Program-made: the position numbers and the translations under genes
Assembly (NCBI GenBank): GCA_020725425.1
Contig: DYFA01000006.1
Location: 1-64,000, forward strand
Reading direction: 5' to 3'
From: Aneurinibacillus sp.
Lineage (GTDB): Bacteria > Bacillota > UBA5301 > DYFA01
Length of the DNA: 64,000 nt
Shown: one piece after another, positions 1 through 64,000 of the stretch
Numbering within the stretch: the first letter of the stretch is position 1
How the letters are laid out: every line of letters begins with the position of its first letter
Notes under the pieces: model-generated
The model's database searches: none
What the model saw: the letters and a program-made list of their open reading frames with translations, nothing else
What the model was told of the DNA's origin: nothing

Positions 1-61
1 GAGCCAGAACCGACCGTTCGACCCAAACTATCGCTGGGCTCCTCCTGGCTCTCATGACTAA
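1..61 (+). other. Possible C-terminal tail of an unidentified plus-strand gene
   Basis: Frame 2 is open from the window edge to a TAA at 59-61 and reads as 19 residues ending in PNYRWAPPGSHD. It is followed about 30 bases later by a hairpin and T-run (91-121), which is what a gene end would look like. The piece is too short to assign to a family. The surrounding 300 bases are less GC-rich than the rest of the window, so an insertion-sequence end is possible, but no terminal repeat can be seen. Confidence 0.25.
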
Positions 62-90
62 GGCCCTTTTTCACTTGTCAAGGTCCCGCT

Positions 91-121
91 GTGCTATTGA
101 CTTTTCATAGCACGTCTTTTT
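91..121 (+). terminator. Rho-independent terminator-like hairpin
   Basis: GTGCTAT at 91-97 and ATAGCAC at 107-113 are perfect inverted copies around a 9-base loop, followed by a T-rich stretch at 115-121. Read on the plus strand this fits an intrinsic terminator for whatever gene ends at 61. The stem is short and AT-rich, so the assignment is moderate. Confidence 0.4.
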
Positions 122-298
122 ACACCACTATACGGACGCTATTCGTCCTGATGGCGTTGAGCGCAGTGAACACCCTGTCATCATCGATTCCCCACGTCTG
201 TAACTTCTGTGTCTGCTATCCTAGAATCGAGCCACGGTCAGGGGGAACGCGAGGCGAAAAACGAGCCGCCCTGAGCCCTGCTGCAGTAATGGTTTTGG
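122..298. other. Non-coding stretch downstream of rluD
   Basis: No convincing protein or RNA gene was found here on either strand. A short inverted repeat (GGACG at 134-138 and CGTCC at 144-148) is the only local structure noticed. In many Firmicutes pyrR and the pyrimidine genes follow rluD at this position, and they are absent here. Confidence 0.4.
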
Positions 299-1261
299 CT
301 AAGAACTTGATTGGCGGCTCCTCAACTGCGTCAACGCCGCCTGAAAGTCCGACGGCGGTACCGTCCGGAAGGCGAGTTTTTTTCCAGTCCGGGGGTGGCG
401 GAAAGCGAGGACAGCGGCGTGGAGGGCCTGGCCTTGGAGGTTGAGTTCGCCGGCTTTGCCGCCGTATACGGGGTCACCGGCCACCGGATGCCCGATATGG
501 GAGAGGTGGACCCGGATCTGGTGGGTCCGGCCGGTCTCGAGGCGGGCCTCGATCAGGGTGTAGCCGGGGAACTCCTCGATCACCCGCCAGTGGGTTACCG
601 CCGGCTTGCCGCCGGTTTGGACGACCGCCATCTTCTTCCGGTGGCGGGGGTGGCGGCCGATGTTGCCGGAGACGGTCCCCTCGGGGGTCGGCAGGTGGCC
701 CTTGATCAGCGCCAGGTAGCGGCGATCGATGCTATGCGCCTTGAACTGGGCGGCGAGGGCGAGGTGGGCAGAATCGTTCTTGGCCACCACCATGACCCCG
801 CTCGTATCCTTGTCCAGCCGATGGACGATCCCGGGCCGGGCCACCCCGCCCACTCCAGACAGGGTTCCGGCGTGGGCCAGGACGGCGTTGACCAGGGTGC
901 CGCGGCGGTTGCCGGCCGCCGGGTGGACCACCATGCCCCGGGGCTTGTCGATGACGATCAGGTCCTCGTCCTCGTAGAGGATGTCCAGGGGAAGGTCTTC
1001 CGGTTCAGCCGTGGCTGGCTCAGGCGGTGGGATGGTGTAGGCGATCAGTTCCCCCCCGGACAGGCGGAGGCTGGGCCGGCCCGGGTGCCCGTTGACCGTC
1101 AGTTCTCCCCCTTCGATCAGTCGCTGGGCCATCGCTCGGGAGACGATCCCCGGGAGTTGCGCCGCGTAAACGTCCAGCCGGAGACCTGACGCCTCCGGTG
1201 GAACCACCGCTTGGTTGACGGTCGCTATTCCGCCCTTTCCCGCGCCCGTCGCCGCTGCCAT
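299..1261 (-). CDS. rluD: RluA-family 23S rRNA pseudouridine synthase
   Basis: This 320-residue protein isomerises uridines of 23S rRNA to pseudouridine. An S4 RNA-binding domain occupies about residues 25-75. The signature HRLDKDTSG lies at 147-155, with D150 as the expected catalytic aspartate. The ATG at 1261 is preceded by GGAGG at 7-base spacing. Length and layout match Bacillus YlyB/RluD, and the position downstream of lspA is the usual one, although lgt is inserted here. The exact target uridines cannot be read from sequence, since RluA, RluC and RluD are similar. Confidence 0.93.
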   Translation of the reverse strand: MAAATGAGKGGIATVNQAVVPPEASGLRLDVYAAQLPGIVSRAMAQRLIEGGELTVNGHPGRPSLRLSGGELIAYTIPPPEPATAEPEDLPLDILYEDEDLIVIDKPRGMVVHPAAGNRRGTLVNAVLAHAGTLSGVGGVARPGIVHRLDKDTSGVMVVAKNDSAHLALAAQFKAHSIDRRYLALIKGHLPTPEGTVSGNIGRHPRHRKKMAVVQTGGKPAVTHWRVIEEFPGYTLIEARLETGRTHQIRVHLSHIGHPVAGDPVYGGKAGELNLQGQALHAAVLAFRHPRTGKKLAFRTVPPSDFQAALTQLRSRQSSS

Positions 1262-1284
1262 ACCGGCCCCTCCCTGCTTCTGGT

Positions 1285-2043
1285 TCAGCCTGAGATGGTC
1301 CGGGCGGGGCCGCGCTTCCGGTCAAGGTGCGGGATCATGGCGAAGGCCGCCACCGCCAGGATGATACTCGCAAGCTGGCCAAGCTTGAAAGGGCCCCAGA
1401 AGCGCGGCTCCTGCCGCCAGATCTCGACGAACGCCCGGATGACCGAGTACCCGCCTACCATGACCCAGGACGGCCACCCCTTGAAGTGGGAGTGGCGCCG
1501 CTTGACCCAGAGGTAGCCGAAGAGGGTGAAGTCGAGGAGCATCTCGTAGATCTGGGTCGGGTGGCGGGGAACGTCGTGCAGGAGGGAACAGTCGAAGGCC
1601 CAGGGGGCGTTCCCGGGCACGCCGAAGCAGCAGCCTTTCAGCAGGCACCCAATCCGCACGATCCCAATGCCGAGGACACCCCACTTGGGCAGGAAGTCCG
1701 CCAGCTCCCAGGCGTCCACCCGCTGCCAGCGGGTGTACCAGATCCCCGCCAGGATAGCCAGGGTGAACCCGCCGTGCATGGCGAGGCCTCCGTTGGTCAG
1801 GTCGAGGATCTCTACGGGGTGGGCCAGGTAGTAGGAAAGGTTCAGAAGAACGTGCAGCAGCCGGGAGCCGACCACCCCGGCAATCGCAAAGAGGAGCGCC
1901 AGGTTGTAGACGTGCTCCTCGCCGATTCCCCGGGCCCGGGCCTCCCGGAGGGCGAAGTGGGTGCCGAGGACGAAGGCCAGCGCCAGCATGGTCCCGTAGG
2001 ACCAAACAGTGAAGGGGCCCAAGCGCAGGAGCACTGGATGCAT
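1285..2043 (-). CDS. lgt: Prolipoprotein diacylglyceryl transferase
   Basis: Lgt moves diacylglycerol from phosphatidylglycerol to the lipobox cysteine of prelipoproteins in the cytoplasmic membrane. The 252-residue protein has several hydrophobic segments, GSRLLHV at 59-65, RIGCLLKGCCFG at 130-141 and HPTQIYE at 161-167, all typical of the family. I chose the ATG at 2043 because it gives the usual MHPVL-type N terminus and overlaps the lspA stop as TGATG, implying translational coupling. An upstream extension to 2136 would run inside lspA and is not credible. Lgt and LspA act in sequence, so their pairing makes a lipoprotein-maturation unit. Confidence 0.93.
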   Translation of the reverse strand: MHPVLLRLGPFTVWSYGTMLALAFVLGTHFALREARARGIGEEHVYNLALLFAIAGVVGSRLLHVLLNLSYYLAHPVEILDLTNGGLAMHGGFTLAILAGIWYTRWQRVDAWELADFLPKWGVLGIGIVRIGCLLKGCCFGVPGNAPWAFDCSLLHDVPRHPTQIYEMLLDFTLFGYLWVKRRHSHFKGWPSWVMVGGYSVIRAFVEIWRQEPRFWGPFKLGQLASIILAVAAFAMIPHLDRKRGPARTISG

Positions 2044-2483
2044 CAGCGCGCCTCCTCCCGCCAGAGAGCGATCAGGAGCAGTCCGATCCCTACCACGATG
2101 GCGACGTCCGCCACGTTGAAGATCGCTGGGTACCACCGGACATCGATGAAGTCACGGACATATCCGAAGCGCACCCGGTCGATCAGGTTGCCCACCGCCC
2201 CCGCCGCCGCCAGGGCCAGGCCGGCCTTCGCCGCCTGGCGCTGCCAGGTCAGGCGCCGGTACCAGTAGGCCATGAGGCTGACGGCCACCACCGCGATGGC
2301 GATGAAGAGCAAGGTCCAGCGGGGGAAAAACCCGAAAGCCGCCCCGAAGTTCTCCGCCGGGCGAAGGCTGAGCAACCCCGGGATGACCGGGCGCGCCCCG
2401 CCCGGGGGCACGGTCCGCCCGACGAGGGCCTTGGTGAGCTGGTCCAGCGCCACGATCGCCGCGCCGATGAGCACGAAGCGCAT
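2043..2483 (-). CDS. lspA: Lipoprotein signal peptidase II
   Basis: LspA is the aspartyl peptidase that removes signal peptides from diacylglyceryl-modified prolipoproteins. The 146-residue protein has about four membrane segments. The catalytic pair is D111 in RDFID and D126 in FNVAD; the conserved block GNLIDR lies just before at 99-104. The loop motif is NFGAAF instead of the commoner NTGAAF. It lies downstream of panC and is coupled to lgt by a one-base stop/start overlap. Length is slightly below the family average but complete. Confidence 0.94.
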   Translation of the reverse strand: MRFVLIGAAIVALDQLTKALVGRTVPPGGARPVIPGLLSLRPAENFGAAFGFFPRWTLLFIAIAVVAVSLMAYWYRRLTWQRQAAKAGLALAAAGAVGNLIDRVRFGYVRDFIDVRWYPAIFNVADVAIVVGIGLLLIALWREEAR

Positions 2484-2516
2484 GTCTAAATTCTACCACG
2501 CCGGCCTGGGGCCCGG

Positions 2517-3368
2517 TCAAGCCTGGCCCTCCAGGACGAGGTTGTCGATCAGCCGGGTCGAACCGAGACGCACGGCCAAAGCTAGGAGGGCCGGGCCGGC
2601 GAGCTTCCCCACCGGCTTGAGATCCGGCAGAGACCTGATCTCCACGTAGTCGATCTCCACCCCGGGTTCGGCCAAGAGCATGCCCCGGACCAACTCCAAT
2701 ATCTTCCCCGCGTCCCGCTCCCCGGACCAGTAGGACTCCTCCGCCGCCTTCAGGCTCCGGGGGATGACAGTAGCCGCCCGCCTCTCCTCGGGGCTCAGGT
2801 AGACGTTGCGGGAACTCATGGCCAGGCCGTCCTCCTCCCGGACCGTGGGTACGGTGACGATTTCCAGGTCCATGTCCAGGTCCTTCACCATCCTCCGGAT
2901 CACCAGGGCCTGCTGGGCGTCCTTCTGGCCGAAGAAGGCCTTGTCCGGCTGGACAATGTGAAAGAGCTTCGTCACCACGGTGGCCACTCCCCGGAAGTGC
3001 CCGGGGCGGGAAAGCCCGCACAGGCACTCGGTGAGGCCCTGGACCTCCACGCAGGTCGAAAACCCCGGCGGGTACATCTCTTCCACGGAAGGATGGAAGA
3101 CGGCGTCCACCCCCGCCTCCTGCGCCATGGCCACGTCCCGTTCCAGGTCCCGGGGGTAGCGGTGGTAATCCTCCCGCGGCCCGAATTGGAGCGGGTTGAC
3201 GAAGATGCTCACCACCACCACGTCGCAGGACGCTCTCGCCCGGCGCATCAGGGCAAGATGCCCTTCGTGGAAATAACCCATGGTGGGTACAAAGCCTATG
3301 CTCTGACTTCGGGAGCGGGCCCGGCGCACGAACTCACGCATCTCCTGGATGGAGCGGCAGACGACCAT
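2517..3368 (-). CDS. panC: Pantothenate synthetase
   Basis: PanC joins pantoate and beta-alanine using ATP, the last step of pantothenate (vitamin B5) synthesis. The 283-residue protein has the nucleotide-binding signature [10 protein letters not shown] at 28-37 and the later MSSRN block that replaces KMSKS in this family. The ATG at 3368 is preceded by GAGGTG six bases upstream and gives the normal length. It follows panB with a 14-base gap, so the two are one operon. No panD is in the window, so the source of beta-alanine must be elsewhere. Confidence 0.95.
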
Positions 3369-3382
3369 GGCCTTCACCTCAT

Positions 3383-4216
3383 TCAGTACAGCTTCGCCAG
3401 GACTTCCTCGGGCAGATCGAAGCTGTGCTCCGCCCCTGGGAAGGCGCCTCCCGTCACTTCGTCCCGGTAGGCCTGCAAGGCCCGGACGATTTCCTGGCGG
3501 AGATCGGCGTAACGCTTGACGAACTTGGGGGTGCGCCCGAGGGAGAGGCCCAGAAGGTCGTGAGTCACCAAGACCTGCCCGTTGCAGTGCGGCCCCGCCC
3601 CGATGCCGATGGTGCATACCTCCACGGTTTCGGTGATCAGCCGGGCCAGGGGAACCGGTATGCACTCCAGGACGATGGCGAAAGCCCCTGCCTGCTGCAG
3701 CGCCCGGGCGTCCTCCAGCAGCCTCCTGGCCTGGGCCTCGTCTTTCCCCTGCACCCGGTAACCCCCGAGCTGATGGACAGACTGGGGGAGCAAGCCCAGG
3801 TGTCCCATCACCGGAATGCCACAGGAGACCAGGGCCCGCACGGTGTCCGCCACCTCCCGGCCGCCTTCCAGCTTCACCGCCTGCGCCCCTCCCTCTTGGA
3901 GGAGGCGCCCGGCGTTGCGGAGCGCCTCCTCCCGGGAGATATGGTAGGACAGGAACGGCAGGTCGCCTATCACCATGGCCCGCTCGACCCCCCGGGCCAC
4001 CGCCTTGGTGTGGCGCACCATGTCGTCCATCGTCACCGGGATGGTGGACTCGTAACCCAAGACCACGTTGCCTAGGGAGTCTCCCACAAGGATGGCCTCG
4101 ATCCCCGCTTCATCGACCATCCTGGCCAGGGGGTAGTCATAGGCCGTGAGCATGGTGATTCTCTGCCCGGTCCGCTTCGCTTCCCGGAAATAGGCCGTAG
4201 TGATCCGCTGGCTCAT
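3383..4216 (-). CDS. panB: 3-methyl-2-oxobutanoate hydroxymethyltransferase
   Basis: PanB adds a hydroxymethyl group from methylene-tetrahydrofolate to ketoisovalerate, giving ketopantoate. The 277-residue TIM-barrel protein has VGDSLG at 44-49 (metal and substrate loop), the [10 protein letters not shown] block and LECIP with the expected glutamate. The ATG at 4216 follows a GGAGGTG Shine-Dalgarno by four bases. An upstream promoter and a terminator-like hairpin in its leader suggest transcription attenuation of panBC. Confidence 0.95.
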
Positions 4217-4248
4217 GCAAACACCTCCCTTGATCTCCGGTATGCAGC

Positions 4249-4283
4249 AAAAGAAAAAGCCCTCCGGCAAGCACCCGAAAGGC
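4249..4283 (-). terminator. Attenuator-like terminator in the panB leader
   Basis: On the minus strand GCCTTTCGG (4283-4275) pairs fully, with two G-U pairs, with CCGGAGGGC (4267-4259) around a 7-base loop, followed by a run of nine T in ten bases (4258-4249). It sits between the putative start site near 4333 and the panB start codon at 4216. It could therefore act as a regulated attenuator, or simply as the terminator of the upstream zinc-protein gene. Confidence 0.7.
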
Positions 4284-4333
4284 AGCCTCTCTACCGCCCC
4301 CGTCTCGGTCCTGCTCGGATCCAAGCGGTCCAC
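4284..4333 (-). promoter_or_regulatory. panB leader RNA, candidate pan motif
   Basis: The roughly 50-nt stretch before the hairpin is G-rich and can form a small stem (CTTG/CGAG). A structured RNA, the pan motif, is known upstream of panB in several Firmicutes. Location and the downstream terminator fit that, but I cannot verify the conserved bulged adenosines by eye, so the assignment rests mainly on context. Confidence 0.35.
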
Positions 4334-4339
4334 GGCCTC

Positions 4340-4368
4340 ATTCTAACACCGCCTGTCAGAAGGAACAA
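4340..4368 (-). promoter_or_regulatory. SigA-type promoter for panBC
   Basis: Minus-strand TTGTTC (4368-4363) and TAGAAT (4345-4340) are separated by 17 bases. The -10 matches TATAAT at five of six positions while the -35 is weak (TTG conserved). The predicted start site lies about 115 bases before panB, leaving room for the structured leader. Confidence 0.5.
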
Positions 4369-4378
4369 CCTTTTCCTG

Positions 4379-5143
4379 TCAGGAGCGAGTGCCGCGGAAC
4401 TCCTCCTTGTGGGGTCTCCGCCGCTGCCCCCGCCGCCCGAGGTCGTATAAGTCCTCGGTCAGTTCCCCGCCTTCGATTCCTCCCTGGCTCGGGTCGATCA
4501 GGGCGTCGGTCTCCTCCACCAGACCCAGGTCCTCGTCAGCGTTGTAGAAGGTCTCATCGTAGTTCACCGCGTCAGGGACATCCTGCGGCGAGTTGGCTGT
4601 CCCGTAACGGGCCACCGCCTGCCAGGCGTCCTCCCCGTCGAAGGCGTTGTTCTCCTCCGGATCCAGGTGATGGCTGAAACCGCGCCTGAAGTCGAGGACC
4701 TCCTCCTCGACCGGCCGCCCGCCCTCGGCCCGCTTCACGGCGTTGCGCTCGACGGCGTCCCGCTCCTCCTGGCAGGAGAGACAGGTCGTCGCCTCCGGCT
4801 TGGCCGCAAGCCTGTCCGGGTCGATTGCCGCCCCGCAGACCTCACACCGCCCGTAGGTACCCTCGGACAGCCGCTGCCGCGCCCGTTCCACCTGGTCCAG
4901 GCGGAGGCGGAGGTTGTCGCGGAGGGCGAGGTCCTTCGCCCGCTCGAAGGTTTCCGTGCCCAGGTCAGCCGGATGGTTGTCATAGGTCGAAAGCTCCCCC
5001 GTCAGATCGCCCTGACCGTCCTGGAGCCCGTGCTCCTCCAAGAACTCGATCTCCCGCCGCAGCCGCTCCGCCTCCGCCGAAAGCTGCGCCTCCACCCGCT
5101 TCCGGTCCACTCCCTCACCTCTCTCCGGCCGTCTTTCTGCCAC
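4379..5143 (-). CDS. YteA-type TraR/DksA zinc-finger protein
   Basis: This 254-residue protein has an N-terminal helical region and a C4 zinc finger with cysteines at 100, 103, 121 and 124 (CEVC and CLSC pairs), as in TraR/DksA proteins and the sporulation-associated YteA/YlyA family. The acidic C-terminal half, about 145-254, is typical of YteA homologues. A role in modulating RNA polymerase is inferred from the family. The start is uncertain: GTG at 5143 has a modest Shine-Dalgarno, while GTG at 5110 follows GAGGTG at five bases and may be the real one. The position between ileS and lspA matches Bacillus ylyA. Confidence 0.82.
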   Translation of the reverse strand: MAERRPERGEGVDRKRVEAQLSAEAERLRREIEFLEEHGLQDGQGDLTGELSTYDNHPADLGTETFERAKDLALRDNLRLRLDQVERARQRLSEGTYGRCEVCGAAIDPDRLAAKPEATTCLSCQEERDAVERNAVKRAEGGRPVEEEVLDFRRGFSHHLDPEENNAFDGEDAWQAVARYGTANSPQDVPDAVNYDETFYNADEDLGLVEETDALIDPSQGGIEGGELTEDLYDLGRRGQRRRPHKEEFRGTRS

Positions 5144-5178
5144 CGCAGCTCTCCCTTCCCCTCTGTCTCCGGTGAGAT

Positions 5179-5505
5179 CTACCGGCTGAAGGCCAGCTCA
5201 TGCTCGACGATGCGGGCGATGTCGGCGATAAACTGCCCGATCACCGGCAGGTTCAGCCTGGCCAGCCGCCCGAGGAGCCACAGGAGCACCGCTGCCACCA
5301 GGGTGAACCCGATGGCGATGCCAAACCCTCGGGCGAGGCCGCCGAGCAAGTTCACCCAGACCACCCGGTACGGGCGGGCGAAGAATTCGGCGTACTCTGC
5401 GATGCCGTACTTCTGCCAGCCGGCGATGGCCTCGGAGGCGCGCAGGAGGAGGTGCGTCGCCTCCTCCTGCCGCCGTTCCCGCTTCGGTCTGCCCCTCCGT
5501 CTCAT
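5179..5505 (-). CDS. DUF5665 small membrane protein
   Basis: This is a 108-residue protein with a basic N terminus (residues 1-15), an amphipathic region and one or two hydrophobic segments at about 50-90 containing a glycine-rich stretch. It resembles the DUF5665 family of small clostridial membrane proteins, often found next to ileS or lspA. Function is unknown. It lies 60 bases downstream of ileS and 35 bases upstream of the zinc-protein gene, so it is probably co-transcribed with ileS. Confidence 0.7.
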   Translation of the reverse strand: MRRRGRPKRERRQEEATHLLLRASEAIAGWQKYGIAEYAEFFARPYRVVWVNLLGGLARGFGIAIGFTLVAAVLLWLLGRLARLNLPVIGQFIADIARIVEHELAFSR

Positions 5506-5565
5506 TCCGGGGCTAGCTTACCCCCGCTATGCGCTCCCCAAACCAACCCAAGGGGATCTGGGACC

Positions 5566-8421
5566 CTACTTGGCCCACCGGCGCAGAACGTCTGCGCAGC
5601 GGGGACAGACGTCGGGATAGTCCCGGTCCCGCCCCACCTCCGGCGCATACATCCAGCACCGGGCGCACTTCTCGCCGGCGGCCCGGCGCACGGCGACCGC
5701 CACCTTCTGGGTGCCTACCGCATCGGTGAGGGCCTCGGCCGGGCGCTCCTCCCACGGGTGGAGGGCGGCTTGGGAGACGATGAAGATGGTCGGCAGATCG
5801 GCCTCGTATTCCTTGAGGAAGACCGCCAGCTCCGGCGAGGCGTACACGTCCACCGCCGCCTCGAGCGAGTTGCCGAGCGTCTTCTCGGCCCGCGCCGCTT
5901 CGAGCGCCCGGTTCACCACATCGCGCACCTCAAGGAGCCTCTCCCACCTCGCCTCCAGCTCCTCGTCGAACCACTCCTCTTGGACCTCCGGCCAGGAGAG
6001 CAGGTGGACGCTCTCCGCCTTCCCCGCCTCGCCGGGGAGCCCGCCCGGCACGTGCTGCCAGATCTCCTCCGCCGTGTGGACCAGGACCGGGGCGACGAGG
6101 CGCACGAGGGTGGTCAGAATCTCGTAGAGGACCGTCTGGGCCGCCCGCCGCCCCTTCGCCTTGGGGAGACTCGTGTAGAGCCGGTCTTTCAGGACGTCCA
6201 GGTAGAACGCGGAGAGGTCCACCGCGCAGAAGTTGTGGACCAGGCGGTAGAAGACGTTGAACTGGTAGGCGTCGAACCCCTCGGTGACCCGGGCGACGAG
6301 CCTCGCCAGCCTGGCCAGGGCCCAGCGGTCGAGCTCCCCGAGCTCGGCATAGGGCACGGCGTCCTTCGCCGGGTCGAAGTCGGCCACGTTGGCCAGGAGG
6401 AACCGGGCGGTGTTGCGGATCCGCCGGTACCCCTCGGCCAGGTGTTTCAGGATGTTGGGCGAAATCCCGACGTCGTCGGTGTAGTCCACCGAGGCGACCC
6501 AGAGCCTGAGGATGTCGGCCCCGTACTGCTTGATGACCTCCTCCGGCGCCACGACGTTTCCTAGGGACTTGGACATCTTCCGCCCTTCCTCGTCCACCAC
6601 GTAGCCGTGGGTGAGAACCTCCCGGTAAGGCGCCCGTCCCTGCGTCGCCACCGCGGTGAGGAGCGAGGACTGGAACCAGCCCCGGTGTTGGTCTGAGCCT
6701 TCGAGGTAGAGGTCGCACGGCCAGGCGAGTTCCGGCCGTTCGGGCAGGACAGCCCAGTGGCTCGACCCCGAGTCGAACCAGACGTCCATGGTGTCGGTCT
6801 CCTTGCGGAACTTCCCGGCGCCGCACTTCCCGCAGCTCGTCCCGGCCGGCAGGATCTCTCCCGCCTCCCGGGCGAACCAGGCGTCCGACCCCTCTCGGGC
6901 GAAGAGGTCCCGCACCGCCGCCAGGCTCTCCTTGGTGATCAGCGGCTCGCCGCACTCCGTGCAGTAAAAGATGGGAATCGGCACCCCCCAGACCCGCTGC
7001 CGGGAGATGCACCAGTCGCGCCGCTCCGCCACCATCCCGGCGATGCGCTCCTCGCCCCAGGCCGGGTACCACTTCACCTCGTGGATGGCCTTGAGCGCCT
7101 GGTCCCGGAACCCGTCCACCGAGGCGAACCACTGCTCGGTCGCCCGGAAGACGACCGGGTTCTTGCAGCGCCAGCAGTGGGGGAACTGGTGGCGGATCGC
7201 GCCGCTCTCCGCCAGCGCTCCGGCCGCCTGCAGGTCGGAGATGACCGCCTTGTTCCCGGCCTCCAGGTCCAGCCCTTCGTACTTCCCCGCCTCGGCGGTG
7301 AAGCGCCCCTGGTCGGAGACGGGGTTCAGGACCGGCAGGCCGTACTTCTGCCCCACCAGGAAGTCTTCCTCGCCGTGGCCCGGGGCCGTATGGACGCAGC
7401 CTGTGCCGGCGTCCAGCGTCACATGGGACCCGAGGATGACCACCGACTCCCGGTCGTAGACCTTATCCACGCCGGCCAAGGGGTGGCGGCATTTGATCCC
7501 CTCCAGCTCCCGCCCGGAGAAGATCCGCTCAATCTGCGGCGCCTCCCAGCCGAGGGCCTCCGCGAGCCCGGCCAGCAGTTCCTGAGCCACGATGTAGTGC
7601 TCCTCCCCGACCCCCACCAGGGCGTACTCGAAGTCGGGGTGGAGGCAGACGGCGAGGTTCGCCGGGATGGTCCAGGGGGTGGTGGTCCAGATGAGGAACC
7701 AGGCCCGCCCCAGCGGCACGCCCAGTCTGCCGCCGTCCTCCACCACCGGGAACTTAACGTAGATCGAGGCCGATTTCTTCTCGGCGTACTCGATCTCCGC
7801 CTCGGCCAGGGCCGTCTCGCAGGTCGTGCACCAGTAGACCGGCTTCAGCCCCTTGTAGATGTAGCCCCGGAGGGCCATCCCGCCGAAGACCTCGATCTGC
7901 CGGGCCTCATAGTGGGGTTCGAGCGTGACGTAGGGATGCTCCCAGTCGCCCCACACCCCGAGGCGCTGGAACTCCTCCCGCTGGATGTCGAGGAACTTCA
8001 GGGCATACTCCCGGCACTTCTGCCGGAATTCGACCGGCCCGACCGCGTGCCGGTTCAGGTTGAGGTCCTTGATCACCCGGCTCTCGATCGGCAGCCCGTG
8101 GGTGTCCCAGCCGGGGACGTAGGGTGAGTGGAACCCCCGGTAGGTCTTGTACCGGACCACCATGTCCTTCAGGATTTTGTTCATGGCGGTCCCGATGTGC
8201 ACATGACCGTTGGCGTAGGGCGGCCCGTCGTGAAGGACGAACTTGGGCCGCCCCTCCCGCCGGGCCCGCTCCTGGACCCGCTCGTACAGGTGCTCCTCCT
8301 CCCAGCGCTTCTGGATCTCCGGTTCCCGTTGCGGCAACCCCGCCCGCATCGGGAACTCCGTCACCGGCAGGTTCAGCGTTCCGCTGTATGCTCCGCCCTG
8401 TTGCTGTGTCTCTTCCGGCAC
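5566..8421 (-). CDS. ileS: Isoleucyl-tRNA synthetase
   Basis: IleRS charges tRNA-Ile and edits mischarged valine. The 951-residue class I enzyme has HVHIG at 73-77, KMSKS in the catalytic core, a CP1 editing domain between them, and a C-terminal zinc module with two CxxC pairs in the last 35 residues. The open frame extends 26 codons further upstream, but that part is the T-box leader. I therefore place the start at GTG 8421, which follows GGGGAGG by eight bases and gives the usual [12 protein letters not shown]-terminal region. Expression should be controlled by the upstream T-box. Confidence 0.95.
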
Positions 8422-8471
8422 CTTCCGCACCTCCCCGAGGTCATCGCGCCGGCCTTTCTGACCGACCGGCA

Positions 8472-8740
8472 AGAGAAAAAAGAAAAGCCCCCGCCCCAAA
8501 GGGACGAGAAGCTGTCTTCCCGCGGTACCACCCTCGTTGGCCCGGCTCTGCCGCCGGACCCGCTCCGAAGGCCGATCAAGTCAGCCCTGCCCTCTGGTAA
8601 CGGGGGGCGCTCCGTCCCGACCTACTCTCCTCGGCCGGGCGACTTCCGGGTGATCTTCGCCGCCGTTCCCGCACCGGGCTTTCACCGTCCCCGGCTCGCT
8701 TGAGCGTTCCCTGCGGGTACTCTCCCGTGCATCGTCTTTG
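8472..8740 (-). promoter_or_regulatory. Isoleucine T-box leader of ileS
   Basis: The minus-strand leader carries the T-box core AGGGTGGTACCGCGG at 8534-8520. It is followed by a GC-rich terminator hairpin (about 8512-8487) and a T-rich tract (8486-8474). In the stem I region GAAGATCACCC places an ATC triplet (8654-8652) at the specifier position, which is an isoleucine codon and agrees with the gene controlled. Uncharged tRNA-Ile would pair with the T-box and favour the antiterminator, raising ileS expression when isoleucine is short. Confidence 0.93.
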
Positions 8741-8746
8741 GTTAGG

Positions 8747-8775
8747 AGTATATTACGGGCGGGGATGAGCGTCAA
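8747..8775 (-). promoter_or_regulatory. SigA-type promoter for the ileS T-box transcript
   Basis: TTGACG (8775-8770) and TATACT (8752-8747) on the minus strand are separated by exactly 17 bases. Each hexamer matches the consensus at five of six positions. The predicted start is just upstream of the T-box leader. Confidence 0.85.
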
Positions 8776-8780
8776 GGAGG

Positions 8781-9191
8781 CTATCCGCCCTCTTCGGCCA
8801 GCATGGCCTGGTATGACTCGAGCATCGCTTGGAACTGGGTGGCAAAGAGCCGCCGCTGGTTGCGCAAGGTTTCAAGCCGCCTGCTCTCCTCCTCCACCGC
8901 CCGGCGGAGCCGTTCGAGCTCGTCGGAGAGTCGCTCGGCCTCGGACCGCCCGCCCGTCTCCGCCAGCTCCGGCGTCTTCGGCGTCTCGCACACCCCCAGG
9001 CCTGCCAGGCTTGCCGTCGCCACCTCGCTCTCCCCAGCCAACCTGGCCTTCAGTGCCAGGTTTTCCCGGAGGAGTTGTTCGTATTCGATCACCACCCGGT
9101 CGAGGAACTCGTCCACCTCGGCCTCGTTGTAACCGCGGAAGGACCGGTGGAAGACCGCGTTCTGAATGTCCAGCGGAGTCAGCATCTCCAT
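8781..9191 (-). CDS. divIVA: DivIVA-family cell-division protein
   Basis: DivIVA binds negatively curved membrane at division sites and poles and recruits division and chromosome-positioning proteins. This 136-residue homologue starts with the family signature (LTPLDIQNAVFHRSFRGYNE), in which the hydrophobic and basic residues contact membrane, followed by a coiled coil from about 30 to 130. An alternative start two codons downstream (MLTPLD) is equally possible. It ends the yggS-sepF-proC-yggT-ylmH-divIVA division cluster, the same order as in Bacillus, and lies just before the ileS promoter. Confidence 0.92.
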   Translation of the reverse strand: MEMLTPLDIQNAVFHRSFRGYNEAEVDEFLDRVVIEYEQLLRENLALKARLAGESEVATASLAGLGVCETPKTPELAETGGRSEAERLSDELERLRRAVEEESRRLETLRNQRRLFATQFQAMLESYQAMLAEEGG

Positions 9192-9201
9192 GCCCCCTGC
9201 T

Positions 9202-9984
9202 CTAGAAGTATCGTTCCAGCCTCACCGCCAGGCGGCCCTTCTTCGTCGTCCCCATAACCTCAGCAACTACCAGCCGGCCCCGCCCGCGAAGGGCGATGAC
9301 GTCCCCCGCCTTCACCCCGGCCGCGGGATCGTCGACGGGCCGCCAGTTCAGCCGCACCCGTAGCCCCTTGATTTCGCGGCTCATCTGGGTCCGGGAGGTT
9401 CCGAAGCCGGCGCCGGCCACCGCATCCAGCCGGAGGCTGGCCACCGTGGTCCGGATCTCCTTCTTCCGCTCGGCCGGCCCCGCCACCTCTTCCGGAGTGA
9501 CCTCGCGGGCGGTCACCGGGACTCCGGCGACCTCGGCGAGGCGCTCCTCTACTGTCGGCGCCAGCTCAGCCACGAGGAAGACGCTGCCGCCCCGGGCGTC
9601 GGGCAAGACGTCGCCCACCTTCTCCGCCCGGACCCCCAGCCGCAAGACAGCGCTGAGGAGTTCCTGCCGGGACGGCGGCGCGGGAAACTCGCCCTCGATC
9701 CGGACGGCGGCAATACGCTCCGGCACCTCCTCCGCCCGGAAGGCGCGGGGCCGGAGGACCAGCCGCCGCCGCTCGGCCGCCGCGTGGCCGCCCACCAGGT
9801 CGTAGGCCAAGCCGGGAGCTTGCTGCATCAAAAGACCGGCCAGCGTCTGCGCCGCCGGGTCCAGGAAATCGGAGAGCTGTGGGCGCCCGGTGGCTTCCGC
9901 TTCGGCCTGGAGGGCCAGAATCCGCTTGGCCTGGGCCCGCTCCTCCTCCGTCGCCAGAAGGGCCAGGAGCTCTTCCTGTCTCAC
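9202..9984 (-). CDS. ylmH: YlmH-type S4-domain RNA-binding protein
   Basis: YlmH is an RNA-binding protein of the dcw/division region; homologues have been linked to ribosome rescue. The 260-residue protein has an N-terminal helical region and a C-terminal S4 domain at about 180-245, with SREIKGLRVRLNW-type residues. I place the start at GTG 9984 because the longer open frame would overlap yggT almost completely. The start lies five bases beyond the yggT stop, and an AGGAGG-like sequence sits within the end of yggT. Its neighbours are yggT upstream and divIVA downstream. Confidence 0.88.
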   Translation of the reverse strand: MRQEELLALLATEEERAQAKRILALQAEAEATGRPQLSDFLDPAAQTLAGLLMQQAPGLAYDLVGGHAAAERRRLVLRPRAFRAEEVPERIAAVRIEGEFPAPPSRQELLSAVLRLGVRAEKVGDVLPDARGGSVFLVAELAPTVEERLAEVAGVPVTAREVTPEEVAGPAERKKEIRTTVASLRLDAVAGAGFGTSRTQMSREIKGLRVRLNWRPVDDPAAGVKAGDVIALRGRGRLVVAEVMGTTKKGRLAVRLERYF

Positions 9985-9988
9985 CCGG

Positions 9989-10267
9989 TTACCATCCTCC
10001 CCACGCCAATCGGAGGAGCAGGACGACGACCACCCGCTGCAGGAGTCCGAGGAGAACCATGGCAACCAGCGGCGAAAAGTCGAACGGCCCCACCAGTGGC
10101 AGGAGACGCCGGATGGGTGCCAGGATGGGCTCGGTGAGGTCGTCCAGCAGCCGCATCAAGGGGTGGCGCCGGTCGAGCACAGGCAGCCAGGAGAGGATGA
10201 CCCGCAGGAAGAGCGCCAGGTTCATCAAGTAGAAGAGGGCGTTGACCACCCGCAACAGGAAGCTCAT
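9989..10267 (-). CDS. yggT: YggT-family membrane protein
   Basis: This 92-residue protein has two hydrophobic segments, about 5-25 and 65-88, flanking a hydrophilic loop with the family-typical EPILAPIRRLLP sequence. YggT/YlmG proteins are small membrane proteins of uncertain function tied to division or osmotic stability. The start codon overlaps the proC stop by four bases (ATGA), pointing to translational coupling inside the division cluster. Confidence 0.9.
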   Translation of the reverse strand: MSFLLRVVNALFYLMNLALFLRVILSWLPVLDRRHPLMRLLDDLTEPILAPIRRLLPLVGPFDFSPLVAMVLLGLLQRVVVVLLLRLAWGGW

Positions 10268-11127
10268 GCCGGCGTTCCTTTCTTCTTGCTGCCGGAGTCA
10301 TCCTGCCTCGCCCGCTGGCCCGCCAACTCCGCCGATCGTCGGGCGCCCGCCTCCACCGCCCGCAGCACGGCGCCGCGGAAGGCCGCCTCCTCCAGAACCG
10401 CCAGCCCGGCAATGGTCGTGCCGGCCGGCGTCGCCACCTGATCCTTCAGGACCGCCGGGTGCTCCCGGGTCGAGGCGACCATCTGGGCCGCCCCCAGGAC
10501 GGTCTGGACTGCCAGTTCGAGGGCGACTTGGCGGGGCAGGCCGGCCTTGACCCCTCCCTCCGCCAGCGCCTCGATAAACAGGTAGACATAAGCCGGACCG
10601 CTGCCCGAGAGGCCGGTGACGGCGTCCATCAGGTGCTCTTCCAGCCAGATGACCCGCCCGACGGCCTCCATGATCTCGCCGACCAGCGCCCGGGTCTCGG
10701 CAGTCACCCCCCGCCCCTCCGCCAGCGCCACCACGCCGGCCCTTATCCGGCAGGGCGAGTTGGGCATGGCGCGCACCACCGCCACCCCGCCGGGCAGCCT
10801 CGCCTCGAGCTCCGCCAAGGTCACCCCGGCGGCGATGGAGACCACCGCCGCCCCCCCGCGGAGCACCGGCGCGATCTCCTCCAGGACGACCGGCACCACC
10901 GGCGGCTTGACCGCCACCACCACCAGGTCCGCCTCGGTCACGGCGGCCGTGTTGCTGGGTGTAACGCCCACCCCGAACCGGCTGCTCAGGGTGGTCAGGC
11001 GCTCCGGTCGGGCATCGGTCACCACCACTTGCTTGTGGCTGACTTTCCCGCCGGCCAGAAACCCCGAGATCAGGGCTTCACCCATCACCCCGCCGCCCAG
11101 GACTGCGATCTGCTTGCTTGCCCGCAT
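10264..11127 (-). CDS. proC: Pyrroline-5-carboxylate reductase
   Basis: ProC reduces pyrroline-5-carboxylate to proline with NAD(P)H. The 287-residue protein opens with a Rossmann signature (AVLGGGVMGEALISG) and has the C-terminal family block with GLSGSGPAYVYLFIEALAEG, which binds substrate and forms the dimer. The lysine-rich tail after residue 275 is an unremarkable extension. It is inserted between sepF and yggT, as in many Clostridia, and is coupled to yggT by a four-base overlap. Confidence 0.95.
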   Translation of the reverse strand: MRASKQIAVLGGGVMGEALISGFLAGGKVSHKQVVVTDARPERLTTLSSRFGVGVTPSNTAAVTEADLVVVAVKPPVVPVVLEEIAPVLRGGAAVVSIAAGVTLAELEARLPGGVAVVRAMPNSPCRIRAGVVALAEGRGVTAETRALVGEIMEAVGRVIWLEEHLMDAVTGLSGSGPAYVYLFIEALAEGGVKAGLPRQVALELAVQTVLGAAQMVASTREHPAVLKDQVATPAGTTIAGLAVLEEAAFRGAVLRAVEAGARRSAELAGQRARQDDSGSKKKGTPA

Positions 11128-11130
11128 TGC

Positions 11131-11574
11131 CTACCCCCGTCCCGCCAGGAAGAAGAGCCCGTGTTCCTTGAGGCTCATCACGTCCTCGGCGTGAATCTCC
11201 ACGTTCTCCGGCGCAAAGAGGAAGATCCCGTCGGTCACCTTATGCACCGAGCCGTTCAGGGCGTACACCGCGCCGGTCAGGAAATCCACCATCCGCCGGG
11301 CGGTGTCGTAGTCCGCTCCGGAGAGGTTGGCCACCACCGGCGAGCGGCTCTTGAGGTGGTCGACCATGCCCTGGACGTCATCGAATTTGCTCGACTGGAC
11401 GACGAAGACCTTCAGCGGCGGCCGCTCGGCCCGCGCCGGCAGGCTCACCAGCCGCCCGCTGCGCCAGCGACCCGGCTCCGGGGGGAACTCCTCCCCCACC
11501 TCATCGTACTCCTCCTCCTCTTCCTCGGCTGCCAGGCCCAGGAACTCCATCATCCGGCGCCACAGCTTGTTCAA
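11131..11574 (-). CDS. sepF: SepF cell-division protein
   Basis: SepF tethers and bundles FtsZ at the septum. The 147-residue protein has an N-terminal amphipathic membrane anchor (MNKLWRRMMEFLGL), an unusually acidic linker (a run of six glutamates near 17-22), and the C-terminal FtsZ-binding fold from about 55 to 140 with SRSPVVANLSG and DGIFLFAPENV motifs. It begins two bases after yggS ends and precedes proC by three bases, so the cluster is tightly packed. Confidence 0.95.
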   Translation of the reverse strand: MNKLWRRMMEFLGLAAEEEEEEYDEVGEEFPPEPGRWRSGRLVSLPARAERPPLKVFVVQSSKFDDVQGMVDHLKSRSPVVANLSGADYDTARRMVDFLTGAVYALNGSVHKVTDGIFLFAPENVEIHAEDVMSLKEHGLFFLAGRG

Positions 11575-11576
11575 CC

Positions 11577-12308
11577 TCAGTGCACCTCCCTGATAATCGC
11601 CGCCCGGGGACCGAAGATGGCTGTGCCGACCCGGACGAGCGTCGCCCCTTCCTCCACCGCCACAGCATAATCCTGGCTCATGCCCATCGACAACTCCACA
11701 AGCTCCACGCCGGGGATCCCCAGGCCGTTCAGGCGCTCAGAGAGCCGCCGCAACTCGCGGAAGACCGGCCGGTTCCGCTCGGCCTCTGGACTCACCGGAG
11801 CGACGGTCATGAGCCCCCTGACCCTAATCCCCGGCAGCGCCGCCAGCGCCCGCAGCAATCCCTCTGCCTCCGCCGGACGAACGCCGGCTTTGGTGGCCTC
11901 CCCCGTCACGTTCACCTCCACCAGGACCTCGACCGGGGGGCCGCCCTCCGCCCGGCGGGCGATCTCCTCCCCGAGGCTCAACCGGTCCACCGAGTGGATG
12001 ATTCGACACCAGGGCAAGAGAGCCTTCACTTTATTGCGCTGGAGGTAGCCGATCATGTGCCACCGGGGCGCCGGCTTCTCCCCGACCAGTGCCGCCGCCT
12101 TGGCGACCAGCTCCTGCACCCGGTTCTCCCCGAGGTCGGTCACTCCCCCCGCCAGCACCGCCCGGAGGTCGTCCAGCTCCTGGCCTTTGGTAACCGCCAC
12201 CAGGCGCACGCCGTCGGGATCCCGTCCCGCGCGTTCCGCCGCCTCGGCGATCCCCCGCCGGACTGCTGCCAGGTTGTGGAGCAGCGCTGCTCTTCGTTCC
12301 TCCTCCAC
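11577..12308 (-). CDS. yggS: YggS/PROSC pyridoxal-phosphate homeostasis protein
   Basis: This single-domain TIM-barrel protein binds PLP and balances vitamin B6 and amino-acid pools. The 243-residue sequence has LVAVTKG with the PLP lysine near residue 41, GENRVQEL, HMIGYLQRNK and the SMGMSQDY phosphate-binding block. It heads the division cluster, corresponding to Bacillus ylmE. The start at 12308 follows a GGAGACGG-type sequence. Confidence 0.95.
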   Translation of the reverse strand: MEEERRAALLHNLAAVRRGIAEAAERAGRDPDGVRLVAVTKGQELDDLRAVLAGGVTDLGENRVQELVAKAAALVGEKPAPRWHMIGYLQRNKVKALLPWCRIIHSVDRLSLGEEIARRAEGGPPVEVLVEVNVTGEATKAGVRPAEAEGLLRALAALPGIRVRGLMTVAPVSPEAERNRPVFRELRRLSERLNGLGIPGVELVELSMGMSQDYAVAVEEGATLVRVGTAIFGPRAAIIREVH

Positions 12309-12333
12309 CGCTCCGTCTCCTCTTCTGTCCGGC

Positions 12334-13674
12334 TCAGAGCAGTTGGGCCGCCATCTCGGCCAGCTCCGAGCGCTCCCCCTTGGTCAGGGTGATGTGCCCG
12401 GCGATCGGTTCGCCCTTGAACTTTTCGACCACGTAGGTCAAGCCGTTGGAACTGGAGTCCAAATAGGGGTGGTCGATCTGGTAGGGGTCGCCGGTCAACA
12501 CGATCTTCGTCCCCTCCCCCACCCGGGTGATGACCGTCTTCACCTCGTGGGGCGTCAGGTTTTGGGCCTCGTCCAGGATGAAGAACTGGCCGGGGATGCT
12601 CCGCCCCCGGATGTAGGTGAGGGCCTCGATGTCCACCAGCCCCAAATCGCGGAGGTTCTGGAGCGGGTTGCCGCCCCGGTCCTTGCCCCGGCCGCCCTCC
12701 CGGTTGGCGAAGATCAGCTCCAGGTTGTCGTGGAGCGGCTGCATCCAGGGGCGGAGCTTCTCTTCCATGTCCCCGGGGAGGAACCCCAGGTCGTTCCCCA
12801 TCGGCACCACCGGCCGGGAGACCAAAAGCTTCCGGTAGGCGTTCTCCTCCGCCACCTTCTGCAGCCCGGCCGCCAGCGCCAGGAGAGTCTTGCCGGTCCC
12901 CGCCCTCCCGACCAGCGTCACCAGGCGGACGTCGTCGTTGAGCAGCAGCTCCACGGCGAACCGCTGCTCCTTGTTGCGGGCCTTGATCCCCCACATGTCG
13001 GCATGGAGAGTCCGGAGCGGGACGAGCTGCCCGCCCTTGTCCAACCGCGCCATCCCTGACTGCGAGGTGCCCCCCTCGTCCTCGAGGAGCACGAACTCGT
13101 TCGGGCTCAACCCCTCGCCGTCCTCCCCAAGCTCCCGGGGGTCGAGCGCTCCGGCGGAGTAGAAGCGGTTGATGACCTCGGCGCTCACCCGGACCGTGCG
13201 GTTGCCGGAGTAGAGCTCCTCGATCTGGACCTTGTTCCGCTCGAAGTCCTGCGCCAGAAGGCCGAGGGAGTCGGCCTTCACTCGCATGTTGAGGTCTTTG
13301 GAGACCAGGATCACCGGCTGCGGCTCCACCTTCTCCGCCTGGAGCGAGAGCGCCACCGCCAGGATGCGGTTATCCACCTTGTGCCGGTCGAAACTGGCCG
13401 GCAGGATGTCGGCGCTCTGGTGGTTAAGCTCCACCCGGAGCGTCCCGCCCCCCTCGAGCTCGACGCCCTGGTTCAACTTGCCCCGGCTCCTCAACTCGTC
13501 CAACTGGTGCGACACCTTCCGGGCGTTCCGCCCGATCTCGTCCAGGCGCCGCTTGTGGTTGTCCACCTCCTCGACTACGGCGATGGGGATGACCACTGTG
13601 TTGTCCTCGAAGGCGAACATCGCCTCCGCTTCATGCAGCAGGACGCTCGTGTCCAGAACGAAGGTCTTCTTCAC
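12334..13674 (-). CDS. PIN domain-PhoH family ATPase
   Basis: The 446-residue protein joins an N-terminal PIN nuclease-like domain (about 1-140) to a PhoH ATPase domain (about 225-440). PIN acidic residues are visible at D8, the EE of VVEEVD near 35, D101 and D127. The ATPase has Walker A GRAGTGKT at 256-263 and Walker B FILDEAQNL. This architecture is that of PhoH2/YlaK proteins, thought to act as ATP-driven RNA helicase-nucleases. It lies alone between the division cluster and an HlyD-like gene with short gaps. Substrate is unknown. Confidence 0.9.
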   Translation of the reverse strand: MKKTFVLDTSVLLHEAEAMFAFEDNTVVIPIAVVEEVDNHKRRLDEIGRNARKVSHQLDELRSRGKLNQGVELEGGGTLRVELNHQSADILPASFDRHKVDNRILAVALSLQAEKVEPQPVILVSKDLNMRVKADSLGLLAQDFERNKVQIEELYSGNRTVRVSAEVINRFYSAGALDPRELGEDGEGLSPNEFVLLEDEGGTSQSGMARLDKGGQLVPLRTLHADMWGIKARNKEQRFAVELLLNDDVRLVTLVGRAGTGKTLLALAAGLQKVAEENAYRKLLVSRPVVPMGNDLGFLPGDMEEKLRPWMQPLHDNLELIFANREGGRGKDRGGNPLQNLRDLGLVDIEALTYIRGRSIPGQFFILDEAQNLTPHEVKTVITRVGEGTKIVLTGDPYQIDHPYLDSSSNGLTYVVEKFKGEPIAGHITLTKGERSELAEMAAQLL

Positions 13675-13702
13675 ACCCTCGCCTCCCTTGGCGTTTCTGG
13701 GT

Positions 13703-14860
13703 TCATCCGCTCCCCATCGGCTTCTTCCACACCCGGGTGCCGGGGGCCAGCCCGTCCACCACCACCCGCTCCCGGTCGCCGCCCCGCACCGTCACCGCCT
13801 GGAACTGGCGGCCCAACCAAGTCTCCACCATCACGCCGGCGGTATCACCCCGCTTCACCAGCGCTGACCGGGGAATCCAGACTCCCTCGTAATCCCCGAG
13901 GCAGAGCTCGAGAGTGGTCCGCCGAACCCGCCCGAACTCGGGCCAGTACTCGACGGGAGCAATCAAAAGCCGGCTCCTCTCCGGCCAGTCCCGCCGGTTG
14001 ACCACCGTGGCGGTGCAGGCTGCTCCTCCCGGGACTCCCCCTCCCCGTAACCGCAAGCGAATCCGGGCCCCCACCCGCGGCAGCACCCCGGCCGTCTTCC
14101 GTGGCACGTCCACCACGAACCAGACCCGGAAGTTGTCCACCACCTTGGCCGCCGGCCGGCCCGGCGCCACGGTCTCCTGCGGTTGGACCGCCCTTGGCGT
14201 GGCCCCCCGGGCCACTTCCTCGACCGGCCCCTCCTCGTTCAGGAGGTCCAGGAGACTCCGCGGCCCGAGGATACCCTCCAGGCCGTCCACTGTGTAACTC
14301 ACCGTCCCGGCGATCGGCGCCCGGGCCAGGTGGACCTGGCCTGCTGCCTGCCGGGCGAGAGCGGCCCGCTCCTCCTCCAGGGCCTGCCGGGTGGCGGCGA
14401 GCGCTGCCTGCGACGCCCCCTTCACTCTCCCGCCAGCCCTTGCTGCGGCTGCCAGAGGCGACTGCTCATCGAGGATCGCCCGGCGCTTCGCCTCGCTCAA
14501 CGCTTCCTCGACCTCCCGGGGGTCCGCTCCCGCCGCCCGGGGAGGCACGATGCGGGCGACCAGCGCCCCTCGGGGAACCCGTTCGCCCTCCTGGGCCACA
14601 GGCATCACCTTGCCTGCCACGTCCGCAAAGAGGACCTGCTCCTCCCGGACCACCAGCGCCTCGCCTTCCACCGCGACCGTTACCCGGCCGTACCGGGCCG
14701 GGACTGTGTTCCACCGTGCGACCCCCTGGCGGCCGAAGGCTGCGAAAACCAGAAGGCCCGCCCCTGCCAATAGAAACACCGCCCGGCTGCGGCGACTCCG
14801 GCCGGTCCCAGGCCCTCGCCTGGGTGAGCCGGCTCTGGCTTCCCCCCGTCGTGGCGGCAT
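13703..14860 (-). CDS. HlyD-like membrane-anchored adaptor protein
   Basis: The 385-residue protein has a basic N terminus, one membrane anchor at about 26-45, then a biotinyl-lipoyl-like hairpin region around residues 55-85 and 185-205 flanking a short helical coil, followed by a beta-barrel region. That is the layout of HlyD/RND-type adaptor proteins. No matching transporter lies next to it, and in Peptococcaceae related genes stand near sepF, so a role in envelope or spore assembly is possible but not shown. The ATG at 14860 has AAGGTGGG upstream and gives a sensible length; an earlier ATG at 14932 would add an unlikely leader. Confidence 0.7.
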   Translation of the reverse strand: MPPRRGEARAGSPRRGPGTGRSRRSRAVFLLAGAGLLVFAAFGRQGVARWNTVPARYGRVTVAVEGEALVVREEQVLFADVAGKVMPVAQEGERVPRGALVARIVPPRAAGADPREVEEALSEAKRRAILDEQSPLAAAARAGGRVKGASQAALAATRQALEEERAALARQAAGQVHLARAPIAGTVSYTVDGLEGILGPRSLLDLLNEEGPVEEVARGATPRAVQPQETVAPGRPAAKVVDNFRVWFVVDVPRKTAGVLPRVGARIRLRLRGGGVPGGAACTATVVNRRDWPERSRLLIAPVEYWPEFGRVRRTTLELCLGDYEGVWIPRSALVKRGDTAGVMVETWLGRQFQAVTVRGGDRERVVVDGLAPGTRVWKKPMGSG

Positions 14861-14932
14861 CTCTTTCCCACCTTGCGCTTTTTGGTGTGCTTCGCCGCAA
14901 GGCGCGGCCATTCCTGCTGGACGTCCCCCCAC

Positions 14933-15583
14933 TCAGGCCAGAGCAGTGGCGTGGACCACTTTGTACCCGTGGCTCTCGAGTTCCTTGACCACGGGGGTCG
15001 GGTCGGGGGTCGCCAGGCGCACCACCACGCCTCCCACCCCTTCCCGCGGGGTATAAGTGGCGCAGGAGAGGATGTTCACCCCCAAGTTGCGGATGACCCC
15101 GGCCACGTCGGCCAGCACTCCGACCTTGTCCTCAACCTCTAGCGTCACGCGGCTGCCCGCCCGCTTCAGCCCCATCAGGTCGATGAAGGCATCCATGATG
15201 TTCGTCTCGGTGATGATGCCGGCCAGTTTCTTCCCTTGCATGACGGGGAGCGCCCCGATCTGGCGGTCCCGCATGAGGAGGACCGCCTCCTCGATCGTGG
15301 CCTCCGGGACGGTGGTGAACACCTCCCGGGTCATGACGTCCTTCACCGGCATCTTGGCCAGAAGAGCGTTCAATTCGAACACCGACAGCGTGGTGGCGGG
15401 CGAAGGGGCAACCCGCATCAGGTCGAGTTGGGTCACAATCCCGACCAACTCCCCGTGTCGCATCACCGGCAGTCGGCGGATGCGATGGCGCCGCATCAGG
15501 TCCAGGGCGTCGAAGATGTTGGTCTCTTCAGTCACAGTGATGGGGTCGGGGGTCATTCGGTCACGAACCAGCATACGCTCCAC
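14933..15583 (-). CDS. CBS-pair and ACT-domain protein, AcuB-like
   Basis: The 216-residue protein has two CBS repeats (about 7-60 and 78-133), each with a D-MT-P or D-MTREV type opening, and a C-terminal ACT domain at about 143-216. CBS pairs bind adenosyl nucleotides and ACT domains often bind amino acids, so this is a likely sensor. It begins 20 bases after livF and ends the branched-chain amino acid transporter operon, suggesting it reads a branched-chain amino acid or nucleotide signal. The start may be three codons later (MLVRDRM). Confidence 0.85.
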   Translation of the reverse strand: MERMLVRDRMTPDPITVTEETNIFDALDLMRRHRIRRLPVMRHGELVGIVTQLDLMRVAPSPATTLSVFELNALLAKMPVKDVMTREVFTTVPEATIEEAVLLMRDRQIGALPVMQGKKLAGIITETNIMDAFIDLMGLKRAGSRVTLEVEDKVGVLADVAGVIRNLGVNILSCATYTPREGVGGVVVRLATPDPTPVVKELESHGYKVVHATALA

Positions 15584-15603
15584 CTCTCCCTAGGTGTATT
15601 CGT

Positions 15604-16308
15604 CTAGCCTCCGAGGTAGGCCTTCCTCACCTGCTCGTTGGCTGCAAGGTCCGCCGCGCCGCCGGACAGGGCGATGCTGCCCGTTTCCAGGACATAGCCC
15701 TTGTGGGCGATGGAAAGCGCCATGTGGGCGTTCTGCTCCACCAACAGGATGGTCGTCCCCCGCTGGTTGATCTCCCGGATGACCGAGAAGATCTCCTTCA
15801 CCAAAAGCGGTGCCAGCCCCATGGACGGCTCGTCGAGCATCATGAGGCGCGGGCGGGCCATGAGGCCCCGGCCCACGGCCAGCATCTGCTGCTCACCGCC
15901 GGAGAGAGTGCCGGCCAGTTGCTTCTGCCGCTCCTCGAGGCGGGGGAAGAGCTCGAAAACCCACTTCATGCTCTCCCTGACTTCCCTGTCCGGCCGCTGG
16001 AAAGCTCCCATCTCGAGGTTCTCCTTCACTGTGAGGCTGGCGAAGACCCGCCGCCCCTCCGGCACCTGCGTGATCCCGGCCGAAACGATGGCGGGCGGAG
16101 TTGCCGCGCTCAGATCCCGCCCCTGGAACAGGATTTTCCCCTGGCGCGCCCGGAGGAGGCCCGAGATGGTCTTGAGGGTGGTGCTCTTCCCGGCGCCGTT
16201 CGCCCCGATGAGGGTGACGATCTCCCCTTCCTCGACTTCCAGAGAGATACCCTTCAGGGCGTGGATGGCGCCGTAATAGACGTGCAGGTTCTCGATCTGC
16301 AGGAGCAT
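15604..16308 (-). CDS. livF: Branched-chain amino acid ABC transporter ATP-binding protein LivF
   Basis: LivF is one of two ATPases powering high-affinity branched-chain amino acid import. The 234-residue protein has Walker A GANGAGKST, the signature LSGGEQQMLAVGRGL and Walker B LMMLDEPSMGL. The start codon overlaps the livG stop (TGATG). Substrate choice (leucine, isoleucine, valine or others such as amides) cannot be read from the ATPase. Confidence 0.95.
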   Translation of the reverse strand: MLLQIENLHVYYGAIHALKGISLEVEEGEIVTLIGANGAGKSTTLKTISGLLRARQGKILFQGRDLSAATPPAIVSAGITQVPEGRRVFASLTVKENLEMGAFQRPDREVRESMKWVFELFPRLEERQKQLAGTLSGGEQQMLAVGRGLMARPRLMMLDEPSMGLAPLLVKEIFSVIREINQRGTTILLVEQNAHMALSIAHKGYVLETGSIALSGGAADLAANEQVRKAYLGG

Positions 16309-17072
16309 CAGACGGCCTCCTCCCCGAGATAGGCCTCGATCACCTTCGGGTTCCGCTTGATCTCCGCCGGCGGGCCCTCGGCGATCGTCACCCCGTAGTC
16401 CAGCACGTAGATCCGTTCGCAGAGCTGCATCACCAGGCTCATGTCGTGCTCGATGAGGAGGATGGTCAGGCTGAACTGGTCCCGGACCCAGCGGATCAGG
16501 TTCAGCAGTTCCTGCGTCTCCTGGGGGTTCATCCCGGCCGCCGGCTCATCGAGGAGGAGCAGCTTGGGCCGGGCAGCCAGCGCCCGGGCGATCTCAAGCC
16601 GCCGCTGCTCGCCGTAGGGCAGGTTCTTGGCGAGCTCGTCGGCCCGGTAGTCCAGCTCGAAGATGGAGAGGAACTCCCGCGCCTTCTGCGTGATCTCCCG
16701 CTCCTCGCGCAGGATCGGGAAGCGGACCATTGAGGCCCAAAGCGAGCTCTTAGCGTTGAGGTGATAGCCGATCTTCACGTTCTCGATGACCGGTAGATTC
16801 TGGAAGAGCCGGATGTTCTGGAAGGTCCGGGCGATCCCGTGCTTGGTCACCTGGTAAGGCTTGAGTCCGTTCAGACGGCAGCCGTCGAAGGTGATCTCCC
16901 CGCGGGTCGGCTCGAAGACCCCGGTCACCAGGTTGAAGATGGTGGTCTTCCCCGCCCCGTTCGGGCCGATCAGGCCGACCAGTTCCCCCGTTTCGATCGC
17001 CATGTCCACATTGGAGACAGCCAACAGGCCTCCGAAAGCCTTGGTCAGGCCTTTGATCTCAAGCAATGCCAT
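16308..17072 (-). CDS. livG: Branched-chain amino acid ABC transporter ATP-binding protein LivG
   Basis: This 254-residue ATPase pairs with LivF. It has Walker A GPNGAGKTT, signature LPYGEQRRLEIARAL (the family often has YG in place of SG) and Walker B LLLLDEPAAGMNP. It overlaps the end of livM by 14 bases and livF by one, as expected for a translationally coupled operon. Confidence 0.95.
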   Translation of the reverse strand: MALLEIKGLTKAFGGLLAVSNVDMAIETGELVGLIGPNGAGKTTIFNLVTGVFEPTRGEITFDGCRLNGLKPYQVTKHGIARTFQNIRLFQNLPVIENVKIGYHLNAKSSLWASMVRFPILREEREITQKAREFLSIFELDYRADELAKNLPYGEQRRLEIARALAARPKLLLLDEPAAGMNPQETQELLNLIRWVRDQFSLTILLIEHDMSLVMQLCERIYVLDYGVTIAEGPPAEIKRNPKVIEAYLGEEAV

Positions 17073-18057
17073 GTACGTCCCTCCGTCCCGCCTCGCCCGT
17101 CTCCCGGCGCCGCCACAGATCCCGGAAGGCCTGGCTGACCTCCCAGGTGCCGAGGAGCCCCTGCGGCCTCACCAGCATCATCACGATCAGGAGCATCGAG
17201 TAGATCACCATGCGGAGCATGGCGAACTGCCTCAACATCTCCGGCAGGTAGGTCAGGACCGCGGCCGAGAGGATGGAACCAGTCACGCTGCCGAGCCCGC
17301 CCAGGACCACCATCACCAGGACCTCGACGGACTTGAAGAAGCTGAACGACTTGGGGTCGATGAACATCATGTAGTGGGCGTACAGCCCGCCGGCGAGACC
17401 GGCAAAGGCCGCCCCCACCACGAACGCCGTCACCTTGTACCGGGTGGCGTTGACCCCCATCGTCTCGGCCGCCACCTCGTCCTCCCGGACCGCCAGCATG
17501 GCCCGGCCGTGGGCGGAGTTGATGAGGTTCGAGATCACGAGGATGGTCAGCGCCGCCAGCGCCTCCGCCACGAAGAACCCCGTCTTGGGCGGGATGCCGG
17601 GCAGCCCGCGGGGGCCGCCGGTGATGTCCAGGTTGACGATGACCACCCGGATGATCTCGCCGAAGCCCAAGGTGGCGATAGCCAGGTAGTCGCCCTTCAG
17701 CCGGAGGGTGGGGATACCGACCACCACCCCCATCACGGCCGCCGCCGCCATCCCGGCGACCAGCACTGCAGCGAAGGGCCAGCGTAGGTGGATGGAGAGC
17801 AGGGCCGAAACGTAAGCCCCCACCGCCATGAACCCGGCGTGACCGATGGAGAACTGGCCGGTGATCCCGTTGATCAGGTTGAGGCTCACCGCCAGGATGA
17901 CGTTGACCATCACCAGGATCAGGATGCCGTTGTAATACCGGTCGATCAGCCCCAGGCCGGAAATCACGTTGATGTAGGCCAGGCCGAGGAGGAACAATGC
18001 GGTGACTATCAGGCTCAGGTAATCCCGGATCTTCTTCCAGCCGAACTGCGTCGCCAT
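17059..18057 (-). CDS. livM: Branched-chain amino acid ABC transporter permease LivM
   Basis: The 332-residue permease has about eight to ten hydrophobic segments and the family markers NGITGQFSIGHAGFMAVGAY and LRLKGDYLAIATLGFGEI (the EAA-like coupling region). The ATG at 18057 is preceded by a GGGGAGGG Shine-Dalgarno; the longer open frame upstream would run into livH. A proline- and arginine-containing cytoplasmic tail ends the protein. Confidence 0.95.
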   Translation of the reverse strand: MATQFGWKKIRDYLSLIVTALFLLGLAYINVISGLGLIDRYYNGILILVMVNVILAVSLNLINGITGQFSIGHAGFMAVGAYVSALLSIHLRWPFAAVLVAGMAAAAVMGVVVGIPTLRLKGDYLAIATLGFGEIIRVVIVNLDITGGPRGLPGIPPKTGFFVAEALAALTILVISNLINSAHGRAMLAVREDEVAAETMGVNATRYKVTAFVVGAAFAGLAGGLYAHYMMFIDPKSFSFFKSVEVLVMVVLGGLGSVTGSILSAAVLTYLPEMLRQFAMLRMVIYSMLLIVMMLVRPQGLLGTWEVSQAFRDLWRRRETGEAGRRDVHGIA

Positions 18058-18073
18058 TGCCTTCCCTCCCCGG

Positions 18074-18970
18074 TTAGACCTTTTCGCCCACGTTCCGGCC
18101 GAGCAGGCCGACCGGGCGAACGAGCAGGATGATAATGAGGGCGACGAAGGCGGCGGCGTCCTTCCACCCGGAGGAGATGAAGGCCACCACCAGCACCTCG
18201 ACGATTCCCATGACAAACCCACCGATCATGGCGCCGGGGATGATCCCGATGCCGCCCAGGACCGCGGCGACGAAGGCCTTGAGTCCGGGCATAATTCCCA
18301 TGAGCGGGTCGATCCGGTTATACACGATGCCGACCAGCACGCCGGCGGCGGCGGCCAGAGCCGAACCGAGGGCGAAGGTCACGGTGATGACCTGGTTGAC
18401 GTCGATCCCCATCAGGTGGGCGGCGTCCCGGTCGTTGGCCACGGCCCGCATCGCCTTGCCGATCTTGGTGTACCGGACGATCCACTGGAGCAGAAACATG
18501 AGGCCGAAGGTCACGGCCAGAATGAGCACCTGGCGGTTGTTCACGATCAGCCCGCCCACGTTGTACACGGTCAACGGGATGACCTCGGGAAAGGCCCGGG
18601 GATCGGGTTTGAGGATCAACAGCCCCGCATTCTCCAGCAGGAACGAGACCCCGATGGCGGTGATCAGCGCTGATATCCGGCCGGCCTTGCGGATCGGGCG
18701 GTAGGCGAAGAACTCGATCGTCACGCCGGTGAGCGCCGCCACCACCATGGCCAGGACCAGCGCCGGGAAGAAGGAGAGCTTGTATACCGCAGTGGCGAAG
18801 TACCCGGCGAAGGCCCCGACCATGAAGATGTCACCGTGGGCGAAGTTGATCAGCCGAATGATCCCGTAGACCATGGTGTAACCCAAAGCGATGAGGGCGT
18901 AGATGCTCCCGAGCGACACCCCGTTGAACACCTGCTGGATCACCTGTAGGGTCAAGTCATGGGGGCTCAT
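18074..18970 (-). CDS. livH: Branched-chain amino acid ABC transporter permease LivH
   Basis: This 298-residue integral membrane protein forms the pore with LivM. Family motifs include NGVSLGSIYALIALGYTMVY near the N terminus, RLINFAHGDIFMVGA and GGIGIIPGAMIGGFVMG near the C terminus. It lies 83 bases downstream of livK, separated by a strong GC-rich hairpin, and 16 bases upstream of livM. Confidence 0.95.
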   Translation of the reverse strand: MSPHDLTLQVIQQVFNGVSLGSIYALIALGYTMVYGIIRLINFAHGDIFMVGAFAGYFATAVYKLSFFPALVLAMVVAALTGVTIEFFAYRPIRKAGRISALITAIGVSFLLENAGLLILKPDPRAFPEVIPLTVYNVGGLIVNNRQVLILAVTFGLMFLLQWIVRYTKIGKAMRAVANDRDAAHLMGIDVNQVITVTFALGSALAAAAGVLVGIVYNRIDPLMGIMPGLKAFVAAVLGGIGIIPGAMIGGFVMGIVEVLVVAFISSGWKDAAAFVALIIILLVRPVGLLGRNVGEKV

Positions 18971-19005
18971 GCTTTCACCTCATTACGGACTCCAGTTGGG
19001 CAAAG

Positions 19006-19033
19006 CCCCGGGCCGGGTTGCCCCGGCCCGGGG
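19006..19033 (-). terminator. Strong intercistronic hairpin between livK and livH
   Basis: CCCCGGGCCGGG (19006-19017) and CCCGGCCCGGGG (19022-19033) are perfect 12-base inverted copies around a 4-base loop. On the minus strand the stem is followed by a short CTTTG stretch, not a long T-run. It may partly terminate transcription or protect the livK message, so that the binding protein is made in excess over the permease. Confidence 0.65.
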
Positions 19034-19053
19034 ATGGTGGTTATGCGCTCAGC

Positions 19054-20187
19054 TTACGGCTGGACCTTCTTGACGAATTTCTGGGAACCATCCTTCTGGA
19101 CCTGGAGGATGACGGCGGCCTTGACCGGGTTGCGGTTCTCGTCAAAGGTGATCGAGCCGGACACGCCCTTGAAGCCCTTCGTTTTGGCGAGAGCGTCCCG
19201 GATGGCCTTCGGGTCGGCCTTGCCCGCCCGGCGGATAGCGTCGAAGAGCAGATTGGCCGCATCGTAACCCAGCGCCGCCAGGGCGTCGGGAGTCTGCCCG
19301 TACTTCGCCTTGTAGGCCTTCACGAACTTCTGGGTGACCGGGTCCTGGTCATCCGGCGAGTAGTGGTTGGTGAAGTAGTGGCCGACCACCGCCTCTTTCC
19401 CGATCTCGAACAGCTTCGGCGAGTCGAAGCCGTCGCCGCCGATGAGCGGGACGTTGATGCCGAGCTGGCGGGCCTGCCGGGAGATCAGAGCGACGTCGTT
19501 GTAGTAGGAGCCGACGTAGATGGCGTCGGGGTTAGTCGCCTTGATCTTGGTGAGCTGGGCGGAGAAGTCCTGGTCACCGGTGGAAAACTTCTCTTCCGCC
19601 ACGACCTTCCCCCCGAGCTTCTCGAAGTTCTCCTTGAAGAACTGGCAGAGCCCCATGGCGTAGTCGGAGGTGACCTCCGGCATCACGGCGACCCTCTTGA
19701 ACTTCAACTCCTTCGCCGCGAAGACCGCCATGACCCGCCCCTGGAAGGGGTCGATGAAGCAGGCCCGGAAGATGTAGTCCCCCACCTGGGTCACTCTCGG
19801 GTTGGTCGAGGTCGGCGTGATCACCGGGATTCCGGCCTGCTGGGCGATTGGCCCCGCCGCCAGGGTGTTGGTCGAGGTGACAGGGCCCAGGATGCCCACG
19901 ACCTTGTCCTTGAAGATGAGCTTGTTGTAAGCGTTGGCGGACTCGGCGGCGTCAGACTTGTTGTCCTCGATGACGAGCTCGATCCGGCCGACGCCCTTGA
20001 TCCCGCCCTTGGCATTGATCTCCTCCGCCGCCATCTTGGTGGCGTTCACCGCCGACTGGCCGAAGGTGGCGACGTTGCCGGTCTGCTCATACACCACGCC
20101 GACCTTAACTACCTTCTCGGCGGCGAGGGCGCTCAACCCTCCGAGCAGAAACAGGATCAGGAACAGTCCCACAGCCTTCTTCACCAT
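19054..20187 (-). CDS. livK: Branched-chain amino acid ABC transporter substrate-binding protein LivK
   Basis: The 377-residue protein is a type I periplasmic-binding fold: a signal peptide (residues 1-23, MVKKAVGLFLILFLLGGLSA), then VGVVYEQTGNVATFGQSAV at the ligand site, and later GPVTSTNTLA and YDAANLL blocks. The ATG at 20187 follows AAGGAG at eight bases. No lipobox cysteine is present, which is unusual for a Gram-positive solute receptor and raises the question of how it is retained. It heads the livKHMGF operon. Confidence 0.94.
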   Translation of the reverse strand: MVKKAVGLFLILFLLGGLSALAAEKVVKVGVVYEQTGNVATFGQSAVNATKMAAEEINAKGGIKGVGRIELVIEDNKSDAAESANAYNKLIFKDKVVGILGPVTSTNTLAAGPIAQQAGIPVITPTSTNPRVTQVGDYIFRACFIDPFQGRVMAVFAAKELKFKRVAVMPEVTSDYAMGLCQFFKENFEKLGGKVVAEEKFSTGDQDFSAQLTKIKATNPDAIYVGSYYNDVALISRQARQLGINVPLIGGDGFDSPKLFEIGKEAVVGHYFTNHYSPDDQDPVTQKFVKAYKAKYGQTPDALAALGYDAANLLFDAIRRAGKADPKAIRDALAKTKGFKGVSGSITFDENRNPVKAAVILQVQKDGSQKFVKKVQP

Positions 20188-20531
20188 GCTTCTGACTCCT
20201 TTCTTCTTCTCGTGTCTTCCTTCACCTTAACTCGTCCAAACGACAACTCCTGCAAAACCGACCGGTGCCGGCCTCGCGGGCCACTGCTTCCTCCTCACCT
20301 CCTCCCGCCGGGCAGGCCGTCGGGCCTGGAAAGGAACGACCCTGTTCCACGGGGGAACAGGGTCGCCAACCATGCTCTCGGTTGCCACTACGCCCTACTC
20401 CCTACTCGCAGCGCCCGCAGCGCCAGAATCCACATCCGGGGGCACACCCCCGCTGGTTTAGGCTAAACTTCTTCCCACCATACGGAATTCCTTCTTAGGA
20501 AGGGAAACTTTTTGCTGGTCGGTGAGCTGCC
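20188..20531 (-). promoter_or_regulatory. Long leader region of livK with two hairpins
   Basis: This 344-base gap between uppP and livK has no protein gene. On the minus strand it holds a 6-base stem (20437-20452), then a TGGCAACC sequence and a perfect 11-base stem (20338-20364, GACCCTGTTCC with its complement) followed by GTTCCTTTCC. The arrangement resembles an attenuator leader and faintly a T-box, but the core T-box sequence and a full stem I are not recognisable. I could not find a convincing promoter. Confidence 0.4.
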
Positions 20532-21305
20532 CTAGGGCCCCCCGAGGGCCGCGGCGATCGTCGCGGCACCGAGGGCCCAGACATACCAGGAGAAGATGGT
20601 CAGATGACGCCGGCGCACCACCCCGAGCAGAAGCCAGATGGCGGCGAGGCCCGAGAGAAAGGCGGCGAGGAAGCCGACGACCAGGGGGGCGCTCTCCAGG
20701 AAGGAACCGGCAGGGAGGTGGCGCAGCTGCAGCACCGTCGCGCCCAGGATGACCGGTATGGAGAGCAGGAAGGAGAACCGGGCGGCGGTCTCGCGCTCCA
20801 GCCCTCTAGCCAAGCCGGTGGCGATCGTCGCTCCTGAGCGGGAGATTCCCGGGATGATGGCCACTGCCTGAGCGACCCCCACCCACCAGGCGTCCGCCAC
20901 CGTCATCTGCTCCGCGGCGCGCCGGTCACGGTACGAGGCCGCCAGCCGCTCGGCGCCCCACAGGATAAAGCCTGTGCCGATGAGCGCCACCCCCACCGCG
21001 AGCACGGAGGAGAAGAGTCGGGTGAAGAGGCCCTCCAGCGCCACCCCAGCCAGCCCGGCAGGCACGGAGCCGGCGAGGAGCAGGAGCAGCCGCCGCCGAT
21101 CCCGCAGGAGGGCCCGAAGGTCCGCGCGGAAGTATACAACCACCGCCAGCAGGGTGGCGAAGTGAAGGAAGACGTCGAAGGTCACGCCGGCCTCGGGCAC
21201 CTTGAGGTAGTGCTGAAGCACCACCAGGTGTCCCGAGCTCGATACCGGCAGAAACTCGGTCAAACCTTGTGTCAAGCCTAAGACCGCCGCGGTGAAGATG
21301 TTCAC
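20532..21305 (-). CDS. uppP: Undecaprenyl-diphosphate phosphatase
   Basis: UppP (BacA) dephosphorylates undecaprenyl diphosphate to recycle the lipid carrier for peptidoglycan and other glycans. The 257-residue membrane protein has the two signatures GLTQGLTEFLPVSSSGHL near the N terminus and PGISRSGATIATGL in the middle. I start it at GTG 21305, preceded by GGAGGAGGT at six bases; the longer frame would overlap the neighbouring transporter gene. It lies five bases downstream of that gene. Confidence 0.95.
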   Translation of the reverse strand: MNIFTAAVLGLTQGLTEFLPVSSSGHLVVLQHYLKVPEAGVTFDVFLHFATLLAVVVYFRADLRALLRDRRRLLLLLAGSVPAGLAGVALEGLFTRLFSSVLAVGVALIGTGFILWGAERLAASYRDRRAAEQMTVADAWWVGVAQAVAIIPGISRSGATIATGLARGLERETAARFSFLLSIPVILGATVLQLRHLPAGSFLESAPLVVGFLAAFLSGLAAIWLLLGVVRRRHLTIFSWYVWALGAATIAAALGGP

Positions 21306-21309
21306 TGGC

Positions 21310-22305
21310 CTACCTCCTCCCCGCCGCTTCCCGGGTGGCCGCCCCGCCGGGGCCTCTCTTGCCGTTCGCCGCCTTTGCGGCAATTCCTTTCTCCAGCCAC
21401 CGCCCTACCGGCCACGCCAGCGGCAACGCCGCCGCGGCGGTCGCCAGGTTGAAGAGGGCGTGGGCGTTGGCCACCTGCCGGGCGAAGGAGGGCGAGGTCG
21501 CAGCCACCAGGTTCGCGAGCCCTGGAACGAAGGGCAACACCGCTGCCGCCCCGGCGACGTTGAAGACCAGGTTGACCAGGCCGGCCCACCGCCCGGCCCG
21601 GCCGGCCGCCACACCAGCCAAAAGTCCCGGGAGACAGCTGCCGATGTTCCCCCCCAGGACCAGGTGGATGGCGCCGGTCAAGGTGAGCAGCCCCTGGGCG
21701 GCCAGATTCATGACCAGGCCAATAAAGAGCGTGCTGGACTGGACCAGACCGGTGAAGACTGTCCCCGCGAGCACCCCCACCACCGGCCGGTCAGCCACCT
21801 GCGACAGCCAGCCGGGGAGCCAGGCCGGTATCCCGCTGCCGCACGCCCCGCCCAACGCCTCCAGGCCGAGAAAGACCAGGCCCACGCCGAGCAGCGCCTG
21901 TCCTGCGGCGCCGGCTTTCGGCACCCGGCGGAACAACGAGCGGTGCCCGGCGAGGAGCGCTCCCCCTGCCACTGCCGCCAGCCACCCGAGGGTGGTGGTG
22001 GAGAAGCTCATCAGTTGCGCCGTGGCCGTGGTCCCCACGTTGGCCCCCAGCACCGCGCCGATAGCCGCCGGGAACCCTACTGCTCCGGCTTCCACCAGGC
22101 TGACCACGGCGACCGTCACCACGCCGCTCGAGTGAAGCAGGGCTGCCGCGCCGGCGCCCAAAAGCCACGCCAGCGCTGGATCCTGACCGTACCGGCCGAG
22201 CGACCGGCGGACCGCCCGCCCCCCGAGACGTTCCAGGCCCGCGGTCAAGCTGCGGATACCGACAAGAAAGGCGCCTATCCCGACGACCAACCAAGCGGCC
22301 GCCAC
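21310..22305 (-). CDS. Na/Pi-cotransporter II-like membrane protein
   Basis: The 331-residue protein has eight or more hydrophobic segments and the internal duplication of the Na/Pi-cotransporter family: repeat one with LLHSSGVVTVAV and GANVGTTATAQL, repeat two with GLVQSSTLFIGL and GGNIGSCLPGLL. QSS-type motifs bind sodium and phosphate in eukaryotic relatives. Transport of phosphate is inferred only from the family. The C-terminal PhoU-like domain of longer homologues is missing. GTG at 22305 follows GGAGG at seven bases. Confidence 0.85.
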   Translation of the reverse strand: MAAAWLVVGIGAFLVGIRSLTAGLERLGGRAVRRSLGRYGQDPALAWLLGAGAAALLHSSGVVTVAVVSLVEAGAVGFPAAIGAVLGANVGTTATAQLMSFSTTTLGWLAAVAGGALLAGHRSLFRRVPKAGAAGQALLGVGLVFLGLEALGGACGSGIPAWLPGWLSQVADRPVVGVLAGTVFTGLVQSSTLFIGLVMNLAAQGLLTLTGAIHLVLGGNIGSCLPGLLAGVAAGRAGRWAGLVNLVFNVAGAAAVLPFVPGLANLVAATSPSFARQVANAHALFNLATAAAALPLAWPVGRWLEKGIAAKAANGKRGPGGAATREAAGRR

Positions 22306-22362
22306 AGCCCCGCCTCCTTCACCGATGCCAGCTCAGTTAAGCATATGGCCCGGCGAGCGGCG

Positions 22363-22596
22363 TTACTTCTCCGCAACCACTCCGGCGAGGAGGGTGCCGG
22401 GGCTCAATCCCGGCTCCAGGTAGGCGTTGGGATCCGTGGTGAGAAGGCGTTCGATCACCGCCCCGGACGGGGTGCGGCGCACCAGGAGCAAGATTCCCCG
22501 GTAGGTGACCTCCACCAGGGACGGCGGCGCTGCAGCTCCGGGGTGGTCATCGTCCCAGATCTCTTCCGGCGGGACCACCGTGTAAAGGAAGGTCAC
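22363..22596 (-). CDS. ylzJ: YlzJ-like small protein
   Basis: This 77-residue protein begins with the family signature TVVPPEEIW and carries the central [10 protein letters not shown] region, as in YlzJ proteins found next to tepA in Bacillus and Clostridia. No function is known. Its start overlaps the tepA stop by four bases. The linkage suggests it is made together with the ClpP-like protein. Confidence 0.85.
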
Positions 22597-23588
22597 GGCC
22601 GGCCGGCCCTCCTCCCCGGCAGGCGGCGGGCAACCAGGCCGGCGACCACGCGGCGGCGGCGCGCCCTGCCTGCCAGCGGGTCACGCTCCACCACGCCTCT
22701 TCCCAGCGTCTCGTTCTTCCGTTGCCCGGCGTATTCCGCTTCGGTGCGAGGGAGCTCTCCGTCGGCCGCGGCGATCAACTCCAAGAGTTTCGCCACCGCG
22801 TCCTCCACCCCGCCCACGGCGTCCATCAGCCCCGTCTGGACGGTCTCGTTGCCGACCAGAACCGTCCCGACGTCCCGCATGAGCTCCCCCGTGCGGAACA
22901 TGAGCTCCCGGAGCTTTTGCTCGCTGATCCGGGAGTGCTCCACGATGAAGCGGATAACCCGGTCCTGCATCTTGTCGAGGTACTCGTAGGTCTGGGGAAC
23001 GCCGATGACCAGGCCGGTCAGGCGGATGGGATGGATGGTCATGGTGGCCGTCTTGGCGATGAAGGAGTAGTCGGCCGCCACCGCCACGGGGATGCCGATC
23101 GAGTGGCCCCCGCCGAGCACCAGCGAGACAGTCGGCTTGGACATGCTGGCCAGCATCTCGGCGATCGCCAGACCCGCCTCGATATCGCCGCCGACAGTGT
23201 TCAGAAGCACGAGCAGCCCGCGGATGCGTGGGTTCTGCTCCACTGCCACCAGTTGCGGCATGATGTGTTCGTACTTGGTGGTCTTGTTCTTCGGGGGCAA
23301 GAGGACGTGGCCTTCGATCTGGCCGACGATGCTGAGGCAGTGGATAATGGGCTCGCCCGGGCCCGCCACCGCTATCTGGCCGAACTGGCGCAGCGGGTCG
23401 GCGGGCGCCGCCCCCGCCGCCTCCCGGGAGGGCGCCCCGGCATCCCCGGGCTCTTCCTCCGGCGGCACTTCCGGCCCCCCCGGCTCAGCCTCCGCCCGCA
23501 CCTGCAGGCTCTCCTCCGGCCGTACCTCTGCCACCCGCGATACCCCCTGCACCGTTCCTGCCACCACCGTAGTATGGGGTATCTTCAC
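22593..23588 (-). CDS. tepA: ClpP-class translocation-enhancing protein TepA
   Basis: TepA/YmfB is a cytoplasmic ClpP-like serine protease family member. The 331-residue protein has a variable acidic N terminus (1-75), [18 protein letters not shown], the nucleophile motif GGGHSIGIP, and a histidine in MTIHPIRL. A basic arginine-rich tail follows residue 295. The GTG at 23588 has a weak Shine-Dalgarno; an internal GTG about 18 codons later (VAEVRPEES) follows GGGGGT and may be the true start. It lies 19 bases downstream of the RNase J gene. Confidence 0.88.
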
Positions 23589-23607
23589 CTGGGATAATGC
23601 GACGCCA

Positions 23608-25275
23608 CTATACTTCCATGATGATCGGCAGGATCATCGGCCGCCGCTTGGTCCGCTCGTAGAGGAACTGGCTCAGCGCTTCCCGGACACTGGCCTTGAT
23701 GCCGGCCCACTCGTTGACTGCCCCGGTGCAGTTCCGGGAGAGGCTCTCCCGCACCCGCTCCTTGGCCTCTTCGAGCAGCTTCTCGGCCTCGCGCATATAC
23801 ACGAAGCCCCGGGTGACGATGTCCGGTCCAGCCACGACCTCGCCGGTCTGGGAGTTGATCGTCACGACCACGATCAGGATGCCGTCCTGGGAAAGCAGAC
23901 GGCGGTCCCGCAGGACGATGTTCCCGACGTCGCCCACCCCCAAACCGTCGACCAGGACCTGGCCGGCGGTGACCTTTCCGGCCCGCCGCGCCTCGCCGTT
24001 GCGGAACTCCAGGACGTCGCCGTTCTCCAGGACGAAGGCGTTCCCTTCGGGCACCCCGACGAAGCGCGCCAGCTGGGCGTGTTTCACGAGGTGGCGGTAC
24101 TCCCCGTGAACCGGCAGGAAGTACTTCGGCCGAGTGAGGTTGATCATCAGCTTCAACTCTTCCTGGCTGGCGTGGCCGGAGACGTGGACCCCCGAGAAAG
24201 CCTCGTGGATCACCTGGGCCCCCTGCTTGAAGAGGTAGTTGATCGTCCGGGCGACCAGCTTCTCGTTGCCGGGGATGGGGTTGGCGGAGATGATGACTGT
24301 GTCGCCTGGCCGGATCTCGACCCTGGGGTGCTCCGCCATGGCCATGCGCGTGAGCGCCGACATCGGTTCGCCCTGGGACCCCGTGGTGACGATCACCATC
24401 TTCTCCGGGGGGTGCTCGTCCAGTTCATCAAGATCGACCAGCACTCCCTCGGGCACGGTCAGGTACCCCAGCTCCAGGGCGATCTGGACCACGTTGACCA
24501 TCGACCGTCCGGCCACGCAGACCTTCCGGTCGTACCTGGCAGCCGAGTCGATGATCTGCTGGATCCGATGCACGTTGGAGGCGAAGGTGGCCACGATGAT
24601 GCGGCCGGGAGCTGCCCGGAAGGTTTCGTCGAACTTCTGGCCCACCACCCGCTCCGACATCGTGTACCCCGGCCGCTCGACGTTGGTCGAGTCCGAGATG
24701 AGCAGCAATACCCCGCGGTCGCCGTAGTCGGCGAACCGGTGGAAATCGGTGACTGCCCCGTCGATCGGCGTCTGGTCGAACTTGAAGTCGGCCGTGTGGA
24801 CGAGCGTGCCCAGGGGCGTCTGGATGGCCAGGGCCAACACGTCCGGGATAGAGTGGCTGACCCGCAGGAATTCGATATCGAAGACACCCACTTGGATCCG
24901 GTCGCCGTTTTTGACCACCCGCAGATCCGGCTTGAGGTGAGGGGAGACCTCCTCGAAGCGGCCCCGGGCCAACCCGAGGGCCAGCTTGGGCCCGTAGACA
25001 GGCACGTCCAGCTCCCGGAGGATGTACGCCAGAGCGCCGATGTGATCCTCGTGGCCGTGAGTGATCAGGATCGCCCTGACCCGCTCCCGGTTTTCGCTCA
25101 GGTAGGAAATGTCCGGGATCACGTAGTCGATCCCGAGCATCTCGTCGTCGGGAAAGGCGAGGCCGGCGTCAACGACAATGATATCCGGGCCATACTCGAT
25201 GGCCATCATGTTCTTCCCGATCTCGCCCACCCCGCCCAGGGGGATCACGCGCAAGACCGGTCGGTTCTTCTTCAT
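23608..25275 (-). CDS. rnj: Ribonuclease J
   Basis: RNase J is a metallo-beta-lactamase/beta-CASP ribonuclease with 5-prime exonuclease and endonuclease activity in mRNA decay and rRNA maturation. The 555-residue protein has the zinc motif HGHEDH near residue 75, further metal ligands in the beta-lactamase fold, the beta-CASP domain (about 215-345) and the [12 protein letters not shown] block. Its place between dapA and tepA corresponds to Bacillus rnjB (ymfA), but the number of RNase J paralogues in this genome cannot be judged here. Confidence 0.95.
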
Positions 25276-25302
25276 TAAGCTGTGGAACCTCCGTTCAATC
25301 GT

Positions 25303-26190
25303 TCACCCGAGCAGTCCGAGCCTGGTCAGCTCGCCCCGGATGATTTCGGTTTCTTTCGGCCCGGCCTCGACCAGCGGCAGCCGCACGCCGCCCACCGGCC
25401 AGCCGACCGCCGCCAGCGCCGCCTTGAGCGGCACCGGGTTGGTGAGAATGAAGAGCGCCTTGAAGAGCGGGAGCAGCTTCAGGTGGAGAGTCGTCGCCTC
25501 CCGAACCCGGCCGGCCTGGAAGTGGTCGATCAGCTCGCCGATCTCCCGCCCGACCAGGTGCGAGGCGACGCTCACCACGCCGACCCCGCCCACCGAGAGA
25601 ATCGGCAGAGTCAGGGCGTCGTCACCCGAATAGACGAGGAAGTCCGGCGGCACCCGGCGCCTCACCTCGGCGATCTGGGAGAGGTCGCCGCTGGCCTCCT
25701 TGACCGCCACGATGTTTTCGACTTCCGCCAGGCGGGCAATCGTCTCCGGCAGGCAGTTCACGGCGGTGCGACCGGGGATGTTGTAGATCATCACCGGCAG
25801 CTTGGTGCTCTTGGCGACCGTGGCGAAGTGCTGGTAGAGCCCCTCCTGCGAGGGCTTGTTGTAGTACGGATTGACCAGGAGGATTCCGTCCACCCCGGTC
25901 TTCTCCGCCTCCTGAGTGAAGGCGACGGACTCGGCGGTGTTGTAGGTTCCGGTGCCGGCGATCACCGCCGCCCGCCCCCCTACCCGCTCGACCACCGTCG
26001 AGAAGAGGCGGAGCTTCTCCTCCTTGGTCAAAGTCGGCGACTCCCCTGTGGTCCCGGCGACCACCAGCCCGTCGGAGCCGCTCTCGACCAGCTTCTCGGC
26101 GAGCCACCCCGCCCGGGCGAAGTCCACCTCGCCGCTCGGGGTGAAGGGCGTCACCATGGCGGTAATGACCCGTCCCCAGTTCAAATTCAT
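25303..26190 (-). CDS. dapA: 4-hydroxy-tetrahydrodipicolinate synthase
   Basis: DapA condenses pyruvate with aspartate semialdehyde at the entry to lysine, diaminopimelate and dipicolinate synthesis. The 295-residue TIM-barrel enzyme has [17 protein letters not shown] with the catalytic tyrosine, and VKEASGD with the Schiff-base lysine near 162. Its start overlaps the dapG stop by four bases. The unit asd-dapG-dapA matches Bacillus. Confidence 0.96.
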
Positions 26191-27425
26191 GCTTGAACAC
26201 CTCCTGGAAGTTCATCAAGGCGGAATTCCCGGTGCAGGGCGGCCACCGCCCGCGGCAAGTCGGCCTCCGGCACCAGGCAGGAAATGTTGGTGTGGGAGTC
26301 GGCGGTCTGGTAGATCGGGATCCCTGCTCCCTTGAGGGCGGCCACCACCCGGGCCATGACCCCTGGTACGCCCCGCATGCCGGCACCGACCGCCGAGACC
26401 TTGGCGAGGTTCGGCCGGGTCTCGACCGCCAAGCCTTCCCTCTCGAGGAGCGCCCCGGCCCGCGCCAGCTCCTCACCGGCCACCGCAAAGGAAACCAGGT
26501 CGGGCGAGACGTTGATCAGGTCGACGCTGATCCCCGCCCGGGCCAGCACGGCGAAGAGCTCCACCTGGCGGTCGGCCAGGTCCTGCCCGCCGGCACCGCG
26601 CACCCGCAACTGCCCCAGCGCCGGGACGTGAGCGATCCCGGTCACCACCCGGTCGCCCCGGATCTCCACCCCGGTCGGCGGCGAATCGGCGATCAGCGTG
26701 CCGGGAGCGTCGGACAGGGTGCTCTTGATCCGCAGCGGAACCCGGCCCGCCGCCGCGATCTCCACCGCTCGCGGGTGGATGACCTTCGCTCCCAGGTGCG
26801 CCATCTCCGCCACCTCCGCGTACGTCACCCGCTCGAGGAGGCGGGCCTCCGGCACGAGGCGCGGATCGGCGGTCATAACCCCCTCCACGTCGGTGAAGAT
26901 CTCCACCAACTCCGCCTGGAGTGCCACCCCCAGCGCCGCCGCCGTGGTGTCGCTCCCTCCGCGGCCGAGCGTCGTGATCTCCCCTTCCCGGGTGACCCCC
27001 TGGAAACCGGCGACCACCGCCACCCCGCCCTCGTTCAGAATCTCCAGCACCCGCGCGGGAACCACTTCGAGAATGCGGGCGTCCCCGAAGGCGCCGTCGG
27101 TCACGATCCCGGCTTGCGCCCCCGTCAGGGCCGTGGCCTTCACCCCCCGGCGGGCCAGGTGCGTCGCCACCAGCACCGCCGAGATGATCTCCCCGCAGGA
27201 AAGGAGAAGATCCCGGTCGCGCATGGCGACCGGGGCTTCATCCCCGTTCAGGAGAGCGAGCAGAGTGTCGGTGGCGTAGGGGTCTCCCGCCCGGCCCATC
27301 GCCGAAACCACCACGGCCACCTGGAAGCCTTCCCGCCGGGCGGCCAGAATCCGCTCGACGACTGCCGCCCGCCGCTCCGGCGTCGCGAGCGAGGTTCCTC
27401 CGTACTTATGCACCAGTCTGCGCAC
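26187..27425 (-). CDS. dapG: Aspartate kinase, DapG type
   Basis: This kinase phosphorylates aspartate to open the aspartate pathway. The 412-residue protein has KYGGTSL near the N terminus, GRGGSDTTA and FTDVEGV in the kinase domain (1-250), and two ACT domains (about 270-410) for allosteric control. Context in the dpaAB-asd-dapG-dapA cluster points to the diaminopimelate/dipicolinate-linked isoenzyme. GTG at 27425 follows an AGAGGCGG sequence; the ATG at 27464 is upstream but lacks a good ribosome site. Confidence 0.93.
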
Positions 27426-27456
27426 ACCTGCCGCCTCTCTCCACCGGACGCCTTCT

Positions 27457-28479
27457 CTAAGCATCCAGCAACTCGGCGATCTGGATGGCGTTGAGGGCCG
27501 CCCCCTTCCGGATCTGGTCCCCGACCACCCACAGGTTCAAGCCGCAAGGAATGGTCGGATCCTCCCGCACCCGCCCCACGAAGACCTCGTCGCGCCCCGA
27601 CAGGTCGGCCGGCATCGGGTAGAGCATCTGCGCCGGGTCGTCCATCAGCGCCACCCCTGGCGCCTCGCTCAACAGCCGCTGTGCCTCCGCCACCGTCAGT
27701 TTCCGCTCGGTCTCGAGGTTGAGCGACTCCGAGTGGCAGCGGAAGACCGGCACCCGGACGGTGGTGGCGGTCACTCTGATCTCCGGGTCGTGCATGATTT
27801 TCTGCGTCTCGTGCACCATCTTCCACTCTTCCTTGGTATACCCCGCCTCGGCAAAGACGTCGATCTGCGGGATCAGGTTGAAGGCGATCTGGTAGTGGCG
27901 CGGCGCCTTGGCGTACGGCAGGACCTCCGGGGTGAACTCCCTCCCGTCCAGGATGGCCCGGCTCTGCGTCCGCAGGGCCTCGATCGCCCGGGCGCCGGCG
28001 CCCGAGACCGCCTGGTAGGTTGAGACCACGATCCGCCTCAGCCCCGCTGCACGGTGGAGCGGCCAGAGCGCCACACACATGATGATCGTGGAGCAGTTGG
28101 GGTTGGCGATAACCCCTTGGTGCCAGCGGAGGTCTTCCGGGTTGACCTCCGGCACGACCAGCGGAGTCTGGGGGTCCATCCGGAAGGCGCTCGTGTTGTC
28201 GATGCAGACGGCTCCCCTCTTGACGGCCTCCGGCACCAACTCCTGGCTGACGCTGCCGCCGGCCGAGAAAAAGGCGAGGTCGACCCCGCGGAAGCTCTCC
28301 GGCTGGGCCTCCTCCACCTTGACCCGCTCTCCCTGAAACTCCACTTCCTTCCCGGCCGACCGGCCTGAGGCCAGGACCTTCAATTCGGCGATCGGGAACT
28401 TCCGTTCCTCCAGGATGCGAAGCAACTCCTGTCCTACTGCGCCGGTGGCGCCTACGACCGCTACTCGGTGTCCGCCCAA
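27457..28479 (-). CDS. asd: Aspartate-semialdehyde dehydrogenase
   Basis: Asd reduces aspartyl phosphate to aspartate semialdehyde with NADPH. The 340-residue protein has VVGATGAVGQELL for the cofactor, NPNCSTI with the catalytic cysteine near 131, and the RVPVFRCHSES substrate block with the catalytic histidine. The start is a TTG at 28479 preceded by GGGGGA at six bases. It follows dpaB by 31 bases in the lysine/dipicolinate cluster. Confidence 0.95.
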   Translation of the reverse strand: MGGHRVAVVGATGAVGQELLRILEERKFPIAELKVLASGRSAGKEVEFQGERVKVEEAQPESFRGVDLAFFSAGGSVSQELVPEAVKRGAVCIDNTSAFRMDPQTPLVVPEVNPEDLRWHQGVIANPNCSTIIMCVALWPLHRAAGLRRIVVSTYQAVSGAGARAIEALRTQSRAILDGREFTPEVLPYAKAPRHYQIAFNLIPQIDVFAEAGYTKEEWKMVHETQKIMHDPEIRVTATTVRVPVFRCHSESLNLETERKLTVAEAQRLLSEAPGVALMDDPAQMLYPMPADLSGRDEVFVGRVREDPTIPCGLNLWVVGDQIRKGAALNAIQIAELLDA

Positions 28480-28510
28480 GCTGTCTCCCCCTTGCCGTCT
28501 CTTTCCGTGG

Positions 28511-29152
28511 TTATTTCCCTAGGTCGCGGGTCATTCCCTCTCGCTGTCCGCCGGCTGCCGGCGGGCCGAGCAGAACCGGCTGGAGTTGGCGGCCCTCCAG
28601 CGCCGCCTCAATCGTGTCCGGCAGCAGTTCATCCCGGGAGACCAGCGAGTTGCGCTTCTCGAACGGCGCGTCCTGGCCGAACGGGACGAAGTAGACGTTC
28701 TTGGCGTTCAAGAGCAGACCAAGATTCTTGGCGTTCAGGCCCAGCCCGTCGTTGGTCGACAGGGCGATCACCACCGGCCGCCCGTTGCGCAGGTGGGCTT
28801 TGGCGGCCATCAGCACCGGCCCGTCGGTGATCCCGTTGGCCAGCTTGGCCAGGGTGTTGCCGGTGCACGGCGCGATGACCAACACGTCCAGCAGGCGCCC
28901 CGGGCCGATCGGCTCAACCTCCGGGACCGTCTCCAGCGGGCGCTTGCCTGTGAGCTGAAAGAGCTTCTCCCGCCACTCGTCGGGGGTGCCGAAGCGGGTG
29001 GTCTCGCGGGCCACCGCGGGCGAGAGGATCGGGATCACATCCGCTCCAGCCTCCACCAGCCGGCCCACCTGCTTCAACACTCCTCCCAGCGTGCAGTGGG
29101 ACCCGGTCAACGCCAAACCGATCCGCTTACCGGCCAGGCCCATCGTCCTCAC
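28511..29152 (-). CDS. dpaB: Dipicolinate synthase subunit B
   Basis: DpaB (SpoVFB) is a flavoprotein-fold subunit of dipicolinate synthase, which forms the calcium-chelated spore-core solute in the mother cell. The 213-residue protein has the GLALTGSHCT flavin-type opening, APCTGNTLAKLANG and ALSTNDGLGLNAKN blocks. It overlaps the end of dpaA by up to 26 bases; a start three codons later (MGLAGKRIG) would shorten the overlap. The C-terminal 20 residues are polar and unconserved. Confidence 0.95.
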   Translation of the reverse strand: MRTMGLAGKRIGLALTGSHCTLGGVLKQVGRLVEAGADVIPILSPAVARETTRFGTPDEWREKLFQLTGKRPLETVPEVEPIGPGRLLDVLVIAPCTGNTLAKLANGITDGPVLMAAKAHLRNGRPVVIALSTNDGLGLNAKNLGLLLNAKNVYFVPFGQDAPFEKRNSLVSRDELLPDTIEAALEGRQLQPVLLGPPAAGGQREGMTRDLGK

Positions 29153-30053
29153 CGCCCCCTCTTTCGTCGCTCAAGAGCTGCGCGATGAGGCTGGGCACGG
29201 TGCGGGCCAGTATCTCCCCGGCCGTCTGCGGCGCCACCTTCCCCGGCAGACCGGGAGCCAGAATCGCCTTGATCCCCAGCTCGGCGGCGGCGGCGAAGTC
29301 GGTCCCCCCCGGCGGGGAAGCGAGGTCGATGATGAGGGAGCCGCGGGGCATCGCCGCCAGCACGGGCCGGGTCAGAACCAGGGCGGGAACGGTGTTGAAG
29401 ACGCAATCGGCCTCAGCGATCCACTGCCCCAGCTCGGCAAAGGGCCGGGGGATGAGCCCCATCTCCTCCGCCCGGGCCAACTGGGCCGGATCGCGGGCGA
29501 AGACCACCGTGCGGGCGCCCAGCGCCCGGAGGTCCCGGCCGAGCGTCACCCCGCACCGTCCGAAGCCCAGGACGTAGCAGGTGCTGCCGTGGATGGTGAT
29601 GGGGAGCTCCTGGAAGGCCAGCAACAGGGCACCTTCCGCGGTGGGAATGGAGTTCAGAATGGCGATGTCATCCTGTTCTCCCAGTTCCACCACCCGCAAG
29701 CCCAGCTTCTGGGCCACCTCCCGCACGCAGGGCCGGGCGTAGCCGATCAAGAGCGGCGTCCCCGGGCGAACCCGGCTCAGGCCGGCCTCGTCCAGACGGA
29801 GTTCGAGTCCGGGCTGGAGCACCGACCGCAGGCGGCCCTCGTCGTCGGTGTTGGACATCGGCGCGATGACGACCTGCGCCGTCTCCACCGCCTGGGCGAC
29901 CGTCTCCACTCGGGTGACGCCCGCAAGCTCCGGCAGGTCAGGATAGCCGACTGCCGCGACGCGGGCCCCCTCCCGCACCAAGGCCGCGCACAGGACGGCC
30001 TCCCGCCGGTCACCGCCGACCACGCCGACCGCAACCCCTGCCAGCCTCGCCAC
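29127..30053 (-). CDS. dpaA: Dipicolinate synthase subunit A
   Basis: DpaA (SpoVFA) oxidises dihydrodipicolinate to dipicolinate together with DpaB. The 308-residue protein has two Rossmann-like regions, the second with VLGFGRCGVTLGRDLRALGA, and the IIDLASPPGGTDF block. The start is a GTG at 30053. A 100-base gap upstream contains a possible sigma-K promoter, which would fit the mother-cell timing known in Bacillus. Confidence 0.95.
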   Translation of the reverse strand: MARLAGVAVGVVGGDRREAVLCAALVREGARVAAVGYPDLPELAGVTRVETVAQAVETAQVVIAPMSNTDDEGRLRSVLQPGLELRLDEAGLSRVRPGTPLLIGYARPCVREVAQKLGLRVVELGEQDDIAILNSIPTAEGALLLAFQELPITIHGSTCYVLGFGRCGVTLGRDLRALGARTVVFARDPAQLARAEEMGLIPRPFAELGQWIAEADCVFNTVPALVLTRPVLAAMPRGSLIIDLASPPGGTDFAAAAELGIKAILAPGLPGKVAPQTAGEILARTVPSLIAQLLSDERGGGEDDGPGR

Positions 30054-30090
30054 CGTTCCTCACCCGCCGGTCCTACCTCAACGCTAAGGC

Positions 30091-30116
30091 ATGATATGTT
30101 CGGGCTGGGAGGAGGT
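30091..30116 (-). promoter_or_regulatory. Candidate sigma-K promoter for dpaAB
   Basis: Minus-strand AC (30116-30115) and CATATCAT (30098-30091) are separated by 16 bases, resembling the sigma-K pattern AC-N16/17-CATANNNTA with the last A changed to G. dpaAB is under sigma-K in Bacillus subtilis. The match is short, so this is only a candidate. Confidence 0.3.
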
Positions 30117-30152
30117 GCCTGTCCGCGGCGGCTCCGGGCCCGGAGCGACCGG

Positions 30153-30980
30153 CTAGGGTTCCTCGCCGAAGATGAGCTTGTCCAGGCCGTAGACCAGCCC
30201 CGAAAGGCCGGTCACCGCCCGGATCGCCAAGAGAACCCCAGGCATGAACGACTCCCGCGACAACGAATCGTGGCGCAAGGTGAAGACTTCCCCCGCATTG
30301 CCGAAGAGTACCTCCTGGTGGGCCACCAACCCCGGCAGACGGACGCTGTGCACCCTCACTCCGGCGCATTCGCCTCCCCGGACTCCCGCCACCCGCTCGC
30401 TCTCGGCGCCCGGCGTAGCCATTGGAGTCGCCGACGCCTTCCTCCGCGCCGCGGCGATGACGTCGGCCGTCTTGAGGGCGGTGCCCGACGGGGCGTCCAC
30501 CTTGCCGGCATGGTGCAGTTCGATGATCTCCGCCTGGGCGAAATAGCGGGCCGCCAGACCGGCGCAGCGCATCAAGACTAGAGCGCCGATGGCGAAGTTG
30601 GGGGCGATCAGACAACCCAGCCGCTTCTCGGCCGCCAGGGACGCCACCTGGTCGATCTCCGACTGGGAAAGCCCGGTGGTCCCGACCACAGGCCGGACGC
30701 CGTGCCGTAAGGCCGCCGCAATCCGGGCCAGCAGCCCCTCGGGCCGGGTGAAATCCACCATCACCTGCGGGCGGACCGCCGCCAGCGCCTCCTCGAGGTC
30801 GTCCCGGAGCGGAATCTCGATCTTCCCGAGGCCCGCCACCTCCCCGGCGTCCTCGCCGGTCCTCCCTTGATCCACCGCCGCCACCAGCTCCAGGTCAGGG
30901 GCCCCGGCGACCGCCTTGACCACCTCCCGGCCCATCTTGCCGGCCGCCCCGACCACCATCACTGTTATGGGTGCCGCCAC
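30153..30980 (-). CDS. dapB: 4-hydroxy-tetrahydrodipicolinate reductase
   Basis: DapB reduces the DapA product towards diaminopimelate and lysine. The 275-residue protein has the nucleotide motif VGAAGKMGREV and the catalytic block HHAGKVDAPSGTA. GTG at 30980 follows GGAGGGA at six bases and gives the normal length, whereas the open frame continues upstream through the promoter. In many relatives dapB is not part of this cluster; here DapB and DpaAB, which compete for the same intermediate, lie side by side under separate promoters. Confidence 0.94.
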   Translation of the reverse strand: MAAPITVMVVGAAGKMGREVVKAVAGAPDLELVAAVDQGRTGEDAGEVAGLGKIEIPLRDDLEEALAAVRPQVMVDFTRPEGLLARIAAALRHGVRPVVGTTGLSQSEIDQVASLAAEKRLGCLIAPNFAIGALVLMRCAGLAARYFAQAEIIELHHAGKVDAPSGTALKTADVIAAARRKASATPMATPGAESERVAGVRGGECAGVRVHSVRLPGLVAHQEVLFGNAGEVFTLRHDSLSRESFMPGVLLAIRAVTGLSGLVYGLDKLIFGEEP

Positions 30981-31034
30981 TCCTGCTCCCTCCTGGAAAG
31001 GCCCGGCGCCTTCCGCCGGCCCCTGGTTGCATCC

Positions 31035-31063
31035 ATTGTCGTACAGCAGGGAGGCCTTGTCAA
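31035..31063 (-). promoter_or_regulatory. SigA-type promoter for dapB
   Basis: A perfect TTGACA (31063-31058) and GACAAT (31040-31035) are separated by 17 bases on the minus strand. The -10 matches at four of six positions. Transcription would start about 50 bases before the GTG of dapB. Confidence 0.7.
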
Positions 31064-31065
31064 GC

Positions 31066-31094
31066 GCAGCGACGCGAAATGCAGCGACGCGAAA
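31066..31094. repeat. Short tandem repeat upstream of dapB
   Basis: The 14-base unit GCAGCGACGCGAAA occurs twice with a 15-base period (31066-31079 and 31081-31094), immediately upstream of the dapB -35 element and abutting a terminator stem. It could be a regulator-binding site or a chance duplication. Confidence 0.6.
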
Positions 31095-31121
31095 CGGGGA
31101 AGAGGCCTCCCTCTTCCCCGT
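31094..31121 (-). terminator. Terminator downstream of the YflT-like gene
   Basis: ACGGGGAAGAG (31094-31104) and CTCTTCCCCGT (31111-31121) are perfect 11-base inverted copies with a 6-base loop. The minus-strand T-run is short (GTTT); the plus-strand side also has four T. It lies 17 bases after the YflT-like stop codon and separates that gene from the dapB promoter. Confidence 0.65.
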
Positions 31122-31137
31122 TTTACGCTCCTCGCTC

Positions 31138-31617
31138 CTAATGAACCTCGACTTCCTGGGCTCCGTTCTGTCGCAGGAGCTCGGCCGCCCGGTCCACCTT
31201 GGCTGAACCCGTCTTGACCAGAGCAAGCACCTTGCCCCGCTTGACCTCGTCGGCGAAGTACCGCCCCCGGCTCTCCGGGATGCCCCAGTCCACGAGGCCT
31301 CCGGCCAGCCCGCCGGCTACCGCTCCCGACAGGCCGGCGGCGATCGGCCCGGCAGCCACGATCGGCCCCAGCCCGGGGATCGCCAGGGCGCCGACCCCCG
31401 CCAGCAGGCCGGCGATTCCCCCCAGGGTTCCTCCGGTGGCTGCGCCGGTTGTCAGGTCCTGCCCCATCGTGAGCCCGCCTTCTTGCTGTTCCTCCGCCCC
31501 CTCTTCGCCCCTCGCCACCACGCTGATCTCGTTGGTAGTGAAGCCGTTGTCCCGCAGAGTCCGGACCGCCTTCTCCGCCCGGCTCTCCTCCGAGAACACC
31601 CCGATCACCGTAGCCAT
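31138..31617 (-). CDS. YflT-like general stress protein with glycine-rich membrane segment
   Basis: The 159-residue protein starts with a small ferredoxin-like fold typical of YflT/GSP17M heat-induced stress proteins (VIGVFSEESRAEKAVRTL). A long glycine- and alanine-rich hydrophobic stretch follows at about 60-110 and could insert in membranes, and the protein ends with an ACT-like tail. The second ATG at 31617 lies six bases after TAGGAGG and is preferred over the one at 31623. Function is unknown; a stress role is inferred from homologues. Confidence 0.75.
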   Translation of the reverse strand: MATVIGVFSEESRAEKAVRTLRDNGFTTNEISVVARGEEGAEEQQEGGLTMGQDLTTGAATGGTLGGIAGLLAGVGALAIPGLGPIVAAGPIAAGLSGAVAGGLAGGLVDWGIPESRGRYFADEVKRGKVLALVKTGSAKVDRAAELLRQNGAQEVEVH

Positions 31618-31688
31618 CGTCATCCTCCTAACCAGGTGAATTTCGACGCTAGCTTTTCCCGGTGAACAGAGGATATGCCCAGCCGACG

Positions 31689-31874
31689 TCAGCTGGCCGC
31701 CGTTTTCTCCTGCAACCGCAGGAACTCTGCGATCAGTTGGTCAAGCTTGTAGCTGACCTGAATGGCTTCGTCACCCCGGAGTCCCCCGTCGCCCTCCTCG
31801 GCCAGGTCGTTCAGCCGCTGGCGCAGGGTCTGTATCTCCACCATCAGGTTTTCCATCCGCGCTTCCAACCGCAC
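31689..31874 (-). CDS. Spo0E-like aspartyl-phosphate phosphatase
   Basis: This 61-residue helical protein matches the small Spo0E family, which dephosphorylates Spo0A-P and delays sporulation. The family hallmark is an S-x-x-L-D motif; here VSYKLDQLI at about 40-48 fits it, after an N-terminal helix with repeated leucines. The start is GTG 31874 after GGGAGA, or ATG 31856 (MENLMVEIQTLR), which gives a length closer to the family. Because spo0A is about 11 kb away in the same window, a direct functional link is plausible. The assignment rests on a short motif. Confidence 0.65.
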   Translation of the reverse strand: MRLEARMENLMVEIQTLRQRLNDLAEEGDGGLRGDEAIQVSYKLDQLIAEFLRLQEKTAAS

Positions 31875-31909
31875 GTTCTCCCTCTTCTCCGCCGCTCAGA
31901 CTTCCGCCG

Positions 31910-32356
31910 TCACTCGCCGGTGTGGCCGAAACCACCTTCCCCACGCGCGGTGGGGTCCAGCTCCCGCACCTCCTCCCACTCCGCTTGTTCCACCCGGACC
32001 ACGACCAGCTGGGCGATCCGCTCCCCCCGCTGTACGGTAAAGGGTTGGTCCCCCAGGTTGACCAGGATGACCGCCACCTCCCCGCGGTAATCCGCATCGA
32101 TCGTCCCGGGGCTGTTCAGGCAAGTCACTCCGTGGCGCAGGGCCAGCCCGGAACGAGGTCTCACCTGGCCCTCGTACCCCGGAGGAAGGGCCAGCCGCAA
32201 CCCCGTCGGAATCAGACACCGCTCCCCCGGGGCCAGGGTGACTGGCTTGCGGACCGCTGCCATGAGGTCCATCCCGCTCGCCCCGGGGCTCATGTACTGC
32301 GGTAACGGCAGCCCCTCAGCGTGAGGGAGCCGCTCCACCCGCAGGCGCACCTTCAC
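31910..32356 (-). CDS. dut: dUTP diphosphatase
   Basis: Dut hydrolyses dUTP to dUMP, keeping uracil out of DNA and feeding thymidylate synthesis. The 148-residue trimeric-type enzyme has the five family motifs, including [22 protein letters not shown] with the catalytic aspartate, and a C-terminal [10 protein letters not shown] arm. Its GTG start at 32356 lies 41 bases inside the 3-prime end of the peptidase gene and follows AAGGAG at nine bases. Confidence 0.95.
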
Positions 32357-33602
32357 TGCCCTCGGCTCCTTTCGCTCCCGGCCCCCAGGGGCCGATCGCC
32401 GCCAACGCCACCCTCGGTTCGGCCAGCAGTTCCGCCGCCAGTGCGTTGACGTCTGCCGCGGTCACTGCGTCCACCTTGGCCACCAGCTCGTCCGGGGTGT
32501 CGTACCGCTCATCGAAGAGCTCGGACTTGGCGATCCGGCTCATCCGGCTGGCGGTGGACTCCAACGACAACACCAGGCTCCCCTTGAGCTGCTCTTTGGC
32601 CCGGCGCAACTCCTCCGCCCCCACCCCTTCCGCCGCCAGACGGGCGAATTCCCTCTTCACCAGGTCCACCACCTCGTCGGCGTTGTGTGGGCTCATACCG
32701 GCGTAAATCGCAAAGAGTCCCGTCTCCCGATAACAGACGTGGTAGGAGTAAGTCGAGTAGACCAAGCCCCGCTCCTCCCGCAACTCCTGGAAGAGCCGGG
32801 AGCTCATCCCTCCGCCCAGGATCACATCCAGCGTGAACAAGGCGTACTTGCGGGGGTCGCCGCGCTTGAGGCCCTCCACCCCGAGACACAGGTGGACCTG
32901 TTCGGTCTCCTTGGCGCGGAGCACCGGTTTGGGGCTGGCCGCCGGCGCCGGCGCCTCCTCCGCAGTACGCCGTCCCCGGAAGTCCCGGAAGTGACACTCC
33001 ACCTCCGCCACCACCGCCGCGTGCTCCGCGTGGCCGGCCGCCGCCACCACCAGGTTGTCCGGCGTGTAATGTCGCTCCAGGTGGGTCAGGAGATCCTCCC
33101 GGGTGAACCGGGAGACCGTCTCCGCCGTGCCGAGAATGGTCCGCCCCAGCGGGTGTCCGCCGAGGATGGCCTGGGTGAAGAGATCGTGGACCATCTCGTC
33201 CGGCGAATCCTCGTACATCTTAATTTCTTCCTGGACTACGCCCTTCTCCTTCTCCAGGTCTTCCGGGGCGAACCGGGAATGCAGCACCATGTCGGCGAGG
33301 ACCTCGGTGGCCATCGGCAGGTGCCTGTCCAGCACGCGGGCGTAGTAACAGGTGTACTCCTTGCTGGTGTAGGCGTTGAGCTGGCCTCCGGTAGCGTCGA
33401 ACTCTTCGGCGATCTGACGGGCGCTGCGCTTAGCCGTGCCCTTGAACATCAGGTGCTCGATCAGGTGAGACAGGCCGCTGGTCCCGGCGTCCTCGTGGCG
33501 GGCGCCGACCCCGAACCAAAATCCCAGGGCCACAGAGCGCACGTGGGGAAGGTGCTCCGTCACCACCCGGATGCCGTTATCCAGCGTAGTCTTCTGATAC
33601 AC
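32316..33602 (-). CDS. mlpA: M16-family zinc peptidase, MlpA/YmxG type
   Basis: The 428-residue protein is a processing-peptidase-like M16 metalloprotease. The inverted zinc motif HLIEH appears near residue 47 with a downstream glutamate in [33 protein letters not shown] marks the second domain. Position between ylxY and the dpa genes matches Bacillus ymxG, for which a regulatory protease role has been proposed. I start it at GTG 33602 because AGGAG lies seven bases upstream; in-frame codons continue upstream without a convincing start. Confidence 0.9.
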
Positions 33603-33721
33603 CAGCCGTCTCCTCACTTCCGCGGGAGGGGGCAAACACCCATAATTTCCCCGTCCCCGCCTCAACTCCTTTGGAAATTTGCACCCCGCTCGTCGCCTTT
33701 TCCCTAAAGGAGCGAACGGAG

Positions 33722-33754
33722 TTGCGCCGAACCAAGTGTGTTGACATAATGTCA
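33722..33754 (+). promoter_or_regulatory. Promoter and palindromic operator for the GH18 gene
   Basis: TTGCGC (33722-33727) and CATAAT (33745-33750) are 17 bases apart on the plus strand and could form a SigA-type promoter. The -10 lies inside the near-perfect palindrome TGACATAATGTCA (33742-33754, six-base arms around one base), which looks like a repressor-binding site. The palindrome also contains a TTGACA that could be read as an alternative -35, but no -10 follows at the right distance. Confidence 0.5.
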
Positions 33755-33815
33755 TTAGGGTTTACCTGACCCGTCCCTCTCGGTTCACCGGGCGCGACGA
33801 GAAAGGAGTTACACT

Positions 33816-35210
33816 GTGCCACAAGGCCTCATCGCCACCGCCCTGAGCCTAGCCCTTTACCTTTCCGGGGTGACCGGGCCGTCCGGGCCGACTTCCTCAG
33901 GCGGAGCGACCCCCCCCGTTCCCACCCTCTCCCAGCCTGCAGCACCGGCGGCACCCGCCACCCCCTCCGGCACCCAGGTGACCTCCTCGCTCGGCGCCAC
34001 CTTGACCATCGGGCAACGGGTAGGGGTCACCGGCACCCAGGTGAATCTGCGCGCCACACCGGACAATGGGGCGCCGATCGTCGCCCGCGCCGCTCGTGGC
34101 AGCGGGGCTACGCTGGAGAGCGCCGGCAACGGCTGGGCCAAGCTGCGGCTGGACAGCGGGGAAAGCGGTTGGGTGCCGGACTGGCTGCTCGACTCGCACC
34201 CGCGCTTCGTCCCCTCACCCGGGAATCCCCCCTCTCCCGCCTCGCCCCAGCTTCCCGGGGAGAAGCTGGTCTACGGTTATTATACCGTCAATTTCCCCGG
34301 CGACATGGAATCGTATAACGCGATGGTGGCCAACGGCCACCGCCTCAGCGGGATCATCCCCTTCCTCTTCACCCTGGAGTCCAACGGCCGGGTGACTGGC
34401 CTGCACAACCAGGCGGCGATGGCCGCCGCCAAGGAGCGCGGCCTGACTACCCTGGCCCTGGTGCATAACCTCTCCGGGCCGTGGTTCTCCGGCTCGGTCG
34501 CCCACTCGGCCATCGGCAACTGGGCCAACCGCTCCCGGGCGGTCTCGTCCATCGTCAGCCTCGTGAAGACCTATGGTTACGACGGGGTCAACATCGACCT
34601 GGAGGCAGTGCCCTCCTACGACCGGAACGCCCTCACCGCCTTCATGCGGGACCTCTCCCAGGCGTTGAAACCCTTGGGGAAGCTCGTGACGATCTCCGTC
34701 CCGGCCAAGACGTACGACGACCCGCGCAACAGCTGGTCGGGAGCGTACGACTACGCCGCCCTCGGACAGTACGTGGACCTGATGATGTTGATGACTTACG
34801 ACGAGCACTTCGCCAACGGCCGGCCGGGAGCTATCGCCTCCGTGCGGTGGGTGGACGCGGTCGCCTCTTACGCCGCCTCACAGGTCTCTCCCTCCAAGCT
34901 CATCCTGGGCGTAGCCGGCTACGGCTACGACTGGCCGAGCGGAGGGAAGGCCAAGGCGGTCAGCTACAGCGACGCCGTGGCGCTCGCCCGGCGCTACGGG
35001 CGGACTATCCAGTGGAGCACCGCCGCCCAGTCGCCGTACTTCACCTACTACAAGAACGGGAGTATGCATACTGTCTGGTTCGAGTCGGCGGACAGCCTCG
35101 CCCACAAGCTCAAGATCGTCGAGCAGCGCGGCCTGCGGGGCGTCGCCCTCTGGCGGCTCGGGTTCGAGGATCCCCGCTTTTGGAGCCTTGTCGGCTCACG
35201 GTGGGGCTGA
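33816..35210 (+). CDS. SH3b domain and glycoside hydrolase family 18 protein
   Basis: This is the only convincing complete plus-strand gene. The 464-residue protein has a signal-like N terminus (1-20), a Ser/Pro/Thr-rich spacer, an SH3-type wall-binding domain at about 64-125, and a GH18 TIM barrel from about 150 to the end. The catalytic motif DGVNIDLE is at 256-263, with E263 as the acid/base. The layout is close to spore germination hydrolases of the YaaH/YdhD/SleL type, which cleave cortex peptidoglycan as N-acetylglucosaminidases. GTG at 33816 follows AAAGGAG at seven bases. Its 3-prime end overlaps that of the convergent ylxY-like gene by 15 bases. Confidence 0.9.
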   Translation: MPQGLIATALSLALYLSGVTGPSGPTSSGGATPPVPTLSQPAAPAAPATPSGTQVTSSLGATLTIGQRVGVTGTQVNLRATPDNGAPIVARAARGSGATLESAGNGWAKLRLDSGESGWVPDWLLDSHPRFVPSPGNPPSPASPQLPGEKLVYGYYTVNFPGDMESYNAMVANGHRLSGIIPFLFTLESNGRVTGLHNQAAMAAAKERGLTTLALVHNLSGPWFSGSVAHSAIGNWANRSRAVSSIVSLVKTYGYDGVNIDLEAVPSYDRNALTAFMRDLSQALKPLGKLVTISVPAKTYDDPRNSWSGAYDYAALGQYVDLMMLMTYDEHFANGRPGAIASVRWVDAVASYAASQVSPSKLILGVAGYGYDWPSGGKAKAVSYSDAVALARRYGRTIQWSTAAQSPYFTYYKNGSMHTVWFESADSLAHKLKIVEQRGLRGVALWRLGFEDPRFWSLVGSRWG

Positions 35211-36893
35211 CGCGGGCAGGAGTTCCGCCACTGTGACCAAGGTATAGGCCTGCCGGCGGAGGTCCGCGATGAGGTCGGGCAGGGCCCGGACGGTCGAGAC
35301 CGTGGGATGGAGCAGAATCAGGCAGCCGGGGACGAGCTTGCGGCGGACCCGCTCCCGGATGACCCCTGGTGCCGGTTGCTGCCAGTCGATCGTGTCCGCC
35401 GTCCACATGATGGTCCAATAGCCCGCCTCGGCCGCTGTCCTGGCCATCGCCGGGTTCACTGCCCCGGCCGGCGGGGCGAACAGCGGGGCCAGGGTCCCCC
35501 CGGCTTCCCTGACCGCCTCTTCTGTGCGGCGCAGGGACTCCCGCAACTCAGCCGGGGGGCGCGTCCGGTAGTCCAGGTGCTGGTAGGCATGGCTTCCGAG
35601 GCAGTGCCCGGCGGCGGCGATTTCCCGCAGAAGCTCCGGATAGCGGTTGACCCACCGGCCCTCGACGAAAAAGGTGGCCTTCACCCCGGCCTTCGCCAGT
35701 TCCGCCAGAAGCTGCGGCAAGACCTCGTTCCCCCAGGCGACGTTGAACATCAGCGCTGCCCGGCGACCCTCCGACCGGCCCCGGTAGACCGGACTGAACA
35801 TGCGGCTCACGACCCGGGGCGCCACCGTGCGGACGACCGGCTGGACAGATGCTCCAGCCGGAGCGGCCAGGACCGCCTGGAGGGTCGCCTCCACGTCCAC
35901 CCGCCGCCCGTGGACCTCCGGCTGCACCACCCCTTTTGCCTCGTCCCAGCGCGCCTCCTGCGGTGGCCGGTCGAGGCGGCGGGCCAGTTCCTCGACCCGT
36001 TCCCGGATCTCCTCCGGAAGAAGCCCTCCCACCGGCTGTCCGGCGAAAGTGACCCCTTTCTTCGCCCCCCTCCGCCACCGTTCCCACCACTCCGCCAGGA
36101 CCGGCCGCTCCTCGGCCCGGCTCCCCGGCAGCGGGCGCTGTTCGCCGGTTTCCCGGTCGACGTAGTAGTTTCCGGCCAGCAGCAGCTCGGACAGGGTTAC
36201 GGCGCGGTAACCCCGTCGGGCGAGGAGGCGGCTCACCAGGGGTATCGCCTTGGCCGTCGTGCGCCCGGCGGTGGTCAGGCGGATGATGGCGCCGGGCGCC
36301 AGGTTCCGCTCGACCACCGCGGCGATGAGCTCCGGCGGCGGGTTCCGCCCGTCCAGAGCGTCCACCGACCAGAGGACAGTGCGGTAACCCAGCTCTCTGG
36401 CGACCAACTCGGCGGTCGGGGTCGTTTCCCCATAAGGCGGCCGGAACAGGGTGACCTTCTTGCCGGTGAGCCGAGTGAGCCGGGCGTCCGCCCGGCGGAT
36501 CTCGTCGGCCTGGGCCTCGGGCGGGAGCGCATCGAGGTGAGGATAGGACTCGGTGGCATTGCCGAACTCGAACCCCTGCTCCACCATCCGCTGGGCCAGC
36601 CCGCCTTGCTGCACGAGCCAGGCGCCGGAAGGGAAGAACGTGGCCGGGAGGCGGCTTCGAACTAGCGCCGTGACGATGGCCTCCGCCTCCTCGACTCCCC
36701 ACGCCGCGTCGAAGGTCAGGGCCACCACCCGCTCTGTCCGGGCCACCCGCCGGATAGAGACCGGTCCCGGGGAGACCACCGCCGCGACCTCCCCGGCCAC
36801 CTGGCCGGCTCCCCGGACGGCCAGAGCCAGGCCGGCCAACAAGAAGAGGCCGGCGGCCGCCCGACGACCCCGACCTCGCAAGTCGATAACCAT
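35196..36893 (-). CDS. YlxY-like protein with two degenerate NodB deacetylase domains
   Basis: The 565-residue protein has an N-terminal signal anchor (about 10-32), a first NodB-type domain (about 55-245), a middle segment (280-345) resembling the PG_binding_4 domain of VanW proteins, and a second NodB domain (about 375-562). Catalytic residues are degraded in both. Domain one has TFDAAW at 60-65 and GNATESYPHL where two metal histidines are expected, and IIRLTT in place of LLH. Domain two has FN in place of FD at 383-384, keeps HAYQH at 435-439 and LLHP at 527-530, but has APPAG for RPPYG. Position next to mlpA matches Bacillus ylxY, which has one such domain. Binding of wall glycan without deacetylation is inferred. 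Confidence 0.82.
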   Translation of the reverse strand: MVIDLRGRGRRAAAGLFLLAGLALAVRGAGQVAGEVAAVVSPGPVSIRRVARTERVVALTFDAAWGVEEAEAIVTALVRSRLPATFFPSGAWLVQQGGLAQRMVEQGFEFGNATESYPHLDALPPEAQADEIRRADARLTRLTGKKVTLFRPPYGETTPTAELVARELGYRTVLWSVDALDGRNPPPELIAAVVERNLAPGAIIRLTTAGRTTAKAIPLVSRLLARRGYRAVTLSELLLAGNYYVDRETGEQRPLPGSRAEERPVLAEWWERWRRGAKKGVTFAGQPVGGLLPEEIRERVEELARRLDRPPQEARWDEAKGVVQPEVHGRRVDVEATLQAVLAAPAGASVQPVVRTVAPRVVSRMFSPVYRGRSEGRRAALMFNVAWGNEVLPQLLAELAKAGVKATFFVEGRWVNRYPELLREIAAAGHCLGSHAYQHLDYRTRPPAELRESLRRTEEAVREAGGTLAPLFAPPAGAVNPAMARTAAEAGYWTIMWTADTIDWQQPAPGVIRERVRRKLVPGCLILLHPTVSTVRALPDLIADLRRQAYTLVTVAELLPASAPP

Positions 36894-36956
36894 GCGGCTC
36901 CCCCCTGCCTGATGTTTATGCAGCAAGAGGAAGCAGCTTGAACGGGAAGAAATCCG

Positions 36957-37961
36957 CTAGCGGGCGAAGTTGTGGGCGCCGATGACCGCCGTCACCGGGC
37001 GGGTCCGCCAGAAATCCATCGCCACGGACTTGCGGGGGTTGTAGAAGAAGAGCGCCCCGTTGGTGGGATCCTCTCCGCTGAGCGCCCGGTCCACCGCCGC
37101 CAGGGCAGTCGGCCCCGGGACCACGGATTGCAGGCGCCCCAGCTCCACCGCCTTGAACTGACCCGGCTCCCGGATGACGGCGGTGATGGTCTTGGGGAAG
37201 CCTGGGTGGCGGATCCGGTTCACCACCACCGCCGCTACGCCGACCTGGCCCTCGAGCGGCTCATTCCCCGCTTCGGCCGTCACGAGGCGCGCCAGAAGCA
37301 ACCGTTCCTCCTCCGTGCACGGGATGACGGCCCCCGCTGCGACCGCTGTCCCCTCCGGCCCGGCTGGCCGTTCCACGTCCGGCTCCCTGGAATCAGGCGT
37401 CTCCGGCTCGGGCCCGGGCGGGACCGGCGCAGGAGACGCCGGCTGGATCTCGGCCGGCGGAGTCGGTCCGGGCTGAGGCTCAGCGTTCGTCGCCCCCGGC
37501 TTGGGCGGACGCCCCACCAGCGCTCCGCGGTCGGCCAGCCACTCCGGCGGCCGCTGAGCTTCGGAGGCCGGGCGCACTGTCGCGTAGGCTTTCCCGCTCG
37601 CGGAACCCTGCCCGCCGGACGGCCGCTCGCCACCCGCTGGAACCACTTGTCCCGCCGGGTTTGGCGCCGGCGTCAGCGGTGGGGCGGCCGGTGTCACCGG
37701 TAATACCAGGCGTTGGCCAACGCGGATGAGACAGTCGGGCCCGATGCCGTTCAGCTCCCGTAGCGCCTCGACGGTCGTCCCAACCCGCCTGGCCAGGGAA
37801 TAGAGGGTGTCGCCGGCTTGCACCACGTAGAAGGCCGCCGGCTCAGCGCCTCGGGCGAGCCCTCCACCCACGCCCAGAACCAACAGGGTTGCCGCCAGGG
37901 CCGCACACCCCCACTGCCGCCTCGCAGCTCCCCGGTCTGCTCTTCCAGGGTCAATGCGCAC
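36957..37961 (-). CDS. LysM and SleB-type cell-wall hydrolase
   Basis: The 334-residue protein has a signal peptide or anchor (about 14-38), one LysM peptidoglycan-binding domain (44-88), a proline-rich linker (90-215) and a C-terminal SleB/CwlJ hydrolase domain (about 225-334) with LVTAEAGNEPLEGQVGVAAV and ending in GAHNFAR. SleB enzymes are lytic transglycosylases that degrade spore cortex during germination. GTG at 37961 follows GGAGG at eight bases. It lies 63 bases upstream of the YlxY-like gene on the same strand. Whether it is a germination enzyme or a vegetative hydrolase cannot be told. Confidence 0.88.
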   Translation of the reverse strand: MRIDPGRADRGAARRQWGCAALAATLLVLGVGGGLARGAEPAAFYVVQAGDTLYSLARRVGTTVEALRELNGIGPDCLIRVGQRLVLPVTPAAPPLTPAPNPAGQVVPAGGERPSGGQGSASGKAYATVRPASEAQRPPEWLADRGALVGRPPKPGATNAEPQPGPTPPAEIQPASPAPVPPGPEPETPDSREPDVERPAGPEGTAVAAGAVIPCTEEERLLLARLVTAEAGNEPLEGQVGVAAVVVNRIRHPGFPKTITAVIREPGQFKAVELGRLQSVVPGPTALAAVDRALSGEDPTNGALFFYNPRKSVAMDFWRTRPVTAVIGAHNFAR

Positions 37962-37992
37962 GCTGCTCGCCTCCCCGCGAGAGCAAAGAAAT

Positions 37993-38014
37993 GGCAGAAG
38001 ATCGTACTTCTGCC
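37993..38014 (-). terminator. Terminator downstream of nfo
   Basis: GGCAGAAG (37993-38000) and CTTCTGCC (38007-38014) form a perfect 8-base stem with a 6-base loop; on the minus strand ATTTCTTT follows. It lies 42 bases after the nfo stop codon and should end that operon before the SleB-type gene. Confidence 0.65.
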
Positions 38015-38055
38015 ACAAGATTCGACGAGATGTAACGAATTTCCTTCTCGAACCG

Positions 38056-38916
38056 CTAGGAGGTGACTTCTTGCCATAGACGGCGCAAGGTTTTCAGGTT
38101 GCGCACGTCGTGCCCGGGGTCGTCCTGGGGCGTCTCCAGGAGGACAGGCAGCCCCCGCAGGGCCGGCTGGACCATCATCGCCCGGAACCCCTCTTCGCCG
38201 ATGGCTCCTTGTCCGAGGTGGGTGTGGCGGTCCCGGTGCGAGCCCAACCCCCCCACCGAGTCGTTGGCGTGGATGACCTTGACCGCCCCCGGCCACCAGG
38301 CCTGCTCCACCTCGGCCAGCAGCCTCTCCCATCCGGTGGTGCGGCGGACGTCGTACCCGGCGGCAAAGGCGTGGCAGCTGTCGAGGCACACCCCCAGGCG
38401 CGGCCCGAGCTCCCCGGCCGCCTCCCGGATCGCCGCAAGCTCGCCGGGCGTGCCTCCGACCAGCATCCCCCCACCGGCCACGTTCTCCAGGAGGATGGTG
38501 GGACGACCGGGTTTCCCCGCTCTGGACCAGGCTTCGGCCAGCGCTTCCCCGGCCCGCCGGGCTCCGGCCGCGACTCCGTCGCCGCCGTGGCTCCCGGGGT
38601 GGAGAACCAGGTATGCCGCGTCCAGGGCCACGCACCGCCCGAGCAGTTCGGCCAGGGCCGCCACCGACTTCTCCCGGATGTCATCCTTAGACGAGGCCGG
38701 GTTGATGAGGTAGATCGCGTGGACCACCAGCGGAGCGATACCCTCGCGGGCCAGCGCCGCCCGGAACTGATCCCCGGCCGGCTGCGGAACGGGCCCACTC
38801 CGCCAGCCCCGGGGGTTGCCGCTGAAAATCTGGATCGTCTCGCACCCGAGCTCGACCGCCCGGGCCACCGCCCGGGCCAACCCGCCCCCTACCGGCACGT
38901 GCACTCCGAATCTCAC
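38056..38916 (-). CDS. nfo: Endonuclease IV
   Basis: Nfo cuts DNA at abasic sites in base-excision repair. The 286-residue TIM-barrel protein keeps the zinc-binding and catalytic blocks: LHPGSHGG, LLENVAGGG, GVCLDSCHAFAAGYD, VIHANDS, HRDRHTHLGQG and a final LLETP. The GTG start at 38916 overlaps the upstream MraY-like gene by four bases, so it is co-translated with the envelope cluster although its function is unrelated. Confidence 0.95.
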   Translation of the reverse strand: MRFGVHVPVGGGLARAVARAVELGCETIQIFSGNPRGWRSGPVPQPAGDQFRAALAREGIAPLVVHAIYLINPASSKDDIREKSVAALAELLGRCVALDAAYLVLHPGSHGGDGVAAGARRAGEALAEAWSRAGKPGRPTILLENVAGGGMLVGGTPGELAAIREAAGELGPRLGVCLDSCHAFAAGYDVRRTTGWERLLAEVEQAWWPGAVKVIHANDSVGGLGSHRDRHTHLGQGAIGEEGFRAMMVQPALRGLPVLLETPQDDPGHDVRNLKTLRRLWQEVTS

Positions 38917-39815
38917 GCCGACCCGTCCTTTCCCTCCGCCGGCCGCCCCAACCGGTCCAGCCAGCGCAACACCGCCACCCGCTCGATCAGGGCCGAGAGC
39001 GAGGCCCGTTCCGTGTACAGGTGGAACAGCAAGAGCCCGGCAAGCCAGCCGAGCTTGCCTGAGATCGTCCAGCTCCAGGCCACCCCCACGCCGATCAATG
39101 CTCCCAGGACATTGCTTCCCGTGTCACCCATCATGACTTCGCTGCGCAGGTCGTGGAGGGCGAAGACCGTCGCCGCGCCGGCGAGCGGCGAAACCCACAC
39201 CCAGACCAGGTGGCCAGGCTGGCTGAAGACCAGCGCCAGGACCCAGAGCAAGAGAAACCCTTTGAACGCCCGTCCCGGCCGCAGGTCGAGCAAGTTGACC
39301 GCATTGGCGGTCAAGGCGATGAGCAAGAGGTTGATCGCGGCGGTGCTCCAAACCAAGGCCGGAGGCTCGCCTGCCAGTTCTCCCCGGGCCAGAGCCGCCG
39401 TCAAGGCCGGCCAAGCCGCCACCACCGCCCCGCCCAGCGCCTTCAGGGCGCCCGAGGTCAGCCGCCCCTCTGTGAGCAGCAGGCGGAAGTGTCCGCCGAA
39501 GCCGCCCGCCTCGCGCGAGCCCAACAGGTCGTCGATCAGCCCCAGCGCGGCGAAGCCCAGCAGGGCAAAGGCGCCGGTCAGCAGGGACTGGACGGGGTAG
39601 CCGCACCAGGGTGACAAGCCCAAAAGGATCCACTGCACCGTCTGAGCCAGGAGGGTCGCCAGGACGAAGACCAAACCGCCGGCCACCGGGACCAGCCGGC
39701 CCGCGTAGTTGGGCCGGACTGCCCCGGCCGCCCGCAACAGCTGGACCACCGGATCATACACCGCCCAGGCCAGAACCACGCCCAGCGCCCAGGCCGCAGT
39801 GGCGAGCAGCATCAT
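38913..39815 (-). CDS. MraY/WecA-like phosphosugar transferase
   Basis: The 300-residue polytopic membrane protein belongs to the polyprenyl-phosphate HexNAc/MurNAc-1-P transferase family. Recognisable motifs are LGLIDDLLGS (DD pair), NAVNLLDLRPG (NxxNLxD) and MMGDTGSNVLGALIG. The final HHH loop of true MraY is missing. The bona fide mraY would be in the dcw cluster, so this paralogue probably transfers another phosphosugar to undecaprenyl phosphate. The ATG at 39815 overlaps the GT2 stop; the longer frame is inside that gene. Confidence 0.85.
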   Translation of the reverse strand: MMLLATAAWALGVVLAWAVYDPVVQLLRAAGAVRPNYAGRLVPVAGGLVFVLATLLAQTVQWILLGLSPWCGYPVQSLLTGAFALLGFAALGLIDDLLGSREAGGFGGHFRLLLTEGRLTSGALKALGGAVVAAWPALTAALARGELAGEPPALVWSTAAINLLLIALTANAVNLLDLRPGRAFKGFLLLWVLALVFSQPGHLVWVWVSPLAGAATVFALHDLRSEVMMGDTGSNVLGALIGVGVAWSWTISGKLGWLAGLLLFHLYTERASLSALIERVAVLRWLDRLGRPAEGKDGSA

Positions 39816-40525
39816 TCCGCCGCCCCACCTCCCATCCGCCGGAGCAGCTCCCGGACCACGTGGAGGAACTGCCTCCCCCGGTGGAGGAAGCCGGCCAGGT
39901 CGCGGCCGGTCTCGCGGTGGCTCATCCGGACCGGCACCTCCCGGACCCGGAATCCCCGCCGGGCGGCGTCGATAGTCATTCCCACCTCGACCCCGAACCC
40001 CGAGGCGAAGCCCCCCAGGTCCTCGATGACCGCCCGGCGCATCGCCCGCTGCCCCGAGAGGGGGCTCTCCATCTCGAGCCCTGTCAGGCGGCGGATGCCC
40101 CACCGCGCCAACCCTTTGACCAGACCGAACCCGCCCTTGCGCCGGGCCCGGGGGAAGCGGGCGATGGTCAGGTCGGCCTGCCCGGCCAGCACTGGCGCGA
40201 TCAGGTGCCGCACCTCGCTGGCGCTCTCTCCGATGTCGGCGTCCAGCGCCACGATGACCTCGCCTCTGGCTTCTGCCAGACCGGCGTTGAGCGCCCCGCC
40301 CTTGCCGCCGCGGGCCGCCCGACGGAGCACCCGGGCCCCCGCTTCCTCGGCGAGCCGGCCGGTGCCGTCCTCTGAGGCGTCATCGATCACGATCACCTCG
40401 TCGACCAGCCCCGTCGCCTTCACTGCCCGGACGGTCGCGGCGATGGTCGCCGCCTCGTTCAGAGCGGGGATGAGGACCGTCACCCGGGGCTTCCCCTCCG
40501 CCCCGCGGGTCCCCCCGATGCTCAC
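39812..40525 (-). CDS. GT2-family glycosyltransferase, DPM1-like
   Basis: The 237-residue soluble-looking protein has the GT-A fold signatures VLIPALNEAATIAATV, VIDDASEDGTG and a DxD motif in VALDADIGE, followed by MESPLSGQRAMRR, typical of dolichyl- or polyprenyl-phosphate sugar transferases. No C-terminal membrane segments are present. It overlaps steB by four bases (GTGA) and the MraY-like gene similarly, so all are coupled. Acceptor and sugar are unknown; a polyprenyl-phosphate acceptor is inferred. Confidence 0.85.
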   Translation of the reverse strand: MSIGGTRGAEGKPRVTVLIPALNEAATIAATVRAVKATGLVDEVIVIDDASEDGTGRLAEEAGARVLRRAARGGKGGALNAGLAEARGEVIVALDADIGESASEVRHLIAPVLAGQADLTIARFPRARRKGGFGLVKGLARWGIRRLTGLEMESPLSGQRAMRRAVIEDLGGFASGFGVEVGMTIDAARRGFRVREVPVRMSHRETGRDLAGFLHRGRQFLHVVRELLRRMGGGAAE

Positions 40526-41430
40526 GGCAAGCTGGCCTCTCCAGTCACTGGCAGAAGCTGCCGGGCCGTCTCCTTGACCCCGTAATTCCCGGTCTTACCC
40601 ATCGCCAACCCCATGACTAAGGCCACCTGCCCCGCCGGCGTGTCGATGTTGTCCACGGTCAGCACGCCCTTCGTCCGGTAGTGTTTGATCAGCGAGACGG
40701 CGACGTCGGTCGTCTCCACCACCGCCACCGTCAAGCCCGCCCCGCGCAGGGCGTCGATCAACGGCAGATCCAGGGTGCGGACGGATTCCGCCCGCGCCTC
40801 GTTCGCCGCCCCGCCGACGATTACCGCAACCTGGGCCGGAGCTTTCGTGCCGCCGGTGACTGCCACCATCTCGGCGTCCACCAGGTAGGAGGTGAGCAGA
40901 GTCGGGGCGCCGCGGGCCAGTTCCCGGGCGATCCCCCGCAGGGTCTCGACCGGCAGTCCCTCGGCCGCCGGGTCGGCAACTCCCAGGATCCTCGCTACCC
41001 CCGCCCGGTGGGAGGCGTCCATCTGTACCGGGTCCTCCAGGAAGGCGAGCGACGTCGTCACTTCGGCCCCGGCCCGGCGCAGCACGGCCTGCAGCTCGTC
41101 GACGCCCGGCCGGCTCTCCGGCGCTGGACTCAGGCGGATCACCGCCACCTGCTTCCCGTACAGCCGGTCAGCCACGAGATAGGGCAGCACCTCCCGCCCG
41201 AAGCGGTCGGCCTGGCGCAGCGCCGCCCGCTCCTGGGACAGTTCCCGCTGCAGGTCGCGCCGTTCGTTGGTCAGCCGGGTCACGTCGCTCTCCAACCGCT
41301 CGATCAGCCGGTTCTGCTCTTGAACCAGGACCCGCTCCCCCAGGGCCGCGGTGCCGATGAGAATTCCCAGTCCCAGCGCCAGGAAAACGGCGACGAGCGA
41401 GACGATGTGGTAACGGATGTCGATGATCAC
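40522..41430 (-). CDS. SteB/MctB-family membrane-anchored protein
   Basis: The 302-residue protein starts with one membrane anchor (residues 9-30, IVSLVAVFLALGLGILIG), continues with a coiled coil (about 35-75) and an extracytoplasmic domain. This is the architecture of the family named copper transporter MctB in mycobacteria and SteB in corynebacteria, where it regulates cell-wall hydrolysis at division. It lies 19 bases downstream of steA, the same pairing as in Actinobacteria. Copper transport is doubtful in this context. Confidence 0.82.
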   Translation of the reverse strand: MIIDIRYHIVSLVAVFLALGLGILIGTAALGERVLVQEQNRLIERLESDVTRLTNERRDLQRELSQERAALRQADRFGREVLPYLVADRLYGKQVAVIRLSPAPESRPGVDELQAVLRRAGAEVTTSLAFLEDPVQMDASHRAGVARILGVADPAAEGLPVETLRGIARELARGAPTLLTSYLVDAEMVAVTGGTKAPAQVAVIVGGAANEARAESVRTLDLPLIDALRGAGLTVAVVETTDVAVSLIKHYRTKGVLTVDNIDTPAGQVALVMGLAMGKTGNYGVKETARQLLPVTGEASLP

Positions 41431-41449
41431 TGGAATCCCTGCCTAACGT

Positions 41450-42589
41450 CTAAAGCCTGAGCAACGAGCGGAGATGCACCAGGGTTCCCCGCCCGATCCG
41501 CTGGATCGGTTCGGACAACCCGATCACCACGAGGACGGGGATGAGCGCCGCCAGGCCGATCTGCACGAGGTAGCGCAGGCGCAGCCGCCCCCGATAGAGC
41601 TTGTTGACCCCTTTGGCGTCGACCAGGATCGACCCGACCTTGAGGCGGACGAGAAACGTGCTGGCCATGCCGGAGCGCCCTTTCTCGAGGAAGTCGATCA
41701 TGTTGGAGTGGGTCCCCACCGCCACGATCAGCGCCGCGCCCTTCCCGTGCGCCAGAAGGAGCGCCGCGTCCTCGCTCGTCCCGGGTACGGGGAACGTCTT
41801 GGCGGCCACCTTCAGCCGTTCGATCCGGTCAAGGCCTGGCGCCCGGCCGTCGGGGTAGGCGTGGACCACGATCTCCGCCCCCGAGAGCAGCGCCTTGTCG
41901 GAGACTGAGTCCATGTCGCCGACGATCAGGTCCGGCCGGTAACCCTCTTCGAGCAGCGCGTCCGCTCCGCCGTCCACGCCGATGAGGACAGGCCGCATTT
42001 CTTCAATATACCCCCGGATCGCGGCCAAGTCCTCCCGGTAGTCGGAGCCCCGGACGACCACCAGGGCGTGCCGGCCCTTCAGCGGGGCGGCCACTTCCGG
42101 TAGCGGGATGTCCCCGAGGATGAGCCCCTTCTCCCGCTTGGCGTATTCCAGGGTGTTCTCGACGAACCGGTCCAGCTCCTCGCTGAGGTGAGCCCTGGCG
42201 ACCGCCATCCGTTCCTTGATCCGAGGCGGGGAGAGACGTTCCAACTGGGCCACCGCCTCTCCCCGGCGGTAGAGCGTGGTGCCGAGGATCTCGATCTCGT
42301 CCCCTTCCCCCACCAGGTCCATCACCCCGGGCGTGAGGGCGTCGAACAGCAGAACCCCGCCCTCGGCGAGGACCGCCGGGCCGAGGTTGGGGTAGCGCCC
42401 GCTGATAGAAGGGCTGGCGTTGACGACCGCCCTGACCCGGGCGGAGACCAGGGACTCGGCCGACACCTCGTCCAGGTCCACGTGGTCGATGATCGCCACT
42501 TCCCCCGGGCGGATCCGTTTGGCCAGGCGCTTCGTCCGGCGATCGACCCGGGCGACGCCGGCCACGCGTTCTGGAGAACCCACCGTCAA
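41450..42589 (-). CDS. SteA-like cytokinetic protein with thiamine-pyrophosphokinase-like fold
   Basis: The 379-residue protein carries a thiamine-pyrophosphokinase-like region (about 170-300) with GVDGGADALLEEGYRPDLIVGDMDSVSD. The N-terminal domain holds ASPSISGRYPNLGP. One or two C-terminal membrane segments lie at about 340-365. That is the layout of SteA, a divisome-associated protein that works with SteB. Homologues occur downstream of spo0A in many Clostridia. Enzymatic thiamine phosphorylation is unlikely. Confidence 0.85.
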   Translation of the reverse strand: MTVGSPERVAGVARVDRRTKRLAKRIRPGEVAIIDHVDLDEVSAESLVSARVRAVVNASPSISGRYPNLGPAVLAEGGVLLFDALTPGVMDLVGEGDEIEILGTTLYRRGEAVAQLERLSPPRIKERMAVARAHLSEELDRFVENTLEYAKREKGLILGDIPLPEVAAPLKGRHALVVVRGSDYREDLAAIRGYIEEMRPVLIGVDGGADALLEEGYRPDLIVGDMDSVSDKALLSGAEIVVHAYPDGRAPGLDRIERLKVAAKTFPVPGTSEDAALLLAHGKGAALIVAVGTHSNMIDFLEKGRSGMASTFLVRLKVGSILVDAKGVNKLYRGRLRLRYLVQIGLAALIPVLVVIGLSEPIQRIGRGTLVHLRSLLRL

Positions 42590-42600
42590 TCCTCCCGGTT

Positions 42601-43356
42601 CTAGCTTGAGAGTCGCACGAGGTCGGCGATGCGGGCGATAAACGACGAGTTGGTCGGTTTCCCCGAATTCGCCCGGATGGTGGCCCCGAACACGTCGTAG
42701 AGGGCCTCGATATTCCCGAAGGTCCAGGTGTGCTCGATCACGTGGCGCAGGTTCCGCTCCACCAGGGCCGGTGAAACACCGAAGCGCCGGCCGATCTCCG
42801 GATAGAGCCTCTTGGTGACCTCGGACAGGTTCCGCTCGTCTTCCAAGACCAAAAGGACCGCCTCGCGCAGGTAACTGGCCCCTTTGAACTCCGCCGGGAC
42901 GCCGAGCCGGTGCAGAATCCGGTTGACCGCGGCGACGAGGGGGATGGGGGGCGTGTGCTGCGGTTTCTTGCCCGGCTCGTGCACCACCTGCCAGATCCGG
43001 GTGCAGAGCATGTCCGGCTGGAAGGGCTTGATGATGTAGTAGTCGGCCCCGAGCGAGAGGACCTCGTTGGCCAGGCTCTCCGCCCCGACCGCCGAGAAGA
43101 CGATGACCTTCGGGCGCTTGACCGGCTTGAGCCGCCCGAGTTCCTCGAGCACGCCGATCCCGTCGAGTTGCGGCATGATCAGGTCAAGCAGGAGGACGTC
43201 GGGCTGGCGCTCGCTGAGCAGCGCCAGGGCCTGCCACCCGTCGTGGGCCACTCCGACCAACTCCATGTCGCGACGGCGTTTCACCGCCTGCGATACGATG
43301 TGGCACAGGTCCCCGCTGTCATCGGCCATGAGAATCTTGATCGGCTCGGAAGTCAT
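42601..43356 (-). CDS. spo0A: Sporulation master regulator Spo0A
   Basis: Spo0A is the phosphorylated response regulator that commits cells to sporulation. The 251-residue protein has a receiver domain (1-120) with the acidic pair D12-D13, phospho-acceptor D58 in LLLDLIMPQLDG and a lysine in IIKPF. The C-terminal DNA-binding domain (about 145-251) has SPALVERNLRHVIEHTW and the highly conserved GKPTNSSFIARIADLVRL. The ATG at 43356 has an AGGGGT seven bases upstream; a GTG at 43365 is a possible alternative. It lies 36 bases after spoIVB, as in Bacillus. Confidence 0.97.
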   Translation of the reverse strand: MTSEPIKILMADDSGDLCHIVSQAVKRRRDMELVGVAHDGWQALALLSERQPDVLLLDLIMPQLDGIGVLEELGRLKPVKRPKVIVFSAVGAESLANEVLSLGADYYIIKPFQPDMLCTRIWQVVHEPGKKPQHTPPIPLVAAVNRILHRLGVPAEFKGASYLREAVLLVLEDERNLSEVTKRLYPEIGRRFGVSPALVERNLRHVIEHTWTFGNIEALYDVFGATIRANSGKPTNSSFIARIADLVRLSS

Positions 43357-43391
43357 CCCTGCCACCCCTGTGCGGCGATGGCGTTACATTT

Positions 43392-44783
43392 CTACGAAGC
43401 GCGGGATTCTCCTTTTTTTACCTGGTCCGGGCCGGCGATCAAGCCGCCCTCCAGGGCCATCCACTCCGCCAGCACCCCGTACCCCCGGGCCGGATCGTTG
43501 ACAAAAACGTGGGTCACCACCCCGGCCAGCCGTCCGTCTTGAATGATCGGGCTCCCGCTCATGCCCTGGATGATCCCGCCTGTGGAGGCCAGAAGGCGCG
43601 GATCGGTGACCCGGATGACCAGACTCTTGCCGGTTGGGCGGGCTGAACGTCTCACCCGGACGATCTCGATGCGGAAACTCTCCACCTGCTGCTGGCGGAC
43701 CACCGTCCGGATCTCCGCCGGCCCGGTGTGTACCTCCTCCCGGGTGGCCACCGGCACGAACCGCTGGTCCCCCGCGGGCGGCTGCACTATCCGGCCGAAA
43801 ATCCCGCACGCCGTGTTGCGCTCGATCGTCCCCAGGACGCCATAACGGTGATGAAAGAGGCCGATCTTCTCCCCCGGGCGCCCCCGCCGCCCCGGCTGAA
43901 TTCCGGCGATGACCGCCGGGACGATCCGCCCCTGGTGGAGGGTCACCCGCTGGCGGGTGAACCCGTCCGTGATCATGTGGCCCAGGGCCCCGTAGATCCC
44001 CGTCCGGGGGTCCCAAAAGCTCAGCGTCCCCACGCCGGCCGTCGGATCCTCCACGTAGAGGCCGAGTCGCCACCGCCCCGGGCGCTCAGGCCGCCACCCC
44101 GACTGCCCGCCCGCCTCCGGCTCCTCCCCCGCGCAGGCTGGAGCTACCTTAACCTGCAGCTGCCGGCCGCCCCGCCAGATCTCCAGCACCACCGGCCGTC
44201 CCCGCCCCGCACCCACGAGCGCCCCCAGTTGGCTGGCGGTATACACCGGCCGCCCGTCCACCGCAGTCACCAGGTCGCCCACCCGCACCCCGGCCTTCCG
44301 GGCCGGCTCCTCTGTGCCCCCGTCCGCCAGAGTCACCGGCCTGAAGCCGGTCACGACCACCCCCCGGCTAGCCACCAGGACGCCGATGGACTGGCCGCCG
44401 GTAACCACCCGGACTTCCGGAAGCACCGTGACCTGGCGTTCCCGCAGAGGGATGAGCCCGAAGAGGCGCAGAGTAAGCCGGGTGCTGCCTTCCCGGACCG
44501 GGTACAGCACGAGGCGGCGCGGGCCGGTGCCAGCGAAGCCCAGGAGCAACGGCCGGCGGTCCGAGGTCTGGGCCAGGCGGAGGACCGGCTGCTCCCGGCC
44601 AGCCGCGGGCAGCGAGACGACGATGGGCCAGCGCATCTCGAACCCGCGGCCCCGGCCCAGCATGAGGTGGATCTCGTGCGGCAGCCCGGCCCCCCACTCG
44701 GCGGAGAGCCAGGCCCCTCCGAGCAGGGCCAAAAAAAAGAGGAGAACCCTCCCGAAAGACTGGAGACGCCGGGTCACCCTCAT
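43392..44783 (-). CDS. spoIVB: SpoIVB serine peptidase
   Basis: SpoIVB is made in the forespore and cleaves SpoIVFA to switch on sigma-K in the mother cell. The 463-residue protein has a signal anchor (about 10-29), a PDZ domain (about 130-215) with AGVRVGDLVTAVDGRPV, and an S55 peptidase domain. By position the triad is H269 (GALGHMITD), D394 (VTDPRLL) and S411 (GMSGSP). It fits with the presence of dpaAB, a sigma-K regulon member, in the same window. Gap to recN is 60 bases. Confidence 0.96.
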   Translation of the reverse strand: MRVTRRLQSFGRVLLFFLALLGGAWLSAEWGAGLPHEIHLMLGRGRGFEMRWPIVVSLPAAGREQPVLRLAQTSDRRPLLLGFAGTGPRRLVLYPVREGSTRLTLRLFGLIPLRERQVTVLPEVRVVTGGQSIGVLVASRGVVVTGFRPVTLADGGTEEPARKAGVRVGDLVTAVDGRPVYTASQLGALVGAGRGRPVVLEIWRGGRQLQVKVAPACAGEEPEAGGQSGWRPERPGRWRLGLYVEDPTAGVGTLSFWDPRTGIYGALGHMITDGFTRQRVTLHQGRIVPAVIAGIQPGRRGRPGEKIGLFHHRYGVLGTIERNTACGIFGRIVQPPAGDQRFVPVATREEVHTGPAEIRTVVRQQQVESFRIEIVRVRRSARPTGKSLVIRVTDPRLLASTGGIIQGMSGSPIIQDGRLAGVVTHVFVNDPARGYGVLAEWMALEGGLIAGPDQVKKGESRAS

Positions 44784-44843
44784 CCCTCGCCCCGGCCACT
44801 CTTGGCCTGATATCAGGCGTAGAGTGCCCGGCGCACGACAGGG

Positions 44844-46559
44844 CTATTCCCTCTTGAGCCGGCGCTCCTCGGCCATCCGCACCATCTCTTCCGCGTGGCG
44901 CAGAGTGGTTGGCGTGAGCTTCACGCCCCCCACCAGCCGGGCGATCTCCGCCACTCTGCCCTCCCGGTCCAGCAGGGTGGCCGACACCTGCACTCTCCCC
45001 TTCGCCCCCATCCCTTTGGCGATGAGGTAATGGTGCTCCGCCATGCTGGCAATCTGGGGAAGGTGCGTGACACAAACCACCTGGCGTTCGCGGCCCAGAC
45101 GGGCCAGGCACTCCCCCACCGTCTGCCCGGCCCGACCGCTGATCCCGGCGTCGATCTCGTCGAAGATCAGCGTCGGCGTGGCGTCGACGCGGGCCAGCAC
45201 CGTCTGGAGAGCCAGCATCAGCCGGGACAGCTCGCCCCCCGAGGCGATCCGGGCCAGGGGGCGGGCGGGTTCCCCGGGGTTGGCGGTGAAGAGAAACTCG
45301 ATCCGGTCCCGGCCGGAAGGACCGACCTCTCCTTCGGACACTCCCACCGTCAGGCGTGCCCGGGCCAGCGCCAGCTGGGGCAGAAGCGCGGAGACCAGCT
45401 CGCCCAGCCGGGCGGCCGCCGCCCGCCGGGCCTCGCTCAGCCGGCTGGCCGCGCTCTCGAGCGCCTTCTCCGCCTCTATTCGGGCGGCTGCCAGCCCCTC
45501 CAGGCTCTCCTCCGTCTGTTCCAGGGCGGCGAGCTCCGCCGCGCACTGCTCGGCGTAGGCGAGGACGGCGGGTACGTCCGTCCCGTACTTCCGCTTCAGC
45601 CGGGCGATCCGGTCCAGCCGCTCCTCGATCCAGTCCAGCCGCCGGGGATCGAGGTCCACCCGGTCGCGATAGACGGAGAGTTCCCGGGAAGCCTCCCTTA
45701 CCTGCACCCCAGTGACCTTCACCACCTCGGCCAGGGCCTCCAGGGCCGGATCGATCCGGGCCAGTTCCTCCAGGGCAGCCAGCGCCTCCCCCAGGAGGTC
45801 GCCGGCGCCCACCCCGCCTTCACCCCCGTATAGGGCGGCATACGCCCGTTCCAACTGGAAGGTCAGCTTCTCCGCCTGGCGGAGGAGCTGCCGCTCCCGG
45901 AGCAGTTCCTCCTCTTCTCCGGGACTCAACTGGGCATCGCGGATTTCCTTGAGTTGAAAGCGGAGAAAGTCAATTCGCTGGGCCCGCCGGGCCTCGCCGG
46001 CAGTCGCTTCCTCCCACCGGCGCGTCAGTTCCCGCAGCTGTTCGTAGAGGCGGGCCACTTCTTCCCGCCGGGCGAGCGCTTCCTCTCCGGCGAAGGCGTC
46101 GAGCAGGCTCAACTGCCTGTGGGGGTGGAGGAGGGACTGGTGTTCGTGCTGGCCGTGGAGATTGACCAGGAGGCTGCCGGCCGCAAAGAGTTGGTCGCGG
46201 GTGACCGTCCGGCCGTTGATGCGGCAGCGGGTCCGCCCGCCCGAGGAGAACTCCCGGCTGAAGACGTACGTGGCCTTTCCCGGCTCGGCATCCGGATCGG
46301 CGGCAATCCCCGCCTCCGCCAGGAAGGCCGTGGCGGGCGCCCCCGGCTCCAGAGCGAAGACGCCCTCCACCACGCCCGTCTCAGCGCCTCGCCGGAGTGT
46401 CTCGGGGCCGGTCCGCCCGCCGAGCATCACCTCGACCGCGTCGATCAGGATGGACTTCCCCGCGCCGGTCTCCCCGGTCAGCACAGTGAACCCGGGACCA
46501 AACGAGAGATCCACCTGCTCGACGAGGGCGAAGTTCTCGATGTGCACCTCTTTCAGCAT
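44844..46559 (-). CDS. recN: DNA repair protein RecN
   Basis: RecN is an SMC-like ATPase recruited to double-strand breaks. The 571-residue protein has Walker A GETGAGKSILIDAV near the N terminus, two coiled-coil arms in the middle (about 150-360), and the C-terminal LASGGELSRLMLAL signature with Walker B LIFDEIDAGISG. It begins three bases after argR, the usual ahrC-recN-spoIVB-spo0A order. Confidence 0.97.
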   Translation of the reverse strand: MLKEVHIENFALVEQVDLSFGPGFTVLTGETGAGKSILIDAVEVMLGGRTGPETLRRGAETGVVEGVFALEPGAPATAFLAEAGIAADPDAEPGKATYVFSREFSSGGRTRCRINGRTVTRDQLFAAGSLLVNLHGQHEHQSLLHPHRQLSLLDAFAGEEALARREEVARLYEQLRELTRRWEEATAGEARRAQRIDFLRFQLKEIRDAQLSPGEEEELLRERQLLRQAEKLTFQLERAYAALYGGEGGVGAGDLLGEALAALEELARIDPALEALAEVVKVTGVQVREASRELSVYRDRVDLDPRRLDWIEERLDRIARLKRKYGTDVPAVLAYAEQCAAELAALEQTEESLEGLAAARIEAEKALESAASRLSEARRAAAARLGELVSALLPQLALARARLTVGVSEGEVGPSGRDRIEFLFTANPGEPARPLARIASGGELSRLMLALQTVLARVDATPTLIFDEIDAGISGRAGQTVGECLARLGRERQVVCVTHLPQIASMAEHHYLIAKGMGAKGRVQVSATLLDREGRVAEIARLVGGVKLTPTTLRHAEEMVRMAEERRLKRE

Positions 46560-46562
46560 CTC

Positions 46563-47042
46563 TCAGCCTCGCAGTTCCAGGAGGCGTTCGATCACCCGGG
46601 CGGCTGCTTCCCGGGCGGGGCTGGGGGGCTCGTACGGCGCCGTCCGGACCACGACCAGGATGGAGTCGTCGCCGGCCACCGTCCCCAGGACGTCTGGCCA
46701 CTCCAGGGCGTCCAGGGCCGCCGCCACCGCCTGGGCTGAACCCGGGGGCGTCTTCAGCAGGATGAGGTTCTCGCTGGCGTCGACGGCCGTCATGAACTCC
46801 CTCAGCATCCGCTTGGCCCGCGCCAGCGCCTCTTCCGCGAGCCGGTCCGGCGGGACGGCGTACCGGTAGCCGCCGTCACCGGTCGCCACCTTGACCAGGC
46901 GCAGGTCCTTGATGTCCCGGGAGACGGTGGCCTGAGTCACCTCGATCCCGCGCTCCCGGAGGTATTCGGTCAGTTCTGCCTGAGTCCCGATGGGCCGCTG
47001 GTGGATCGCCTCAAGGATCATGGCGTGGCGGCGCCCTTTCAC
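46563..47042 (-). CDS. argR: Arginine repressor ArgR/AhrC
   Basis: ArgR controls arginine synthesis and breakdown in response to arginine. The 159-residue protein has an N-terminal winged helix (TQAELTEYLRERGIEVTQAT, followed by VSRDIKDL) and a C-terminal oligomerisation and arginine-binding domain with GTVAGDDSILVV. GTG at 47042 follows a GAGGGGTG sequence. The order nadK-argR-recN is standard for Firmicutes. Confidence 0.96.
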   Translation of the reverse strand: MKGRRHAMILEAIHQRPIGTQAELTEYLRERGIEVTQATVSRDIKDLRLVKVATGDGGYRYAVPPDRLAEEALARAKRMLREFMTAVDASENLILLKTPPGSAQAVAAALDALEWPDVLGTVAGDDSILVVVRTAPYEPPSPAREAAARVIERLLELRG

Positions 47043-47055
47043 AGTTTCACCCCTC

Positions 47056-47916
47056 TCAGAGCGATGCGAGATGGCTGAGGCGGGTGTGGACCACCCGGAA
47101 GAACCCCGGCGGCTTCAAACGCACCAGCTTGGTCACCAGGGGAGAGCGCTCGATGGTGAGCTCGTCACCGGTGGTCAAGGCCTGGCCGACCTGCCCGTCC
47201 ACGGTCAGGGCCACCTCCTCGCTGGAGGCCAGGACCCGGATCTTAAGCCGGGCGTCCGGGCGCAGGACCAGCGAGCGGGCATAGAGGGTGTGCGGGCAGA
47301 TCGGGGTGAGTAGGATGGCCTCAAGCTGAGGCGCGAGAATCGGTCCCCCGGCGGCCAGCGAGTAGGCGGTGGAGCCGGTCGGGGTCGCCACGATCAAGCC
47401 GTCGCCGCGGAAGCGCTCGATCCGCTCGTCCCCCGCCACCGCCTCGAGGGTGATGATCCGGGCCACCGCTCCCCGGTTGACCACCACGTCATTCAAGGCG
47501 TGATGCTGCTCCACGGCACAGCCTCGGCGCATCACGGTCGCCACCAGCATCATGCGGCGCTCGATAGTGTAGTCGCCCCTCAGGAGCCGGTCCAGCGCCT
47601 CTTCGGCCTCCCCGATCTCGATCTCGCTCAGGAAGCCCAAGTGGCCCAAATTGATGCCGAGCAGCGGCTTCCCTTCCCGGGCCAGCGGCTTGGCGGCGCT
47701 GAGCAGGGTGCCGTCCCCGCCCAGGACCACCGCGGCCTCGACCTCTTCGGCCAGGACCGCCAGAGGGCGGGCCAACTCGGGCCGGCCGACAGCCTGCGCC
47801 TCCGTTTCGGGGACCACCACCGCCACGCCGTGCTCTGCCAGCCAGGCGAGGAGGTTGAGGGTCGCCTCATGCGCCCGTTCCTTGTTCAGGTTCGGAATGA
47901 GGCCAATACGCTTCAC
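47056..47916 (-). CDS. nadK: NAD kinase
   Basis: NadK phosphorylates NAD to NADP. The 286-residue protein has VVLGGDGTLLSA near residue 65, HALNDVVVNRG and TPTGSTAYSLAAGGPI, the diagnostic diacylglycerol-kinase-like motifs. I start it at GTG 47916, preceded by GGAGGG at six bases; the open frame upstream runs into tlyA. The gene lies 13 bases before argR. Confidence 0.96.
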   Translation of the reverse strand: MKRIGLIPNLNKERAHEATLNLLAWLAEHGVAVVVPETEAQAVGRPELARPLAVLAEEVEAAVVLGGDGTLLSAAKPLAREGKPLLGINLGHLGFLSEIEIGEAEEALDRLLRGDYTIERRMMLVATVMRRGCAVEQHHALNDVVVNRGAVARIITLEAVAGDERIERFRGDGLIVATPTGSTAYSLAAGGPILAPQLEAILLTPICPHTLYARSLVLRPDARLKIRVLASSEEVALTVDGQVGQALTTGDELTIERSPLVTKLVRLKPPGFFRVVHTRLSHLASL

Positions 47917-47944
47917 GGCTTGCCCTCCGTCCCCTTGTGCATAA

Positions 47945-48811
47945 TTATTCGGTCCGGGGCGTTCCTTTCCCTTCCCCGGCCACCTGGGCATGGGCCGCCG
48001 CCACCACCCGCTCGGCCTCGACCGCCAGGTTCGCCGGAAGGGGCACCGCCACCGGGCTCGTCCAGTCTTCCCCGGTCTTGAGGTGCATCAGGAACTCCAG
48101 GTTGCCCTCCGGGCCGGCGACCGGGGAAAAGGTGAAGCCGGCCCAGGTGGCGCCGGCCCCGGCCGCTGACTCGGCCAGCCGGACCAGCACCTCCCGGTGA
48201 ACCGCCGGATCCCGCACCACGCCCTTCTTGCCCACCTCGCCGCGGCCCGCTTCGAACTGCGGCTTGACGAGGATGACCAAGTCGGCGGGGTGGCGGAGGA
48301 GGGAGAGGAGATGAGGCAGGAAGAGGCGCACCGAGATGAAGGAGGTGTCGACGGTGGCCAGGTCCGGCGCCACCGGCAGGCGGGAGGGGTCCAGGTGGCG
48401 GATGTTGGTCCGCTCGAGGACCACCACTCGCCGGTCTTGGCGCAGCTTCCAGGCGAGCTGCCCGTAGCCTACGTCCACGGCGTAGACGAGCCGCGCCCCG
48501 TGGCGCAGGAGGACTTCGGTGAAGCCGCCGGTCGAGGCGCCCACGTCGATCGCCACCCGCCCTTCCACCGGGATCGAGAAGACCTCGAGCGCCCGGGCCA
48601 GCTTCAACCCGCCCCGGCTGACGTAGGGAACCGCCTCCCCCCGCACCTTGACGGGAACCTCCGGGTCCACCGGCGTTCCAGCCTTGTCCACCCGGCGCCC
48701 CGCCACCTCGACCAGGCCGGCCATGATCGCCGCCCGGGCCCGCTCCCGGCTGGCGAAGAGGCCCCGCTCGACGAGCAACTGGTCCAGCCGCTGCCGGCCG
48801 CCTCTCCTCAC
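47945..48811 (-). CDS. tlyA: TlyA-family rRNA methyltransferase
   Basis: TlyA proteins 2-prime-O-methylate cytidines in 16S and 23S rRNA. The 288-residue protein has an N-terminal S4 domain (about 5-65), then an FtsJ-like methyltransferase with AIDVGASTGGFTEVLL for SAM binding and LVILVKPQFEAGR carrying the catalytic lysine. Its start overlaps the dxs stop by four bases. This dxs-tlyA-nadK-argR-recN order is widely conserved. It has also been called a haemolysin, which is not supported. Confidence 0.94.
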   Translation of the reverse strand: MRRGGRQRLDQLLVERGLFASRERARAAIMAGLVEVAGRRVDKAGTPVDPEVPVKVRGEAVPYVSRGGLKLARALEVFSIPVEGRVAIDVGASTGGFTEVLLRHGARLVYAVDVGYGQLAWKLRQDRRVVVLERTNIRHLDPSRLPVAPDLATVDTSFISVRLFLPHLLSLLRHPADLVILVKPQFEAGRGEVGKKGVVRDPAVHREVLVRLAESAAGAGATWAGFTFSPVAGPEGNLEFLMHLKTGEDWTSPVAVPLPANLAVEAERVVAAAHAQVAGEGKGTPRTE

Positions 48812-50724
48812 TCCGGCCCACCTGCAAGCCAGGCGCCGACTCGCCGGGCCACCGCCGCCGGGGTCAAACCCACGGCTTCCAAAAGCACTGACCGGCTGCC
48901 GTGGGTCACGAACTCGTCCGGCAGGCCCAGAAGCAGGGTGCGCATCCCCGACCGCCCGTGGCGGCTGAGCGCCTCGAGGACAACCGCGCCGAACCCGCCC
49001 CGCGCGGTGTTCTCCTCCAGCGTCACTACGGCTCCGGCAGCGTCCGCCACTCCCAGCAGCAGTTCCTCATCGAGCGGGCGGCAGAAGCGGGCATTGACCA
49101 CCGTGGCCGGGATCCCCTCGCCCGCCAGAAGATCAGCCGCCTTCTCGGCCACCACGACCATCGTTCCAAGCGCCACGAGCGCCACCCGAGCCCCTTCGGC
49201 GCGCCGCCGCACTTCACCCCGCCCCCACGGGACGGTCGGTATCCCCGCGCCCTCGGGCAGGAGGGGGATGTCCCGCCCGTAGAGCGGCAACCCCTCCCCG
49301 CTGGCCCGCGGGTAGCGAATGGCCGCCGGGCCCGGGGCGGTGAAGGCGGCAGCCAGCATCTGCTGCAACTCCCGCTCGTCCCGGGGCGCCATCACCGCCA
49401 GGTTGGGGATGTGGGACAGGTAGGACAGGTCGAAGCTGCCGTGGTGCGTCGGGCCGTCCTCCCCGACGAGCCCGCCTCGGTCCACCGCCAGGACCACCGG
49501 CAGGTTCTGCAGCGCTATGTCGTGGACGATCTGGTCGTAACCGCGCTGGAGGAAGGTGGAGTACACCGCGAAGACCGGGCGCAGGCCAGCGGCGGCGAGC
49601 CCGGCCGCCAGAGTGGCGCCGTGCTGCTCGGCGATCCCAACGTCGAAGAAGCGCTCTGGAAAGGCCTGGGCGAACTCGGTCAATCCCGTCCCCTCCGGCA
49701 TGGCCGCCGTGATGGCGACGATCCGCGGGTCCCGCCGGGCGAGCTGGACCATCGTCTCGCCGAAAACCTGGGTGTAGGAGGGCCTGGTCGGCTGGCGGAG
49801 CAGCTCGCCGGACTCGACCACAAAAGGGGCCGTCCCGTGGAAGCGGGCGGCGTCAGTCTCGGCCGGCTCGTACCCCTTCCCCTTCCGGGTCAGCACGTGG
49901 ATCATCACCGGGTCGGCGTACTGGCTGGCCTCCCGGAAAGCCTCGACCAGCGCCTGGACGTCGTGGCCGTCGAAGGGGCCGAAGTAACTCCAGCCCAGTT
50001 CTTCGAAGAGCATGCCCGGCACGAGGAGGTACTTCAGGCTGTCCTTGAGCCTTTCCGCCAGACGGGCCATCCCGGGGCCGACGGCCGGGATCCGGTTCAG
50101 GAGATACTCGATGTCGTCCTTGGCCCGGGTGTAAGTGCGGTCCATGCGCAGGCGGGCCAGGTACCGCGACATCGCTCCGACGTTACGGGCGATGGACATC
50201 TCGTTGTCGTTGAGCACGCAGATGATGTGTTTCTTCAGGTGGCCGATCTGATTGAGCGCCTCGAAGGCCATGCCGGCCGTCATCGCCCCGTCCCCCACCA
50301 CCGCCACGACCTGGTTGTTTCTGCCTGCCAGGTCCCGGGCGATGGCCAGGCCCAGGGCCGCCGAGAGGGCCGTCGACGAGTGCCCGGTCTCGAAGAGGTC
50401 GTGCTGGCTCTCGGCCCTCTTGGGGAAACCGGCGAGCCCCCCGTACTGCCGGAGCGAGGAGAAGGCGGCGCGCCGTCCCGTCAGGAGCTTGTGCACGTAG
50501 CTTTGGTGGCCGACGTCCCAGATGATTTGATCCCTCGGGCTGTCGAAGGCCAGGTGCAAGGCGATAGTCAGCTCCACCACGCCCAGGTTCGAGGCGAGGT
50601 GGCCGCCGGTCCGGGCGACCGTCTGCACCAGAATCTCCCGGATTTCGTCCGCCAGCCGGTTCAGCTCTTCGGCAGTCAGCCGGCGCAGGTCCGCCGGCTG
50701 GTCAATGCGCTCCAGGATCGACAT
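48808..50724 (-). CDS. dxs: 1-deoxy-D-xylulose-5-phosphate synthase
   Basis: Dxs joins pyruvate and glyceraldehyde phosphate to start the methylerythritol pathway of isoprenoid synthesis. The 638-residue protein has DVGHQSYVHKLLTGR, the thiamine-diphosphate motif GDGAMTAGMAFEALN, and EDGPTHHGSFDLSY in the second domain. It follows the OapA gene by 15 bases and lies near ispA, so two prenyl-lipid genes flank the OLE RNA. Confidence 0.97.
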   Translation of the reverse strand: MSILERIDQPADLRRLTAEELNRLADEIREILVQTVARTGGHLASNLGVVELTIALHLAFDSPRDQIIWDVGHQSYVHKLLTGRRAAFSSLRQYGGLAGFPKRAESQHDLFETGHSSTALSAALGLAIARDLAGRNNQVVAVVGDGAMTAGMAFEALNQIGHLKKHIICVLNDNEMSIARNVGAMSRYLARLRMDRTYTRAKDDIEYLLNRIPAVGPGMARLAERLKDSLKYLLVPGMLFEELGWSYFGPFDGHDVQALVEAFREASQYADPVMIHVLTRKGKGYEPAETDAARFHGTAPFVVESGELLRQPTRPSYTQVFGETMVQLARRDPRIVAITAAMPEGTGLTEFAQAFPERFFDVGIAEQHGATLAAGLAAAGLRPVFAVYSTFLQRGYDQIVHDIALQNLPVVLAVDRGGLVGEDGPTHHGSFDLSYLSHIPNLAVMAPRDERELQQMLAAAFTAPGPAAIRYPRASGEGLPLYGRDIPLLPEGAGIPTVPWGRGEVRRRAEGARVALVALGTMVVVAEKAADLLAGEGIPATVVNARFCRPLDEELLLGVADAAGAVVTLEENTARGGFGAVVLEALSRHGRSGMRTLLLGLPDEFVTHGSRSVLLEAVGLTPAAVARRVGAWLAGGPE

Positions 50725-50739
50725 GCCCCAACCCCATTT

Positions 50740-51327
50740 CTAGCGGCGCCGCGCCCGCCTTCGGGCCGTCCGCCGGCTGCCGTCGGCGGCCGGAAGACGC
50801 AGCCCGGTGAGGTGACCGAAGCGGTGAAAGAACCGCCCCAGGAGAAAGATGACTTCGTTGGCCCGGCGGATGGCCATGGTCTTGGCCGCTGCCTTCCCGC
50901 CCACCGTGACCGCGGCGATCAGCGCCAGGAGGAAGGCGCTGACCAGGGTCTCCGGCGCCTCCCAGGCCGCGACCAGCCGCACCACGATGGCCGCTCCCAC
51001 CGCCCCGCTGATGGTGCCGAAAACATCGCCGAGCAGGTCGTTGGCCACGTTGGCTACCCGGTCGGCATGACGCACCAGGTAGATAGCCTCTCGCGCTCCG
51101 GGGACCCTGTTGGCCGCCATGGCGTGAAAGGGCGGCTCCCCGGCCGCCGTCGCCGCCGTCCCGATTATGTCTGCCCCGACGTTGAAGAGAATGATCGCCA
51201 CCAAAAGAGAAAAAGCCGGCAGCAGCCCGACTTTGGTGATGACCGCATGGGAGACGAACGCCACGCCGAGCGCGATGAGGAGGGTCCAGAACCCCATCCC
51301 GAGCAACTTGCGCAGCGAATCCGGCAA
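50740..51327 (-). CDS. oapA: OapA-like OLE-associated membrane protein
   Basis: The 195-residue protein has about four membrane segments (roughly 10-30, 33-55, 105-125 and 130-150), a hydrophilic loop with VRHADRVANVANDLLGDVFG, and a very basic C-terminal tail ending in eight arginines among the last eleven residues. Its size, topology and position directly downstream of the presumed OLE RNA match OapA, the membrane protein that binds OLE RNA in Bacillus halodurans. Relatives are often labelled magnesium/cobalt transporter CorB. The start is a TTG at 51327 with GGAGGG six bases upstream; the frame extends upstream into the RNA without a good start. Confidence 0.82.
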   Translation of the reverse strand: MPDSLRKLLGMGFWTLLIALGVAFVSHAVITKVGLLPAFSLLVAIILFNVGADIIGTAATAAGEPPFHAMAANRVPGAREAIYLVRHADRVANVANDLLGDVFGTISGAVGAAIVVRLVAAWEAPETLVSAFLLALIAAVTVGGKAAAKTMAIRRANEVIFLLGRFFHRFGHLTGLRLPAADGSRRTARRRARRR

Positions 51328-51369
51328 TGGTGTCCCTCCAGAAACAGCCTGACGCTGGGAACGGACAAT

Positions 51370-52000
51370 ATGAAGTGACGGGTGGCAGCCCAGCGAGTAA
51401 ACATTGCGGCTTGAGGTCCAGCTGGTTTTCCCATAAGGCGCACCGGTCGTTGCCGCACCGGCGGTTTCCCTTTGAGCGCCCCTCGGCGGCGTCGCCGCGC
51501 GCCGGGCTGGATTACCACTTAGTCCACACTCTAATCCCCGCAGGGCTTCCTTGATGGAACAGCCTAGGAGATTTCCTCGACGGCGCCGGCCATGCCCTAT
51601 CCTCTGTTGCAGCCCAACTTTCCCGCCGCACCGGCGGACGGCCTTACGCGTCGGCCGGCCGCCTGAACCCGGCGATCCCGACTGGGCCACTTCAAGGCAG
51701 GCTACGCTGCACCCAGCACAGAGCTTAAGTACGACAAGCGCCTGTTACTATGTACCGAAGTGCAGGTTCACGCCCAAGCCGTAGGTTTTCTGGTCACCCC
51801 ACGCACTTGGGTCTCCGCGGGAGGGGGTCAACGCCCGCATGCCATTGCGGATCGCCCCGCACCCTTAACCCCCAGCACCAACCACCGACTGGGCGTCGGC
51901 AGCCAGCACCAGGGACTTCATCGATGTGCCCTTGACGGATCTTTAGGCCCGTCTTCGGACACGGCGGCACCGACTAGAATACTGCGCCACCCATCAAGTG
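51370..52000 (-). ncRNA. ole: OLE RNA (ornate, large, extremophilic)
   Basis: A 748-base gap without a protein gene lies between divPAP2/ispA and oapA/dxs. The minus strand has its own TATAAT promoter. Ten bases near the predicted 5-prime end (51995-51986, GATGGGTGGC) pair completely, with one G-U, with ten bases near the 3-prime end (51386-51377, GCCACCCGTC). This closes a structure of about 619 nt. An internal hairpin (51537-51509, GGATTA/TAATCC arms) and several GC-rich stems are visible. OLE RNAs are about 600 nt, occur in anaerobic and extremophilic Firmicutes, usually lie beside ispA/dxs, and are followed by oapA. All these points agree. The identification rests on size, context and structure, not on an alignment. 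OLE forms membrane complexes with OapA and aids stress tolerance in Bacillus halodurans. Confidence 0.82.
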
Positions 52001-52006
52001 GTTAGT

Positions 52007-52035
52007 ATTATACCATGGTCCGGTCCGCTCTTCAA
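52007..52035 (-). promoter_or_regulatory. SigA-type promoter of the OLE RNA
   Basis: TTGAAG (52035-52030) and a perfect TATAAT (52012-52007) are separated by 17 bases on the minus strand. The predicted start at about 52000 lies five bases before the closing stem of the RNA. There is no obvious terminator between the RNA and oapA, so longer transcripts into oapA and dxs are likely. Confidence 0.85.
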
Positions 52036-52075
52036 GGCAGGCGAGCAGGACGGAGGGCCGGATCGGCCACCAAGG

Positions 52076-52528
52076 CTAGCGCGGTGTGAACAGCGCGGCG
52101 ATGACGACCCCCAGCGCCGCTCCGGCCAGGACTTCCACCGGGCTGTGTCCGAGGAGCTCCTTCAGCCGGTCCTCTCGGACGCGCCCGCCGTGGTAGAGGT
52201 CGTCTACGATCTGGTTGAGAATCTCCGCCTGCTTTCCGGCGGCCTGGCGGACACCGGCGGCGTCGTACATGACGATCATGGCGAAAACCCAAGCCAGGGC
52301 GGTCACCGGGCTGGCCCAGCCGGTCCGCTGGCCGATGGCCGTGGCCAGGGAGGTGACGAAGGCCGAGTGGGAGCTGGGCATGCCGCCCGCCCCTACGAAA
52401 CGCCGGAAGTTGAGGCGCTTCTCCTTGACCAGGGTATGGACCACCTTCAGCGACTGGGCAATGAACCAGGCCAGGAAGGAGACTTCCAGGACCGGATTGC
52501 TCAACAGTTGCGCCAACGCTCCGCCCAA
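52076..52528 (-). CDS. Divergent PAP2-family membrane protein
   Basis: The 150-residue protein (DUF212/divergent PAP2) has three to four hydrophobic segments, and the phosphatase-like motifs GMPSSHSAFVTSLATAIG and GHSPVEVLAGAALG. PAP2 enzymes remove phosphate from lipid phosphates. Next to ispA and dxs, a prenyl-phosphate substrate is an attractive guess, but it is unproven. The start is a TTG at 52528, 14 bases after ispA. The OLE promoter lies just downstream. Confidence 0.85.
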   Translation of the reverse strand: MGGALAQLLSNPVLEVSFLAWFIAQSLKVVHTLVKEKRLNFRRFVGAGGMPSSHSAFVTSLATAIGQRTGWASPVTALAWVFAMIVMYDAAGVRQAAGKQAEILNQIVDDLYHGGRVREDRLKELLGHSPVEVLAGAALGVVIAALFTPR

Positions 52529-52542
52529 GTCGCTCGCCCTTC

Positions 52543-53433
52543 CTATCGGTCCCGCTGCAGGATGAAGTCGGCCAGCGCGGCCAGCACTTCCCCGCGCTCC
52601 CCGAAGCCCGCCACGGCCTGCTTGGCCTCCTCGGCGGCCTCCCGAGCCCGCCGGCGGGCCTCCTCGATCCCCAAGAGCCCCGGGTAGGTGGCCTTCGCCC
52701 GGGCGGCGTCCTTCCTCACCGTCTTTCCGGTCTTTTCGGCCTCGCCTTCGACGTCCAGCAGATCGTCGGTGATTTGGAAGGCCAGCCCCACCGCCTCGCC
52801 GTAGCGGGTCAGGGCGGCGAGCTCCCTGGGCGTCGCCCCGCCCAGGAGGGCTCCGATCCGGACCGAGGCGCGGATGAGGGCGCCGGTCTTCCGCCGGTGA
52901 ATGGATTCGAGCTCGGGAACGGCCAACTGTCGCCCTTCTCCCAGGAGATCGTCGGCCTGGCCGCCCGCCATGCCCCGCGATCCCGAGGCCACGGCCAGCT
53001 CGACAGTGGCCGCCAGCGCCTGCTCCGCTGACGCGCCCGCCGCCCGCGCCCCGTTCGCCATCACCTCAAAGGCCAGGGTGAGGAGGGCGTCCCCGGCGAG
53101 CAGGGCGATCGCCTCCCCATACACCCGGTGAGCGGAGGGGCGGCCGCGCCGCCAGTCGTCATCGTCCATGCAGGGCAGGTCGTCGTGGATGAGGGAGTAG
53201 GCGTGGACCAGTTCGACTGCGCAGGCTGCCGGCAGGACCGGCTCGGCTGGCGCGCCGACCGCCTCGGCCGCCGCCACCACGAGATACCCGCGCAGCCGCT
53301 TGCCACCGCCGAGGGTTGAATAGCGCATCGCCTCGTGCAGGAGGGACGGAGGAGCCTCGGCTGGCGGCAGAACCGCCGCCAACTCTGTCTCGACCCGCCG
53401 GGCGCAGTCCGCCCACCGTTCGGCAAGAATCAT
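52543..53433 (-). CDS. ispA: Farnesyl/geranyl diphosphate synthase
   Basis: IspA condenses isopentenyl diphosphate with allylic diphosphates to farnesyl diphosphate. The 296-residue helical protein has the two aspartate-rich motifs DDLPCMDDDD (residues near 82-91) and DDLLDVEGEAEKTGKT. GGGKRLR for diphosphate binding is near residue 43. The ATG at 53433 overlaps the xseB stop by four bases. Order xseA-xseB-ispA is conserved across Firmicutes. Confidence 0.95.
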   Translation of the reverse strand: MILAERWADCARRVETELAAVLPPAEAPPSLLHEAMRYSTLGGGKRLRGYLVVAAAEAVGAPAEPVLPAACAVELVHAYSLIHDDLPCMDDDDWRRGRPSAHRVYGEAIALLAGDALLTLAFEVMANGARAAGASAEQALAATVELAVASGSRGMAGGQADDLLGEGRQLAVPELESIHRRKTGALIRASVRIGALLGGATPRELAALTRYGEAVGLAFQITDDLLDVEGEAEKTGKTVRKDAARAKATYPGLLGIEEARRRAREAAEEAKQAVAGFGERGEVLAALADFILQRDR

Positions 53434-53690
53434 GGCTGCTGCTCGCCGCGGGCAGTGAAGGGCGCCTCGACCACGCGGCCGTCCGCTTCCCGCAGGAGCT
53501 GCTGCACCCGCCCTTCTGCCTCGTCCAGGCGGGCCTTGCATACCCGGGACAAGCCGATGCCCTCTTCGAACAGCGCCAGTGCCCGGTCGAGGGGTAGGTC
53601 AGCCTGTTCCAGTTCCGCCACCACGTCCTTCAGCCGGTTGAAGGCCTGCTCAAAACTGAGCGCCGGCTCTCCGCTCTTCTTCTCCCCCAT
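53430..53690 (-). CDS. xseB: Exonuclease VII small subunit
   Basis: XseB partners XseA in degrading single-stranded DNA. The 86-residue all-helical protein has the family signature FEQAFNRLKDVVAELEQADL followed by LDRALALFEEGI. The ATG at 53690 lies nine bases after AAGGAGG and gives the usual size. The gene overlaps the end of xseA by 41 bases and the start of ispA by four. Confidence 0.94.
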   Translation of the reverse strand: MGEKKSGEPALSFEQAFNRLKDVVAELEQADLPLDRALALFEEGIGLSRVCKARLDEAEGRVQQLLREADGRVVEAPFTARGEQQP

Positions 53691-55086
53691 CTTTCTGTTC
53701 CTCCTTCGCCGCAAACGGCAACCGACCGGTTCCTCCGTCGGGAAAGACCCCGGTCACCGCACAGCCGAGCTGACCCCGGGCCAACACCACTTCGACTTCC
53801 TCGCCCACCGCCACCGTCCCGGCCTCCCGCAGGACCTGCCCGCCAGGCCTCCGGCAGACGGCGTAGCCCCGCCCCAGAGTCTTGAGGGGGCTGAGGGCGT
53901 CCAAGGCCGCGACGAGCGGCGCCCACTCTCCCCGCCGGCGCTCCACCAGCCCATGACCGCGGGCCTTCAATTCCGCCTCCCACCGGGCTACCTCGGTCGC
54001 TGAGCGGCGGGTCAGGTTGAGACCGGCCTGGACCAGCCGCGGCCACAGGTCGCTGTTCAGAGCTCGCTGGGCGAGCTGGGATCGGCGTACCAACCTTTCG
54101 CCCAGCAGGGCGTTGAGCTCGTCCAAGCCCTGGGCCAGTTCGCCCAGCCGGCGCTCCAGGTCAAAAGCCCGGCTCCCGGTGAGCCGCTCGACCAGCATCC
54201 GGCGCCCCTCGACTGCCGAGCGCAGCTGGTAGCCAAGGGTGGCCGCTAGCCGCTCCACCTCGTTCCGGAGCCGGAGAGCGTCCGGCGCCACGAGTTCCGC
54301 CCCGGCCGAGGGCGTGGCTGCCCGGCAGTCGGCCACGAAGTCGGCGATGGTGAAGTCGGTCTCGTGCCCCACCGCCGAGACGACCGGCACGGGGCAGGCG
54401 GCGATCGCCCGGGCCACCCGCTCGTCGTTGAAGGCGGAGAGCTCCTCGAGCGACCCTCCGCCGCGCCCGACGATGATGACCTCGACCCGGGGGTGCTGCC
54501 CGAGAACCTTCAGGGCCGCCACCAGCGACTCGGGGGCTTCCTCCCCCTGGACCACCGCGGGGGCCAGGAGAATGTCGATGCCTGGAGCCCGCCGCCGGAT
54601 GACGTGGATGATATCCCGGATCGCCGCTCCCACCGGCGAGGTCACCACCCCGACGCAGCGGGGGAACAGCGGTAGGGGCCGCTTGCGCTCGGGAGCGAAG
54701 AGCCCCTCGGCCTCAAGCCTGGCCTTGAGTTCGGTGAAGGCCAGGAAGAGCTCCCCTTCGCCGTCGGGCCACAACTCCTCCACTTGGAGCTGATATTCCC
54801 CCCGCGCCTCGTAGACCCGGATGGAGCCGAACGCCACGAGCTTCTGGCCGTCCCGCGGCATGAACCGCAAATTCTGGGCCCGGCTTCGCCACATCACGCA
54901 CCGCAGTTGCGCCTGGTCGTCCTTGAGGGTAAAGTACAGATGGCCTGACGGATGCTGCTGCCGGAAGTTGGAGAGCTCGCCCCGGACCAGGATGGCGGTG
55001 AGTCCGGGCGCGTCCTCAAGGAGCTCCCGGATTCGCTGGGTGAGCTGCTGCACCGAGTACACGACTGGCGTCACGGTCCGAGCCAC
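53650..55086 (-). CDS. xseA: Exonuclease VII large subunit
   Basis: XseA carries the catalytic activity of exonuclease VII. The 478-residue protein has an N-terminal OB-fold (about 7-105, with VRGELSNFRQQHPSGHLYF), a catalytic domain with GVVTSPVGAAIRDI and GRGGGSLEELSAFND, and a long coiled-coil region that binds XseB. GTG at 55086 follows GGAGG at seven bases. It lies 83 bases below the terminator-bounded nusB unit and probably starts its own operon. Confidence 0.95.
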   Translation of the reverse strand: MARTVTPVVYSVQQLTQRIRELLEDAPGLTAILVRGELSNFRQQHPSGHLYFTLKDDQAQLRCVMWRSRAQNLRFMPRDGQKLVAFGSIRVYEARGEYQLQVEELWPDGEGELFLAFTELKARLEAEGLFAPERKRPLPLFPRCVGVVTSPVGAAIRDIIHVIRRRAPGIDILLAPAVVQGEEAPESLVAALKVLGQHPRVEVIIVGRGGGSLEELSAFNDERVARAIAACPVPVVSAVGHETDFTIADFVADCRAATPSAGAELVAPDALRLRNEVERLAATLGYQLRSAVEGRRMLVERLTGSRAFDLERRLGELAQGLDELNALLGERLVRRSQLAQRALNSDLWPRLVQAGLNLTRRSATEVARWEAELKARGHGLVERRRGEWAPLVAALDALSPLKTLGRGYAVCRRPGGQVLREAGTVAVGEEVEVVLARGQLGCAVTGVFPDGGTGRLPFAAKEEQKDGGEEERRAGAQF

Positions 55087-55129
55087 CTGAATGCCTCCGC
55101 TTCTCCTCGCCTTTCTGCCGGGCATAACG

Positions 55130-55153
55130 AAAAAGAGGCAGCTCCTGGCTGCC
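55130..55153 (-). terminator. Terminator after nusB
   Basis: GGCAGC (55137-55142) and GCTGCC (55148-55153) form a six-base stem with a 5-base loop; on the minus strand TCTTTTT follows. It lies 16 bases after the nusB stop codon and separates the carboxylase-asp23-nusB unit from xseA. Confidence 0.8.
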
Positions 55154-55168
55154 CGCCGGTGCGCCGCC

Positions 55169-55642
55169 TTAGGTCGCCGGCTCTTCGCTCTTGCCCGGCG
55201 GCCTTCCAGCCAGTGCCGGCTGGCCCTGACCCGCCCGTGGGGTCGAAAGATGCCGCACCAGATTCCCCAGAATGCCGTTGACGAACTTCGCCGAATTGGC
55301 GTCGCCGTACCGCTTGGCCAGCTCGACCGCCTCGTTCACCGTGACGCTGGCCGGCACGTCGGGGACCAGCAGCAACTCGTAGACCGCTAGGCGCAGGATG
55401 TTGCGGTCTATGTTGGCCATGCGCTCCACGGGCCAGTCCACCGCGAAGACGCCGAGCAGCCGGTCGATCTCCGCCAGCCGCTCGGCCGTCCCCCGGGCCA
55501 GCTGAATCGCAAACTCCGGGACTTCCGTCTCCCCGCCCACGCTGGTCAGCGTGTTGGCGACGGCCTCCTCGACCGGAACGCGCCCCACGTCCACTTGGAA
55601 AAGAATCTTCAAGGCCGTCTCCCGGGCCAGGCGCCGGCTCAT
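55169..55642 (-). CDS. nusB: Transcription antitermination protein NusB
   Basis: NusB binds boxA RNA with NusE and supports rRNA antitermination. The 157-residue helical protein opens with SRRLARETALKILFQVD and ends with the conserved block containing VNEAVELAKRYGDANSAKFV and NGILGNLVR. A proline/glycine-rich tail follows. It is preceded by the DUF2273 gene with a three-base gap. Confidence 0.95.
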   Translation of the reverse strand: MSRRLARETALKILFQVDVGRVPVEEAVANTLTSVGGETEVPEFAIQLARGTAERLAEIDRLLGVFAVDWPVERMANIDRNILRLAVYELLLVPDVPASVTVNEAVELAKRYGDANSAKFVNGILGNLVRHLSTPRAGQGQPALAGRPPGKSEEPAT

Positions 55643-55645
55643 GGA

Positions 55646-55873
55646 CTACTCCCCCGGCGGCAGGAGCCGGTTGATCAGATCGGTCAAGCTCTCGTGGGCG
55701 TCAACCCGGGACCCGAGCATCCACCCCGCCCATACGCAGGCCGCCAGGAAGAGACCACGCCAGAAACCCAGAAGGATCACCAGCAACCCGATGGCGAAGC
55801 CCAGTGCGGCACCGATGGCGCGTCCCCGGTTCTTGCTCAGCCAGGTCAGAAAGGGCTCCCAGTTCGGTTGCAC
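55646..55873 (-). CDS. DUF2273 small membrane protein
   Basis: The 75-residue protein has two hydrophobic segments (about 18-36 and 38-56) after a short polar N terminus, with GRAIGAALGFAIGLLVILLG as the first. The family regularly sits beside asp23 and amaP and is thought to be part of the same envelope complex. The start is a GTG at 55873 after a GGGGGG sequence. Confidence 0.85.
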   Translation of the reverse strand: MQPNWEPFLTWLSKNRGRAIGAALGFAIGLLVILLGFWRGLFLAACVWAGWMLGSRVDAHESLTDLINRLLPPGE

Positions 55874-55886
55874 GGTCTCGTCCCCC

Positions 55887-56429
55887 CTACTCGACCCGGG
55901 CCTTGCCCACTTCGGCTACGGCGCGGAACGTCACTGCCACCCGGCTCACGGTCACGCCCACCGTCTCCGCAATGTACCGCTCCACCCGGTGCTGGAGTTC
56001 GTCCGAGATGGCGGGGATGGCCGAGTCGGGCAGCACAGTCACTGCGAGGTGGATGGAGACCCCCTGCTTGTCCGCCCGCAGGTCGACCTTGACGTCGCGT
56101 ACCCCCTGTACCTGCCGGGCGGCCCGCTGCACCAGGTTCTCCACCGCCTTCAGCGAGATGCGGATGGTGCCCAGTTCCGTTTCCCGGATAAGGGCCCGGC
56201 TCATATGGCGCCGGCGGGCGGACCAGGCCAGAACGTACCACGCGATCGCGAGCTCGGCCAAGCCGATCACCGCCGTCTCGGCGCGATAGGGGCCGAGCAT
56301 GGCTTGTCCCGCGTCAGCCAGCCAGGGACGGGGGTCCCACCCGACAAGCCCCACCGCCAGCATCAGCACGCCCTTGACGAAGAGCGCGAGAAAGATCAGG
56401 ACCAGCAAGACCCGGTCAAGCACGGTCAT
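55887..56429 (-). CDS. amaP: AmaP alkaline-shock membrane anchor
   Basis: AmaP anchors Asp23 at the cell membrane in Staphylococcus. The 180-residue protein has two membrane segments (about 5-30 and 50-70) and a C-terminal Asp23-like domain from about 80 to 180 (GTIRISLKAVENLV and VKVDLRADKQGVSIHL). The ATG at 56429 gives the usual start MTVLDRVLL; the earlier codons at 56477 overlap the asp23 end and lack support. It lies between asp23 and DUF2273. Confidence 0.9.
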   Translation of the reverse strand: MTVLDRVLLVLIFLALFVKGVLMLAVGLVGWDPRPWLADAGQAMLGPYRAETAVIGLAELAIAWYVLAWSARRRHMSRALIRETELGTIRISLKAVENLVQRAARQVQGVRDVKVDLRADKQGVSIHLAVTVLPDSAIPAISDELQHRVERYIAETVGVTVSRVAVTFRAVAEVGKARVE

Positions 56430-56485
56430 ATGGCCTTCCCCTTTCCCTTGCCGGACTCCCACCCGGCGTTGCGGCAACTATTGGC

Positions 56486-56869
56486 TCAACGGACCCGGAT
56501 TTCCTCCTGCTTCTCTTCCTGCGGGAAGTGGACCCCCTGGACGTGAACGTTCACTTCCACCACGCTCAGGCCGGTCATCGACTCGATCGCCCGCTTCACG
56601 TTCTCCTGGACCTTGGTGGCTACCTCCGGGATCTGCACCCCGTACTCGGTAATGATGAAGAGGTCGGCTGCCGCCTCTTTCTCCCCGACCTCGACCTTGA
56701 CCCCCTTGGACAGGTTCTTTCGCCCGAGGAGCTCGGCGATCCCGCCGGCCAGTCCGCCGCTCATGCCGGCCACGCCCTCGACCTCCGTGGCCGCCAGGCC
56801 GGCGATGATTCCCACGACTTCGTTGGCGATCCGAATCGTGCCCATGTCGCTCCGGCTTTCCCGTTCCAT
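56486..56869 (-). CDS. Asp23/Gls24-family envelope stress protein
   Basis: The 127-residue protein has the family core GTIRIANEVVGIIAGLAATEVEGVAGMSG and a conserved C-terminal half with YGVQIPEVATKVQENVKRAI. Asp23 proteins are abundant and sit under the membrane, tied to cell-wall stress; YqhY, the homologue in this gene context, also affects acetyl-CoA carboxylase. That link is noteworthy because accC is directly upstream. The ATG at 56869 follows GAGGGGG at seven bases. Confidence 0.92.
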   Translation of the reverse strand: MERESRSDMGTIRIANEVVGIIAGLAATEVEGVAGMSGGLAGGIAELLGRKNLSKGVKVEVGEKEAAADLFIITEYGVQIPEVATKVQENVKRAIESMTGLSVVEVNVHVQGVHFPQEEKQEEIRVR

Positions 56870-56944
56870 GGGAGTTCCCCCCTCACCGTAGACTCGCTCG
56901 TTTGCCCGCACTGCAATCCTATCCAGTATCCCCCTCGCGAATGA

Positions 56945-58294
56945 CTAGTCCTCGGCGAGCACCCGGCGCTGAATGAAGTTCGTGTACACCTCACCCCGCC
57001 GGAAGAAGGCGTTGTCGAGCACTTTCTTGTGGAAGGGGATCGTCGTCGGGATGCCCTCCACCACAAACTCGTCCAGGGCCCGCCGCATCCGCATGATCGC
57101 CTCGTCCCGGGTGTTCCCCCAGGCGATCAGCTTGGCGATCAGGGAGTCGTAGTGCGGCGGGATGGTGTATCCCGGGTAGATCGCGGTGTCCACCCGGATA
57201 CCCGGCCCGCCCGGGAGCACCAGCCGGCCGATCCGGCCGGGGGCGGGGCGGAAGTCGAACTCCGGGTCCTCGGCGTTGATCCGGCACTCGATGGCGTGGC
57301 CCTCGAGGGCGATGTCGACCTGGCCGTAGCCGAGGGGTTCGCCGGCGGCGATGCGGATCTGCTCCTTCACCAGGTCGATTCCGGTGACCAACTCGGTGAC
57401 CGGGTGTTCCACCTGGATGCGGGTGTTCATTTCGATGAAGTAGAAGTTTCCGTGTTTGTCGACCAGGAATTCGACGGTCCCGGCGTTGCTGTAGCCGACC
57501 CGCTTCACGCCGGCCACCGCTACCTCCCCCATCTCCCGTCGCTTCTCGGGGGTGAGGACGGTGGAGGGAGACTCTTCGAGCACCTTCTGGTGGCGCCGCT
57601 GGAGGGAGCAGTCGCGCTCACCCAAGTGCACCGCGTTGCCGTGCTCGTCGGCCAGAATCTGGATTTCGATGTGCCGCGGCTCTTCGACGAACTTCTCTAT
57701 GTAGACCGCCGGGTTCCCGAAGGCCGCCTCCGCCTCGGCCCGGGCAGCCCGGATCGCACTCAGGAGGTCCTTCCGGTTATGGGCAATCCGCATCCCCTTG
57801 CCCCCACCCCCGGCTGAGGCTTTGACGAGCACCGGGTACCCGATCGCCGCGGCGACCTCGACTGCCTCCTTCTCCTCGGTGACCGCCCCCTCACTGCCCG
57901 GGACCACCGGCACACCGGCTGCCGCCATTCTCTTTTTCGCTGCGGCCTTATCGCCCATCTGCTCGATGGCCGAGGCCGAAGGGCCGATGAACTTCAGCTC
58001 GTGAGTCTCGCAGATCTCGGCAAAGTAGCTGTTCTCGGCGAGAAACCCATACCCCGGGTGGATGGCGTCCACCCCGGCGATCACCGCGGCCGAGATGATG
58101 TTCGGGATGTTCAAGTAGCTCTTGGCGGTAGGAGCGGGACCGACGCAGTACGCCTCGTCGGCGTACTTGACGTGGAGCGAGTGGCGGTCTGCCTCGGAAT
58201 AGATGGCCACCGTTCCGATGCCGAGTTCCCGGCAGGCCCGCATCACCCGGACGGCAATCTCCCCGCGGTTGGCCACCAGCACCTTATTGAACAA
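56945..58294 (-). CDS. accC: Biotin carboxylase subunit AccC
   Basis: AccC carboxylates the biotin carrier with bicarbonate and ATP. The 449-residue ATP-grasp protein has the glycine loop [32 protein letters not shown] and [14 protein letters not shown] with catalytic residues. It lies 18 bases downstream of the carboxyltransferase-carrier gene. With that partner it could serve a two-component pyruvate carboxylase as well as acetyl-CoA carboxylase; no accA or accD is in the window. Confidence 0.95.
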
Positions 58295-58312
58295 CGGACG
58301 TCCTCCTTGAGC

Positions 58313-58783
58313 CTAAGGAAGCTTCTCAATGATGAAGAGGGGCTGGCCGTACTCGACTGGCTGGGCGTTCTCCACCAGGACGCGCTCGATGCGCCCCCGG
58401 ACCTCCGCCTCGATTTCGTTCATCAGTTTCATCGCCTCGATGATGCAGAGCGGCTGCCCCACTTCGACGATGTCCCCCTCCTTGACGAAGGGGTCGGCGT
58501 CGGGCGCCGGGGCCCGGTAGAAGGTGCCGACCATGGGGGCGGTGACGGCGTATTGGTTCTCCCGCAAGACGAGCTCTGTCGCCTCGGGCTCCTCGGCCGG
58601 GAGCTCCTCTGTCCGGGCCGCGGGCCGCACGGGGGCGGCGGACGACGCCGGAGCCGCCACCGTCAGTCCGGCGGCCACGGCCTTCTTGATGCTGACGCGG
58701 ACTCCTTCGCTTTCGACGTTCAACTCGGAGATATCGGTCTCGTTGAGCAGCTTGATAAGCTCTTTGATCTCTTTGATGTTCAA
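58313..58783 (-). CDS. accB: Possible internally initiated AccB
   Basis: In frame within the longer gene, TTG at 58783 is preceded by AAGGAGGT (58798-58791) with 7-base spacing. Starting there gives a 156-residue protein with the exact layout of AccB: the N-terminal [10 protein letters not shown] helix, an alanine/proline linker and the biotinyl domain with K119. The length agrees with stand-alone AccB. It would supply carrier protein to acetyl-CoA carboxylase while the fusion serves the carboxyltransferase. Expression is inferred from sequence only. Confidence 0.6.
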
Positions 58784-60202
58784 TGCGCCGACCTCCTTGG
58801 TGGTGCCCGGCGCCGGGCCGGAAGCGGCCACTTGCGCCGCGGCTGGCGCTAGTCCCGCCCCTCCGTGGCCCGCCTTCCCTTCAAGGAACTTGCGGGCAGT
58901 TTGGGGGAAGAGGGCGTAGGAGATTACGTCTTCTTCACAACGCGCCAAGCTGCCGATCTCCTGGCGCGCCTTCTCCATGCCGGGAGGGAGAAGGTCGGCG
59001 GGACGGCAGGTTATTACTTCGGCATCCCCGATGAGTATCCTCCTCACCTCCGGCGAGAGGGGGGCCGGCGGCTGGCCGTAAAGGCCCTTGGCGTACGCCT
59101 TGACCTCGTCGGGAACCACTTTGTAGCGTGCCCCCATGAGGATGTTCAATACCGCCTGGGTGCCGACGATCTGGCTGGTCGGGGTGACCAGCGGGGGGAA
59201 GCCGAGATCCTCCCGGACCTTCGGGATCTCTGCCAGGACATCGTGGAGCTTATCCAGGGCCTTCTGCTGTTCGAGCTGCGTGACCAGGTTGGAGATCATG
59301 CCGCCGGGGACCTGATGGGAGAAGACCCGCATGTCGGAGATGCGGGTGACGCCCCGCTCGAAACCGCGCCGGCGCCGTAGGTCGTCGAAGTACCGCGCCA
59401 CTTCGAAGAGGAGGTCCAGGTCCAGGCCGGAGTCCCGCTCGGTGCCGCGCAGGGCGTTGACGATCGTCTCGACGGGGGGCTGCGAGGCGCCGAAGGCCAT
59501 CGGCGCCGAGGCAGTGTCGATTACGTCCACCCCGGCCTCGGCCGCCTTGAGATAAGTCATGGGGGCAAGGCCGCCGATGTAGTGCGAGTGGAGCTGGACG
59601 GGGAGGCCGATCTCCTCCTTGAAGCGCCGGACGAGCTCATAGGCCCGGTATGGCGTGAGGAGTCCCGCCATGTCCTTGAGGCACAAGGAGTCAGCCCCTC
59701 GCTCGGCGAGCTGCCGGGCGGTCGCCACGTAGTGCTCGGTGGTGTGGATGGGGCTGATGGTGTAGACGACCGTCGCCTGGACGTGAGCCCCCGCTTCCTT
59801 GGCCACCGCCATGGGGTGTTCGAGGTTGCGGATGTCGTTCAGGGCGTCGAAGATGCGGATGATGGAGATGCCGTTCGCCACCGCCCGCCGGATGAAGGCG
59901 TCGACCACGTCGTCGGGGTAGTGCTTGTACCCGACCAGGCTCTGCCCGCGCAGGAGCATCTGGAGCGGAGTGTTCCGGATCGCCTTCCGCAGGGCGACGA
60001 GCCGCTCCCAGGGGTCTTCTTCCAGGAAACGGAGGCAGACGTCGAAGGTGGCCCCGCCCCACACCTCCAGGGAATGGTAGCCCACCCGGTCGAGTTGCTC
60101 CGCCACCGGCAGCATGTCCTCGGTGCGCATCCGGGTGGCCCACAGCGACTGATGGGCGTCGCGCAGGGTGGTATCCGTCAACCTGAGTCGAGAGAGCGCC
60201 AT
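58313..60202 (-). CDS. Carboxyltransferase (PycB/OadA type) fused to AccB-like biotin carrier
   Basis: The 629-residue protein combines an N-terminal carboxyltransferase of the PycB/OadA/transcarboxylase 5S type (about 1-445) with a C-terminal biotin carrier. The first part has [13 protein letters not shown], the metal-binding LHSHYIGG, and the conserved [20 protein letters not shown]. The last 156 residues look like a complete Acc[20 protein letters not shown] at the N terminus and EAMKLMNE with biotinyl lysine K592. An internal TTG at 58783 has a perfect AAGGAGGT seven bases upstream, so free AccB may also be made. The ATG at 60202 follows GAGGT at seven bases. With AccC it would form a pyruvate (or oxaloacetate-linked) carboxylase. 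Confidence 0.9.
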
Positions 60203-60247
60203 CCTTCCAACCTCCACTCCCACTCGCCCGTTCTCCTGGGCAGAAAG

Positions 60248-60270
60248 AACTCAGGGCAAGACCCTGAGTT
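60248..60270 (-). terminator. Hairpin in the leader of the carboxylase operon
   Basis: AACTCAGGG (60248-60256) and CCCTGAGTT (60262-60270) are perfect 9-base inverted copies with a 5-base loop, followed on the minus strand by CTTTCT. It lies downstream of a promoter at 60304-60333 and 46 bases before the carboxyltransferase start. It could end spoIIIA transcripts, act as an attenuator, or both. Confidence 0.7.
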
Positions 60271-60303
60271 CCTGCGGCAAACCCACTTCTAGCTTTGGCT
60301 CAA

Positions 60304-60333
60304 ATTATAGAGGCCGGTCAAGCCCTGTGTCAA
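60304..60333 (-). promoter_or_regulatory. Consensus SigA promoter of the carboxylase operon
   Basis: Perfect TTGACA (60333-60328) and perfect TATAAT (60309-60304) are separated by 18 bases on the minus strand. It lies downstream of the spoIIIAH stop and about 95 bases before the carboxyltransferase start, giving vegetative expression to genes that otherwise follow a sporulation operon. Confidence 0.9.
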
Positions 60334-60371
60334 TCGGCTTCCCGCCTTGTATACACCATTCTTGGACGCCT

Positions 60372-60923
60372 CTACCGCCCGTCCATGATGACGATCCGCT
60401 CCGGTGGGAGCCCGGTCATGCGCGAGGCGAGCTCACCCAGGCGAGCCGCCACGGCCACATCGGCCAGACGGCCGCGAAGGCTGAGGGTAAGCCCGCGGTC
60501 GTTCAACACCACGAGCGAGTCTTTGAACCCCTCGGCCTCCAGGAGGCGGGTCAGTTCCTGCTCCTTCTCCGCCCGGTCAAGCTCCTGCAGCAGGCGCCGC
60601 TGGGCGTCGTCCCGGGTCACGCTGCTGGTGGCCGGGTCAGAGGAGATCGCCTGGAGCCACTCCAGCCGCTCCGACCTGGCCCGTTCCCGTTCCATGGCCG
60701 TCTCCACCGCAAAGCCCCGGGCATCCCCAGAGGTCTCGTCGGGAACCGGCGCCGGCGTTCCCGACTGGTGAGGTCTCGCCGGCGGGAGTTGGTCCTGGAC
60801 CGCAACCCCGGTGGTGACAGCCGGCGGGCGGGAGAAAGCGTACCAGAGCAGGGCCCCACAGCAGAGAACCAGCGCCAGCCAGGCCAAGAACCGGCGCGGC
60901 AGGAGAATCACCCGCATCGTCAC
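60372..60923 (-). CDS. spoIIIAH: Stage III sporulation protein AH
   Basis: SpoIIIAH spans the mother-cell membrane around the forespore and pairs with SpoIIQ in the channel that feeds the forespore. The 183-residue protein has one membrane segment (about 12-29), a variable linker, and a C-terminal YscJ-like domain (about 85-183) with ERARSERLEWLQ and EAEGFKDSLVVLND. The GTG at 60923 overlaps spoIIIAG by four bases. It is the last gene of the operon. Confidence 0.94.
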   Translation of the reverse strand: MTMRVILLPRRFLAWLALVLCCGALLWYAFSRPPAVTTGVAVQDQLPPARPHQSGTPAPVPDETSGDARGFAVETAMERERARSERLEWLQAISSDPATSSVTRDDAQRRLLQELDRAEKEQELTRLLEAEGFKDSLVVLNDRGLTLSLRGRLADVAVAARLGELASRMTGLPPERIVIMDGR

Positions 60924-61540
60924 TCGCCCTCCTTCGCTAAGACTCTCACCCGGTGCGGCGGCAGGTTCAGCGCCGTCTCGACCGCTTTGGCCAACTCGGC
61001 GCGGACCACGGGGTCGACCGCTCCGCTGGCCGCGACCAACACCCCCTGGATCTCCGGCAGACGGGTGACGACCACCACCGGCACGTCCTTGCCGCCGGGT
61101 TCGCCGCGGATCACCGTAACCTCCCCTTCTTCATGCTGCTCCGAGGTCACCCGGGAGGTCCCGTCCCGGTCCGATTCCTGGGTGGTTCGGGTCTCGCCCG
61201 TCGTCTTGCGGGCGTACTCGTACCGGGGCCCGCTCGCCAGGAACACCCGGACCGACACCCGACCGGCCCCCGCCACCTGAGACAACGTTCCAGCCAACGC
61301 CTCCTCCAGCCGGGCAGTGTACTCGTCGCTTGCCGCCGCCTGGGCAGGTGGGACGACCGGCGCCGCCCCGCCAGCCGCGGTTTGAGGAGAGGCCGGGGCG
61401 CTGGCCGGGGTCGATGGGAAGTTCCCGAGGGCTAACAGGAGCACTCCCAAGAGCCCCAGAAGCAACAGCCACGCGCTCTTCCCCACCTGGCGCACCTTCG
61501 CCCGCCAGTCTTCGAGCCCCGGAGTTGTCGTGCCGCTCAC
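60920..61540 (-). CDS. spoIIIAG: Stage III sporulation protein AG
   Basis: SpoIIIAG forms a large oligomeric ring in the SpoIIIA-SpoIIQ channel. The 206-residue protein has one membrane segment (about 22-42), an alanine/proline-rich linker and an extracytoplasmic ring-building domain (about 70-206) with LEEALAGTLSQVAGAGRVSVRVFL. The acidic central insertion (REDR-type) of this family is present around 115-140. It overlaps neighbours by four bases on each side. Confidence 0.94.
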   Translation of the reverse strand: MSGTTTPGLEDWRAKVRQVGKSAWLLLLGLLGVLLLALGNFPSTPASAPASPQTAAGGAAPVVPPAQAAASDEYTARLEEALAGTLSQVAGAGRVSVRVFLASGPRYEYARKTTGETRTTQESDRDGTSRVTSEQHEEGEVTVIRGEPGGKDVPVVVVTRLPEIQGVLVAASGAVDPVVRAELAKAVETALNLPPHRVRVLAKEGE

Positions 61541-62034
61541 GGTATCGCCTCCTCCACCACCAGAATCTTGCCGGCTTCCAGCCCGGTCAGGGCGGCGGCC
61601 CGCGCCCGGACTCGAGCCCCCCTCCCCGGAGGAGTGGCCAGCATGACCCCCTCAAGCGCTCCGCGGCCGTCCACCCGGACCGCGACCCCCACCCTGCCTC
61701 CGGCTGTTTCGGCCAGCTCCTGTTCGAGGTAGGTGGTGAGCTGACGGGAGAAAAGGGCGTTCTGGAGCTGGCGGTCCGTCTCCGCCAGCCCGGAGGCCGG
61801 CCGGGAGTCGTTCCCGGTTGGGAGCCGGAGTTCCACCGCCTCGGCGATCCGCCCCAGCACGTCGCCCCCGCGCACCAGAGCGACCAGCGGTGCCAGGACG
61901 GCGGTGAGCACCAGGAACCCGGTGACGAGCCGGACGTACCTCCTCAGATTGTTGGGCGGGGCTAGAAGCTCCAGGAAGCTGACGACGATCACCAACAGCA
62001 CGAGGCGGCGAACCCACTCCACTAACAAGTTCAA
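61537..62034 (-). CDS. spoIIIAF: Stage III sporulation protein AF
   Basis: The 165-residue protein has two N-terminal membrane segments (about 7-24 and 33-55) with LLAPPNNLRRYVRLVTGFLVL, the family signature, and a C-terminal ring-building-like domain. It belongs to the mother-cell SpoIIIA complex. A 28-base gap separates it from spoIIIAE, and it overlaps spoIIIAG by four bases. Confidence 0.93.
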   Translation of the reverse strand: MNLLVEWVRRLVLLVIVVSFLELLAPPNNLRRYVRLVTGFLVLTAVLAPLVALVRGGDVLGRIAEAVELRLPTGNDSRPASGLAETDRQLQNALFSRQLTTYLEQELAETAGGRVGVAVRVDGRGALEGVMLATPPGRGARVRARAAALTGLEAGKILVVEEAIP

Positions 62035-62062
62035 GGTATCCCCTCCTCGTCAGGACCCCCGC

Positions 62063-63280
62063 CTACCTGAGGGCCGCGCCGAACGTTCCCGCCTGGACCA
62101 GGATCGTAAGACCCGTGAAGAACATCACCCCGGCCGCCCCCACCACCACCGCCAGCACCGTCAGACTCCCCTCCAGGTGGCCCAGGGCTCTGGGCAGACG
62201 CCGGTCGGCCACCGGCTCGACCAGCGCTCCCGCCACCTTGTAGACCGCCACCACCGCGGCGATCTTCAGGACCGGGAAGAAGGCGAACCCGGCCAGGAGA
62301 AGGATACCCAACAGGCCGACCGCGCTCTTGACCAGCAGTGCCCCTCCAGCCACGACCTCCACTGCGTCGGAGAACATCTTGCCGATAACCGGGACGAAGT
62401 TCCCCGCCAGAAACTTGCCGGTCCGCAGCGCCACCCCGTCCGCCACCGGGGCCGCCACGCCCTGAACGGCCATCACCCCGAGAAAGGCGGCGAAGGCGAT
62501 CCCGAGGACTCCGACCGCCGCCTGCCGGGCCAGGCCGCTCAGCCGGTCCAGCGGGAACTTCTCCGAGAGTTGCGCGGCCAACCCCAGCACCACCGAGAGG
62601 AACAGGAACGGCAGCACCACCCGGTCCAGGAGGGCCGACAGCCCGGTGACCGAGGCGTAGACCGCCGGCGAAAGGAGCGCGGCCGAGGCCGGGGTCCCGC
62701 TCGAGACCAACAGGGTCGACAGGAGCGGCAGCACCGCCTCCATCAGCGAGACCATGTCCTCCACCGCCCGGCGCCCGATCCCGGCGGCGTGCCGGAAGCT
62801 CTGGACCCCCAGGAGGAGCAGGAGGAGATAGCAGGCGGCAAAGGCGACGCTTTCCCCTTCCTCGCCGAACGCCCCCTGCAGCGACTGGAGAACGGCCAGC
62901 AAAACCGCCAGGACCACAACCTGCGCCAGCAGCCGGGCGTTGGCGAGAAGCTCCCGGAAGAAGTATCGCATCACCCCCTGGAACAGCGCTCCCCCGTCAA
63001 GCCGCAGCCCCTGCCGGGGATGCCGGACCAGGTCGCGGAGCCTGACCTCCGGCACCACTTCCCGGACCTCCGGCGCCAGCCGGCGGTAGAGGTCCTCCAG
63101 CCGCTCGGCTCCAGAAGCCCGGAGTTGTTCGTCCACAACCTCCGCCAGGGCCGGATCCCGCCGGGGAGCCGCCGCCCCGTCGGCGGCGACGGCCGTCGCC
63201 GGCATCCCCAGGACAGCCAGCCACATAGCCAACGCCAGGGACGCGACCCGCCGCGACCCTGGGCCCCGGCCGGCGCTCAC
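62063..63280 (-). CDS. spoIIIAE: Stage III sporulation protein AE
   Basis: SpoIIIAE is the largest membrane component of the SpoIIIA complex and is suggested to act as a transporter-like part. The 405-residue protein has a signal peptide (about 12-33), a hydrophilic region (34-100) and about eight membrane segments. Recognisable blocks are GKFLAGNFVPVIGKMFSDAVE and KIAAVVAVYKVAGALVEPV. It overlaps spoIIIAD by four bases. Confidence 0.94.
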   Translation of the reverse strand: MSAGRGPGSRRVASLALAMWLAVLGMPATAVAADGAAAPRRDPALAEVVDEQLRASGAERLEDLYRRLAPEVREVVPEVRLRDLVRHPRQGLRLDGGALFQGVMRYFFRELLANARLLAQVVVLAVLLAVLQSLQGAFGEEGESVAFAACYLLLLLLGVQSFRHAAGIGRRAVEDMVSLMEAVLPLLSTLLVSSGTPASAALLSPAVYASVTGLSALLDRVVLPFLFLSVVLGLAAQLSEKFPLDRLSGLARQAAVGVLGIAFAAFLGVMAVQGVAAPVADGVALRTGKFLAGNFVPVIGKMFSDAVEVVAGGALLVKSAVGLLGILLLAGFAFFPVLKIAAVVAVYKVAGALVEPVADRRLPRALGHLEGSLTVLAVVVGAAGVMFFTGLTILVQAGTFGAALR

Positions 63281-63681
63281 GGCAGCATCCCGGCCACGGT
63301 GTCCACCACCGCCACCATGATGGGCAGAGCCATCGCCAGAATGAGAATGCGCCCCGCCAGCTCCATCTTGTCGGCCAGCGCCCGCTCACCGGCGTCCCGG
63401 CAGATCTGCGCCCCCAGACCGACCAGATAGGAGACAGCGATGACCTTCAGGATGATTCCGAGGTACGGAGCAGACAGGTGCGCCTGGTTCGCCAGGCCGG
63501 TCAGCACCCCGACAACCCCGGCCAGTCGCTGGACGACCAGCAGAAGCAGAACCACCCCTCCGGCCAGGCTGAGCGGCAGGGCCAGTTCCGGACGGGTCGT
63601 CCGCACCGTCACCGCCATCACCGCCACCACGAGGCCGAGGCCGACCAGCCGCAGCGCCTCCCGGGCGACCCCTTGGCTCAC
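63277..63681 (-). CDS. spoIIIAD: Stage III sporulation protein AD
   Basis: The 134-residue membrane protein has about four hydrophobic segments and the family markers YLGIILKVIAVSYLVGLGAQI and CRDAGERALADKMELAGR. It works with SpoIIIAC, which it resembles in part. Overlaps of four bases link it to spoIIIAC and spoIIIAE. Confidence 0.95.
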   Translation of the reverse strand: MSQGVAREALRLVGLGLVVAVMAVTVRTTRPELALPLSLAGGVVLLLLVVQRLAGVVGVLTGLANQAHLSAPYLGIILKVIAVSYLVGLGAQICRDAGERALADKMELAGRILILAMALPIMVAVVDTVAGMLP

Positions 63682-63872
63682 AGCCCGAAGACCGCCCGGA
63701 CAGAGTCGAAGAGCTGGCTGATCAAGCGGATCACCAGCATGAACACGACCACCACCCCGGCCCAGGTCAGCAAGACCGCCTGGTCTTCCTTGCCATATTG
63801 CTTCAGAACCATGCTGAAGACCGAGATGAGCAGGCCGATCCCGGCGATCCGGTAGATGTCGGTCATGTTCAT
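63678..63872 (-). CDS. spoIIIAC: Stage III sporulation protein AC
   Basis: This 64-residue protein has two membrane segments separated by a short charged loop, with VLKQYGKEDQAVLLTWAGVV, the typical SpoIIIAC pattern. ATG at 63872 follows GGAGAAG; a second ATG two codons later is possible. It lies 20 bases downstream of spoIIIAB. Confidence 0.94.
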   Translation of the reverse strand: MNMTDIYRIAGIGLLISVFSMVLKQYGKEDQAVLLTWAGVVVVFMLVIRLISQLFDSVRAVFGL

Positions 63873-63892
63873 GCCTCTTCTCCCCCTTCCGG

Positions 63893-64000
63893 TCAGACGA
63901 GGAGCAACGCCAAAAGGAGGCCGGAAGCCAGCCCGGCGTACCGGTAGAGCGGCACGAGCCTCGCCGCCTCCGCCGCCGCCTCCCGCTCCCGGTTCGCCAG
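63893..64000 (-). CDS. spoIIIAB: Stage III sporulation protein AB, C-terminal fragment
   Basis: The last 35 codons of a gene that continues beyond the window end at a TGA (63895-63893). They read through LVPLYRYAGLASGLLLALLLV, the hydrophobic C-terminal anchor characteristic of SpoIIIAB. Position immediately upstream of spoIIIAC confirms it. The rest, and spoIIIAA, lie outside the window. Confidence 0.9.
   Translation of the reverse strand: MANREREAAAEAARLVPLYRYAGLASGLLLALLLV

Follow-up and report, generated by a model that had tools for sequence, protein, structure and literature searches.

The panB-panC leader of an Aneurinibacillus sp. carries a single pan RNA hairpin and is probably a transcription attenuator

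The question raised by this locus is whether the leader in front of the pantothenate biosynthesis genes panB and panC is a regulatory RNA, and of which kind. An earlier note on this stretch of DNA (64 kb at its full length, hereafter the window) had read a promoter, a G-rich leader and a nine-pair terminator before panB, all of which are present in the sequence, and had guessed that the leader belongs to the pan RNA motif. On the minus strand a sigma-A-like promoter (4368-4340) is followed by a bulged hairpin (4328-4300), the terminator (4283-4249) and the panB start codon, with 11 nt between the -10 box and the hairpin and 16 nt between the hairpin and the terminator (Table 1). The conserved hairpin, which the earlier note did not mention, forms the first half of the panB leader itself. 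The assignments of panB, panC and the upstream zinc-finger gene hold in Pfam searches; the latter, a dksA/traR-type gene (zf-dskA_traR), lies upstream of the leader on the same strand, and lspA, lgt and a pseudouridine synthase gene follow downstream of panC.

Table 1 Features of the panB-panC leader region, in window coordinates
Feature	Position	Strand	Evidence and details
-35 box TTGTTC	4363..4368	-	Sequence; weighted promoter score 11.8 jointly with the -10 box
-10 box TAGAAT	4340..4345	-	17-nt spacer to the -35 box
pan RNA hairpin, second-hairpin (H2) type	4300..4328	-	R1 42.2 bits; RF01749 24.0 bits; bulged A's at 4320 and 4303
Candidate antiterminator region	4276..4306	-	H2 3' end and flank against terminator 5' arm; family-level complementarity, 156 loci
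Intrinsic terminator	4249..4283	-	Stem 4283-4259, nine pairs, loop 7, tail TTTTTCTTTT at 4258-4249; strict scan and fold
panB, ketopantoate hydroxymethyltransferase	3383..4216	-	PF02548, 396.9 bits; ATG at 4216, stop at 3383
panC, pantoate-beta-alanine ligase	2517..3368	-	PF02569, 375.7 bits; 14 nt behind panB

The hairpin is 29 nt long and has one bulged A on each side of its stem, and its fold is more stable than expected from shuffled sequences (z -3.9; 1 of 200 shuffles equally stable). The check that the earlier note had proposed, the Rfam model of the pan motif (RF01749), gave 24.0 bits over model positions 60-88 of 92 and did not reach the gathering cut-off of 36.2, because this model describes two hairpins and the window matches the second one alone. 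A single-hairpin model was built without the window. RF01749 was run as a profile search on 398 genomes of the phylum, of which 207 gave a match and 138 a match over the cut-off. Among 90 loci taken from the listed matches over the cut-off, a descriptor found the second hairpin (H2) in 69, and the 63 distinct sequences, all from other genomes, form the alignment (A1) on which the model (R1) is based. The helix of A1 is supported by covariation, with 94.8% of cells paired and two-sided changes at six of 11 pairs, which no shuffle equalled. The descriptor demands both bulged A's, so their constancy within A1 is built in; R1 does not strictly demand them, and they are present in all 177 full-length R1 matches.

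On the window hairpin R1 scores 42.2 bits (E 3.1e-11), which supports the guess of the earlier note. All 24 non-loop letters, both bulged A's included, are identical to the consensus, as they are in 14 others among the 177 full-length H2 sequences. The second-best R1 site of the window (57102-57126, 17.2 bits) was rejected as it has no inner stem, and further places in the genome, at 20.2 bits or less, were rejected as well. When R1 was applied to 80 loci of the nearest panB relatives, H2 was found at E < 0.01 in 53 of them; 54 of the 55 entries with E < 0.01 were used, L117 being the same place as L033. After removal of six duplicates from 185 matches, a set of 179 loci was obtained, which includes the window, is enriched for strong matches and contains related genomes. 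We conclude that the window hairpin is a pan hairpin and a genuine, well-supported representative of an orphan RNA motif; since the RF01749 cut-off was not reached, it is classed here as a lone pan hairpin and not as a full match to that family.

The sequence of H2 is retained even at paired positions, with C4-G27 found in 63 of 63 and U6-G25 in 58 of 63 sequences of A1. The latter pair, a U-G wobble within the middle helix (A1 columns 6 and 25), is also present in 146 of the 177 full-length H2 sequences. Such constancy exceeds what a mere pair would need, and the wobble is possibly a recognition feature.

Pan RNAs are mostly, though not all, tandem hairpins according to Weinberg et al. (2010; PMC2864571), and since that paper says "most", a single hairpin is to be regarded as a minority form and not as a new family. 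At the window locus the usual first hairpin (H1) is absent, and with it the tandem arrangement. In paired loci, H1 is built like H2, with a helix of usually five pairs flanked by two bulged A's on opposite sides. It was recognised in 123 of the 179 loci, in 71 by a strict and in 52 by a general descriptor (with 1.6% and 0.6% false positives in shuffled sequences), and some of the 56 loci without a call have a visible H1 that the descriptors overlooked. As judged from the 110 nt upstream of H2 in the 179 loci, the sequence of H1 is free, even at the inner pairs (UC/GA, CC/GG, GC/GC, UU/AA), unlike the sequence-bound H2. Promoter position also bears on the arrangement: in the 123 loci with H1 the -10 box precedes H1 by a median of 8 nt and H2 by a median of 73 nt, against 11 nt before H2 in the window. 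With a promoter score of at least 11, a -10 box within 30 nt of H2 was found in none of 106 loci with H1 and in six of 35 loci without it. These six single-hairpin loci are the window, L033 from the same class, L086 from a metagenome-assembled genome labelled Chloroflexota, L188, L218 and L239; L188, which has another small hairpin upstream, is the weakest of them. Among seven genomes examined from the class of the window, panB is present in three, in one of them at a contig edge, and both remaining panB genomes, that of the window and that of L033, have the single-hairpin form.

The promoter-like site (TTGTTC-17-TAGAAT) has a weighted score that was matched in 3 of 2000 cases when the 75 nt before the hairpin were shuffled. 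It does not appear in a strict promoter scan because the -35 box agrees at just three of six letters. Transcription is expected to start near 4333, downstream of the -10 box, and the leader that follows is G-rich. The panB reading frame is open in the 5' direction up to a GTG at 4333, but a leader peptide was dropped from consideration, the ribosome binding site GGGAGG with the ATG at 4216 being the likelier start. The terminator has the arms GCCTTTCGG/CCGGAGGGC (4283-4259), followed by the tail TTTTTCTTTT (4258-4249) with T at nine of ten positions, and its fold is more stable than that of shuffled sequences (z -3.2). The strict scan recovered this very site, as the one terminator-like site in 2 kb where 0.9 were expected in shuffles, a count that by itself is no evidence of anything special. 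The stem and tail also resemble ctRNA_p42d (RF00489), at 25.4 bits or half of the cut-off of 50 bits, which we take as a chance resemblance of a terminator; other weak Rfam matches in the window are far under their cut-offs.

An arrangement of this kind recurs in the family. A terminator-like hairpin is found within 140 nt downstream of H2 in 158 of the 179 loci, against 11% of shuffles, at a median distance of 22 nt. The 5' arms of these terminators often read CCTTCCG, CCTTTCG or CCTTCTG, sequences complementary to the H2 3' end and its flank (CGGAAGG, CAGAAGG). Over 156 loci, the duplex of the H2 3' end with its own terminator arm amounts to -9.65 kcal/mol, against -8.56 kcal/mol for GC-binned permuted partners (z -7.7, in a permutation that ignores the kinship of the loci); a value of -8.21 instead of -9.65 kcal/mol stems from different dangling-end settings. 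Reversed arms, used as a control, gave -8.54 kcal/mol, the own arm being better in 99 and worse in 48 of the 156. Compared with its own shuffles, the arm reaches p <= 0.05 in 58 of the 156 loci, so that 98 miss this level singly. In 152 of 158 loci, one or more of the three final H2 letters take part in the duplex. A count by motif class is less clean, with CTTCTG in the arm as cut in 6 of the 26 loci ending in CAG, and 17 classed as 'other'. The family pattern suggests two competing states, one with H2 closed and the terminator formed, the other with the end of H2 opened into an antiterminator. In the G-rich leader of the window the antiterminator duplex, at -11.0 kcal/mol, is not stronger than with shuffled arms (p 0.46). 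Nascent folds of this leader give a seven-pair antiterminator hairpin beside an intact H2, which yields once the terminator is complete; an extra closing helix, seen in a fold begun upstream of the likely start, is doubtful. The antiterminator is compatible with an intact H2 in these folds, so that a coupling of H2 to the switch is putative in the window's genome.

Attenuating riboswitches with terminator/antiterminator platforms consist of a conserved leader structure, followed by a terminator and then by biosynthesis genes. The same order is present in the window, with an intrinsic terminator between a predicted promoter and the gene as in a transcription attenuator, although here the coupling between sensor and switch is presumed. 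A pan-family hairpin behind a predicted promoter, together with an intrinsic terminator before panB, thus points to attenuation, and we consider it likely that the leader is a panB-panC transcription attenuator whose sensor is one H2-type pan hairpin with which the transcript begins at its 5' side. With sufficient pantothenate or CoA, a metabolite or a protein would bind and stabilise the pan hairpin, the terminator would form, and panBC would be switched off. In the unbound state, the terminator's 5' arm may instead be captured by the 3' end of the pan hairpin together with the adjoining downstream nucleotides, which would allow read-through. We infer that the bound pan RNA represents the OFF state.

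What the hairpin binds can be envisaged in two ways. A regulatory protein may be the partner, in which case the single-hairpin leader would be a half-site that still attenuates by the same switch logic, and no riboswitch would be involved; we put the chance of this at a little under even. A dimeric protein was already proposed as the binder by Weinberg et al. (2010; PMC2864571), H2 keeps its sequence at paired positions as a protein site may, and H1 and H2 have the two-bulge build in common, whereas six loci with a lone hairpin make a dimer less necessary. That the pan hairpin is instead an aptamer for a compound of the pantothenate/CoA pathway, and the leader a small riboswitch, seems possible but somewhat unlikely. 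Its compact conserved structure is linked to one pathway in 152 of the 179 loci, an expression platform lies close behind it, and reviews point to CoA as a riboswitch ligand that is missing, but 29 nt with two single-base bulges offer little room for a pocket, and no pan ligand was found in the open-licence literature searched. The stronger statement that the 29-nt hairpin is by itself a complete sensor, which controls panBC by directly binding pantothenate, pantoate, CoA or a derivative, we regard as distinctly unlikely.

Two further explanations do without a functional single-hairpin switch. The hairpin at 4283-4259 could be the terminator of the upstream dksA/traR-type gene, which the earlier note had named as the refuting case, or a constant terminator, with panB unregulated. 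It is situated 96 nt behind the stop of that gene on the same strand, and the strict scan yields no excess of terminators over shuffles. However, the promoter-like site and the conserved pan hairpin intervene between the upstream gene and the terminator, all three elements lying between the zinc-finger gene and panB. In the family, the order of pan hairpin, terminator and pantothenate gene recurs, with pan hairpin and terminator together in 158 of the 179 loci and terminator and gene match both present in 134, and a plain terminator is improbable. Alternatively, a degenerate H1 around 4330-4356 (helix GCGGU/GCCGU) might be the remnant of a decayed tandem pan RNA that is transcribed from further upstream. 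This complementarity can be read in the sequence, and the H1 descriptors do miss real cases, several of the 56 unclassified loci having a visible H1. The putative helix, on the other hand, is without both bulged A's, has almost no linker to H2 and contains the -10 box, and a relaxed H1 score over the 100 nt upstream of the window H2 is no better than in shuffles (p 0.66), while p <= 0.05 was reached in 129 of 178 loci; a decayed tandem is very improbable.

The single-hairpin attenuator that we prefer shares with the pan RNA motif (RF01749), as described in PMC2864571, the two conserved bulged A's, the H2 letters and the site before panB/panC, and differs from it in having one hairpin where two are usual and in scoring under the two-hairpin Rfam cut-off. 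The motif is an orphan in the literature searched, and CoA is called a conspicuously missing riboswitch ligand in two reviews. In the main texts of open-licence papers (including PMC2864571, PMC9971707, PMC10043782, PMC5670726, PMC4342826 and PMC4634765), neither a pan ligand nor a description of the pan expression platform was found, and in PMC11487621 the terms 'riboswitch' and 'pan RNA' do not occur. The window locus is a pan RNA in the less common single-hairpin form and probably serves as a panBC attenuator. A natural leader with one pan hairpin beside its promoter provides a small construct for deciding between metabolite and protein, and the family-wide candidate antiterminator predicts a direction of control that can be tested. 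If the lone hairpin were indeed a complete metabolite sensor, the missing CoA/pantothenate riboswitch class would be represented by a natural aptamer of very small size, and the tandem form would prove to be an elaboration.

Pan RNAs belong to operons with panB, panC or the aspartate decarboxylase gene, and in the window the hairpin precedes panB-panC, with panB as the first gene downstream. A first downstream gene match was obtained in 152 of the 179 pan loci (DUF2520/Rossmann 107, panB 31, panC 14); 17 of the 27 loci without a match had only about 604 nt to search. The Rossmann/DUF2520 protein is thus most often the first behind pan RNAs (107/179, by tblastn; at L033:1632-2531 by Pfam), a position that ties this uncharacterised protein to pantothenate synthesis. 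Neither panD (PF02261) nor DUF2520 (PF10728) was found in the window's genome, which is 96.9% complete; with panB and panC present and panD not found, it is not evident where beta-alanine comes from. Elsewhere in the window, at 51366-52006 on the minus strand, there is a full-length OLE RNA (RF01071; 463 bits, positions 1-616 of 616).

Follow-up and report, generated by a model that had tools for sequence, protein, structure and literature searches.

In Halalkalibacterium halodurans, OLE RNA is part of a membrane-associated ribonucleoprotein that acts in stress and Mg2+ adaptation (PMC12054373, PMC12265935). Published models of the RNA already include a terminal helix, P1, and a 12-bp helix, P3/P3.1, which was proposed to span the membrane, and ArgR was named as a partner candidate (PMC12265935). 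Cryo-EM of OLE from species other than the one studied here revealed a dimer in which palindromic P9.3 loops kiss, a contact defined as bridge B3; the loops carry GGCC, for which GAUC or AGCU is substituted in nature (PMC12286853). In addition, the partner protein OapA was reported to resemble the transporter MpfA, OLE and MpfA were found to anticorrelate across hosts, and P7-P9 are missing or shortened in OLE variants 1 (TANB77) and 2 (RF39) (PMC11332333).

The window, i.e. the whole stretch of 64,000 nt that was analysed, contains on its minus strand a gap of 748 bases without a protein gene (51328-52075), located between a DUF212 gene and oapA. An earlier note had recognized this gap and assigned it to OLE RNA, and both claims were borne out. 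In our Rfam scan, the OLE family (RF01071) matched at 52006-51366 (minus strand) with 463 bits (E 1.9e-133) over model positions 1-616 of 616, which exceeds the gathering score of 50 by 413 bits. This was the only Rfam match in the window that reached its gathering score; a weak match to snoZ206 (E 0.88) was dismissed as chance. The region given earlier was right, while its limits were slightly off. The features of the locus, all encoded on the minus strand, are as follows.

48808..50724, minus strand: dxs (deoxyxylulose-5-phosphate synthase; TIGR00204, 803 bits)
50740..51327, minus strand: oapA, 195 aa, TTG start, Shine-Dalgarno sequence GGAGG, putative CNNM-like transmembrane fold, Arg-rich C terminus
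51366..52006, minus strand: OLE RNA (RF01071), full length, covariance-model match
51377..51386, minus strand: 3' strand of the terminal helix P1, GCCACCCGTC, covarying pairs
51582..51594, minus strand: 3' strand of the P3/P3.1 helix, CATGGCCGGCGCC, 12-bp pairing
51644..51652, minus strand: P9.3 apical loop GACGCGTAA with the palindrome ACGCGT, putative homodimer kissing loop (bridge B3)
51960..51971, minus strand: 5' strand of the P3/P3.1 helix, GGTGCCGCCGTG, 12-bp pairing
51986..51995, minus strand: 5' strand of the terminal helix P1, GATGGGTGGC, covarying pairs
52007..52035, minus strand: predicted ole promoter, extended -10 sigma70-type, TTGAAG-17-TATAAT with TGG before the -10 element, 10/12 matches
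52076..52528, minus strand: DUF212 divergent PAP2-family membrane protein, between ispA and ole (PF02681, 174 bits)
52543..53541, minus strand: ispA (farnesyl diphosphate synthase; NF045485, 357 bits), whose true start is probably internal to this frame

Based on the full-length Rfam match, the covariation of P1, the adjacent oapA, the fitting operon, the presence of the genes for OapB, OapC and bS21 in the same genome and the wide occurrence of the family in this phylum, we conclude that the RNA is a canonical full-length OLE RNA and a new member of an already known family. Family membership, together with the covariation of P1 and P3 and the presence of the partner genes, is what the analysis shows directly. 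Since OLE was found in 284 of 399 genomes sampled from the phylum, the locus is ordinary. A second OLE copy was not found in the same genome. For genomes of the sample with more than one OLE match, introns and duplications were considered; the majority of the partial matches, though not every one, are situated close to or directly at the end of a contig and resemble breaks in the assembly. One very divergent, AT-rich OLE (169.9 bits) was observed in genome G020 (L101:3343-3999), where it is followed by the usual oapA-dxs-tlyA order and its P4-P7 portion fits the Rfam model poorly.

The RNA resembles the OLE RNAs of H. halodurans and Clostridium acetobutylicum in its length, in all modelled helices, in P1 and P3, in the loop sequences of P5.1 and P6.1, which equal the consensus, and in its surroundings, with oapA downstream and isoprenoid, xse, nusB, argR and recN genes nearby. 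It differs from them in its GC content of 63%, in a P8 tip that is about 30 nt longer, in the P4 loop (CUAAAGAU here, CUAAAAAU there) and in the P9.3 kissing loop (ACGCGU here, GGCC there). Unlike variants 1 and 2, which belong to the same family, it keeps all of P7-P9 and therefore represents the full-length OLE type.

Because the structure line of the Rfam OLE model leaves the ends unpaired, so that P1 is not modelled, this helix was tested separately. The complementarity of ten bases at both ends, which the earlier note had described, indeed comprises ten pairs between 51995-51986 and 51386-51377, including one G-U, and it covaries in relatives. Among 31 distinct OLE genes, 93% of the P1 pairs were standard with the genes' own partners versus 74% when the 3' partners were swapped between species (structure-free alignment; maximum of 80% in 2,000 shuffles; kinship among the sequences uncorrected), and four to five pair types occurred at 6/10 positions. 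The P3/P3.1 helix has 12 bp with a 1-nt bulge and a pairing energy of -20 kcal/mol in the present RNA. Over 112 OLEs, the mean P3 pairing energy was -17.2 kcal/mol with the own partners and -7.5 kcal/mol with swapped ones, again uncorrected for kinship.

The predicted promoter TTGAAG-N17-TATAAT was found at 52035-52007 (minus strand), as described before, with TG ahead of the -10 element, and it is the only promoter-like site within 2 kb (shuffled sequences average 0.2). A TG-extended -10 element is located close upstream of P1 in 81/142 OLE loci, which suggests that in this phylum ole probably often has a promoter of its own, also in cases where it is part of an operon as well. Only the TG-extended form was used for this comparison, since the count of plain TATAAT upstream of OLE was not discriminating (87/142 in the reverse-strand control). 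The neighbours named earlier are also in place, with dxs downstream and ispA upstream, two genes away and separated by the DUF212/divergent-PAP2 gene. The class relatives G003 and G005 keep the gene order accC-Asp23-amaP-nusB-xseA-xseB-ispA-DUF212-ole-oapA-dxs-tlyA-nadK-argR-recN.

The membrane protein with a basic tail that was noted directly downstream of the RNA is OapA, with 195 aa and an Arg-rich tail. It is 46-49% identical to the OLE-adjacent OapA proteins of class relatives and has the invariant motifs HAMAAN and DxxGD in common with 19 homologues. The four best PDB fold matches of the AlphaFold model (mean pLDDT 82) were all chains of the archaeal CNNM protein MtCorB (probability 0.91-1.0, E 0.12-0.8), which is suggestive of a CNNM-like fold. 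The Pfam CNNM family matches 14/20 OapA homologues at E 0.01 or better, in agreement with the published similarity between OapA and MpfA (PMC11332333). The transmembrane fold thus appears similar to that of the CNNM/CorC/MpfA Mg2+ transporters, from which OapA differs in its Arg-rich tail and in lacking CBS domains. We rejected OapA as a true CNNM/MpfA transporter and call it CNNM-like only, because it scores 17 bits against a Pfam CNNM cut-off of 28.4 and no CBS domain was matched within its 195 aa. A further PDB match, to herpesvirus glycoprotein L (E 5e-4), was discarded as a composition artefact, in which an unrelated protein is matched along a stretch rich in Ala and Arg.

The same genome also encodes the other known partners. 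OapB was not found by PF00467 (KOW) and was located instead by reading the interval between map and infA; the top PDB match for it was OLE-associated protein B (7k9b, E 5e-10). The gene for OapC, a member of the L7Ae family, sits just upstream of rpsL, and bS21 is encoded as well. No full CNNM/MpfA transporter was detected in this genome (G000), a draft of 72 contigs with 97% completeness, so that its absence is not certain. Judged from the genome sequence, the presence of OapB, OapC and bS21 together with the absence of a full CNNM/MpfA matches what has been published for OLE hosts. Among the seven genomes of the class, two lack OLE, of which G001 has two full CNNM proteins and G004 (86% complete) has none; the contrast between G000 and G001 agrees with the published anticorrelation (PMC11332333). 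The OLE-bearing G005 was observed to have one full CNNM transporter. With none in G004 and one in G005, the anticorrelation with MpfA is only loose in this class.

The tip loop of P9.3 is GACGCGUAA and contains the self-complementary ACGCGU where GGCC is usual. GGCC was counted in about 110 of 143 scored OLEs, the arm was lost or shortened in 11, and at least ten of the 21 OLEs that keep the arm without GGCC hold another palindrome (GCGC, CGCG, AGCU, GUAC or GAUC); these counts are approximate, as each tip was read from the fold of one sequence, L052 and L006 at the least are mis-assigned among the 21, related genomes were counted separately, and the tip of the present RNA, which has GGCC in its stem, was for this reason tallied with the GGCC tips. 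In one genus (L043, L142, L153) the tip is the non-palindromic UUCGCCGAA on an intact arm, which makes these OLEs a natural departure from the kissing-loop rule. A few further GGCC-less OLEs beyond this genus also lack a palindrome in P9.3. In the present loop alone, a 6-nt palindrome arises in 5% of shuffles, so that the single case is suggestive and not proof. A value of 'P = 0.0' obtained for loop palindromes was discounted, since the loops had been chosen after inspection, 3/6 loops were unable to score and the genomes are not independent. Taken as sequence patterns, the palindromes at P9.3 are suggestive of the kissing-loop dimer seen by cryo-EM, with CGCG, GCGC and GUAC extending the reported GGCC, GAUC and AGCU. 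We favour, with some reservation, the view that the P9.3 tip serves OLE RNAs in general as a self-kissing contact of the dimer, and that selection there acts on self-complementarity and not on the sequence GGCC as such.

The departures from consensus could also mean that the locus is a degenerate OLE remnant which no longer works. Most relatives score higher (up to 583 bits) than the 463 bits reached here, the conserved A of the P4 loop is a G and GGCC is lost from P9.3. However, part of the lower score may stem from the high GC content, the P4 variant CCTAAAGATCC also occurs in four other OLEs, and a palindrome is retained at P9.3. Moreover, every model position is covered, P1 and P3 are intact, and so are oapA and all known partner genes, which makes a remnant very improbable. 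Still less probable, and strongly disfavoured, is that no separate RNA is made and the region either extends the coding part of oapA or forms a long leader in its mRNA. The longest minus-strand frame in the gap, open up to 51690 (316 aa), is only the oapA frame continuing without a stop codon ahead of the TTG start. Relatives, however, align to OapA only from about this TTG, with start codons (in close relatives a TTG or GTG near this position) and Shine-Dalgarno sites of their own, consistent with the earlier reading of the gap as non-coding, and the covariation of the RNA and its match to the family over the full length go far beyond what chance would produce.

Almost certainly, the best explanation for the locus as a whole is a canonical OLE RNA with its own promoter, read-through, a membrane-tethered dimer with partners and a role in stress. 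Both the dimer seen by cryo-EM and every phenotype were described in other species, and the OLE described here is known from its sequence; by homology we infer its expression, read-through, dimerization, membrane location and stress role. The extended -10 promoter of ole would drive transcription of the RNA and, by read-through, of oapA, dxs, tlyA, nadK, argR and recN. The RNA would fold into the known architecture, with the terminal helix P1 and the long P3 intact, and by homology pair with a second copy via the P4, P5.1/P6.1 and P9.3 loops. OapA, as a CNNM-like four-helix protein, would tether the dimer, to which OapB, OapC and bS21 would be bound, at the membrane, and the particle may, by homology with H. 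halodurans, adapt the cells to cold, alcohol, Mg2+ and poor carbon sources.

OLE RNA ranks with the largest structured RNAs of bacteria, and its dimer and membrane insertion have been modelled from a few species. To these, the high-GC host contributes a diverged yet complete set of partners (OapA, OapB, OapC and bS21), and the swapped P9.3 palindrome, in an otherwise ordinary copy, provides an independent, naturally occurring variant of the kissing-loop contact at P9. If the P9.3 tip is selected for self-complementarity, ACGCGU here and GCGC or GUAC elsewhere would be natural compensatory swaps, and the OLE dimer would be working in living cells throughout the phylum.
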